A stretch of 35,539 nucleotides of DNA, from positions 1-35,539 of the forward strand of contig JADGEE010000023.1 of assembly GCA_016744535.1 (NCBI GenBank), given 5' to 3'. The notes under the pieces were generated by a model that did not search any database, was not told the origin of the DNA, and saw only the letters and a list, made by a program, of their open reading frames with translations. Below, in pieces: positions 1 through 35,539 of the stretch. Position 1 is the first letter of the stretch, and each line of letters begins with the position of its first letter. Source of the DNA: Campylobacteraceae bacterium (lineage in GTDB: Bacteria; Campylobacterota; Campylobacteria; Campylobacterales; BB28). The position numbers and the translations under genes were made by a program.

Positions 1-73
1 ATATAAAGATTTGTTTAAAATCTTTGTAGAACTAATGAAAAAGCCCAAATCAAGAGAGGTTTATCTTTCTTAA
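1..73 (+). CDS. Possible 3' end of a gene entering the window (partial)
   Basis: One plus-strand frame is open from base 2 to a TAA at 71-73 and would encode a 23-residue tail ending in REVYLS. The other two plus frames stop early. The stretch is too short to assign a family, and an open frame of this length can occur by chance in such AT-rich DNA. It is listed because its composition looks protein-like and nothing else explains these bases. Confidence 0.25.
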   Translation, partial: YKDLFKIFVELMKKPKSREVYLS

Positions 74-282
74 AGAAAATATAACCGTGGAGTGAGATAT
101 ACTACTAAAATAGTATATAAAAAAGTTTTTAATTTCATTTTTAATCCTTTTTAAAATTTTATCAAAATATTTAATTATTTCATATGGCATAATTTTGGTT
201 AAACAAAATAATATTAAGAGGGTAACTGTTTTAAATAAAGCAGAAAATGATTTCTTAAAGTCCTTAAAATAGAGGCTTTTAA
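74..282. other. Intergenic stretch without a recognisable gene
   Basis: No convincing open frame is seen. The only structure noted is an 8-bp inverted repeat (ATATACTA at 97-104, TAGTATAT at 111-118) followed by A- and T-rich sequence. It could be a weak terminator for the gene ending at 73. Confidence 0.3.
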
Positions 283-370
283 TGGCGGAGAGAGAGGGAT
301 TCGAACCCTCGAAGGTTTAACCCTTACACGAGTTCCAGTCGTGCTCCTTCAACCACTCGGACATCTCCCC
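283..370 (-). tRNA. tRNA-Ser, anticodon GGA
   Basis: Read on the minus strand this is an 88-nt class II tRNA starting GGGGAGATG and ending with an encoded CCA. The anticodon stem CACGA/TCGTG encloses the loop CTGGAAC, giving anticodon GGA, which reads UCC and UCU serine codons. A long variable arm, as expected for tRNA-Ser, follows, and the T-arm carries GGTTCGAATCC. The gene lies 47 bp downstream of the sppA stop codon on the same strand. No strong separate promoter is visible. Confidence 0.96.
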
Positions 371-417
371 TAAAAATAGAGTGTAATAGTAACATAAAAG
401 TGAAAAATTAGGAAGTT

Positions 418-1275
418 TTATTTTAGTTGTGTACTAAAAACTTCCATTGCAAATTTTGAAATACTCTCTTGAACAAATTCATTCATAAATTTTTCAAACT
501 CATTTGGCTCATTCCATACAGGTGTTTTAATACCACTTGCTTTTATTAACTCTTGTTCTGCAAAAGATAGAGTAGCTACACCGTCAATTAAATTTAACTC
601 TTTTGCTCTATGTGCTATAAAAACTCTTCCATTTGCAAATTCGTCTGATTTGTTTATATCAAGCCCTCTAGCTTGTGCTACTTCATTTACAAAATAGTCA
701 TAAATATCAGCTACCATCTCATTCATTTGTGTTTTCTCTTTTTTAGTCCATTCTCTATAAGGAGTCGCCATCTCTTTATACTCACCCATCTTTACACTTC
801 TAAAACTAATATCTAATTTATCCATTATATTTTCAATATTTGGAATTTGAGCAATAACTCCTATTGAGCCAATCATACTCCCTGGATTTGCATAAATTTT
901 ATGGCTATAAAGTCCACCGTAATAACTTCCACTTGCCATACTTCCTATTGCATAAGCGATAACAGGTTTCTCTTTAGCTAACTCTTTAATTGCTAATCCA
1001 ATTTCAAATGAGTGAGGGACACTTCCCCCTGGGCTGTCAATTACAAGTAAAACACCTTTTATATTATGATTTTTTAAATTTTTTAACTCTTCTAAAAATC
1101 TTGTACTATCAAAAATTTGTCCATTTAAATATATTTTAGCTAAATTAGCTCTTTTTATATCATCCACATCTGAACCAAAAATTAAAATTAGAATCACAAT
1201 AAATATTAATGATTTAAAATATTTTTGGATAAAATCCAATGGTGCTGTAATTGGTAAAAATAGTTTTCTAAACAA
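418..1275 (-). CDS. sppA: Signal peptide peptidase SppA (S49 family)
   Basis: This is a membrane-bound serine protease that degrades cleaved signal peptides. It has 285 residues, the length of the short (Bacillus-type) SppA. A transmembrane anchor is at about residues 20-34 and the catalytic domain starts near residue 44. The Ser-Lys dyad is visible: Ser115 in the GSMASGSYYG motif and Lys167 in GEYKEM, in the spacing of characterised enzymes. The start is TTG at 1275, chosen because AAGGAG lies 7 nt upstream and no better start exists. It follows the mnmD-like gene by 26 bp and is probably co-transcribed with it. tRNA-Ser follows downstream. Confidence 0.93.
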   Translation of the reverse strand: MFRKLFLPITAPLDFIQKYFKSLIFIVILILIFGSDVDDIKRANLAKIYLNGQIFDSTRFLEELKNLKNHNIKGVLLVIDSPGGSVPHSFEIGLAIKELAKEKPVIAYAIGSMASGSYYGGLYSHKIYANPGSMIGSIGVIAQIPNIENIMDKLDISFRSVKMGEYKEMATPYREWTKKEKTQMNEMVADIYDYFVNEVAQARGLDINKSDEFANGRVFIAHRAKELNLIDGVATLSFAEQELIKASGIKTPVWNEPNEFEKFMNEFVQESISKFAMEVFSTQLK

Positions 1276-1301
1276 TATTAATCTCCTTAAGTTTTTGTTT
1301 T

Positions 1302-2030
1302 TTAATTATCAAAAAGCATTTTTGCATTTGGATTTCTTTTTAATTTTAAATTCATATCAATTTCATTTAAATCATCTAATTTAAAAGTTGTGGCTATTGT
1401 AGCTTTTTTAGTTGAAATTAAATTTTCATAAATATGAAAATTATTATTAAAAAGTGTTAATCTAATAGGTGTAGCAATTGAATATGTAGTTAAAATAGCA
1501 CTCTCTTTTAACTTCAAACTTTTAAAATATTCATAACTCCAAAGAGTTGGGTTTTTACTGGAACTAAAAGCATCTTGATAAATTATATCAAATTTAACTT
1601 CACAACTATTTATAAACTCTCTTGCATCTTTATTAATAACTTTAATAGTAAAATTTTTATATGTGGTTTTTAAATTATCTGAAATATTATTTATAATATT
1701 TTTATATTTTTCAAACTCTTTTGGATATTCAAAATTTTTTAAAGATTTTATCAAATTTAAATCAAATTCAGGTGAGTAGATATTTATTTTAGTATTTAAT
1801 TTATCCTCTAAATAATAAATTGTAGCGAGAGAGTTATATCCTAGACCAAAGCATATGTCTAAAATATTTATCTCTCTATTGTTATTATTTTGTTTTAAAT
1901 ATTTAAAAGCAGGTATTATATGTTTATTAAGTGATTCATTTAATGCCCCATCTTTAATACTATGGTAATGCTCATTAAATTCACTTGAATAGAGAGTATT
2001 AGTTCCATCATTAGTTTTAACAAAATCCAC
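1302..2030 (-). CDS. mnmD: MnmC2-type tRNA wobble-uridine methyltransferase (single domain)
   Basis: The 242-residue protein matches the SAM-dependent methyltransferase half of MnmC, which makes 5-methylaminomethyl-uridine at position 34 of certain tRNAs. The N-terminus has the family pattern TLYSSEFNEHYHS. The SAM-binding motif DICFGLGY is at residues 58-65 and the signature DAFSSSKNPTLW at 153-164. The FAD-dependent oxidase half of the fused enterobacterial MnmC is absent, so this is the stand-alone form. The start is GTG at 2030, sharing one base with the TAG of the preceding gene (TAGTG), which indicates translational coupling. Family assignment is firm; the exact reaction is inferred. 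Confidence 0.85.
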   Translation of the reverse strand: MDFVKTNDGTNTLYSSEFNEHYHSIKDGALNESLNKHIIPAFKYLKQNNNNREINILDICFGLGYNSLATIYYLEDKLNTKINIYSPEFDLNLIKSLKNFEYPKEFEKYKNIINNISDNLKTTYKNFTIKVINKDAREFINSCEVKFDIIYQDAFSSSKNPTLWSYEYFKSLKLKESAILTTYSIATPIRLTLFNNNFHIYENLISTKKATIATTFKLDDLNEIDMNLKLKRNPNAKMLFDN

Positions 2031-2434
2031 TAATAAGCCCTAACCCACATCTCTTGTTTTTTTGCTGTAACTAAATCATATTTATCAAAGATATCTATAT
2101 TATTTACAGCAGTAAAACCACACTCACCTATTAAATCTTTTAATTCCCACAAATCTAAACTATCTTTTTTAACTAAAATAATTAAATCTGCTGTTATCTC
2201 AAGCTTTAAATATGAATCTTTTAAAACTTTTTCTGTAATTTGAATATCATCAGATATAACTACACACTCAAATAACCTCTCTAACTCTCCTTTATAATGC
2301 TTTAAATTTCCATCACATTTATTTAACTCATTTTCTAAAGTCTCTTTTATATCTTTATTTAATTCTCCAACTTCCAAAATTTGCATATTTGGATAGAAAT
2401 TAAATAGTTCTAAGAACATATCTAAATTTTTCAT
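2030..2434 (-). CDS. Uncharacterised protein, possibly a degenerate methyltransferase-like fold
   Basis: The 134-residue protein is not confidently recognised. It begins with a segment (MQILEVGE) resembling the first strand of a Rossmann-like methyltransferase and ends with a segment reading like the last strands of one (GECGFTAVN, then YDLVTAKK). No glycine-rich SAM loop is visible. The ATG at 2434 overlaps the stop of the periplasmic binding-protein gene by 4 nt (ATGA), and its TAG overlaps the GTG of the mnmD-like gene, so it sits tightly coupled between them. It could be an inactive partner of the neighbouring methyltransferase, but that is speculation. Confidence 0.7.
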   Translation of the reverse strand: MKNLDMFLELFNFYPNMQILEVGELNKDIKETLENELNKCDGNLKHYKGELERLFECVVISDDIQITEKVLKDSYLKLEITADLIILVKKDSLDLWELKDLIGECGFTAVNNIDIFDKYDLVTAKKQEMWVRAY

Positions 2435-3435
2435 TTAACTATCTTTAATTTTGAATCCCATTTAACATTATTTGGATTCCAAGTTTTAATAAAACTTTTT
2501 GGAATTGGACCCATCCAACCTGGATAAATTGAGAGTGTCTCTTTTGTCACTGGAAATGTTGGAACTAAAACATGATTAGCTACTTCTTTTCCAAGTAATA
2601 TATCATAAGTCATTTTCATAGCCTCTGCACCTAAAGGTCCACAAAATTGTGCTGAATCAATTTTAATTAATCCGCCATTTTTTATATTTTCAACAGACTT
2701 TGGATCACCATCAATCGTAGCTATAAAAATTTCATCTCTTTTAGCTTTAGTAAGTTCTTCTACTACACTAAGTCCACCACCATCATTAATAGTGAAAATA
2801 ACATCTATTGAACCTTTTTTTGGAAAATCTTTTACAATCTCTTTTCCAACTATTTTACCCTGTATCGGCTCAACTGCTTCATAAGTTTTTAATATTTCAT
2901 ATTTTTGCTTAAACTCATAAAGAGCATCTAAAAATCCATTTACTCTCTCAACTGTTGAAGAGACGTGAGGATATTCAACTAAAATTATATTTAACTTTTT
3001 ATTATTGGGAAATTTACTTGCAACATATTCGCCATCTAAAAAACCTGCTTGATAATTATTAGAAGTTACAAAAGCTTTTAATTCACCACCTAAAATATAT
3101 TGGTCATAAGCAATTACTGGAATTTTTTTCTTATTTGCTTTTAATAGAGGTGAGACAAGCGCAGCATTGTCTGTTGGTTGAACAATAATTGCATCAACTT
3201 TCATATCAATTAATTTATCGAACTGTTTTATCTGTTTTTCAATTCCATTAATACCATCTCCTGCTACAAAAGGAATTAATTTTACATTTAATCCATTTGC
3301 TACTTGTTCTAATCCATTTTTCATAGCAACTTGACCAGCGATATTCATAGACCAATACAAAACTCCTATTTTAAACTCTTTTGCAAAAATAGTAACACTA
3401 AGTATTAAACTTAAAAGTATTATTTTAAAAACCAT
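2431..3435 (-). CDS. Periplasmic sugar-type binding protein (RbsB-like, Peripla_BP_4)
   Basis: A 334-residue secreted ligand-binding protein. The N-terminus is a signal peptide (VFKIILLSLILSVTIFA), followed by a two-lobe periplasmic-binding fold of the ribose/autoinducer type: FKIGVLYWS, a VDAIIVQPTDN first-lobe strand, IPVIAYDQ, then VIFTINDGGG and ATIDGDP in the second lobe. The ATG at 3435 is preferred over an upstream TTG at 3456: it starts the signal peptide and has GGA 7-10 nt upstream. It overlaps the preceding gene by 11 bp. No ABC permease or ATPase gene is nearby, so it is an orphan that may feed a receptor or sensor rather than a transporter. The ligand cannot be read from the sequence. 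Confidence 0.85.
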   Translation of the reverse strand: MVFKIILLSLILSVTIFAKEFKIGVLYWSMNIAGQVAMKNGLEQVANGLNVKLIPFVAGDGINGIEKQIKQFDKLIDMKVDAIIVQPTDNAALVSPLLKANKKKIPVIAYDQYILGGELKAFVTSNNYQAGFLDGEYVASKFPNNKKLNIILVEYPHVSSTVERVNGFLDALYEFKQKYEILKTYEAVEPIQGKIVGKEIVKDFPKKGSIDVIFTINDGGGLSVVEELTKAKRDEIFIATIDGDPKSVENIKNGGLIKIDSAQFCGPLGAEAMKMTYDILLGKEVANHVLVPTFPVTKETLSIYPGWMGPIPKSFIKTWNPNNVKWDSKLKIVK

Positions 3436-3901
3436 AAGAGATTCCAAATCTTGCAAAATCTACATTTTCAGATTTTCCAATTTCAATATAAGGTTTTATT
3501 CCCTCATAACTATGAATGGATTCAAAATATCCACCATATATTTCAAGATTATTATTACTACCTTCATTCTTTCCAAAATAGACAAAAGGATAAATTAAAA
3601 GATAGTCATTTTCTAAAATAGATTTACCTAAACCAACATATCCAGCATTATTTGTGTCATTTAATACACCTAAAAGTTTCAATTCAAAATACTCAAAACT
3701 ATATTGAGTTAAAATTTCTGTAAAATCTGAATCTGATTTTTTTGAGTGTCTAATAAAAGCTAACGCTTTATCATTTAAAAATGTATGATTAAACTCAATT
3801 TGAAAAAAGTTATTTCCACCACCAACCCTCATTACACCTGTTGTTAAACCTGCTCCAAAAATAGCTATTTCTAGAATGAAAAGAGTTACTATTTTTTTCA
3901 T
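3425..3901 (-). CDS. Small predicted outer-membrane beta-barrel protein
   Basis: The 158-residue protein has a signal peptide at about residues 1-17 (MKKIVTLFILEIAIFGA). The remainder is rich in alternating hydrophobic, aromatic and glycine positions, as in amphipathic beta strands. It ends in ISYGF; a terminal phenylalanine is the usual recognition signal of outer-membrane barrels. No family is recognised by name. AGGAGG lies 6 nt before the ATG. Its 3' end overlaps the start of the binding-protein gene by 11 bp, so the two are probably made together, suggesting an outer-membrane/periplasm pair for the same solute or signal. The barrel assignment is inferred from pattern only. Confidence 0.7.
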   Translation of the reverse strand: MKKIVTLFILEIAIFGAGLTTGVMRVGGGNNFFQIEFNHTFLNDKALAFIRHSKKSDSDFTEILTQYSFEYFELKLLGVLNDTNNAGYVGLGKSILENDYLLIYPFVYFGKNEGSNNNLEIYGGYFESIHSYEGIKPYIEIGKSENVDFARFGISYGF

Positions 3902-3928
3902 AAAAACCTCCTATTGTTTAATTAAAAA

Positions 3929-5173
3929 TTATAACTTATTTATATCATCACATAACTTAATAATGGAATTATCTAAATAGTGAATATTATCACTACTTTT
4001 TTCTATAAAAATAGTCTGTTTCCACTGTGCTAGAATCTTTTGAAATGTATCCAAAGATGAAATTATCTCTTCATTTGAATTTTCTAAATTTAGTAAGTTT
4101 TCTCCGAGAGATTTAAGTGTATTAGCTAAAGAATTAAACTCTAGTAATATTTTTATACTTGAGCCATATTTAATTATAATATTTCCTATTTTATTTATTT
4201 TATCTTCTCTATTAAAATCTGTTCTATCTAAAATATCAAACCAATCCATCTCTAACTCTTCTATCTCATAAATATGCTCTAGCATATCACTATCAAACTC
4301 TCTCATATACTCTTCTGCTGAAATTTTATCTGATTTTATCTCTTTTGGTTCTTGTATATACTTTTTTTTAATTTCATCTTCGACTTCATCTTTTATTAAA
4401 AACTCTTCTAATAACTCTTTTTGTCTCTGAATTTTACTATCTTTATACTCTAATAATTTATCTTGTCTAGCTCTTGTAATTGCTGTTGCAGCACCTGATG
4501 CAAATGAAATTGTTAAATCTCTATCATCTATATTAAATGGAACTATCTCATTTGAGTTATCACCTATTTTATTTATTAATTGTAAAACTCCAATAATATG
4601 ACTTTTATTATTTTTCATTGGAACTACTAACATAGATTTAGTTCTATAATTATTTATTTTATCAAACTCTTTTGCACCTTTGAAATTAAATGAACCATAA
4701 TTATAAACATCATCTATTAAAAAAGGTCGATTTGTTAAGGCACAAAGAACGGCTACCATTTCAGTATTTGCTTGAGAATCTTCTTTAAATAAATTTAAGG
4801 CACTCCAATCAATTTTCTCTGCAACTCCACCTAATCTTATATTTAAACTCCTATTTTGAACAGCAGTAAAAGTTAGTTTTTTATTAGAAGAATCCTTTAA
4901 ATACAAAGTTCCTGCATCAGAGTTTGTAAATTCTATAGCTTTATAAAGAATCATATCAAGTAATTTATTTATATCTTTTTCGTGTGATATTGCTATACCT
5001 ATTTTATTTATCTCTCTTAATTTATTTGATTGATTTTCGTGAAAATTGTTTATTGCAGTATCTATTACGGTAAGTAAACTATCTATTGTTAGACCATCTA
5101 AAGGTTCATTTTTAAATAGATTTAAATTTTCTCTTATAGTCGCATTTAAATTAGATATATCATTGATTCCCAT
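3929..5173 (-). CDS. GAF-domain protein with helical C-terminal region
   Basis: A cytoplasmic 414-residue protein without signal peptide or membrane segments. Residues about 55-236 form a GAF domain (SDAGTLYLKD, then SMLVVPMKNNK and IIGVLQLINK), of the type that binds cyclic nucleotides or other small molecules in front of HD-GYP or cyclase domains. The remaining ~175 residues are predicted helical and acidic and contain no HD-GYP, GGDEF, EAL or kinase motifs, so the output domain is unrecognised. The ATG at 5173 has GAGG 6 nt upstream. It lies 27 bp upstream of the outer-membrane protein gene on the same strand, so co-transcription is likely. Confidence 0.8.
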   Translation of the reverse strand: MGINDISNLNATIRENLNLFKNEPLDGLTIDSLLTVIDTAINNFHENQSNKLREINKIGIAISHEKDINKLLDMILYKAIEFTNSDAGTLYLKDSSNKKLTFTAVQNRSLNIRLGGVAEKIDWSALNLFKEDSQANTEMVAVLCALTNRPFLIDDVYNYGSFNFKGAKEFDKINNYRTKSMLVVPMKNNKSHIIGVLQLINKIGDNSNEIVPFNIDDRDLTISFASGAATAITRARQDKLLEYKDSKIQRQKELLEEFLIKDEVEDEIKKKYIQEPKEIKSDKISAEEYMREFDSDMLEHIYEIEELEMDWFDILDRTDFNREDKINKIGNIIIKYGSSIKILLEFNSLANTLKSLGENLLNLENSNEEIISSLDTFQKILAQWKQTIFIEKSSDNIHYLDNSIIKLCDDINKL

Positions 5174-5210
5174 AAAAGCCTCATTTTTATTTAATATATA
5201 ATTTTTTTAT

Positions 5211-5441
5211 TTAAAATAACTTAAACTTGATATATTTTTTTGTACTCTCTATCCTTTTTATTAAAACTACTGCATATTTTAAAACATCATTAAATATATT
5301 TTTTAAATCAATTATAGAGTATTCGTGAGCAATCTCATTTCTAATATCTCTAATGTCAATTAAATCATCAGCACTATTTATAATATCTAATTTTTCCGCT
5401 AAATTTACTCCATCAATAAAAGTTTTGGCCTCTTCTCTCAA
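5211..5441 (-). pseudogene. HEPN-domain protein, C-terminal remnant
   Basis: This frame encodes 76 residues containing IRNEIAHEYS-type sequence (RDIRNEIAHEY), the R-x4-H motif of HEPN (HepT-like) RNases that pair with minimal nucleotidyltransferases. Only the C-terminal half is here: the usable start is a TTG at 5441 and a stop lies two codons upstream. The N-terminal ~30 residues lie just upstream in another frame (5452-5544). Comparing the two pieces with the usual ~140-150-residue length suggests that roughly 40 middle residues were deleted with a frameshift. The protein is unlikely to fold normally. Confidence 0.65.
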
Positions 5442-5451
5442 AATTAGTTAT

Positions 5452-5544
5452 TTAAAGAGTATTTATAAAAGTATCAAGAGCTTTTTCTAAAAGTGTTATA
5501 TTTGAGTTTAACTCATCTCTTAACTTTATCTCTCTTTGATTCAT
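5452..5544 (-). pseudogene. HEPN-domain protein, N-terminal remnant
   Basis: An ATG at 5544 begins a 30-codon frame (MNQREIKLRDELNSN...) that looks like the first helix of the HEPN protein whose C-terminal half is at 5211-5441, then hits TAA at 5452-5454. The ATG directly follows the TAA of the nucleotidyltransferase remnant (5545-5547), the usual antitoxin-toxin order. Together the two fragments are one broken gene. Confidence 0.55.
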
Positions 5545-5781
5545 TTAAAACTCCTTAGCTTCTAAAAGAATTAACTCTTTAAAACTATTTTTTTCATAAT
5601 AAGTAAAATTTACTATATCTATTTTTTGGTCACCAAATTTTTTATAAAACTCTCTCTTTACGAATCTAATATAACTTTTCTCAATTTTTTTATTTGATAG
5701 GATTAAAATATCAATATCTCCACCTCTTTTGTTTTTATCTAATCTTGAACCAAATAGATAGAGTTTTATATTTTGAAATTC
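5545..5781 (-). pseudogene. Minimal nucleotidyltransferase (MntA-like), N-terminally truncated
   Basis: The frame between a TGA at 5782-5784 and the TAA at 5545-5547 encodes 78 residues with the nucleotidyltransferase signature LFGSR at residues 9-13 and GGDIDIL at 20-26, then a second acidic strand KIDIVNFT. In intact family members about 15-20 residues and a start codon precede the LFGSR motif; here both are missing and the frame is closed by the TGA. With the adjacent HEPN fragments this is a decayed MNT/HEPN (MntA-HepT type) toxin-antitoxin pair, in which the nucleotidyltransferase normally inactivates the HEPN RNase. Confidence 0.65.
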
Positions 5782-5814
5782 TCATCGTAGTATTAGAGGC
5801 AAAAGGGGGATTAA

Positions 5815-6318
5815 TTAAATCCCACCTGCTGGTAAACCTAAGTCTTTCCAACCAAAAATGAATCCATCACTTGCAGTGTATACATTTTCATAACCTATAT
5901 TTGCTAATTTATTTGCTGCGTATTGACTTCTAGCTCCTTGATGACAAATTAAAATAACTTCTTGTTCAGCGTTTGAGCCTATAACTTTTTTAGCTTCTTT
6001 TATAAAATCTCTGTTTTCTATATTTATTATTTTATACATTTTAGTGGCTTTTTGTGCTTTAGCTTTTTTTGTTTCTACTCTCGATAAATTTATTCTATAC
6101 TTTAAATCTTTTGGTTTTACATCCATATAAAATATAGGAATATTAATATGTCCAACACCGTGACCTGTATATAAAAACTCTGTTGGAGTTCTAACATCAA
6201 TAATTATCGCACCTTTTTTCTGCTTCTCATATGCCTCTTTTGAAGTTATATCATCTAAATAGTACTTATCTTCCCCAAAAGCAAAAAGTGCTATAAATAG
6301 TAAAATAAGTTTTTTCAT
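5815..6318 (-). CDS. Periplasmic rhodanese-like protein
   Basis: The 167-residue protein has a short signal peptide (MKKLILLFIALFAFG) and a single rhodanese domain. IIIDVRTPTEF is at residues 38-48 and the active-site loop CHQGARS at 125-131, with the sulfur-carrying cysteine at 125. About 25 extra lysine-rich residues (roughly 72-96) lie between the first strand and the active site. Single-domain exported rhodaneses take part in periplasmic sulfur transfer; the partner is unknown. Its ATG overlaps the TGA of the haem-protein gene (ATGA), so the two are translationally coupled and probably act in one redox or sulfur process. Confidence 0.88.
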   Translation of the reverse strand: MKKLILLFIALFAFGEDKYYLDDITSKEAYEKQKKGAIIIDVRTPTEFLYTGHGVGHINIPIFYMDVKPKDLKYRINLSRVETKKAKAQKATKMYKIINIENRDFIKEAKKVIGSNAEQEVILICHQGARSQYAANKLANIGYENVYTASDGFIFGWKDLGLPAGGI

Positions 6319-6896
6319 TTAATTACCTTTTTATTAATTTCAACAACGATTGCACCTCTTACATCATTTATTTTATATCCTATAGCTTTATCATTTGGAT
6401 ATTTTTTATTAAAAAATTCTTTTGCATCTTTATTTATTGTATTCTCATCTCCGTGACACTTTAAGCAAACACCTTTTTTAATAAGTAATGGTTTATAAAA
6501 TTTATAACTATTAGTTCCTTCTTCAATTAATGGTTTTAACTTAACGCTAGAAGAGTTTAACAAATCAAATGCTTTTAAAATACTCTCTTCATTTGTATTT
6601 ACAGGTGCATTTAATGGGTTTCTATTTTTTAAACTAATTCTCTTTACACTTACACCTTTTTGTAATTTTTTATTTACTTCAATTGTAAGTTTTTGAGCCT
6701 CATTTGCACAAAATTCACTAGCTTTTGCAAAACCCTCTTTTTTAATTTTTTTCTTCAGTTGAGGTTCTAGTGCCTTAAATAGAGTTTTTGCACTCTCTTT
6801 ACCTATTTTCATAATTTTGTGCTGACTTTTTTCTTGGGTATTTGATGCAAATAGAGTTGCAGATAGAGTTAATGCTAAAATAATACCTTTTTTCAT
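6315..6896 (-). CDS. Exported c-type haem protein of the DUF3365 (Tll0287-like) family
   Basis: This is a 193-residue protein exported by a signal peptide (MKKGIILALTLSATLFAS). A DUF3365-like sensor fold carries one CLKCH haem-attachment motif (Cys144, Cys147, His148) and ends in DVRGAIVVEIN. Members of this fold are mono-haem periplasmic proteins proposed to sense redox state or ligands, and they also occur as the sensory part of signalling proteins. Here the domain stands alone. The ATG at 6896 is preferred over a TTG at 6902 because AAGGA lies 8 nt upstream and the signal peptide begins there. It is the first gene of the leftward operon and is coupled to the rhodanese gene. Confidence 0.85.
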   Translation of the reverse strand: MKKGIILALTLSATLFASNTQEKSQHKIMKIGKESAKTLFKALEPQLKKKIKKEGFAKASEFCANEAQKLTIEVNKKLQKGVSVKRISLKNRNPLNAPVNTNEESILKAFDLLNSSSVKLKPLIEEGTNSYKFYKPLLIKKGVCLKCHGDENTINKDAKEFFNKKYPNDKAIGYKINDVRGAIVVEINKKVIK

Positions 6897-6926
6897 AATC
6901 AAATTCCTTTTTAAAATAATAGATTT

Positions 6927-6934
6927 GCCGATTA
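6927..6934 (+). promoter_or_regulatory. Possible sigma-28-like -10 element upstream of fliL
   Basis: GCCGATTA resembles the sigma-28 -10 consensus GCCGATAA and lies 40 bp before the fliL start. The nearest TAAA (6912-6915) is 11 bp away instead of the usual 15, so the match is incomplete. Confidence 0.25.
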
Positions 6935-6945
6935 ATATAAAATAG

Positions 6946-6951
6946 ATTATA
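6946..6951 (-). promoter_or_regulatory. -10 element for the haem protein/rhodanese operon
   Basis: TATAAT on the minus strand, about 50 bp upstream of the ATG at 6896, in the short divergent region with fliL. No clear -35 is seen, as is usual for sigma-70 promoters of this phylum. Confidence 0.5.
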
Positions 6952-6974
6952 TCAAAAAAATTAGGAGATATTAT

Positions 6975-7496
6975 ATGGCTGACGAAAAAGAGAAAAAAGA
7001 AGAGGGTGGTAAGAAATCTTCAGGTATGGTTTTAATTATTGTAGGTGTTTTAATTGTGCTTATATTAGTAATTGGTGGACTTGTAGCTTTTTTACTTTTA
7101 TCTGGAAATGATGAGAGTGCAGAGGGTGGAGCAACGGCTGGTACAACTCAACAGCAACAACCAGTTCAAAGAAGACAACTTGATGATTTAACAATAGGAC
7201 CTATGTTTCCACTAGAGCAATTTATCGTAAATTTATTAAGCGATAGTGGTAGAAGGTTTTTAAAAACTACAATTGATTTAGAGTTAAGTGACGAAGATTT
7301 AATAGAAGAACTTGGAGCTAAAAATTCAAGAATTAGAGATGTTGTAATTAGAGTTTTATCATCGAAAACAGTAGAAGAGATTTCAACTCCAAAAGGAAAA
7401 GATAAGTTGAAAAAAGAGTTAAGTAATCAACTAAATGCAGTATTATTAGATGGGCAAATTGTGAGAGTATATTTTACTGATTTTGTAATTCAATAA
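6975..7496 (+). CDS. fliL: Flagellar basal-body protein FliL
   Basis: FliL is an inner-membrane protein that surrounds the flagellar stator units and helps torque generation. The 173-residue protein has a charged cytoplasmic N-terminus (ADEKEKKEEGGKK), one transmembrane helix at about 18-42, a Gln-rich linker, and the periplasmic FliL domain with the family ending DGQIVRVYFTDFVIQ. AGGAG is 6 nt before the ATG. Its TAA overlaps the ATG of acpS (TAATG), giving translational coupling; this fliL-acpS neighbourhood is familiar in Campylobacterota. Confidence 0.95.
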   Translation: MADEKEKKEEGGKKSSGMVLIIVGVLIVLILVIGGLVAFLLLSGNDESAEGGATAGTTQQQQPVQRRQLDDLTIGPMFPLEQFIVNLLSDSGRRFLKTTIDLELSDEDLIEELGAKNSRIRDVVIRVLSSKTVEEISTPKGKDKLKKELSNQLNAVLLDGQIVRVYFTDFVIQ

Positions 7497-7840
7497 TGAT
7501 AGGCATTGATATTGTCTCAATCGCTAGAATCGAAAAATTTATTAAAAAATTTGGAGATAAAGCATTAAATAGATTTTTGAGTGAAGATGAAATAAAAATA
7601 GCAATAAAAACGGAAACAATAGCAGGTTTTTGGTCAGCAAAAGAGGCAATTTCAAAAGCCTTAAAAACAGGGATTGGAAGTGAAATTGGATTTTTAGATA
7701 TCAAAATTTATAAAGATAAGAGAAATGCTCCTTATTTTGAATTATCTAATAGAGTAAAAGATAAATTTAATATAAAAGAATCTTCATTATCTATTTCACA
7801 CGATGGAGGTTTTGCAATAGCTGTTGCTGTGATTTTTTAA
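7496..7840 (+). CDS. acpS: Holo-[acyl-carrier-protein] synthase
   Basis: AcpS transfers 4'-phosphopantetheine from CoA to apo-acyl carrier protein. The 114-residue length is typical. The Mg-binding and catalytic pattern is present: GIDIVSIARIE at the N-terminus (Asp5) and FWSAKEAISKAL in the centre, followed by SISHDGGFAIA near the C-terminus. The ATG is fused to the fliL stop. Nothing unusual is seen in the protein itself. Confidence 0.95.
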   Translation: MIGIDIVSIARIEKFIKKFGDKALNRFLSEDEIKIAIKTETIAGFWSAKEAISKALKTGIGSEIGFLDIKIYKDKRNAPYFELSNRVKDKFNIKESSLSISHDGGFAIAVAVIF

Positions 7841-8101
7841 AATAATTTAATAGTAATAATAGATAAATGATTAAGTAATAAAGAAATATGGAAAAAATAG
7901 ATTTATCTCCATCTCTTTTGTTACTTTATGCTACTTGATTGATGAATAAAATTTTTTGAAATATTATTTGATATTATTAAAATGTATTAACTATTTCTAA
8001 AATTAAATTTTCTGAATTTATGTTATAATCCGTCTCTATGTATTCACTCTTAATAATTTTAAAATCAATTGTGTATATGTAAATTTAATAATAGGTTGTG
8101 T
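7841..8101 (+). promoter_or_regulatory. Intergenic region with the truB-csrA-ispE promoter
   Basis: This 261-bp gap contains a clear TATAAT at 8024-8029 preceded by T-rich sequence, placing a transcript start near 8036 and a leader of about 65 nt before truB. The first half has partly complementary arms (AGATAAAT at 7861-7868 and ATTTATCT at 7901-7908), possibly part of a weak terminator or a small RNA, but not conclusive. Confidence 0.55.
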
Positions 8102-8923
8102 ATGAATGCAATTTTTGTAGCAAATAAACCTATGTTTATAAGCTCAAATAACTATTTATATAAATTAAAAAGAAAATATAAAGATAAAAAAGCTGGTTTT
8201 TCAGGTACGCTTGACCCATTTGCAAATGGTACTTTAATTGTAGCATTTGGAAGTTATACAAAACTTTTTAAATTTTTAGAAAAGAGTCCAAAAAAATATA
8301 TTTCAACTATATGGATGGGAGTTACTAGTAAATCTTATGATATAGAAAATGTTATGAATATAGAAGAGACAAAAAAGTTTAAAAAAACTTTTTTAGAGGA
8401 TACTTTATTAAATTTAAAAGGTAAAATTGAATATACTCCACCTATATACTCTGCTAAAAAAATTAATGGAAAAAGAGCTTATGAGTTAGCGAGAAAAGAT
8501 AAAAGTGTTGAGTTAAAAAAAACAACTATGGAAATTTTTGATATAAAATTTTTAAATTATTCTCACCCATTTTTAACTTTTGAAGTTAGTGTAAGTGAGG
8601 GTGGATATATACGAAGTATAGCCCAAATTCTATCAGAGCAATTAAATATACCATTAACTCTTAGTTCTTTACAGAGAGTTAGTGAAGGAAAATTTAAATT
8701 TGAGAATGAAAAATTTTTAAATCCAATGGAATTTTTAAATTTTAGAGAAAATTTTTATTTAAACGATAGTGAAAATTTAAAAAATGGTAAAAAATTACAT
8801 AGGAATGATTTTAAAATTAAAGAAGATGGTATTTATACTCTAAGGTATCAAAATTATTTTTCTATTATGGAAATAAGAGAAGAGAGTGTAAAATATCTTT
8901 TAAATAGGATGGAAATATGTTAG
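8102..8923 (+). CDS. truB: tRNA pseudouridine(55) synthase TruB
   Basis: TruB converts U55 in the T-loop of most tRNAs to pseudouridine. The ATG at 8102 gives 273 residues starting MNAIFVANKP; a TTG at 8069 in the same frame would add eleven unlikely residues and was rejected. The catalytic aspartate is Asp38 in the motif GFSGTLDPFANGTL, and YIRSIAQIL, typical of the C-terminal half of the TruB catalytic domain, is present. The stop overlaps the start of csrA by 7 nt, so the two genes are coupled. Confidence 0.94.
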   Translation: MNAIFVANKPMFISSNNYLYKLKRKYKDKKAGFSGTLDPFANGTLIVAFGSYTKLFKFLEKSPKKYISTIWMGVTSKSYDIENVMNIEETKKFKKTFLEDTLLNLKGKIEYTPPIYSAKKINGKRAYELARKDKSVELKKTTMEIFDIKFLNYSHPFLTFEVSVSEGGYIRSIAQILSEQLNIPLTLSSLQRVSEGKFKFENEKFLNPMEFLNFRENFYLNDSENLKNGKKLHRNDFKIKEDGIYTLRYQNYFSIMEIREESVKYLLNRMEIC

Positions 8924-9159
8924 TTCTTTCAAGAAAAGATGATGAGAGTGTAATTATTGGAGAAAATATTATTGTAAAAGTAATATCTATTGAGAGAGGT
9001 AGTGTTAAACTTGGATTTGATGCACCAAGTGATTGTCTAATTTTAAGAGAAGAGTTGAAAATAGCAATTGAAAATGAAAATAAAAAAGCTACAATAAAGG
9101 CTGATAGTAATGCTCTAAAAGAGCTTCAAAGTAAAATTAAAATTAAGAGTGATAAGTGA
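8917..9159 (+). CDS. csrA: Carbon storage/translational regulator CsrA
   Basis: CsrA is a small dimeric RNA-binding protein that blocks ribosome binding on target mRNAs; in this phylum it is tied to flagellin control and antagonised by FliW. The 80-residue protein opens with MLVLSRKDDESVIIGENI and contains the RNA-contact stretch VKLGFDAP. Its ATG lies inside the end of truB, and its last codons overlap the GTG of ispE by 4 nt, so the three genes form one tightly coupled unit. No fliW is present in the window. Confidence 0.96.
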   Translation: MLVLSRKDDESVIIGENIIVKVISIERGSVKLGFDAPSDCLILREELKIAIENENKKATIKADSNALKELQSKIKIKSDK

Positions 9160-9917
9160 AATCTTATGCTAAAGTAAATATATTTTTAAAAATTACAGGT
9201 AGACAAAACAACTATCATAAATTGATTTCGAGATTTATGTTAATTAAAAACTATTTTGATGAAATTGAATTTATACCATCACGAGAAGATTCTTTTAATA
9301 TTGAAGGAGATTTTTCGTGTAAAACAGAGCATAATTTAATATATAAAGCTTATATAGAGTTGTTAAAATATACAAATAATTTAGATATAAAAGAGTTTTT
9401 TAAATATAATAAAGTAAGTGTTATTAAACTTATTGCTGAGGGGAGTGGTTTAGGTGGTGGAAGTAGTAATGCTTCTACATTTTTAAAGATGATAAATGAT
9501 AATTTAAATTTAGGTTTATCTATTGAAGAGCTTGTAAAAGTTGGTTCAAAAGTTGGGGCTGATGTACCATTTTTCCTATATGATATAGAGAGTGCAAATG
9601 TGAGTGGGATTGGTGAAATTGTAGAAGAGTTTAACGAAGAAGCACTTGATGTTAATATTATCACACCAAAAATATATTGTAATACAAAAGATGTGTATCA
9701 GACTTTTAGAAAAAATTTTTATAAAGAGACAAGTGATATGTACGATATAGCTAAATTTAAAAATTTAAAAAGTAGTGAAGTTTTTGAAAAATTTAATATA
9801 GATGAAGCTAATGATTTATACATTCCAGCATTAGCACTTTATCCAGAATTAAAAGATTATGCAAAAAAAGATTTTTTATTTAGTGGGAGTGGAAGTAGTT
9901 TTTTTAAATTAATTTAA
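9156..9917 (+). CDS. ispE: 4-diphosphocytidyl-2-C-methyl-D-erythritol kinase
   Basis: IspE phosphorylates CDP-methylerythritol in the non-mevalonate isoprenoid pathway. The 253-residue protein is a GHMP kinase: SYAKVNIFLKI at residues 3-13 (Lys6, Asn8 contact the substrate), the phosphate-binding loop EGSGLGGGSSNAS at 95-107, and GADVPFF with catalytic Asp136. It begins with GTG at 9156 inside the csrA stop (GTGA). The C-terminal FSGSGSSFF motif is intact. smpB, which often follows ispE in Campylobacterota, is not here. Confidence 0.95.
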   Translation: MKSYAKVNIFLKITGRQNNYHKLISRFMLIKNYFDEIEFIPSREDSFNIEGDFSCKTEHNLIYKAYIELLKYTNNLDIKEFFKYNKVSVIKLIAEGSGLGGGSSNASTFLKMINDNLNLGLSIEELVKVGSKVGADVPFFLYDIESANVSGIGEIVEEFNEEALDVNIITPKIYCNTKDVYQTFRKNFYKETSDMYDIAKFKNLKSSEVFEKFNIDEANDLYIPALALYPELKDYAKKDFLFSGSGSSFFKLI

Positions 9918-9996
9918 CTAAAAGGTTAATGTTTTATTATTTTTTATAAAATATTTTGTTAAAATTATAAATTAATAATTATAAAAGGTTTTATAA

Positions 9997-10539
9997 GTGA
10001 GAAATATTTTTCTTATCTTATTATTAATTTATAATCTTTTTGCAAGAGCAGGCGATTATAGTGATTTAATTTTAGATATGCATGCAAATATTTTACCAAA
10101 ATTAGTACTTATGGATTTGAAATTTAAAGATAAATTAATAGATTCAAAAGTATTAATTTCAATACTCTATAATAATGGTGATAAATATATTGCTCAAAAA
10201 TTAAAAAAACTAATAAAAAAAAGATATAAAAATGGTATTAAAAATATTCAAATAAAAATTAAATTAATTCAATATGATGACTTTATAAAAACAGAAGATA
10301 AATCAACACTTATATATTTATTAGATACTTCAAAAGAGAATATATTAGATATAGTAGATTCTGCAAAAAAGAGAAGTTATATCACTTTTTCAAATAATAA
10401 AACTTATCTTGAGTTTGGTATTAATATGTCCCTTCATATTGGCAAAAAAGTAAAACCATATTTAAATTTAAAAAGTATGAAAGAGAATGGTATAGCTCCA
10501 ATTTCAACACTACTAAAAATTTCAAAGTTATATGAATAA
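9997..10539 (+). CDS. YfiR-like (DUF4154-type) periplasmic protein, copy A
   Basis: The 180-residue protein has a signal peptide (RNIFLILLLIYNLFARA) and a small alpha/beta domain. Its last third (strand, then INMSLHIGKKVKPYLN, then a helix with STLLKISKLYE) resembles the YfiR/HmsC family, whose founding member is a periplasmic repressor of an inner-membrane diguanylate cyclase. Here its partner appears to be a histidine kinase instead: the kinase ATG overlaps its stop by 8 nt (ATGAATAA). A paralogue with the same arrangement is at 20711-21232. The start is GTG at 9997, after an AAAGG. Family assignment is moderate; the link to the kinase is inferred from coupling. Confidence 0.7.
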   Translation: MRNIFLILLLIYNLFARAGDYSDLILDMHANILPKLVLMDLKFKDKLIDSKVLISILYNNGDKYIAQKLKKLIKKRYKNGIKNIQIKIKLIQYDDFIKTEDKSTLIYLLDTSKENILDIVDSAKKRSYITFSNNKTYLEFGINMSLHIGKKVKPYLNLKSMKENGIAPISTLLKISKLYE

Positions 10540-11977
10540 ATCATCTATTATCATTAAATTAGGGCTTACATTTTCAATATTTTTTATTTTAACTATACTT
10601 TCATTAAGTTTTATAAATATTTTTATAGCAGATAAAAATTTTAAAATTTCTGAAATGGAAAAAGTAAAAATTTTACTTGACACTATCAATCCTGTACTTG
10701 CACTAAATTTAAGTTTTGGTTTCTCTGAACTCTCTGAAACACTAGATTTACTATTCAAAAATAATAATATATTAGCTGTTAAAATTATCAAAGATGATGA
10801 AATTATCTATTTAAAATATTCAAAAGATGAGTATAAAGATATATTTAATAAAAATATAGTAAATCATTTTCATCAAAAAGAGGATATTTTAGACCCATTT
10901 AGTAATACTAAAATAGCTTTAATAAATATAGTATATTCAAATCAAAACTATAAAAATATGATTAATGAATATATATTATATATATCTATTCCTATTGTAA
11001 TTTCATTAATATTTTTTACTCTACTTCTATATTTTTCACATTTAACACTACTGCCCCTTAAAAATTTAGCCCATAAAATGAAAGATTTTTCTCCTAAAAA
11101 GAAAAATTTTACTATTCATAAAATAAGTGGTGAGGATGAGATTGCTATTATAAATAACTCTGCAAAAGTTATGATTGAAAAGATAAATGAGTATACATAC
11201 AAACTTGAGGATATAAATAAAAACCTTAAAAACCAAGTTAAAATAGAAGTTCGTAAGAGCAGAGAAAAAGATAAACTTTTAATAGAACAGTCTCGTCAAG
11301 CTGCGATGGGTGAAATGATTGGAAATATTGCACACCAATGGAGACAGCCATTAAATGCACTAGGACTTGTACTTCAAAATGTTCAAATTAGTTATCAAAG
11401 AGGTAAATTAAATGATGAGCAAGTTGATAGAATAGTTACTAAAGGAATGAAATTAATCAATAAAATGAGTACAACTATTGATGACTTTAGAAACTTTTTT
11501 AAACCAAATAAGATAAAAGAAAAATTTAATATTTATAAAGCAATTAATGATAGCTTACAATTAATAGAAGCTAGTTTAAAAAATAATAATATTAGTGTAG
11601 AGATAAAGGCAAAAAATATTTATATTATATATGGTTATCCAAACGAATTTTCACAAGTAATATTAAATTTATTGAGTAATGCAAAGGATGTTTTAATAGA
11701 TAGAAAAGTTCAAAATGCTAAAATAATAATTAATATATATGGTAATAATTTAAATTTTATTATAGAACTTGAAGATAATGCAGGAGGAGTTAATAAAGAG
11801 ATAATAGATAAAATTTTTGAACCATACTTTACTACAAAAGATGAGGGCAAAGGGACAGGAATTGGTCTTTATATGTCAAAAATGATAATCGAAGGTAATA
11901 TGTCAGGAAAGATTACTGTTTCTAATACAGAATTAGGAGCAATTTTTAAAATAATTTTACCAAAAAAGGATAATTAA
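10532..11977 (+). CDS. Membrane sensor histidine kinase paired with YfiR-like copy A
   Basis: A 481-residue inner-membrane kinase. Transmembrane helices lie at about 8-32 and 148-168 with a ~115-residue periplasmic domain between them, then a HAMP-like linker, a coiled coil, and the kinase core. The phospho-accepting histidine is His268 in IAHQWRQPLN. The ATP-binding lobe shows the N box (LNLLSNAKD), EDNAGGV and GKGTGIGLYMSK. No receiver domain or DNA-binding regulator is adjacent, so its response regulator must be encoded elsewhere. It is coupled upstream to the YfiR-like gene and downstream to an ankyrin gene (TAATG). Confidence 0.9.
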   Translation: MNKSSIIIKLGLTFSIFFILTILSLSFINIFIADKNFKISEMEKVKILLDTINPVLALNLSFGFSELSETLDLLFKNNNILAVKIIKDDEIIYLKYSKDEYKDIFNKNIVNHFHQKEDILDPFSNTKIALINIVYSNQNYKNMINEYILYISIPIVISLIFFTLLLYFSHLTLLPLKNLAHKMKDFSPKKKNFTIHKISGEDEIAIINNSAKVMIEKINEYTYKLEDINKNLKNQVKIEVRKSREKDKLLIEQSRQAAMGEMIGNIAHQWRQPLNALGLVLQNVQISYQRGKLNDEQVDRIVTKGMKLINKMSTTIDDFRNFFKPNKIKEKFNIYKAINDSLQLIEASLKNNNISVEIKAKNIYIIYGYPNEFSQVILNLLSNAKDVLIDRKVQNAKIIINIYGNNLNFIIELEDNAGGVNKEIIDKIFEPYFTTKDEGKGTGIGLYMSKMIIEGNMSGKITVSNTELGAIFKIILPKKDN

Positions 11978-12549
11978 TGAAGTATTTATTAATATTAATA
12001 TTAATTTTAAATTATATTAATGCAGATAGAAAAAATGGTTGGAGTTCTATGCACGAAGCCATATATTCTGAAAATAAAGAGGAATTATTAAGTTTAATTG
12101 AAAATATTAATATAGAGAAAAATATAGATATAAATTCTAAAAGTAAAGCTGAAATAACACCACTTCATATGGCTGTTAAAATGAGAAATTTTGAATTTGT
12201 AAAAATTTTAATTACAAATGGTGCGGATGTAGATGCACAAGATAAAAATGGTTTAACACCTCTGCATTATGCATCTGGACAGAGATTGTTTAAAATGGTT
12301 AAGTTTTTAGTAAAAAATGAAGCTGATGTAAATATCCAAAATAATTATGGCATAACACCACTTCATCAAGCCTCTTTTAAAGGTGCTGTTGATATAGTAG
12401 AATTTCTGTTTTTAGTTGGGGCTGACCCTAATATCAAAAATTTAAATGGACATACAGCCTTTGATTTAGCCTTTGCTAAAAAGAGAATGGGTGTAGCAGA
12501 GTTTTTATTACCTATTACTAAAGGAGCAAAATTTGAAATTGATAATTAA
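11977..12549 (+). CDS. Exported ankyrin-repeat protein
   Basis: The 190-residue protein has an N-terminal signal peptide (MKYLLILILILNYINA) and four to five ankyrin repeats, seen as TPLH cores at residues 61-64, 94-97 and 127-130 with matching GADVDAQ, EADVNIQ and GADPNIK turns. The repeats fill the mature protein, so it is a periplasmic protein-binding scaffold. The ATG overlaps the kinase stop (TAATG), which suggests it works with the YfiR-kinase pair, perhaps as a binding partner of the kinase's periplasmic domain. That role is inference. The thiS gene starts inside its last codons. Confidence 0.85.
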   Translation: MKYLLILILILNYINADRKNGWSSMHEAIYSENKEELLSLIENINIEKNIDINSKSKAEITPLHMAVKMRNFEFVKILITNGADVDAQDKNGLTPLHYASGQRLFKMVKFLVKNEADVNIQNNYGITPLHQASFKGAVDIVEFLFLVGADPNIKNLNGHTAFDLAFAKKRMGVAEFLLPITKGAKFEIDN

Positions 12550-12733
12550 TGGTGAAAATTTAAAATTTAGTGATAACTTAACACTTTTAGAAGTTATTCA
12601 TAAATTAGATATTGAGAATAAAGTTATGGCAGTGGCTGTAAATACAGAAGTTGTTAAAAAACAGAATTGGAATAGTTTTAAATTAAAAGAGAGTGATAAA
12701 GTTGAATTACTAAATTTTGTAGGAGGAGGATAA
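12533..12733 (+). CDS. thiS: Sulfur carrier protein ThiS
   Basis: ThiS carries the sulfur used to build the thiazole ring of thiamine; its C-terminal glycine is adenylated by ThiF and thiocarboxylated. The 66-residue ubiquitin-like protein starts MKLIINGE and ends NFVGGG with the required terminal Gly-Gly. The start is TTG at 12533, 17 nt inside the ankyrin gene, and is the only one that gives the family's N-terminal strand. Other thi genes are absent from the window. Its placement behind a signalling cluster looks accidental. Confidence 0.88.
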   Translation: MKLIINGENLKFSDNLTLLEVIHKLDIENKVMAVAVNTEVVKKQNWNSFKLKESDKVELLNFVGGG

Positions 12734-12773
12734 AATATAAGATTAACTAATATTATGTTAATCTTATATTTTA
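12731..12773. terminator. Long perfect hairpin downstream of thiS
   Basis: A 17-bp perfect inverted repeat (12731-12747 with 12757-12773, 9-nt loop) begins at the thiS stop codon and is followed by AT-rich sequence. The stem is almost all A/T. It probably terminates the rightward YfiR-kinase-ankyrin-thiS transcript; no clean U-run follows. Confidence 0.6.
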
Positions 12774-12886
12774 ACTTTAAATCTTTTTATTATTATAAAT
12801 TTTTATAATTTATAAGTTCAAATCAAATGCAAAAAATTGCCTAATATTTAATCAATAAAACTATACTTTTATCTTTAAAAATATTG

Positions 12887-12899
12887 TATAAGATATAAC
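12887..12899 (+). promoter_or_regulatory. Probable -10 region for the Amt-chemoreceptor gene
   Basis: TATAAG (12887-12892) and TATAAC (12894-12899) lie 27-39 bp before the GTG start, in a T-rich context. Either could be the -10; no nitrogen-type sigma-54 (GG-N10-GC) site is seen. Confidence 0.35.
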
Positions 12900-12925
12900 A
12901 AAAATTTATTTTATTGGAGGAAGTA

Positions 12926-15184
12926 GTGTTTATTAGAGTAGTTTTAATCTTGTTTATATTATCTTTTAATCTTTTTGCAACTGAAACTTCACAAGAAAAT
13001 TTAGACATTGTCTGGATAGTTATAGCTACTGCTTTAGTATTTTTAATGCAAGCAGGTTTTACAGCATTTGAAGCTGGTTTAGTTAGGGCAAAAAATTCAA
13101 TTAATGTTGCAGTTAAAAATTTTAGTGATTTAACCTTTGCAATAATTGCTTACTTTTTAATTGGTTTTGCTTTAATGTTTGGAGCTGACTATCTAGGTTT
13201 TATGGGAAGTACTGGATTTTTACTTGATGGATTTAATAAACCTTATGATTATGCTTTTTTTATGTTTCAAGCAGTTTTTGCCGGAACTGCCGCTACAATA
13301 GTTTCAGGTGCAGTAGCTGAGAGAATGAAATTTGGAGGTTATCTCTTAATTTCATTTGTCTTATCAGGGCTTATCTATCCAGTTTCAGGTCACTGGATTT
13401 GGGGTGATGGAGGATGGTTGGCTGAAAAGGGATTTGTAGATTTTGCAGGTTCAACTGTAGTTCACGGGCTTGGAGCTTGGGTAGGATTGGTTGGAGCTTG
13501 GATGCTAGGGCCTAGAATTGGAAGATTTGATGAGAAAGGTAATGTTTTAGATATACCTGGGACTAACTTGCAAATGGCTACTGTCGGAGTTTTTATATTA
13601 TGGTTTGGCTGGTTTGGATTTAATGGAGGCAGCACACTTGTAGGAGATGGAAGTATTGCAAAAGTTGTGCTAAATACCTCTTTAGCGGCAGCTATTGCTG
13701 GAGTTGTAAGTTTTATAGTTTCACATTTAATGACAGGTAGGGCAGAAGTTATAAAGTTAATAAATGGCTCTTTAGCAGGGCTTGTAGCAATCACAGCAGG
13801 ATGTGCTGTTGTTGAGCCAATTGGTGCATTATATATTGGAATTGGAGCAGGGCTTGTAGTTCATTTAGCTGAATCAATTTTACTAAATTATTTAAAAATA
13901 GATGATCCAATTGGTGCAATTCCCGTTCACGGAGTTGCTGGTGCTTGGGGAACTGTTGCATTAGCTCTTTTTGCTCCAGTTGAAGCACTTCCTTTAGGCT
14001 CACATATAGACCAACTATTAATTCAGGGATTAGGTGCTTTTGCAGTTTTCCTCTGGGCTATTATTGCAGGTTTAATTCTATTTGGAATACTTAAAATAAC
14101 TAATAATTTAAGAGTGCCTCCACATTATGAAACAAGAGGATTAAACGAATCGGAACACGGTGCAAAACAGTCACTATTAGATACTTATGATGCAATTGAC
14201 TATATGGTAAAGCACGGAGATTTTGTAAAAAAAGTTGAAGTTGAAATTGGAACTGAAGCTGGAGATATAGCAAGAATATTTAATGTTTTAGCACAAGAGT
14301 TACAAGAAGTCTCTATTGTAGCTGAAAGCGTAGCTAGTGGAGATTTATCTAAAACAGTAACTCCAAAAGATGAGAGAGATAAGTTAGGTTACGCTATTTC
14401 TAAAATGGTTGAAGATTTAAAAACTTTTACAAATGAGTTAAAAAGTACTTCAACTCATATAGAAAAATCTCTATCTACTCTAAATAGTAGTAATAGTGAA
14501 TTTTTAAATTCAAATCAAGAGTTATTAAATGGTGTTAATTTAATTTCAAGTAGTGTAAGTGAGACAACAAAAGCAATTTATACAGTTGAGAGTTTGTCAA
14601 GTGACGGAATTAAGTCATTAAACATTGTTGTAAATGATATGAAAGATTTAAATGATATGATGTCAAATTTTAAAGTAAATATTGAAGAGTTAAATTTAAA
14701 TGTTAGAGAGATAGGTTCAGTCCTTGGAGTCATAAATGATATAGCAGATCAAACAAACTTACTCGCATTAAATGCAGCAATTGAAGCGAGTCGTGCAGGG
14801 GAGCACGGAAGAGGATTTTCAGTTGTTGCTGATGAAGTTAGACTTTTAGCAGAAAAAACACAAAATGCTATTAAATCAATTGAAGAGAGAATTAATATTT
14901 TAAAAAATAATTCAGATAGTGCAGTTCAGAGTGCAAGTTATGGAATGGATAAAATAGGTGAAGGATTTAATGCTATTAATAAGACAAGCAGTGTTTTTAA
15001 TACTATCCAAAAAGATATTTTAGGCATTAGAGTAAAATCAGATGAGATAACAAAAACTGTAAATAATCAAATAAATATTACAGATATTGTTAAAAATTCG
15101 ATAGGTAAAGTAAATAATATTATAGATACTCTAAGTCAAAATAGTTTATCTCTAAAAAGAATTACAGCACACTTTAAAGTTTAA
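12926..15184 (+). CDS. Ammonium transporter (Amt) fused to a methyl-accepting chemotaxis signalling domain
   Basis: A single uninterrupted frame of 752 residues. Residues 1-20 are a signal-like hydrophobic segment. About 25-395 are a complete Amt/Rh channel with the hallmark residues: [10 protein letters not shown] with Asp172 and the first pore histidine His180, [10 protein letters not shown], and [11 protein letters not shown] with the twin histidine His335. After the usual Amt tail (SEHGAKQS) comes a HAMP-like segment (about 456-506, [21 protein letters not shown]) and a chemoreceptor cytoplasmic domain, with the CheA/CheW-binding tip at about 601-645 ([20 protein letters not shown]). There is no CheR-tethering pentapeptide. 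The GTG at 12926 is chosen because GGAGG lies 5 nt upstream; an in-frame TTG at 12914 overlaps that ribosome site. No glnK is adjacent. Likely role: ammonium sensing for chemotaxis, possibly with transport. Confidence 0.93.
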
Positions 15185-15188
15185 GTAA

Positions 15189-16376
15189 TTAAATAATAAT
15201 CTTAAATTCAACACCTTTGTGATTATTAAGTAAATTATTTTTAACTCCTATTTTTCCATTTATCTTCTCTAATATCATTTTTGAGAGATAAAGCCCAACA
15301 CCAGTTCCATTCTCCTCTTTTGTAGTAAAATTTAAATTAAAAATATTTGGTAAAATTTGTTCATCAATTCCACCGGCATTATCTCGTAAATAGATAAATA
15401 TGTTTTCTTTTTCTTTTAATACTTCTATCTCTATATCTCTATTTTCAATGTTTTTTTCTATAAAAGAGTCTTTAGAGTTATTTAATAGATTTAAAATCAA
15501 GTGTTTAAATTGGTTAAAAAATCCTTTTAATTTAATATTATCTTCTATTTTTAAATTAATGGAGATATGATTTTTAGCAAATTCATCCTCTATTAAAATT
15601 AGTACAGAATGTATTAAATCATCAATATCAAATATCTCCTCTTTTTTGTCTTCTCTAAAAAAATTTTTAAATTCATCAATTGTAGTGTTTAAGTGTTCAT
15701 TTTGAATATTAATTTTTGATGCAATTTCATCAAAATATTCTATTTCTAAATTTAAATTCTCTTTTTTAATTAATGCCTCTTTAGAAATACCAAAAGCTAA
15801 CATATCAATAATAGATATAGGTTGTCTTATTTGATGTGCTATTGCATCTATCATTTCTCCCATAAGTGCATATCTTGATTGCGAAGTCATTAATTTATCT
15901 TTTATAATTAACTCTTGAATTTTATTATCAACTTTTTTTTGAAGATTTAAATTTATATCTAAAAGCTCTAACTCTAATTTCTCTTTTATAATTTTAATTG
16001 AAGCTTTTGATATAATTTTTAATACATTTTTAGTTTTAATAGGTTTTGAGATATATCCATCAACTCCTAAATCTATTGCTTTTTGTAAATATTCAACTTC
16101 TTTAAATGCTGTTGTGATAATACACGGAACATCACTAACCATTTTAATCTCTTCAATTAACTCTAAACCACTCATTTTAGGCATTTTAATATCAGTAATT
16201 AAAATATCAATTTCATTTGATTTAAATTTTTCTAATCCATCTACTCCATTACTTGCCACAATAAATTTATTAAAAAAATCCTCTAAATTTAGAGCCATCT
16301 TTTCTCTAATACCACTGATATCTTCAACATATAAAATATTTAAACTTTTTAGAGTCTTGAAATCTATATCTTTCAT
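15189..16376 (-). CDS. Receiver-histidine kinase hybrid, cytoplasmic
   Basis: The 395-residue soluble protein carries an N-terminal receiver domain with phospho-acceptor Asp62 (ILITDIKMPKMSG) and the conserved Lys111 (SKP). A coiled coil and a histidine-kinase core follow, with His181 in IAHQIRQPIS, an N box (LNLLNNSKD) and ATP-binding glycines (GTGVGLYLSK). The receiver is N-terminal and there is no DNA-binding domain, so it probably receives phosphate and passes a signal on to another regulator. It is the last gene of the YfiR/kinase/TonB-receptor operon, 15 bp after the receptor gene. Its 3' end converges on the Amt-chemoreceptor gene with only 4 bp between. Confidence 0.9.
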   Translation of the reverse strand: MKDIDFKTLKSLNILYVEDISGIREKMALNLEDFFNKFIVASNGVDGLEKFKSNEIDILITDIKMPKMSGLELIEEIKMVSDVPCIITTAFKEVEYLQKAIDLGVDGYISKPIKTKNVLKIISKASIKIIKEKLELELLDINLNLQKKVDNKIQELIIKDKLMTSQSRYALMGEMIDAIAHQIRQPISIIDMLAFGISKEALIKKENLNLEIEYFDEIASKINIQNEHLNTTIDEFKNFFREDKKEEIFDIDDLIHSVLILIEDEFAKNHISINLKIEDNIKLKGFFNQFKHLILNLLNNSKDSFIEKNIENRDIEIEVLKEKENIFIYLRDNAGGIDEQILPNIFNLNFTTKEENGTGVGLYLSKMILEKINGKIGVKNNLLNNHKGVEFKIII

Positions 16377-16391
16377 TATAATTAATAACCT

Positions 16392-19247
16392 TTAAAATTG
16401 ATATTTATATGAGAAAAATATAACTCGACCATCTCTCTTTAAACCATTAGGTTGTAAACCAGTAATTGAGTTATATCTTATATCTTTATTGAGTAAATTT
16501 TTAATACTTAAACTATAATAGTTATTGGCATTTTGTTGCCATACGATGTTTTCATCTAAACTTACAAAAGATTTTATCTCATTTGAGTGTAAATCTTTTT
16601 CAATTTCACCTCTATAATTTACAAAAGTATGAAATCTTAAATTTGGCATTGGTGAGTATGTGTAAACACCTTTAATTAAAGTCTGTGTAGAATCTGGTAA
16701 ATATGTGGCACTTTGAGAGTTTTCTAACTTTACTAAGCTATAACTTAAATCTATATGATTTTTTCTATTTAAAGAGTGTGAATACTCAATTTCAATTCCT
16801 GTAGTCCTTATTTTATTGATATTTTTAAAAAAATATTCTAAACTTGAAATTTCTTGGGGGGTATCCTCAACTACTTCATCTATCTCTTCTGCTGTTTCAT
16901 TTTGTGTAGGAGTTGATGTTATAGTCGGAAGTACACCACTATCATCTTCTGTTGTTGTGTTAGTATTAACTACAATATTATTATTATTATTATTTATTGG
17001 TTGAGTTATGTCAGGTTTCACCTCTTGAGGTTTTTCTTCAGTTTTTATATCAACTCCATTTGTTGAAATATCATCTGTAACTTCTACGGTATTACTATTC
17101 TCAATTTCAATATTTGTTTCAGTTGGTTCTATATCTTCATTTATAATAGGTTCTTCAATATTATTTTCAGTAGGAATAGAATCTATAATAACTTCTTCAG
17201 TAGGAATAGGTTCTTCAATATTATCTTCAGTAGGAATAGGTTCTTCAATATTATCTTCAGTAGGAATAGGTTCTATAATAACTTCTTCAGTAGGAATAGG
17301 TTCTTCAATATTATCTTCAGTAGGAATAGGTTCTATAATAACTTCTTCAGTAGGAATAGGTTCTATAATAACTTCTTCAGTAGGAATAGAATCTATTATT
17401 GGTTCTAGTGTTGGTTCTATATTGATTCCAACTTCGCTAGTATCATCAGATTCTATGATTACTACAACTTCGTGTGGAGATACTATTCCTTCAATTTCAT
17501 TTGTAGTTGTAATTATAGGTTCTGTCAAATCTTCCTCTATATCAGTGTTCTCTACATTTAAATTTTCTTGACTATCTAAAATTTCACTTTTTTCTAAAAT
17601 TTCATCTTTTAGAGTAAATGGAGTATTTATTCCTCTAAGTCTTGCTTGAACAGAATCAATATTTACATTTCGTTTTTGTATATCCCTAACTCTTGTGCTA
17701 TCAGTAACAGACGGAACACTATACGCGTCAATTGTGTCTGTTAAAGTATAACTAAAAACATTTATTTGCAGTGAAGTTGTTTTTAATATATTTTCATAAA
17801 TTAAACTAGCCTCAATTCCTTTAGATTTTTCACTACTAAGTGCAGATGTTAATTGTTCACTCCAAGATGGTAATCTATAAGCTCTATTAAAGACACTTTT
17901 TATTTTAAACTCATCATTAATTCTATAAATTCCACCAATTTGTAAACTATATTGAGATTTATATTTCTTATAATTATCAAATCTTGTAAATAGCGAAATA
18001 TCAAAGTTTTCATTAACCTCATAAATATTTTGGAGATAAAGAGATAGTTTATCTATTTCTGAATTTGGTTTTATATATATCCCTTTTAATATCTCATCTT
18101 CAAAATTTTTATTATAAAGATACTCATTTTCAATAGATTTAATATACTCTTTTTTTACACCTATTTTTAAATCATTATTATAAAACTTTTTAAATTTAAA
18201 TGAAGTATCAAAATATAGTGTTTTATCTTTATAGTTATTTCCAGATAACAATCCATTATTTGGTATCTCTTTAGCTGAACTATTATAATATCCGAACTCT
18301 TTTGGAACAACTTCAAACATAGCTTTATTTTCAAAGATATTTATTCCTGATTTAAAAGTCAAATCACCAAAAGAGATAGTATTTTTATATTCAAACTCTG
18401 AAAGAAAAGATTTTTGATTTTGCTCTTGAGGATTATCTTCTAATATCTCATAAATTCCAAAATAGTTTCCACTCTTTTGATTTTTTAAACGGGTATATAT
18501 ACTAAAGTTATCTTTTTTTGCATATATCCCAATTGAGTAATCATTAATACTCTCATCAGATTTTCCACTATTTATCTCAAATTCACCTTTATCTGAATCC
18601 AATGTAACAGGTGTTGAATCATTTTGATTATCCTCTTTTTGATAATAGACATCAAATTTAAGTGATAAGCCATTTTCGTTTAAAGAGTAATTTGCTCCAC
18701 CTCTATTTCTATTTCCACTTCCACTACTTATAAATATATTATTATTGTTAGATACTGTTTTTGTTTTTGTAATAATATGAATTGCACCAGAATATGCACC
18801 ACTTCCATATAATGCTGAATTTCCTCCACGAAAAACTTCAATTCTATCAATTAACTCTATTGGAAAGTTTAAATAAAAATGTGATGTTCCTCTTGTTGTA
18901 TCATTTACTGCAATTCCATCAATAAAGAATTTTATTTTATCAAAGCCTGATAAAAAAGCACTTCTTTGTCCTCTAATTACAGGAAATAACCAACCATTTG
19001 ATAACATTGATAATTCAACTCCAGAGATTAAAGCAAGAGCTTCAAAAAGATTTTTTGCACCAACTTTTTCAAAATCATCTTCTCTTAAAACTGTAATGGC
19101 AGAGGGCATATCTTTAATATTAAGTTTACTCTCTGTTGCAATATCTTCGGCTTCTTGTAAAATATCTGATAGTGCTTCACTAGAGTAACTATTTGTATGA
19201 CTAAGTGAAATTAACATTAATATAATTAAATAAATATCTCTTTTCAT
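16392..19247 (-). CDS. TonB-dependent outer-membrane receptor with repeat-bearing loop
   Basis: A 951-residue outer-membrane receptor. It has a signal peptide (KRDIYLIILMLISLSHTNS), a plug domain (MPSAITVLREDDFEKVGAKN, then VFRGGNSALYGSGAYSGAI) and a 22-strand-type barrel ending KYQF. Between the strand NVFSYTLTDTIDAY and KNINKIRTTGIEIEY, where other receptors have a short extracellular loop, lie roughly 285 extra residues that are acidic and Pro/Thr-rich and include eight 10-residue repeats and a poly-Asn run. The ATG at 19247 gives the signal peptide at residue 1; it overlaps neither neighbour and starts 10 bp after the kinase stop. The ligand is not predictable. It is co-transcribed with sensor proteins, so it may be a signalling receptor rather than only an importer. 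Confidence 0.9.
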   Translation of the reverse strand: MKRDIYLIILMLISLSHTNSYSSEALSDILQEAEDIATESKLNIKDMPSAITVLREDDFEKVGAKNLFEALALISGVELSMLSNGWLFPVIRGQRSAFLSGFDKIKFFIDGIAVNDTTRGTSHFYLNFPIELIDRIEVFRGGNSALYGSGAYSGAIHIITKTKTVSNNNNIFISSGSGNRNRGGANYSLNENGLSLKFDVYYQKEDNQNDSTPVTLDSDKGEFEINSGKSDESINDYSIGIYAKKDNFSIYTRLKNQKSGNYFGIYEILEDNPQEQNQKSFLSEFEYKNTISFGDLTFKSGINIFENKAMFEVVPKEFGYYNSSAKEIPNNGLLSGNNYKDKTLYFDTSFKFKKFYNNDLKIGVKKEYIKSIENEYLYNKNFEDEILKGIYIKPNSEIDKLSLYLQNIYEVNENFDISLFTRFDNYKKYKSQYSLQIGGIYRINDEFKIKSVFNRAYRLPSWSEQLTSALSSEKSKGIEASLIYENILKTTSLQINVFSYTLTDTIDAYSVPSVTDSTRVRDIQKRNVNIDSVQARLRGINTPFTLKDEILEKSEILDSQENLNVENTDIEEDLTEPIITTTNEIEGIVSPHEVVVIIESDDTSEVGINIEPTLEPIIDSIPTEEVIIEPIPTEEVIIEPIPTEDNIEEPIPTEEVIIEPIPTEDNIEEPIPTEDNIEEPIPTEEVIIDSIPTENNIEEPIINEDIEPTETNIEIENSNTVEVTDDISTNGVDIKTEEKPQEVKPDITQPINNNNNNIVVNTNTTTEDDSGVLPTITSTPTQNETAEEIDEVVEDTPQEISSLEYFFKNINKIRTTGIEIEYSHSLNRKNHIDLSYSLVKLENSQSATYLPDSTQTLIKGVYTYSPMPNLRFHTFVNYRGEIEKDLHSNEIKSFVSLDENIVWQQNANNYYSLSIKNLLNKDIRYNSITGLQPNGLKRDGRVIFFSYKYQF
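16856..16861. repeat. Homopolymeric G6/C6 tract in the receptor gene
   Basis: Six consecutive G on the plus strand (C on the coding strand, codons ACC CCC) at the edge of the inserted loop. Such a tract is rare in this AT-rich DNA. In this phylum longer tracts of this kind undergo slippage. Confidence 0.5.
16976..16995. repeat. ATT trinucleotide run encoding poly-Asn
   Basis: A short run of TTA/ATT triplets within the receptor loop encodes consecutive asparagines. It can change length in frame. Confidence 0.6.
17161..17400. repeat. Eight contiguous 30-bp tandem repeats in the receptor gene
   Basis: Eight head-to-tail 30-bp units share the core CTTCAGTAGGAATAG and encode a 10-residue unit of the form (I/E)(E/D)(P/S)IPTE(E/D/N)(V/N)I. 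Two sequence types alternate irregularly, a sign of repeat shuffling by recombination or slippage. The unit length keeps the frame open. There are no spacers, so it is not a CRISPR array. Confidence 0.95.
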
Positions 19248-19257
19248 AATCATAACT

Positions 19258-20718
19258 TTATATTGGAATCTTAATTGAAAAGTATGCACCAAAATAGACT
19301 TTTTTATTAATTTTAAATTCTCTATTTAAAATGGAGAGTTTTCCGTGCATATTTTCAATTATATTTTTAGACATATAGAGACCAATTCCTGTACCTTTTC
19401 CCTCTTCTTTTGTTGTAAAATATGGCTCAAACACTCTATCCATTATCTCCTCTTTAATTCCATTGCCACTATCATAAACTTCAATTAAAGCATATTTTAA
19501 ATCATTACTTAATTCTACCTTACTTTGAATTAAAATTACTTTTTCTAATGTATTTTTTTCAAGCAATATATCTTTTGCATTTGATAATATATTTAAAATA
19601 ACTTGCTCAAATTCATTCTCATATCCAAATGTTTTAATGTCATTATCTAAGCACTCTATTAAAGTTATATTATTATTTATAAGTGATGCTTTTATCATTT
19701 GAATAGATTTTTTAATTGCTTTATTTAATTTAAAGTTATGTTTTTCTTTATTTGGTGAAAAAAAGTTTCTAAAATCATCAATTGTATTTGACATATTTTC
19801 TATTAATTCATCTCCCTCAGCAACCCTATCTTCTATAAATTTTTCATTTAATTTACCTTTAAAATAAGCAAGTTCAAATGATTGAATTACTAATCCAATC
19901 TCATTTAATGGCTGTCTCCATTGATGTGCAATATTTCCAATCATTTCACCCATCTGTGCAAGTCTTGCTTGTTGAAACATCAATTTATCTTTTTGACGAT
20001 TTTTTTCTATTTCATTTTTAACTCTGTTTAAAGTTGATTCTATTTTGTCTAACATATTTTGGATAGAGTTAATAATTAAACCTCTCTCATCATTAAAGTA
20101 ACTATTTTCTAATTTAAAAGATTTAAAATTATCAAAGTTTAAATTATAGATAGTATTTGCTAATTTTGTAAATGGAGATAGTAATCTTCTAATTAAAATA
20201 GAAAATATAGATATTATAATTAAAATTAAAAGAGAAATTAATATTGTAAATTTTTGATAATCATTAATAGTTTCTAAATATGATTTTGCAGAGTAGTAAA
20301 TAACCATATAGTAATTTTTATCTAAATTATAAAAATATAAAAAATGTGGAGTTGGTTTATTAATTAATTTAATTTCATTTAAAAATCTACTCTTTGTAGA
20401 TTCAATATCTATTTTTGAGTAAGTTGTAATTAATCTATTATTTCTATCTTTTATATCCATTTTTAATATATTTTCAATAGAATCAATTTTTTTAAGCACA
20501 TCTGTAACTCCCTCTAAATCTTCAAATGATAACATAATGAGAGTATCGTCTCTAAAAAAAGATGCTATCTCTTTAATTCTATTAACTTTTTCCTCTTGCA
20601 AAGTTGGATAAGTAATAAAGTTGTTATATAGATAAAAAAGAGTTATTATAACAACAAATAGTATTATTACGATAACACTAATTTTATTTCCGATTGAAAA
20701 AAATCTGTTTTTATTCAT
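19258..20718 (-). CDS. Membrane sensor histidine kinase paired with YfiR-like copy B
   Basis: A 486-residue paralogue of the kinase at 10532-11977 with the same plan: transmembrane helices at about 12-32 and 157-176, a ~125-residue periplasmic domain, linker, coiled coil and kinase core with His265 in IAHQWRQPLN. The ATP-binding lobe has LNILSNAKD, YDSGNGI and GKGTGIGLYMSK. Its ATG overlaps the stop of the YfiR-like gene by 8 nt (ATGAATAA, identical to copy A), and its stop is 10 bp before the TonB-receptor start. It likely reads the periplasmic YfiR-like protein and signals to the receiver of the fourth gene or to another regulator. That flow is inferred. Confidence 0.9.
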   Translation of the reverse strand: MNKNRFFSIGNKISVIVIILFVVIITLFYLYNNFITYPTLQEEKVNRIKEIASFFRDDTLIMLSFEDLEGVTDVLKKIDSIENILKMDIKDRNNRLITTYSKIDIESTKSRFLNEIKLINKPTPHFLYFYNLDKNYYMVIYYSAKSYLETINDYQKFTILISLLILIIISIFSILIRRLLSPFTKLANTIYNLNFDNFKSFKLENSYFNDERGLIINSIQNMLDKIESTLNRVKNEIEKNRQKDKLMFQQARLAQMGEMIGNIAHQWRQPLNEIGLVIQSFELAYFKGKLNEKFIEDRVAEGDELIENMSNTIDDFRNFFSPNKEKHNFKLNKAIKKSIQMIKASLINNNITLIECLDNDIKTFGYENEFEQVILNILSNAKDILLEKNTLEKVILIQSKVELSNDLKYALIEVYDSGNGIKEEIMDRVFEPYFTTKEEGKGTGIGLYMSKNIIENMHGKLSILNREFKINKKVYFGAYFSIKIPI

Positions 20719-21232
20719 AAATTTTCGAAACTTTTAATAGAGTTGAATTAAGTTGTATATCTGATTTTTTAATTATTTTTTTATTAATAATTGGTTTTAC
20801 TCTTCTATCAGCAGAGAGTGCAATTGATACGCCTCTTTTTAACATCTCTAATTTGTTTGCAAAAGTTAAAATATGGTTTTTAGTCGCAAAATTTATTACA
20901 AAATCAAGTATCTCATCACTTAAATTAAATAGATAAATTGCAGTTGCATCTTTTAAATCTTTTTTTACATTATTCTCTTTAATTAATACTATATTTAGTG
21001 GATGATTTTTAATAGATTTATATTTTTTGAGGATAAAATTTTTTAAATTTTTTGCATCGTTTTCTAAGGCGTTGTTATAAATAATAATAAATTTTATCTC
21101 TTTATCAATAATCTTTTTATCTAAATTTCTATCATAATTTAATATATGGGTAAATACTTTTGAATGTATTAATAAATCGCTTCCAAATACAAAATTAAAA
21201 AATATAATTAATGAAATGAATATTTTAATCAT
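20711..21232 (-). CDS. YfiR-like (DUF4154-type) periplasmic protein, copy B
   Basis: The 173-residue protein has a signal peptide (MIKIFISLIIFFNFVFG) and the same fold pattern as copy A, including the closing segment VSIALSADRRVKPIIN and LNSTLLKVSKIYE. GGTGAG lies 9 nt before the ATG. In other proteobacteria YfiR-family genes commonly sit beside TonB-dependent receptors and diguanylate cyclases; here the receptor is present but the effector is a histidine kinase. The four genes from 21232 leftward overlap or are separated by 10-15 bp, so they form one operon. Confidence 0.7.
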   Translation of the reverse strand: MIKIFISLIIFFNFVFGSDLLIHSKVFTHILNYDRNLDKKIIDKEIKFIIIYNNALENDAKNLKNFILKKYKSIKNHPLNIVLIKENNVKKDLKDATAIYLFNLSDEILDFVINFATKNHILTFANKLEMLKRGVSIALSADRRVKPIINKKIIKKSDIQLNSTLLKVSKIYE

Positions 21233-21255
21233 AAATTAAACTCACCAATTACTCT

Positions 21256-21348
21256 TTATTTATAACTTCTCTGATATTTAAATTCAGCAAATAGTAGATT
21301 ATTTATAATAATACTTAATCTGTTTACTAATTTTAATACTACTTTCAT
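21256..21348 (-). CDS. Small ORF (30 aa) heading the YfiR-kinase-receptor operon
   Basis: An ATG at 21348 with a strong ribosome site (AAAGGAGA, 7 nt spacing) opens a 30-codon frame starting MKVVLKLVNRLSIIIN and ending RSYK, closed by TAA at 21256-21258. It lies 23 bp upstream of the YfiR-like gene and downstream of the putative promoter. It is cationic and amphipathic with no recognised family. It could be a leader peptide or a small functional protein. The ribosome site is better than those of several neighbouring genes, which is the main support. Confidence 0.5.
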   Translation of the reverse strand: MKVVLKLVNRLSIIINNLLFAEFKYQRSYK

Positions 21349-21355
21349 AAAATCG

Positions 21356-21360
21356 TCTCC
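21356..21360 (-). promoter_or_regulatory. Strong ribosome binding site of the 30-codon ORF
   Basis: GGAGA within AAAAAAAGGAGA on the minus strand, 7 nt before the ATG at 21348. It decides the call of the small ORF. Confidence 0.6.
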
Positions 21361-21385
21361 TTTTTTTAATTTTAAAACTTTAACA

Positions 21386-21391
21386 TTAATA
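21386..21391 (-). promoter_or_regulatory. Probable -10 element of the YfiR-kinase-receptor operon
   Basis: TATTAA on the minus strand directly abuts the 11-bp direct repeats, which then cover the -35 region. A start about 8 nt downstream would leave a ~30-nt leader before the small ORF. Confidence 0.4.
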
Positions 21392-21422
21392 TGTGCTAAT
21401 TGTGTGCTAATTGTGTGCTAAG
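21392..21422. repeat. 11-bp direct repeats, candidate regulator-binding site
   Basis: TGTGCTAATTG occurs at 21392-21402 and 21403-21413 and again as TGTGCTAAG at 21414-21422 (TTAGCACA on the operon strand). The 11-bp period puts each copy on the same helix face, as in boxes bound by OmpR/PhoB-type response regulators. The repeats lie next to the probable -10 of the leftward operon. Confidence 0.6.
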
Positions 21423-21463
21423 TTTTGAAGTTTATATAAAGGAGAGAAAAAAATTTTAAATAT

Positions 21464-21835
21464 TTAAACTAAAGCTATGCATTCTATTTCAACTAAAGCA
21501 TTTTTAGGAAGAGTTTTAACTGCTACTGTACTTCTAGCTGGTTTATGTTCACCAAAAAACTCTGCATAAATTTCATTTACAATTGCAAAATCATTCATAT
21601 TAGCTAAAAAAATTCCTGTTTTTATAACTTTGTTTAAACTACTTCCACCTTCACTTAAAACATTACTTAAGTTGGTTAAAACTTGTTTAGTCTGTTTTGT
21701 AATATCATCTTCAAGCATTTTACCCTCTGGCGTTAGTGCGATTTGACCTGATGAAAATAACATTCCATTTGCAATTACAGCTTGAGAGTATGGACCAATT
21801 GCTTGAGGTGCTTTAGTAGTTGATACGAATTCCAT
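21464..21835 (-). CDS. ridA: RidA family reactive imine/enamine deaminase
   Basis: RidA hydrolyses reactive 2-aminoacrylate and related imines produced by PLP enzymes, protecting those enzymes. The 123-residue protein has family motifs GPYSQAV near residue 14, FSSGQIAL and the active-site arginine in KPARSTVAV, ending VEIECIALV. AAGGA precedes the ATG by 6 nt. It is monocistronic as far as can be seen: its 3' side faces the promoter of the next leftward operon and coaX is divergent. Confidence 0.94.
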   Translation of the reverse strand: MEFVSTTKAPQAIGPYSQAVIANGMLFSSGQIALTPEGKMLEDDITKQTKQVLTNLSNVLSEGGSSLNKVIKTGIFLANMNDFAIVNEIYAEFFGEHKPARSTVAVKTLPKNALVEIECIALV

Positions 21836-21958
21836 ATTTATCCTTTTTTAATTGTAGTGTAAATTAATTTTTAAAATTATACTATTATAAATATATAAGA
21901 GAGTTTATCAAAACTATAAAATATTTTTTATTTTTCAATTAATTAAAAAAGAGGCTTA

Positions 21959-22576
21959 ATGATACTTTGTGATATTGGAAATAGTTTTTATCATTTTTAT
22001 AAAGATGGTGAAATTTTTAAAGAGAGTGTAGATAAAACACCACAACTATTTAATAAAAAAATTTACTATATTAGTGTAAATAATAGTGCTACACTAAAAT
22101 TAAAAGAGAGTAATAATTTAATAGATTTATCTAAGCGTATTAATTTTAATACAAGTTATAATGGTTTAGGTATTGATAGAGTTTTTGCTTGTTTAAATAT
22201 AAGTAATGGTGTTGTAGTTGATGCAGGAAGTGCAATTACAATTGATGTAATGCAAAATTCCACTCATTTAGGTGGGAGTATTCTTTTAGGGCTTTTAAGC
22301 CATAAAAAAAATTATAACTCTATTTCAAATAAATTAAATTTTGATTTAAATAGAGAAGTTAATTTAAATAAACTTCCACAAAATACAATCGACGCTTTAA
22401 GTTATGCCTCTCTAAAATCTACTATTTTAATTATTAAAGATATTTCAAAAGATAATAAAATATATTTTACTGGTGGTGATGGTCAATTTTTATCTAAATT
22501 TTTTATAAACTCTATTTATGATAAAAATTTGATTTTTAATTCTATGATAAGAGTTATAAAAGATAATAAATTATAA
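21959..22576 (+). CDS. coaX: Type III pantothenate kinase CoaX
   Basis: CoaX phosphorylates pantothenate, the first step of coenzyme A synthesis. The 205-residue protein is the short Campylobacterota form with the acetate-kinase-fold motifs: phosphate loop CDIGNS at residues 4-9, GLGIDRVFA, and VVVDAGSAITIDV. AAGAGG precedes the ATG. The last eleven codons, including the stop, lie almost wholly inside a 34-bp sequence repeated exactly at 23479-23512. hisG was probably the next gene 28 bp downstream before a small module entered between them. Confidence 0.93.
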   Translation: MILCDIGNSFYHFYKDGEIFKESVDKTPQLFNKKIYYISVNNSATLKLKESNNLIDLSKRINFNTSYNGLGIDRVFACLNISNGVVVDAGSAITIDVMQNSTHLGGSILLGLLSHKKNYNSISNKLNFDLNREVNLNKLPQNTIDALSYASLKSTILIIKDISKDNKIYFTGGDGQFLSKFFINSIYDKNLIFNSMIRVIKDNKL

Positions 22577-22580
22577 AATA
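22547..22580. repeat. 34-bp direct repeat, left copy (3' end of coaX)
   Basis: Identical over all 34 bases to 23479-23512, with differing bases on both sides. It includes the final codons and stop of coaX plus four bases. It behaves like an attachment-site core or target duplication. Confidence 0.9.
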
Positions 22581-22589
22581 TTTTTTATT

Positions 22590-22865
22590 TTACTTTTTAT
22601 TTGTCACCTCTTCTTCAAATAGATAATTTAAATATAAAAAATATTTAGATTGTTCAAATTGTAGTTCATTGTATATTTTAAAATTTTCAAATGGAGTTTC
22701 AGAATGTTGTTGAATTAATTCTATTTTTATATCTGCATATTTTAAAAATGTTTGATAGTGTTTTTCTACAAAATCTTCAGTAAAATCACAATCTCTTACT
22801 ATGTCTTCTATAATTTTATTTTTTAATGTTAAATTTGATAAAATTGAAGGTTGAACTTTGTTCAT
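22590..22865 (-). CDS. Small uncharacterised protein of the inserted module
   Basis: The 91-residue protein is predicted helical, slightly acidic and has no signal peptide or recognised motif. The ATG at 22865 has AGGA 8 nt upstream, and a TAG closes the frame a few codons before, so the start is fixed. It is driven by a consensus promoter at 23017-23045 through a ~145-nt structured leader, and is divergent from a CI-like repressor that is the obvious candidate to control it. Position suggests a toxin, an excision or replication factor, or an anti-repressor; the sequence does not decide. Confidence 0.7.
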   Translation of the reverse strand: MNKVQPSILSNLTLKNKIIEDIVRDCDFTEDFVEKHYQTFLKYADIKIELIQQHSETPFENFKIYNELQFEQSKYFLYLNYLFEEEVTNKK

Positions 22866-22902
22866 TATGGATTCCTATATTTGGATTATTTAGTTTACGC
22901 AA
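22816..22902 (-). CDS. Possible 28-codon leader ORF overlapping the 91-residue gene
   Basis: A TTG at 22902 follows an almost perfect Shine-Dalgarno (AAAGGAGGT, 7 nt spacing) and opens a 28-codon frame (MRKLNNPNIGIHNEQ...) that overlaps the start of the 91-residue gene out of frame and ends at 22816. The Shine-Dalgarno is buried in the hairpin 22903-22946. It may be a leader peptide, or the match may serve another purpose. Confidence 0.3.
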   Translation of the reverse strand: MRKLNNPNIGIHNEQSSTFNFIKFNIKK

Positions 22903-22946
22903 TTTACCCACCTCCTTTGAGTGCAAATCGTTCGGAGTTGGGTAAA
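22903..22946 (-). promoter_or_regulatory. Hairpin sequestering a strong Shine-Dalgarno in the leader
   Basis: Arms 22903-22915 and 22934-22946 pair at 12 of 13 positions with an 18-nt loop. On the transcribed minus strand the second arm contains GGAGGTGGG, so the ribosome site is hidden when the hairpin forms. The element is clearly more G+C-rich than its surroundings. Confidence 0.55.
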
Positions 22947-22968
22947 AAAGTTAAATCCGAAGATTTAA
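22944..22968 (-). terminator. Intrinsic-terminator-like hairpin inside the leader (attenuator candidate)
   Basis: On the minus strand a 7-bp stem TTAAATC/GATTTAA closed by a stable C(UUCG)G tetraloop (22951-22968) is followed by CTTTTTT (22944-22950). It lies between the promoter and the 91-residue gene. A competing 10-bp pairing exists between 22993-23002 and 22960-22969, which would break the hairpin. Confidence 0.5.
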
Positions 22969-23016
22969 AAAAAATCTACTTAGTAAATCTTATTTAAATC
23001 TTTTGTGAATTTAGAA

Positions 23017-23045
23017 ATTATACATAAAACATTACATATTGTCAA
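23017..23045 (-). promoter_or_regulatory. Consensus sigma-70 promoter, leftward
   Basis: TTGACA (23045-23040) and TATAAT (23022-23017) are separated by exactly 17 bp on the minus strand, a perfect consensus that is rare in this phylum. It drives the leader and the 91-residue gene and lies only 25 bp upstream of the divergent repressor gene. Confidence 0.85.
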
Positions 23046-23069
23046 TAAAAAATTATCATAGGAATGTAA

Positions 23070-23450
23070 ATGCTAGAAAATATTGAATTTAATATAATTA
23101 TTAATAATTTAAAATATGAATTAAAAATTGATACCGATAAGGAGTTATCGGAAAGATTAGGTTTAAATAGAGGTTCATTTTCAGAAAGAAAAGTTAGACA
23201 AAGTCTACCATATAAACAAATAATTGAATTATGTTTAACTCAAAATATCTCTTTAGATAAAATTTTTACAAATAATTTAAGTATTGATTATAAAAATAAA
23301 GAGATATTAATTATAGATTTAGATAAATATAGTGATGAAAAAGATATAATAGAGATTATAGAACTCTTGAAATGTGTATCAAAAAACACATTAACAAAAC
23401 TCAAAAATAAATTATTTAAAATAAAAAATATGACAGAAGATATTTTTTAA
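23070..23450 (+). CDS. Phage CI-like helix-turn-helix repressor
   Basis: The 126-residue protein begins with a DNA-binding domain of the phage CI repressor type: LKIDTDKELSERLGLNRGSF (about residues 17-36) forms the helix-turn-helix, followed by the family's LPYKQIIELCLTQNISLDKIF. The remaining ~60 residues are helical and probably dimerise; no peptidase domain is present. AGGA lies 7 nt before the ATG. Its gene starts beside the consensus promoter of the divergent 91-residue gene, so autoregulation and repression of that promoter are likely. It is part of the module flanked by the 34-bp repeats. Confidence 0.8.
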   Translation: MLENIEFNIIINNLKYELKIDTDKELSERLGLNRGSFSERKVRQSLPYKQIIELCLTQNISLDKIFTNNLSIDYKNKEILIIDLDKYSDEKDIIEIIELLKCVSKNTLTKLKNKLFKIKNMTEDIF

Positions 23451-23478
23451 GTTTTGAAAAAAGGGATAACAAATTAAC

Positions 23479-23512
23479 ATAAGAGTTATAAAAGATAATA
23501 AATTATAAAATA
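23479..23512. repeat. 34-bp direct repeat, right copy (upstream of hisG)
   Basis: Exact copy of 22547-22580. Here it no longer belongs to an open coaX frame; it lies 24 bp before the hisG start and carries the coaX-tail sequence as a fossil. Confidence 0.9.
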
Positions 23513-23536
23513 ATATAAATAAAAAAAAGGTATTAA

Positions 23537-24145
23537 ATGCTTACAGTTGCACTTCCAAAAGGTAGAATTGCAGAAGAGACACTAGAAATTTTTGAAAAAA
23601 TTTTTAATAAAAAATTTATATTTGAAGATAGAAAATTAATTTTAATAGTGGATGATTTTAAATTTTTATTAGTTAGAAATCAAGACGTTCCAACTTATGT
23701 ATATCACGGTTCAGCCGATATTGGAATTGTTGGGCTTGATGTGTTAGAAGAGAAAGAGTTAGATTTAATAAATTTACTTGATTTAAAAATAGGTAAATGC
23801 AAAGTTTGTATTGGAATTAAAAATGAAGATGAGTTAGATTTTTCTAAACCTGAGATAAAAGTAGCTACCAAAATGCTAAATATTACTAAAAAATATTTCT
23901 CTAAAAGGGCAATGGCAGTTGAAATTATAAAACTTTATGGTTCAATTGAATTAGCACCAATTGTCGGTTTAGCTGATGCGATAGTTGATATTGTAGAGAC
24001 TGGAACAACTATGAAAAAGAATGGTTTAAAGGTGACTGAGGATATTATGAATTCATCAGCTCATTTAATAACTAATAAAAATAGTTTTTATACTAAAAAG
24101 TCTCAAATTTTGAATTTATATGAAAAGATAGAAGCTATTATTTAA
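23537..24145 (+). CDS. hisG: ATP phosphoribosyltransferase, short form (catalytic subunit)
   Basis: HisG condenses ATP with PRPP, the first step of histidine synthesis. At 202 residues it is the short form, which lacks the C-terminal regulatory domain and normally needs HisZ. Motifs are intact: LTVALPKGRIAEETLE at the N-terminus, HGSADIGIVGLDVL, and the PRPP-binding loop DIVETGTTMKKNGL. AAAAGG precedes the ATG. hisZ is not in the window. The gene was probably co-transcribed with coaX before the module at 22581-23478 separated them. Confidence 0.95.
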   Translation: MLTVALPKGRIAEETLEIFEKIFNKKFIFEDRKLILIVDDFKFLLVRNQDVPTYVYHGSADIGIVGLDVLEEKELDLINLLDLKIGKCKVCIGIKNEDELDFSKPEIKVATKMLNITKKYFSKRAMAVEIIKLYGSIELAPIVGLADAIVDIVETGTTMKKNGLKVTEDIMNSSAHLITNKNSFYTKKSQILNLYEKIEAII

Positions 24146-24234
24146 AACTTTCTTTTTTTTATATATATATAAGTATTTTAAGTTAGAATAGTTAAATGAT
24201 AGTGACTCTACAAGGATGTAGGAGGGGTTAGCTT

Positions 24235-25980
24235 ATGAGTTTTAGAGTAAATGCAGATTTTTTTTCTATGAATAGTGTAAATTTGAGTAAAAATCAAAAA
24301 TCATTGAATGATTCTTTAACTAGGTTATCTTCTGGACTTAGAATCAATAAAGCCTCAGATGATACCTCTGGACTTATGATTGCTAATAAGTTAAAAGTTG
24401 AAGGTAGCACTTTAGGTCAAGTAATTAAAAATGCTAATGATGCAGTAGCTATTATGGAGATAGCTGATAAAGCAATAAATGAACAAGTTAAAATTTTAAA
24501 TACAATAAAAGTTAAAGCTACTCAAGCCTCACAAGATGGGCAAAGCTCTCAAACTCTAAAAGCGATAAATTCCGATATTACTAAATTAATAGATAGTTTA
24601 GATAATATAGCTACTACTACTACATTTAATGGACAAAATTTATTAAATGGAGGCTATACAAATAAAAAATTTAGTATAGGTGGATATAATCAAAATATGA
24701 CTCTCTCTATAAATTCAACACACTCTTCAAAAATAGGACATGTCACTTATGAAACAAATATTATTTCAGCAGAGGGTAATTTATCTTTTAATTTTAGCTC
24801 TATTGGCATAGGAAATGATATATCATCTGAAAGTGTTACAATATCAACAACTCAAGGGACTGGTGTTGGTGTTTTAGCCGAAGTTATCAATAGAAATTCA
24901 TCTAAAACTGGAGTTAAAGCCACTTGGACAAACTCTCTTACTTCCTCAAATTTAATAAGAGGTGGTGATGTTTTAAGTCTCTCAATTAATGGTGTTAGAA
25001 TAGGTTTTATTTCAGGAATAGCTAGAGGAGATCCAGAGGGTTTAGTTGTTAATGTCATCAATAGTATAACAGATAAAACAGGTGTTGAAGCTTTTGTTGA
25101 AACTGATGGAAAACTTACTTTTAAAAGTATAGACGGAAGAGGTATTTTAATTAGTGGAGCACAACTTAACTCTATGGGATTTTCAAATATTATCACAACG
25201 ACTCAAGATGTAGTGGCAACTGGTGATGTAATTGGATTTAGTGTTAATGGGGTTGTTATTCCACCTGTTTCAAATGTAGATAATATGGATAGTAATGGTA
25301 AACTTCAAGATGCTATTAATAATGTAGGAGCTCAAACTGGTGTGGAGGCTGTGGTTGATTCTATTGGAAGACTTAGTTTAGAGAGTATTACAGGTGATGA
25401 TATTATTGTGGGCGGTGTTGAAAATAATTATATAGATTTTTATACAAATAGTGGAACTGTTAGAACTGCCATAGAGTTTTTTAAGACAGGAAAAGGTTCA
25501 AATTATGGAAATTTAACACTTACTAAACTTAGTTCAACTGATATAGCAAGTGAAGTTGTAAGTTCTGATTTAGAAATTAACACTAAATATGAAGCTAGAT
25601 TAAATCTAGCTGACTTGAAAAATCAAAATTTAACTTATAGCCAAAATATGGCAATTGGATCATATGAAAATTTAAGTACTTCAATGTTACAAAGACCTAA
25701 ATTTTATATGATGTATATGGATGTAGCAGATAGTTCTATGAAGTATTTAGATAAAATTAGAGGTGAAATTGGCTCAAATGTAAATCAATTAATATATTCA
25801 ATAGATAATATGTCAATTATGAGGGTGAATGTTTTAGCAGCAGCTTCACAAATAAAAGATGTAGATATGAGTGTTGAATTAGTAAATTTTAAAAAGAGAA
25901 GTTTATTAATTCAAGCTGGTAGTTATGCTATGAGTCAGTCTATAGAATATCAACAAAATCTTCAAAGATTACTCCTTTAA
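24235..25980 (+). CDS. Flagellin, divergent, with flagellin-IN repeats
   Basis: The 581-residue flagellin has the terminal D0/D1 helices (LTRLSSGLRINKASDDTSGL near residue 30; ANDAVAIMEIADKAINEQ near 80; C-terminal NVLAAASQIKDVDM). The variable centre holds two to three flagellin-IN (beta-hairpin) repeats, about residues 200-245, 246-315 and 330-395, seen as recurring TGV(K/E)A and LSINGVRIG/FSVNGVVIP segments. The first residues (SFRVNADFFSMNSVN) and the end (QSIEYQQNLQRLLL) depart from the usual flagellin termini, so it may be a minor or specialised filament subunit. GGAGGG lies 8 nt before the ATG. It is not in an operon with other flagellar genes. Confidence 0.9.
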   Translation: MSFRVNADFFSMNSVNLSKNQKSLNDSLTRLSSGLRINKASDDTSGLMIANKLKVEGSTLGQVIKNANDAVAIMEIADKAINEQVKILNTIKVKATQASQDGQSSQTLKAINSDITKLIDSLDNIATTTTFNGQNLLNGGYTNKKFSIGGYNQNMTLSINSTHSSKIGHVTYETNIISAEGNLSFNFSSIGIGNDISSESVTISTTQGTGVGVLAEVINRNSSKTGVKATWTNSLTSSNLIRGGDVLSLSINGVRIGFISGIARGDPEGLVVNVINSITDKTGVEAFVETDGKLTFKSIDGRGILISGAQLNSMGFSNIITTTQDVVATGDVIGFSVNGVVIPPVSNVDNMDSNGKLQDAINNVGAQTGVEAVVDSIGRLSLESITGDDIIVGGVENNYIDFYTNSGTVRTAIEFFKTGKGSNYGNLTLTKLSSTDIASEVVSSDLEINTKYEARLNLADLKNQNLTYSQNMAIGSYENLSTSMLQRPKFYMMYMDVADSSMKYLDKIRGEIGSNVNQLIYSIDNMSIMRVNVLAAASQIKDVDMSVELVNFKKRSLLIQAGSYAMSQSIEYQQNLQRLLL

Positions 25981-26053
25981 AATCTTTTCAAATTTCTATA
26001 AATAAGCCTAACTTAAACTCTTTAACAGTCTATGAAAATTAAAAAAATGATGA

Positions 26054-26059
26054 TATAAT
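26054..26059 (+). promoter_or_regulatory. -10 element for the split RND transporter genes
   Basis: TATAAT within GATGATATAATGG, 55 bp before the ATG at 26114. The -35 is weak. Confidence 0.5.
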
Positions 26060-26113
26060 GGCAAAATTAAAATCAAAAATTGTTTACATAATAATGATGA
26101 CTAGGAAGGTGAT

Positions 26114-27772
26114 ATGAGTGAAAAGAGAATCAAACATATAGAAGTTACAGATAGTGCGGGAAAGCTTGCCAAGACATTTATATATAACCCATTAACTGCT
26201 GTTTTTGCTATATTTTTACTATTAATTGGATATATAGCTCTTGAAGTTATGCCAAGAGAGGAAGACCCTCAAATTGCGATTAGTGGCGGAGCTGTAATTG
26301 TCCCTCTTCCTGGATCATCTCCGACAGAAATTGAAAATGTTATAGTTGAGCCATTAGAGAGAAGACTTAGAGAAATTAGTGGAATTGACCATATTTGGGG
26401 AATTGCAACTGATAATGTTGGAATTTTAAATGCTATGTATAAAATTGGAGAAAATAGAGAGCTTTCAAATTTAAAACTTTATGATAAAGTTATGCAGAAT
26501 ATGGATCAACTTCCAAAAGGTGCAATGCAACCTTATGTTAAACCATTTGATATTGATATTGATGTTCCGATTTTAACATTTGCATTCTATTTAAAACCAG
26601 ATGCAAAATTAAATAGAGTTGAGCTTTATCAAAAGTTAAGAGAACTTCAACAAGAGATTAATGGAATTGAAAATGTATCTAAAACAACTCTAAAAGGTGG
26701 ACATAAAGAGCAATATAATGTCTTTGTAGATTTATATAAATTATCGGGCTATCATCTCTCTTTAGGACAAATTATGATGGCAATTCAATCATTAGCTGTA
26801 AATGTTCCAGAGGTTAAAGGTAGAACTAAAAGTCATCAAATTGTTATGTTTGGAGTTAAAAATGCTATTGAAGATATTGATGATGTTAGAGATGTTATAG
26901 TTGCTCAATATATGGGCTCACCGATTTATTTAAGAGATGTTGCAAGAGTTGAGAGAAGTTATGATATTCAAAATTTTAAATCTGCTGAAATATCTTTTAA
27001 AACAGATTATGAAGATAAATTGAGTGACCCGATTTCTCAAATAACTCTAAATGTCTCAAAACTTAAAGGTACAAATGCTGTATTTGTTTCAAATGATACA
27101 ACTTCTCATGTTATAAAAAAGATGGAAGATGAATTTAGTGAACTTGGAATAGGATATGTATTAACTAGAAATTATGGTCAGAGAGCAGATGAAGCTGTTA
27201 ATGAGTTAATGCACCATTTAGTAATTACAATTATAATTATTGCTGTAATGTTGATTTTCTTTTTAGGTTGGAAAGAGTCTCTTATCGTTACTTTTACAGT
27301 TCCTGCTATTTTAGCAATTACACTTTTTATTGCATATATTACTGGTCAATCTATTAATAGGATTACTCTATTTGCATTTTTATTATCCTTAGGATTATTA
27401 GTTGATGCAGCTATTATTGTAATTGAGAATATTCATAGACATCTTCACGGACACGATGTTGTAGATAGAGAGTTAGATGAAATTTTAATTACAGCAACAG
27501 ATGAGGTTGGAGCTCCTACTAATATTGCAACTTTTGCAATTATTTTAACAATGGTTCCAATGGCGTTTGTTGGTGGAATGATGGGTGAATTTATGAAACC
27601 AATTCCATATAATGTGCCAGTTGCATTGGTTGCTTCACTATTTGTTGCATATATATTTACTCCATATTTAAGCAATAAATTGCTTAAAAAGCCAGAGAGA
27701 CACCATCATCAACACCATTTTCAAAAAGATAAAATTCAAGAAAATAATAATCTAAGTGGAGATGATAAATGA
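26114..27772 (+). CDS. RND efflux transporter, N-terminal half
   Basis: RND pumps are normally single proteins of about 1,030 residues with two repeats of six transmembrane helices plus a periplasmic domain. This 552-residue protein is the first repeat: TM1 (about 28-46), porter domain with GSSPTEIENVIVEPLE, TM2-TM6 from about 370, and the TM4 proton-relay aspartate Asp431 in GLLVDAAIIVIEN. A second adjacent aspartate, as in AcrB, is replaced by alanine. It ends in a His-rich tail (residues 530-535 HHHQHH) and stops in the cytoplasmic linker. The TGA overlaps the ATG of the second half by 4 nt (ATGA). No membrane-fusion or TolC gene is nearby. Confidence 0.9.
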   Translation: MSEKRIKHIEVTDSAGKLAKTFIYNPLTAVFAIFLLLIGYIALEVMPREEDPQIAISGGAVIVPLPGSSPTEIENVIVEPLERRLREISGIDHIWGIATDNVGILNAMYKIGENRELSNLKLYDKVMQNMDQLPKGAMQPYVKPFDIDIDVPILTFAFYLKPDAKLNRVELYQKLRELQQEINGIENVSKTTLKGGHKEQYNVFVDLYKLSGYHLSLGQIMMAIQSLAVNVPEVKGRTKSHQIVMFGVKNAIEDIDDVRDVIVAQYMGSPIYLRDVARVERSYDIQNFKSAEISFKTDYEDKLSDPISQITLNVSKLKGTNAVFVSNDTTSHVIKKMEDEFSELGIGYVLTRNYGQRADEAVNELMHHLVITIIIIAVMLIFFLGWKESLIVTFTVPAILAITLFIAYITGQSINRITLFAFLLSLGLLVDAAIIVIENIHRHLHGHDVVDRELDEILITATDEVGAPTNIATFAIILTMVPMAFVGGMMGEFMKPIPYNVPVALVASLFVAYIFTPYLSNKLLKKPERHHHQHHFQKDKIQENNNLSGDDK

Positions 27773-29460
27773 ATGGTTATGCAAGATTTTTAGATAATAC
27801 TCTATATAGTAAAACTAAAAGATTAATGGTTATTATAGCTACTCTTTTAGCATTAATGGGTTCTATACTGATGTTTCCAACAAAGTTAGTTAAAGCTAAA
27901 ATGCTACCAAGCAAGAGTGCTAATACATTTTCTGTCTATGTAGATTTACCAGCTGGAAGTAGTATAGAGGAGACTAAAAAAGTTTCAAGATGTGTTGTTA
28001 ATATTTTACGCCAAGAGAAAGAAATTTTAAATATGGAGACTTTTTTAGGAGAGGGTGCACCTCTTGATTATGCTGGTTTAACAAAAGGCTCAACCCTAAA
28101 AGGAATGGAAAATGTATCTGAAATTGTTATAAATTTAACTGATAAACATAGTAGAGAAGAGCCATCTTTTATCATAATTCAAAGATTAAGACCTATTATT
28201 CAATCCACTTGTGAGCCTATGAAAAATGGAACTAATATTAAAATGATAGAACAGCCTTCAGGTCCTCCTAATTTAGCCTCTATTGTTGTTGAAGTTTTTG
28301 GACCAAATATGGAAAAAATTTCACATGTAGCTAAAATGGTTGCTGATATATTAGAAAATACATCGAAAGTTGTGGATGTTGATGTTATGATGGATGAGAA
28401 GTTTTCTAAATTTTCACTTGAAGTTAATTCTGATAAAATCTCAAAAAGTGGAGTTAGTGTTGAGCAGTTAAATAATATTTTATATTTAGCATTTGAGGGA
28501 ATGGTTGTTGCCATCAAAAATCCTCAAAATGCAAACGACCAAATTCCTATATTTTTAATGCTTGATAAAAATACAAAAGAGTTAAACTCTTTCTCAAAAG
28601 GTGAATTAGAATCAAAACTATCATCACTTAAACTTATGAATAAAATGGGAATGATGGTTCCTGTTAATGAGATGGTTGAACTTAAAGAAGTTCCAAATAA
28701 TTTAAGTATATTTACGAAAGATTTGGAAACTATGGTAAATGTAATAGCTGAAACTGATATGGAATCACAAGTATATCCTCTATTAGATGCAAGAGAGACA
28801 ATGATTGAAGAGTTTAGTCATAAATTTGAAGTTACAAAAGAGGAAGGAATTAATACTTATATGTTTGATTTACATTTAAAAGATAAAATTACAGGCGAAA
28901 AATATCTACTTAGATGGGATGGTGAAATGAAAGTGACACTAGATACTTTTAGAGATTTAGGGGCTGCTTTTATTGGAGCGTTAGTATTAATTTTCTTACT
29001 TTTAGTTATATACTATAAAAGTTTTGCAATTAGTGGAATTATTTTAGCTGGAAGTTTTCTCTCAATTATTGGAGTAATTGTAGGACATTGGGTTGCTGAT
29101 TTAGTTACAACTCATACATTCTTTTTAACAGCAACTTCACTAATTGGTTTTATTGCACTTATGGGAATTAGTTCAAGAAATTCGCTTCTTTTAATTGATT
29201 TTGCTAAATCACTGATGATAGAGAAAGGTTTAGAGAAGAGAAAAGCAATTTCTATTGCAACAGCTACTAGGGCTAAACCTATTATGCTAACAGCTGTAGC
29301 TATTATTTTAGGTTCAGCTTTACTCGCAGGTGACCCAATTTTTGGAGGTTTAGGAGTTGCTTTAATTTCAGGGACAATTGCTGCTGTAATTGTATCACTA
29401 CTTTTTGTACCTGTTTTAATGAATAACTCTAAAGCTATGGATTTTGATAAACAAGAATAG
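27769..29460 (+). CDS. RND efflux transporter, C-terminal half
   Basis: The 563-residue protein is the second repeat of the same pump: TM7 (about 19-37), a porter domain with VYVDLPAGSSIEET and QPSGPPNLASIVVEVFGP, then TM8-TM12 with FIGALVLIFLLLVIYYKS and LIGFIALMGISSRNSLLLIDFA. All twelve helices are therefore present across the two proteins. The frame is -1 relative to the first half, and the ATGA overlap would allow reinitiation. Either the pump works as two co-assembled chains, or a recent frameshift in the linker was rescued by a new start codon. Confidence 0.9.
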   Translation: MNGYARFLDNTLYSKTKRLMVIIATLLALMGSILMFPTKLVKAKMLPSKSANTFSVYVDLPAGSSIEETKKVSRCVVNILRQEKEILNMETFLGEGAPLDYAGLTKGSTLKGMENVSEIVINLTDKHSREEPSFIIIQRLRPIIQSTCEPMKNGTNIKMIEQPSGPPNLASIVVEVFGPNMEKISHVAKMVADILENTSKVVDVDVMMDEKFSKFSLEVNSDKISKSGVSVEQLNNILYLAFEGMVVAIKNPQNANDQIPIFLMLDKNTKELNSFSKGELESKLSSLKLMNKMGMMVPVNEMVELKEVPNNLSIFTKDLETMVNVIAETDMESQVYPLLDARETMIEEFSHKFEVTKEEGINTYMFDLHLKDKITGEKYLLRWDGEMKVTLDTFRDLGAAFIGALVLIFLLLVIYYKSFAISGIILAGSFLSIIGVIVGHWVADLVTTHTFFLTATSLIGFIALMGISSRNSLLLIDFAKSLMIEKGLEKRKAISIATATRAKPIMLTAVAIILGSALLAGDPIFGGLGVALISGTIAAVIVSLLFVPVLMNNSKAMDFDKQE

Positions 29461-29500
29461 CAAAAATAGTAAGAGATTTATAATATAAATTTTGTTATAT

Positions 29501-29506
29501 TATAAT
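29501..29506 (+). promoter_or_regulatory. -10 element in an inverted repeat upstream of the MORN gene
   Basis: TATAAT overlaps the right arm of a perfect 11-bp inverted repeat (29478-29488 with 29495-29505, 6-nt loop). The repeat may end the RND transcript or be an operator over the promoter. Confidence 0.4.
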
Positions 29507-29536
29507 TTATTACTTTAATTAAAAAAGGAATTAAAG

Positions 29537-30148
29537 ATGTTAAGAAGAATTATTACTACTTTAGTATTAATAGGTGTTTTATTTTCAGCTAATGCTAGAA
29601 TGATTAGTGCTAAAAATTTAGAAAAAGAGAATGGTTTGATTTATCTTAAAAATGATAAATATCCATTTACAGGTAAAGCAATTTATTACTATTCAAATGG
29701 TAAAAAAAAGAAAATAATCCCTTATAAAGAGGGTGAAATTGATGGTGCATTAGAGAGTTGGTATTTAAATGCTAAAAAGAAAGAGATAGCTTATTTTAGA
29801 AATGGTAAGCAAGATGGTGAGTATACTCTATGGCATAAAAATGGAAATAAAAAAATTACTGCTTATTTTAGAAGTGGTAGACAAGATGGTGAAGTAACTA
29901 CTTGGTATGCAAATGGAAATAAAAAGAGTCGTTCATATTTCATTAGAAATAGACAAGATGGAAATATGGTAACTTGGTATAAAAATGGTCAAAAAGAATC
30001 AGAGGGAACACTTTATAGAGGTAAACAAGATAAAAAATTAACACTTTGGCACTCAAATGGACAAAAAGCAAAAGTTTTATATTATGATAGAGGAGAGTTA
30101 GAAAAAGAGTTAGGAGAGTGGGATAGAAACGGTAAAGCTTTAGATTAA
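29537..30148 (+). CDS. Exported MORN-type (YwqK-like) repeat protein
   Basis: The 203-residue protein has a signal peptide (MLRRIITTLVLIGVLFSANA) and about six repeats of ~23 residues with the pattern G(K/R)QDGE-x3-W(H/Y)-x-NG-(N/Q)KK, as in the YwqK/MORN_2 family. The repeats make an elongated beta structure. The function of secreted members is unknown; some are linked to contact-dependent systems, but no toxin gene is adjacent here. GGA lies 8 nt before the ATG. It converges with the SprT-like gene, with a single base between the two coding regions and no separate terminator. Confidence 0.85.
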   Translation: MLRRIITTLVLIGVLFSANARMISAKNLEKENGLIYLKNDKYPFTGKAIYYYSNGKKKKIIPYKEGEIDGALESWYLNAKKKEIAYFRNGKQDGEYTLWHKNGNKKITAYFRSGRQDGEVTTWYANGNKKSRSYFIRNRQDGNMVTWYKNGQKESEGTLYRGKQDKKLTLWHSNGQKAKVLYYDRGELEKELGEWDRNGKALD

Positions 30149-30149
30149 T

Positions 30150-30641
30150 TTAAAACTTTACTTTCTCCATTAATATATCGTTACTATTTGCATATTTATT
30201 ACATCTACTACCACCTAATTTTTTACATACCTCTTGCCACTTTTTACTATGACCATCATCTCTTGAATATTTATCAAATCTAAACATTAAAGCGTGAGCA
30301 TATTCGTGAGCAATTACATCATTTAATATATAATTTAAACTCTCCTTTAATCTTTTTTTATTTAAAATAATTTTTATATCTTTAAAGCCATCATAAAAAG
30401 TTACTCCATAGAGTTTTGAATTGATTTTATCTGAGATAATAATTGGAACTTTAAAATTTATTTTATAATGTTTTTTTATTAAAGCAACTACTTCTCTCTC
30501 TTTTTTGTCTATTTTTAATTTTATCTCTTTTGAAATTGGAGTATTTTTAAATTTATAACTCTTATATAAATTATAAATCAAAAAAATAGTAGCAAAGAGA
30601 GTTATAAAAATAAAGATTTTTTTTAACTCTCTTTGAAACAT
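30150..30641 (-). CDS. Membrane-anchored SprT-like zinc metallopeptidase
   Basis: The 163-residue protein has an N-terminal transmembrane helix (about 9-27) and a SprT-like zincin domain: HEYAH at residues 112-116 supplies two zinc-binding histidines and the catalytic glutamate, and His131 in DDGHSKKW the third ligand. The sequence following the active site (WQEVCKKLGGSRC) is typical of SprT/Wss1-type domains, but the zinc-ribbon tail is missing. With the anchor, the catalytic domain would face the periplasm. Substrates are unknown. It lies 15 bp downstream of the glutamate dehydrogenase gene on the same strand. Confidence 0.85.
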   Translation of the reverse strand: MFQRELKKIFIFITLFATIFLIYNLYKSYKFKNTPISKEIKLKIDKKEREVVALIKKHYKINFKVPIIISDKINSKLYGVTFYDGFKDIKIILNKKRLKESLNYILNDVIAHEYAHALMFRFDKYSRDDGHSKKWQEVCKKLGGSRCNKYANSNDILMEKVKF

Positions 30642-30655
30642 ATAATTAATAGTAA

Positions 30656-33600
30656 TTATTGGTCAATTATAGAGTGAAGTGAAGTTATAGTTGAAGCAAG
30701 TTTTATTAAACTTACATCACCCTCTTTTTTAATCTTATCAAGTGAGCTATTATACTCTTTTATATCTATTTTATTCTCATTTATATAGTTATCAAATGAG
30801 TGTTCAATACTCTCGTGTATTCTCTTAAATTCAAGCACTCCATTTACAATATCAACTACTACACTATTTAAAATATCAAGTAGGCTAAGTTGTAATTGCT
30901 CTTCCCACTCATTTCCTAAGTGCAGTGAATTTAGAGTATTCATAATGTAAATTACATTTAATCTATCAATTACGATATAGAAAAGTTTTGCTACATCTTC
31001 AAAACTATAAACTGATTTCTCTTCAATATCAATTGCTGCTACTGTAAACTTTAAATAATCAATTAAAGAGAAAAATCTATCTAACTGCTCATCTCCAGTA
31101 ACTTTTTTAATTCTAGATTCATCAAAACTATTAATTAAAATTTTTAATGATTCTCTATAATCCATAATTAATTTTGAATCAATCTGTTTTTTTCTTAAAT
31201 GTTTTAACATCCAATTGATACTAAAGTAAATTGATTTTTCAACTTCTCTTAAGAGTTTATATTGTTTTTTAGTATCAATGATAAAATCATCTCTATAAAT
31301 TTTATATCTAATATCAGTCAGTCCAAATAGTTGATTTACTATTAAGTAAGATTTTATTTTAAGTATAAAATTATCTTCGCCTATTTCATCATAATCTGCA
31401 ATAAATTTACTTCCACAATTATTAATAATTTTGTTTGCTATCATCATAGATATAATTTCTCTTCTAAGCGGATGGCTTTTTATGTGTGTATCATAAATTG
31501 ATCCAAATGCTTTGGGAAAATATTTAAATAGATACTCTTCTGTAAAAGGAGAATTTGAAAGTTCACTTTTGAATATAATACTAGTTAAAAAGTGTTTTGA
31601 GTAAGAGATCATTGTTGATAAAATAGGTCTTACAACTTCGTCATGTGAACTTAATGCTTGTGCAAAATCAGCATTTTTTGGAATAGCAAAATCTACTCTT
31701 CTAAAATCTAAGTGATTTTCTAGGACACTTAAAGCTTTTAAAAATGGCTCAATCGCATCTTTTGAGCGAATTTCATCTAGTGAAACTGTAAGTGATTGTA
31801 GATAATTTGTCCATAAAACAGAATTCATTACACTCTCTGTTAAACTTTTTAAAACTTCAACTCTCTCCTCTTCATTTATAACTCCCTTTTCAACTAAAGA
31901 GTTTAAAACAATTTTTAAATTTACTTCGTGGTCACTAATATCGACTCCAGCAGAGTTATCAATACTATCAAGGTTTATTTTACCTCCATTTTTTGCATAC
32001 TCATTTCTAGCCTTTTGAGTAAATCCTAAGTTTCCACCCTCACAAACAGCGTAAGCTTTGATTTCTGTTGCATCAACTCTTAACGCCTCATTTTGTTTAT
32101 CGCCAACTTCAATATTATTCTCATCACTAGCTTTAAAGTAAGTTCCAACGCCACCATTGAAAATTAAATCAACTTTAGCTTTTAAAATACGATTACCTAA
32201 CTCTTCACCACTTAAAACTTTTTTAGAAATTTTAAATAGTTTTCGTACTTCTTCAGTTATAGTAATCTCTTTAGAACTTCTCTTAAATACTCCTCCACCT
32301 TTAGAGATTTTTTTCTTATCATACTCACTCCAATTCCCACTAATTTCAAAAAGTCTTGTTCTCTCTTTGTATGAAATTTCAGGGTCAGGATTAGGGTCGA
32401 TAAAAATTTCTCTTGAGCTTACTGTTGCTACTAATTTAAATTTATCGCTTAAGAGTATTCCATTTCCAAAAACATCTCCTCTCATTGAGCCAATTCCAAC
32501 GACGCTAATTGGAGTTTCATAAATATTAACGCCTTTTTCAATAAAAAATCTCTCTGTTGCTTTGATTGAGCCTTTTGCAGTAATTCCTAAATCTTTGTGA
32601 CTATAACCTTTACTTCCACCACTAGCAAAAGCATCTTTTAGCCAAAAATTTCTACTAATTGAAATTTCATTAGCCACATCACTCATTTGAGCAGTACCTT
32701 TGTCAGCAGCGACAACAAAATATGGATCATCTCCATCATAAGCTATAATTTTCTCATCTCTTACAATTTCATTATTAATTTTATTATCAGCTAAATCTAA
32801 AATTGAATTTATAAAAATTGAGTAGTATTTTTTAAATTCATCTTTAGTAACTTTTTCTTTATAAATTACAAATCCACCTTTTGCACCACCAGGGACAATA
32901 ATAGAGTTTTTTCCCTCTTGTGTAGACATAAGTGATTTTATCTCATCTCTAAAATCCTCATATCTTTCACTCCATCTAAGTCCACCTCTGGCAACTTTAC
33001 TCATTCTAAGGTGAACTCCATTTAAATCTTTATGATAAACAAAAGCTTCAATTCTTGGCTGAACTCCTCTAAGACCAGTTAAATTATTAGTCATAATTTT
33101 AAGTGAAATATCATCTTTGTTTAAAAAATAGTTTGTTCTTACAATATTTAAAACAATTTCAGAAATTCTCTTTAATACTTTATCTTCATTGATATTTTCA
33201 ACTTCTTTCATTAAAAGCTCTATTTTTTCAGCACAAGATTTAACTTTTGTTCTATTTTTTAGTGTTGGGTCAAATTTATTTAAAAAATAGACCACAAATT
33301 CTTTAACAATATTATTATGTTTTGTAAACGTTTCAATAATCACATCTCTATCAAATGATGATACAGAAAGTAGTTGTGCTTGATAATTAATAAGTGCATC
33401 AATAAAATTAACTTCTCTATGAGATAAGTTTTGAAGATAAATTAATTTAAATAATCTTGAGCTTTTTTCTATATTTCCTGTTAAAGTTTTAACAATAATA
33501 TCTATTATATTCTCTTTTGAAGATTTTAGTTTTTTAATATCTTCTACATTAATAGAGAACTTATTTGCATAAATTTTATCATCTTTATGAGTTATAAAAT

Positions 33601-33829
33601 ATGATATATCACTCACAACTTCAATTCCAATATCATTTACAACAGGTATAATTTTACTTAAAGAGATTCTATTTAATGAGTAAATTTTAATAATTTGCTC
33701 ATCTTCTTTAATATCAAGAAGTATTGAATTTTCTTTTAATTTTAAATATTCACCCTCTTCAATTCTCATATCTTCTTCACTAAATGGAACTTTTGAGTTA
33801 AATTTATCTAAGCAAGTTGCATCAGCCAT
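30656..33829 (-). CDS. Large NAD-specific glutamate dehydrogenase
   Basis: This enzyme interconverts glutamate and 2-oxoglutarate plus ammonium with NAD. The 1,057-residue protein belongs to the large bacterial NAD-GDH group and is clearly shorter than the ~1,600-residue 180-kDa form, mainly at the N-terminus. Catalytic-domain motifs are visible: VARGGLRWSERYEDFRDE at 279-296, VPGGAKGGF at 312-320 with the conserved Lys317, DPYFVVAADKGTAQMSDVAN, and the dinucleotide-binding region with GIGSMRGDVFGNG. AAAGGA lies 5 nt before the ATG. TATAAT at 33862-33867 is a likely -10. In an organism with an ammonium-sensing chemoreceptor, this catabolic enzyme may produce the relevant ammonium. Confidence 0.93.
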   Translation of the reverse strand: MADATCLDKFNSKVPFSEEDMRIEEGEYLKLKENSILLDIKEDEQIIKIYSLNRISLSKIIPVVNDIGIEVVSDISYFITHKDDKIYANKFSINVEDIKKLKSSKENIIDIIVKTLTGNIEKSSRLFKLIYLQNLSHREVNFIDALINYQAQLLSVSSFDRDVIIETFTKHNNIVKEFVVYFLNKFDPTLKNRTKVKSCAEKIELLMKEVENINEDKVLKRISEIVLNIVRTNYFLNKDDISLKIMTNNLTGLRGVQPRIEAFVYHKDLNGVHLRMSKVARGGLRWSERYEDFRDEIKSLMSTQEGKNSIIVPGGAKGGFVIYKEKVTKDEFKKYYSIFINSILDLADNKINNEIVRDEKIIAYDGDDPYFVVAADKGTAQMSDVANEISISRNFWLKDAFASGGSKGYSHKDLGITAKGSIKATERFFIEKGVNIYETPISVVGIGSMRGDVFGNGILLSDKFKLVATVSSREIFIDPNPDPEISYKERTRLFEISGNWSEYDKKKISKGGGVFKRSSKEITITEEVRKLFKISKKVLSGEELGNRILKAKVDLIFNGGVGTYFKASDENNIEVGDKQNEALRVDATEIKAYAVCEGGNLGFTQKARNEYAKNGGKINLDSIDNSAGVDISDHEVNLKIVLNSLVEKGVINEEERVEVLKSLTESVMNSVLWTNYLQSLTVSLDEIRSKDAIEPFLKALSVLENHLDFRRVDFAIPKNADFAQALSSHDEVVRPILSTMISYSKHFLTSIIFKSELSNSPFTEEYLFKYFPKAFGSIYDTHIKSHPLRREIISMMIANKIINNCGSKFIADYDEIGEDNFILKIKSYLIVNQLFGLTDIRYKIYRDDFIIDTKKQYKLLREVEKSIYFSINWMLKHLRKKQIDSKLIMDYRESLKILINSFDESRIKKVTGDEQLDRFFSLIDYLKFTVAAIDIEEKSVYSFEDVAKLFYIVIDRLNVIYIMNTLNSLHLGNEWEEQLQLSLLDILNSVVVDIVNGVLEFKRIHESIEHSFDNYINENKIDIKEYNSSLDKIKKEGDVSLIKLASTITSLHSIIDQ

Positions 33830-33861
33830 ATTTATCCTTTGTTTTATCTTGGTTTCAAAAT

Positions 33862-33867
33862 ATTATA
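33862..33867 (-). promoter_or_regulatory. -10 element of the glutamate dehydrogenase gene
   Basis: TATAAT preceded by TGG on the minus strand, 33 bp before the ATG. A 9-bp inverted repeat (33889-33897 with 33912-33920) lies just upstream and might be an operator. Confidence 0.5.
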
Positions 33868-34017
33868 CCAAAAATATGAAATAGTTAAGTTTTAATTTTC
33901 AGTAGAATTTTAATTAAAACTATTGATTTAAGTTTAATAGATTTATAGTTGTAAAAAGCTGTGCTTATAATTATGATTTTTTTGTGAAATTTAAGAATTT
34001 ATTTTTATAAAAGATGG

Positions 34018-34023
34018 TAAAAT
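34018..34023 (+). promoter_or_regulatory. Possible -10 element for the ATP-grasp gene
   Basis: TAAAAT within GATGGTAAAATTTG, 35 bp before the ATG at 34058. No -35 is recognisable. Confidence 0.3.
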
Positions 34024-34057
34024 TTGTATTAAATAACTAGAAGGATAATAGGGTATT

Positions 34058-34690
34058 ATGGAAAATATTTATTGGATAGGACCAAGACTTTCAGATATAT
34101 TAGGAGTGGAACATATATTTAAAGGAGCTATAGTTTTTTTTGGAACTAATATTAATACACAAATAGAGATATATAGTTTAGAAGAAAATGAAAACATTAG
34201 AATAAATCACAATGACTTTGCTAATAATCAATTAATTAATAAATTTTTAACAAAAACCTTGATAGAAATTTTATCTAAAGATGATGATGCATATTTTATG
34301 TTTTATTGTGATATTTATTTAGATATTGAAAAACATATAGAAAAAAGGATTTTATGTAATAATAAAATCCTTTTAAGCTTATTATCAGATAAATTTAAAA
34401 TGAGGAATATATTTTATCCAAATATAAAATCATTAAATTCAAAAATAGAATTTTCAAAAGAATTATCTTTTAAATATTTAAAAGATAAATATGCAAGTAG
34501 TTCTTTTATTGTTCAATTACTCAAAGGTTCAGGCGGAAATAGTAGATATTTTATTAATTCAAATGAAGATGACTATTTACTTGAACAAATAGAAGATTAT
34601 GAGTGCTTGGTATCGAAATATATTGAAAATGCAATTCCTATAAATGTTAATATCTTTATAACGCAATATTTCCTCCATCAGTCCAAATAG
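34058..34690 (+). pseudogene. ATP-grasp enzyme, 5' part of a frameshifted gene
   Basis: The 210-residue frame starts MENIYWIGPRLSDILG and continues through an ATP-grasp nucleotide-binding region (SSFIVQLLKGSGGNSRYF, YLLEQIEDYECLVSKYIE, IPINVNIFI). After that the reading switches: residues TQYFLHQSK before the TAG at 34688 are out of frame, and the expected continuation IFPPSVQIVEHKE is read one base earlier from about 34666. Net loss of one base (or 3n+1) plus perhaps a few residues would explain it. N-terminal patterns (GPR-x-SD, FMFY) recall a family of anaerobe ATP-grasp proteins of unknown function. It is broken, unless the shift is a sequencing error or programmed. Confidence 0.75.
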
Positions 34691-35539
34691 TGGAGCATAA
34701 AGAAAATAAATTACTTTATAGTGGTGCAGATTATAGTTGTGTCAATTCTATGATAGATAGTAAAGTAAAAAAAATTATTTATAATAATTGCCAAATAATT
34801 GCTTCAAAACTTAAAGTGTTGAATTATAAAGGTATTTTGGGAATAGATTTTTTAGTTACTAATAATGAAGTTTATTTTGTAGAAATTAATCCAAGATTTC
34901 AGGCATCAACTTTTCTCTTAAATCAAGCATTAATAGAGAATTCATTACCATCAATTCAATATTTACAAAGTCAAATATTTTCAAAAAAATTTATTAATTT
35001 TAAAATTGATTTTAATTTAGATATTAATAAAAGTTTTTTTTCTATCTTATATGATAATCAAAATATTAATACAAATTTATATAATGAAACTAATTTAAAC
35101 ATAGTTACACCAGATACAAGAAATAGTAAATTTAATATATCAAGTTTAAATATGCAAATTATAAATAATAATGTTAAAAAAAATTATAATATTCAACAAA
35201 ATTCTAATTTTGCATACTTAATATTTGATTCACCGATTCTTTATAAAACTTTAAAAGGTTCATTGCAAATTGTGACTTATATAAAAAGATTAATAGAAAG
35301 AAAAGTTGATAAATTTATAAACATAAAAAGCAATAATATTGATAAAATAGCATTATTAAAATTTGAATTATTAACTTATGGAGCACAACTTACTGATGAA
35401 GCAAAACAAGCATTATATAAAAAAAGGGATTTTTTAACTATTAGAGATGGTATTTCAGGAGGAATTGAAATATTAATTTTTAATAATATCCATATTAATG
35501 TACCTATAAACTCACTCCACGGTTATATTTTCTTTAAGA
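34666..35539 (+). pseudogene. ATP-grasp enzyme, 3' part; runs off the window
   Basis: From 34666 a frame without stops continues to the last base of the window (over 285 codons). It opens with FPPSVQIVEHKENKLLYSGA and contains the metal-binding end of the ATP-grasp fold, GILGIDFLV followed by VYFVEINPRFQAST (Glu and Asn ligands). Beyond this come ~200 residues that I do not recognise, with TIRDGISGGIEILI and HINVPINSLHG near the end. It is the continuation of 34058-34690, and the real stop lies outside the window. Confidence 0.75.

What the first reader, a model, noticed from the sequence alone, without database searches (positions are those of the whole stretch)
16855..17720. About 285-residue acidic loop with 10-residue tandem repeats in a TonB-dependent receptor
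The insertion falls between barrel strands where other receptors have an extracellular loop, judged from the short turn that follows the next strand. It is acidic and Pro/Thr-rich, with eight exact 30-bp units (17161-17400) in two interleaved types plus a poly-Asn run. Thirty-bp units change length without breaking the frame, so strains could vary loop length at the cell surface, affecting adhesion, phage or immune recognition, or metal capture.
Basis: partly seen in the sequence, partly recalled or inferred. Interest (0 to 1): 0.65.

Follow-up and report, generated by a model that had tools for sequence, protein, structure and literature searches.

The report
Acidic repeat loop in outer-membrane receptor
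One outer-membrane receptor gene of an unidentified bacterium carries a roughly 290-residue, strongly acidic, probably floppy loop built partly from 10-residue repeats at a spot on the cell surface where relatives have about 5-20 residues; it is a real and unusual variant of a common receptor type, but what the loop does, and whether its length varies between strains, is unknown.

Summary
Gene 16392-19247 (minus strand) encodes a TonB-dependent receptor with about 292 extra residues (window 16845-17720; pI 4.05, net charge -66). The repeats are eight in-frame 30-bp units at 17145-17384 (order A A B A B B A' B'). Six are exact (3 A + 3 B) and two carry 1-2 changes, so "eight exact" is wrong. 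They are far beyond chance.

Extracellular placement is supported by homology. The insert falls in the alignment column of loop 8 of the solved receptor Cir, and 24 other receptors, eight of them from the same genome, have short loops there. Among about 100 near-full-length relatives in 399 genomes this open frame is the longest (977 codons; next 774).

The receptor lies in a four-gene operon: YfiR-like periplasmic protein, sensor kinase, receptor, response-regulator/kinase. The receptor/YfiR pairing, often with a kinase, recurs across the order and in the same genome without the loop. The gene is therefore probably a signalling receptor that acquired a disordered polyanionic loop by tandem duplication. 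Function, length polymorphism and ligand are untested: no conspecific genome is held, and the single-sequence structure prediction failed. It is a new variant of a known kind, of modest interest.

The parts
16392..19247 (-). TonB-dependent receptor gene (951 aa from ATG 19247); plug plus 22-strand barrel by homology, with the insertion
   Evidence: Plug PF07715 E 1.8e-19; profile matches Cir, PfeA and others in PDB; single open frame
16845..17720 (-). about 292-aa acidic insertion in the loop between the 15th and 16th barrel strands (loop 8)
   Evidence: alignment with 24 receptors that have short loops; Cir loop 8 column; composition
17145..17384 (-). eight in-frame 30-bp units, order A A B A B B A' B' (A = PTEEVIIEPI, B = PTEDNIEEPI), six exact
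17385..17414 (-). degenerate unit flanking the array (PTLEPIIDSI, 20/30 identical to A)
17097..17126 (-). degenerate unit flanking the array (PTETNIEIEN, 19/30 identical to B)
20711..21232 (-). YfiR-like (DUF4154) periplasmic protein, first gene of the probable operon
   Evidence: PF13689 E 6e-8; NF053591 25.6 bits, below cut-off 125
19258..20718 (-). membrane sensor histidine kinase, second gene
   Evidence: HATPase_c PF02518 E 1.4e-16; overlaps the YfiR gene by 8 bp and ends about 10 bp before the receptor's ATG
15189..16376 (-). response-regulator receiver plus histidine kinase protein, fourth gene, 15 bp after the receptor
   Evidence: PF00072 E 3.3e-23, PF02518 E 2.1e-13

Best explanation
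The gene is a TonB-dependent receptor of the YfiR-linked, probably signalling class. Its extracellular loop 8 has grown from about 5-20 residues to about 290 by insertion and repeated in-frame duplication of a 30-bp unit. The loop is most likely a disordered polyanionic tether lying over the mouth of the barrel. It probably acts electrostatically and sterically on what reaches the ligand site: concentrating cationic ligands, or keeping out other large binders such as bacteriocins or phage tail proteins. The barrel, plug and downstream YfiR-to-kinase relay would keep their ordinary role. Shown: insertion, composition, repeats, gene order, absence in relatives. Strongly inferred by homology: extracellular loop 8. 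Inferred from composition: disorder. Conjecture: the electrostatic screen or bait function and the signalling role.
For: Insert lies in the column of Cir loop 8, the loop that together with loop 7 hinges over the Cir binding pocket and contains R490 (PMC12511343). 18 homologues plus 6 other receptors of the same genome have short loops there. Open frame 977 codons against at most 774 in other matches from 399 genomes of the order. Net charge -66, pI 4.05; on the disordered side of the charge-hydropathy line (H 0.437 against boundary 0.494). Units identical in synonymous codons (log10 P about -6 for A and -5 for B under the window's codon usage) with degenerate units at the edges, as expected of recent unequal exchange or slippage. 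No MutL found in the genome while 14 of 14 control genomes give a hit. Receptor + YfiR, with or without kinase, recurs in relatives and in the own genome (C147, L056: receptor 676 aa, YfiR, kinase).
Against: No direct structural model: AF2 without an alignment failed (pLDDT 28.6). No functional data and no known relative of the insert. The loop occurs in a single known sequence, so selection for a function cannot be shown. The closest receptors are only about 30% identical, so the insertion cannot be dated. Ligand unknown.
Confidence: 0.45

Rival explanations
1. The loop is a neutral low-complexity expansion: loop 8 tolerates insertions, and repeat duplication in a genome without MutL has inflated it without selected function.
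For: Unique to one sequence; no relative anywhere searched; centre-exact, edge-degenerate array as expected of unselected unequal exchange; no MutL.
Against: About 290 residues kept open and strongly biased to acidic residues (77 D/E against 11 K/R) also outside the exact array, which drift alone would not readily keep; cost of secreting it.
Confidence: 0.3
2. The loop is a length-variable surface element that varies between strains by whole 30-bp units to escape phages, bacteriocins or grazers, or to change adhesion.
For: In-frame 30-bp units, six exact, synonymous identity; extracellular position; Cir loops 7 and 8 are the docking site of colicin Ia and microcin V (PMC12511343).
Against: No second strain is held; the one genus-mate has no matching insert and no close counterpart of the gene. 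Repeat number may also be misjudged in a 174-contig assembly.
Confidence: 0.12
3. The acidic loop binds metal ions or cationic ligands directly to feed the receptor.
For: Net charge -66 at the mouth of a TonB-dependent receptor; by analogy, long anionic flexible loops of LbpB, proposed to bind lactoferricin (PMC8577839).
Against: Only 1 His and no Cys in the insert, no ordered metal motif seen; relatives do without it.
Confidence: 0.08
4. The insertion is an assembly or annotation artefact, or lies in a periplasmic turn.
For: Draft assembly with 174 contigs; short repeats are hard to assemble.
Against: Frame stays open through the insert, barrel strands resume exactly at the conserved N-x7-G-x-E motif (invariant N809, G817, E819), and no second copy of that strand is found inside the insert.
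Confidence: 0.05

Closest known systems
Cir (colicin I receptor, PDB 2hdf, 9nn6)
   Same: Best PDB match of the family profile over plug and barrel (E 1.3e-63); loop 8 at the same column, extracellular, moves on ligand binding
   Different: About 23 Cir residues are extra to the profile at that spot, against about 290 here; Cir's pocket is electropositive, the insert is strongly acidic; no YfiR/kinase operon claimed for Cir
TOL_0244 / TOL_0243 (NCBIfam NF053590 and NF053591) receptor plus YfiR-like pair of Thalassolituus; OmpS of Alcanivorax
   Same: Receptor with a YfiR-like partner; the paper reports TOL_0244 induced on C28 alkane and OmpS needed for alkane detection and triggering a chemotaxis response (PMC6304351), a precedent for a sensing role
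   Different: Far below both NCBIfam cut-offs (54.8 against 645; 25.6 against 125 bits); no giant loop known; ligand of the window receptor unknown
YfiBNR system of Pseudomonas (YfiR)
   Same: DUF4154/YfiR-like periplasmic protein next to an inner-membrane signalling protein (own knowledge; PMC4655355 abstract)
   Different: Here the partner is a histidine kinase and the outer-membrane part a TonB-dependent receptor, not the YfiB lipoprotein and a cyclase
LbpB anionic loops (Neisseria)
   Same: Long flexible acidic loops on a surface iron-uptake component, unseen in crystal density (PMC8577839)
   Different: LbpB is a lipoprotein with unrelated fold; its loops are not tandem 10-residue repeats in a receptor barrel loop
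Paralogous operon in the same genome (G000:C147, locus L056)
   Same: Receptor + YfiR (44% identical) + sensor kinase (404 bits)
   Different: Receptor of 676 aa with a loop of about 9 residues; only 22% identical to the window receptor

Membership tests
TonB-dependent receptors | N-terminal plug domain PF07715 | tested here: met
   E 1.8e-19, 70.6 bits, cut-off 23.9
TonB-dependent receptors | 22-stranded barrel (PF00593 or alignment over the barrel to a solved receptor) | tested here: met
   PF00593 does not ring on this gene itself, but the family profile containing it aligns over the barrel to Cir and PfeA, and strands before and after the insert align with 24 receptors
TonB-dependent receptors | TonB-dependent transport or signalling activity | not testable with these tools
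   needs experiments
TOL_0244 family TonB-dependent receptor (NF053590) | score above curated cut-off 645 | tested here: not met
   54.8 bits
TOL_0243 YfiR-like (NF053591) | score above curated cut-off 125 | tested here: not met
   25.6 bits
YfiR/HmsC-like DUF4154 (PF13689) | score above gathering cut-off 24.9 | tested here: met
   33.3 bits
YfiR-linked signalling receptor operons | receptor beside a YfiR-like gene and a kinase or other signalling gene | tested here: met
   window order YfiR-HK-receptor-RR/HK; YfiR neighbour in most relatives, kinase in several, and both in L056
Length-variable (contingency) surface repeats | different repeat numbers between strains or cells | not testable with these tools
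   no second strain held; genus-mate lacks the insert
Length-variable (contingency) surface repeats | in-frame, near-identical tandem units | tested here: met

The most novel reading that the evidence does not exclude
A signalling TonB-dependent receptor whose giant, recombination-tunable polyanionic loop 8 sets the sensitivity or selectivity of an outer-membrane-to-kinase relay (receptor to YfiR to histidine kinase), so that repeat number acts as a genetic dial on surface sensing.
Probability: 0.08. Interest if true: 0.65.

Novelty: new variant of a known kind. Interest (0 to 1): 0.33.

Why it matters
Loops 7 and 8 of Cir are where colicin Ia and microcin V dock, so a 290-residue charged insertion at the equivalent place would change what can dock on such a receptor. 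If the repeat number varies in nature, it would be a simple system for studying how surface charge and loop length tune receptor access, and it draws attention to an understudied class of receptors coupled to YfiR-like proteins and sensor kinases.

Tried and rejected
The genome-contig scan for the receptor gave only two remote receptors. Plasmid search with the repeat region: none. Relatives of the insert in 399 genomes: only three marginal hits (E 0.001-0.005) in short frames, judged composition noise. A resemblance of residues RNVNIDSVQARLRGIN inside the insert to the next barrel strand (which could have meant a duplicated strand and a periplasmic insert) was tested with a strand profile: no match, while the real strand at 808-839 scores 23.7 bits. 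Promoter and terminator scan of the operon: no more hits than in shuffles, uninformative. Identity of the organism: Thiovulum was considered because the family holds only two genomes, but published Thiovulum genomes are 1.7-2.2 Mb (PMC9938260) and this one is 3.0 Mb; left open.

Full report
OBSERVATION. The open frame 16392-19292 on the minus strand (966 codons from TTG; probable ATG at 19247 or 19253) encodes a protein with a hydrophobic N-terminal leader and a TonB-dependent-receptor plug (PF07715, E 1.8e-19). Residues 525-816 of the 966-aa reading, window 16845-17720, are an insertion of 292 residues with 77 D/E, 11 K/R, pI 4.05, rich in E, I, T, P and N; the rest of the protein has pI about 5.8. 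Eight 30-bp units stand in frame at 17145-17384, order A A B A B B A' B', where A is PTEEVIIEPI and B is PTEDNIEEPI. Three A and three B units are exact; the last two have one or two changes. The units also agree in synonymous codons (log10 P about -6 and -5), and degenerate units flank the array on both sides, the pattern of recent duplication or unequal exchange. The genome has no recognisable MutL, while all 14 control genomes have a hit; this fits tolerance of slippage but does not prove it.

WHERE THE INSERT LIES. In 18 homologues from other genomes of the order and from the same genome, the two barrel strands on either side align well, and the loop between them (after the strand ending near D-x-I-D, before the motif N-x7-G-x-E) is about 5-20 residues. 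Six further receptors of the same genome also have short loops there, at most about 40 residues. A profile of the family aligns with Cir (2hdf, E 1.3e-63): the insert sits where Cir has 23 extra residues, about 472-494 by my count. The 2025 Cir paper places R490 in loop 8 and describes 22 strands and 11 extracellular loops, with loops 7 and 8 covering the ligand site and hinging open when colicin Ia or microcin V binds (PMC12511343). This homology places the insertion in extracellular loop 8. A possible duplicated strand inside the insert, which would have allowed a periplasmic placement, was tested and not found. A direct model could not be obtained.

HOW UNUSUAL IT IS. In 399 genomes of the order, the family profile finds matches in 106; the window's open frame (977 codons) is the longest, the next being 774, 774 and 773 (at most two candidates were scored per genome). 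The insert has no relative in its own genome, in the single genus-mate, or in the order beyond marginal composition hits, and no family match in NCBIfam. The nearest receptors are about 30% identical outside the insert, and in the tree all its clade-mates have short loops.

SURROUNDINGS. The four minus-strand genes are tightly packed: YfiR-like DUF4154 protein (20711-21232), membrane sensor histidine kinase (19258-20718), receptor, and a receiver/histidine-kinase protein (15189-16376). A YfiR-like gene stands near most of the homologous receptors, and a similar kinase near several. The same genome has a second operon with receptor, YfiR (44% identical) and kinase (404 bits), whose receptor has a loop of about 9 residues. 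NCBIfam holds a recognised receptor/YfiR pair, TOL_0244/TOL_0243, which the window proteins resemble but do not enter (54.8 against cut-off 645; 25.6 against 125). TOL_0244 is induced on long alkanes, and the related OmpS is reported to be needed for alkane detection and to trigger chemotaxis (PMC6304351). A signalling role for the window receptor is therefore likely by association; its ligand is unknown.

MECHANISM. Most likely the insert is a disordered polyanionic tether at the barrel mouth. Composition places it on the disordered side of the charge-hydropathy boundary. It would raise local negative charge and steric bulk exactly where ligands and parasitic binders dock in Cir. There is no second strain, one histidine and no cysteine in the insert, and no functional data. 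Neutral expansion is a serious rival.

VERDICT. Interest is modest because it is a singleton whose function and variability cannot be tested here.

Noticed in passing
window 12914-15184 (+): A protein of 756 aa joins a full ammonium transporter (PF00909, E 3.8e-119; TIGR00836 over cut-off) to a chemotaxis signalling domain (PF00015, E 1.9e-38): an Amt-MCP fusion, possibly an ammonium chemoreceptor. One full-text search turned up two papers, neither of which appears from its title and abstract to be about such a fusion.
   Followed up: partly
window 9997-12549 (+): A second YfiR-like gene (PF13689, 25.2 bits) overlapping a histidine kinase gene and followed by an ankyrin-repeat protein, without a receptor beside it.
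   Followed up: partly
G000 contigs C147, C114, C85, C164 (L056-L059): The genome holds six YfiR-like genes (two in the window), three of them beside receptor genes elsewhere in the genome, so YfiR-linked receptors seem expanded here.
   Followed up: partly
window 29537-30148 (+): A 203-aa MORN_2-repeat protein with a 72-bp tandem repeat (78-85% matches) at 29789-29961.
   Followed up: no
G000:C33 and C31 (L040, L041): Two closely related receptor copies in the genome (end branches 0.06 and 0.18), without a YfiR gene found nearby.
   Followed up: no
whole genome G000: No MutL homologue found, while all 14 control genomes gave a match.
   Followed up: no
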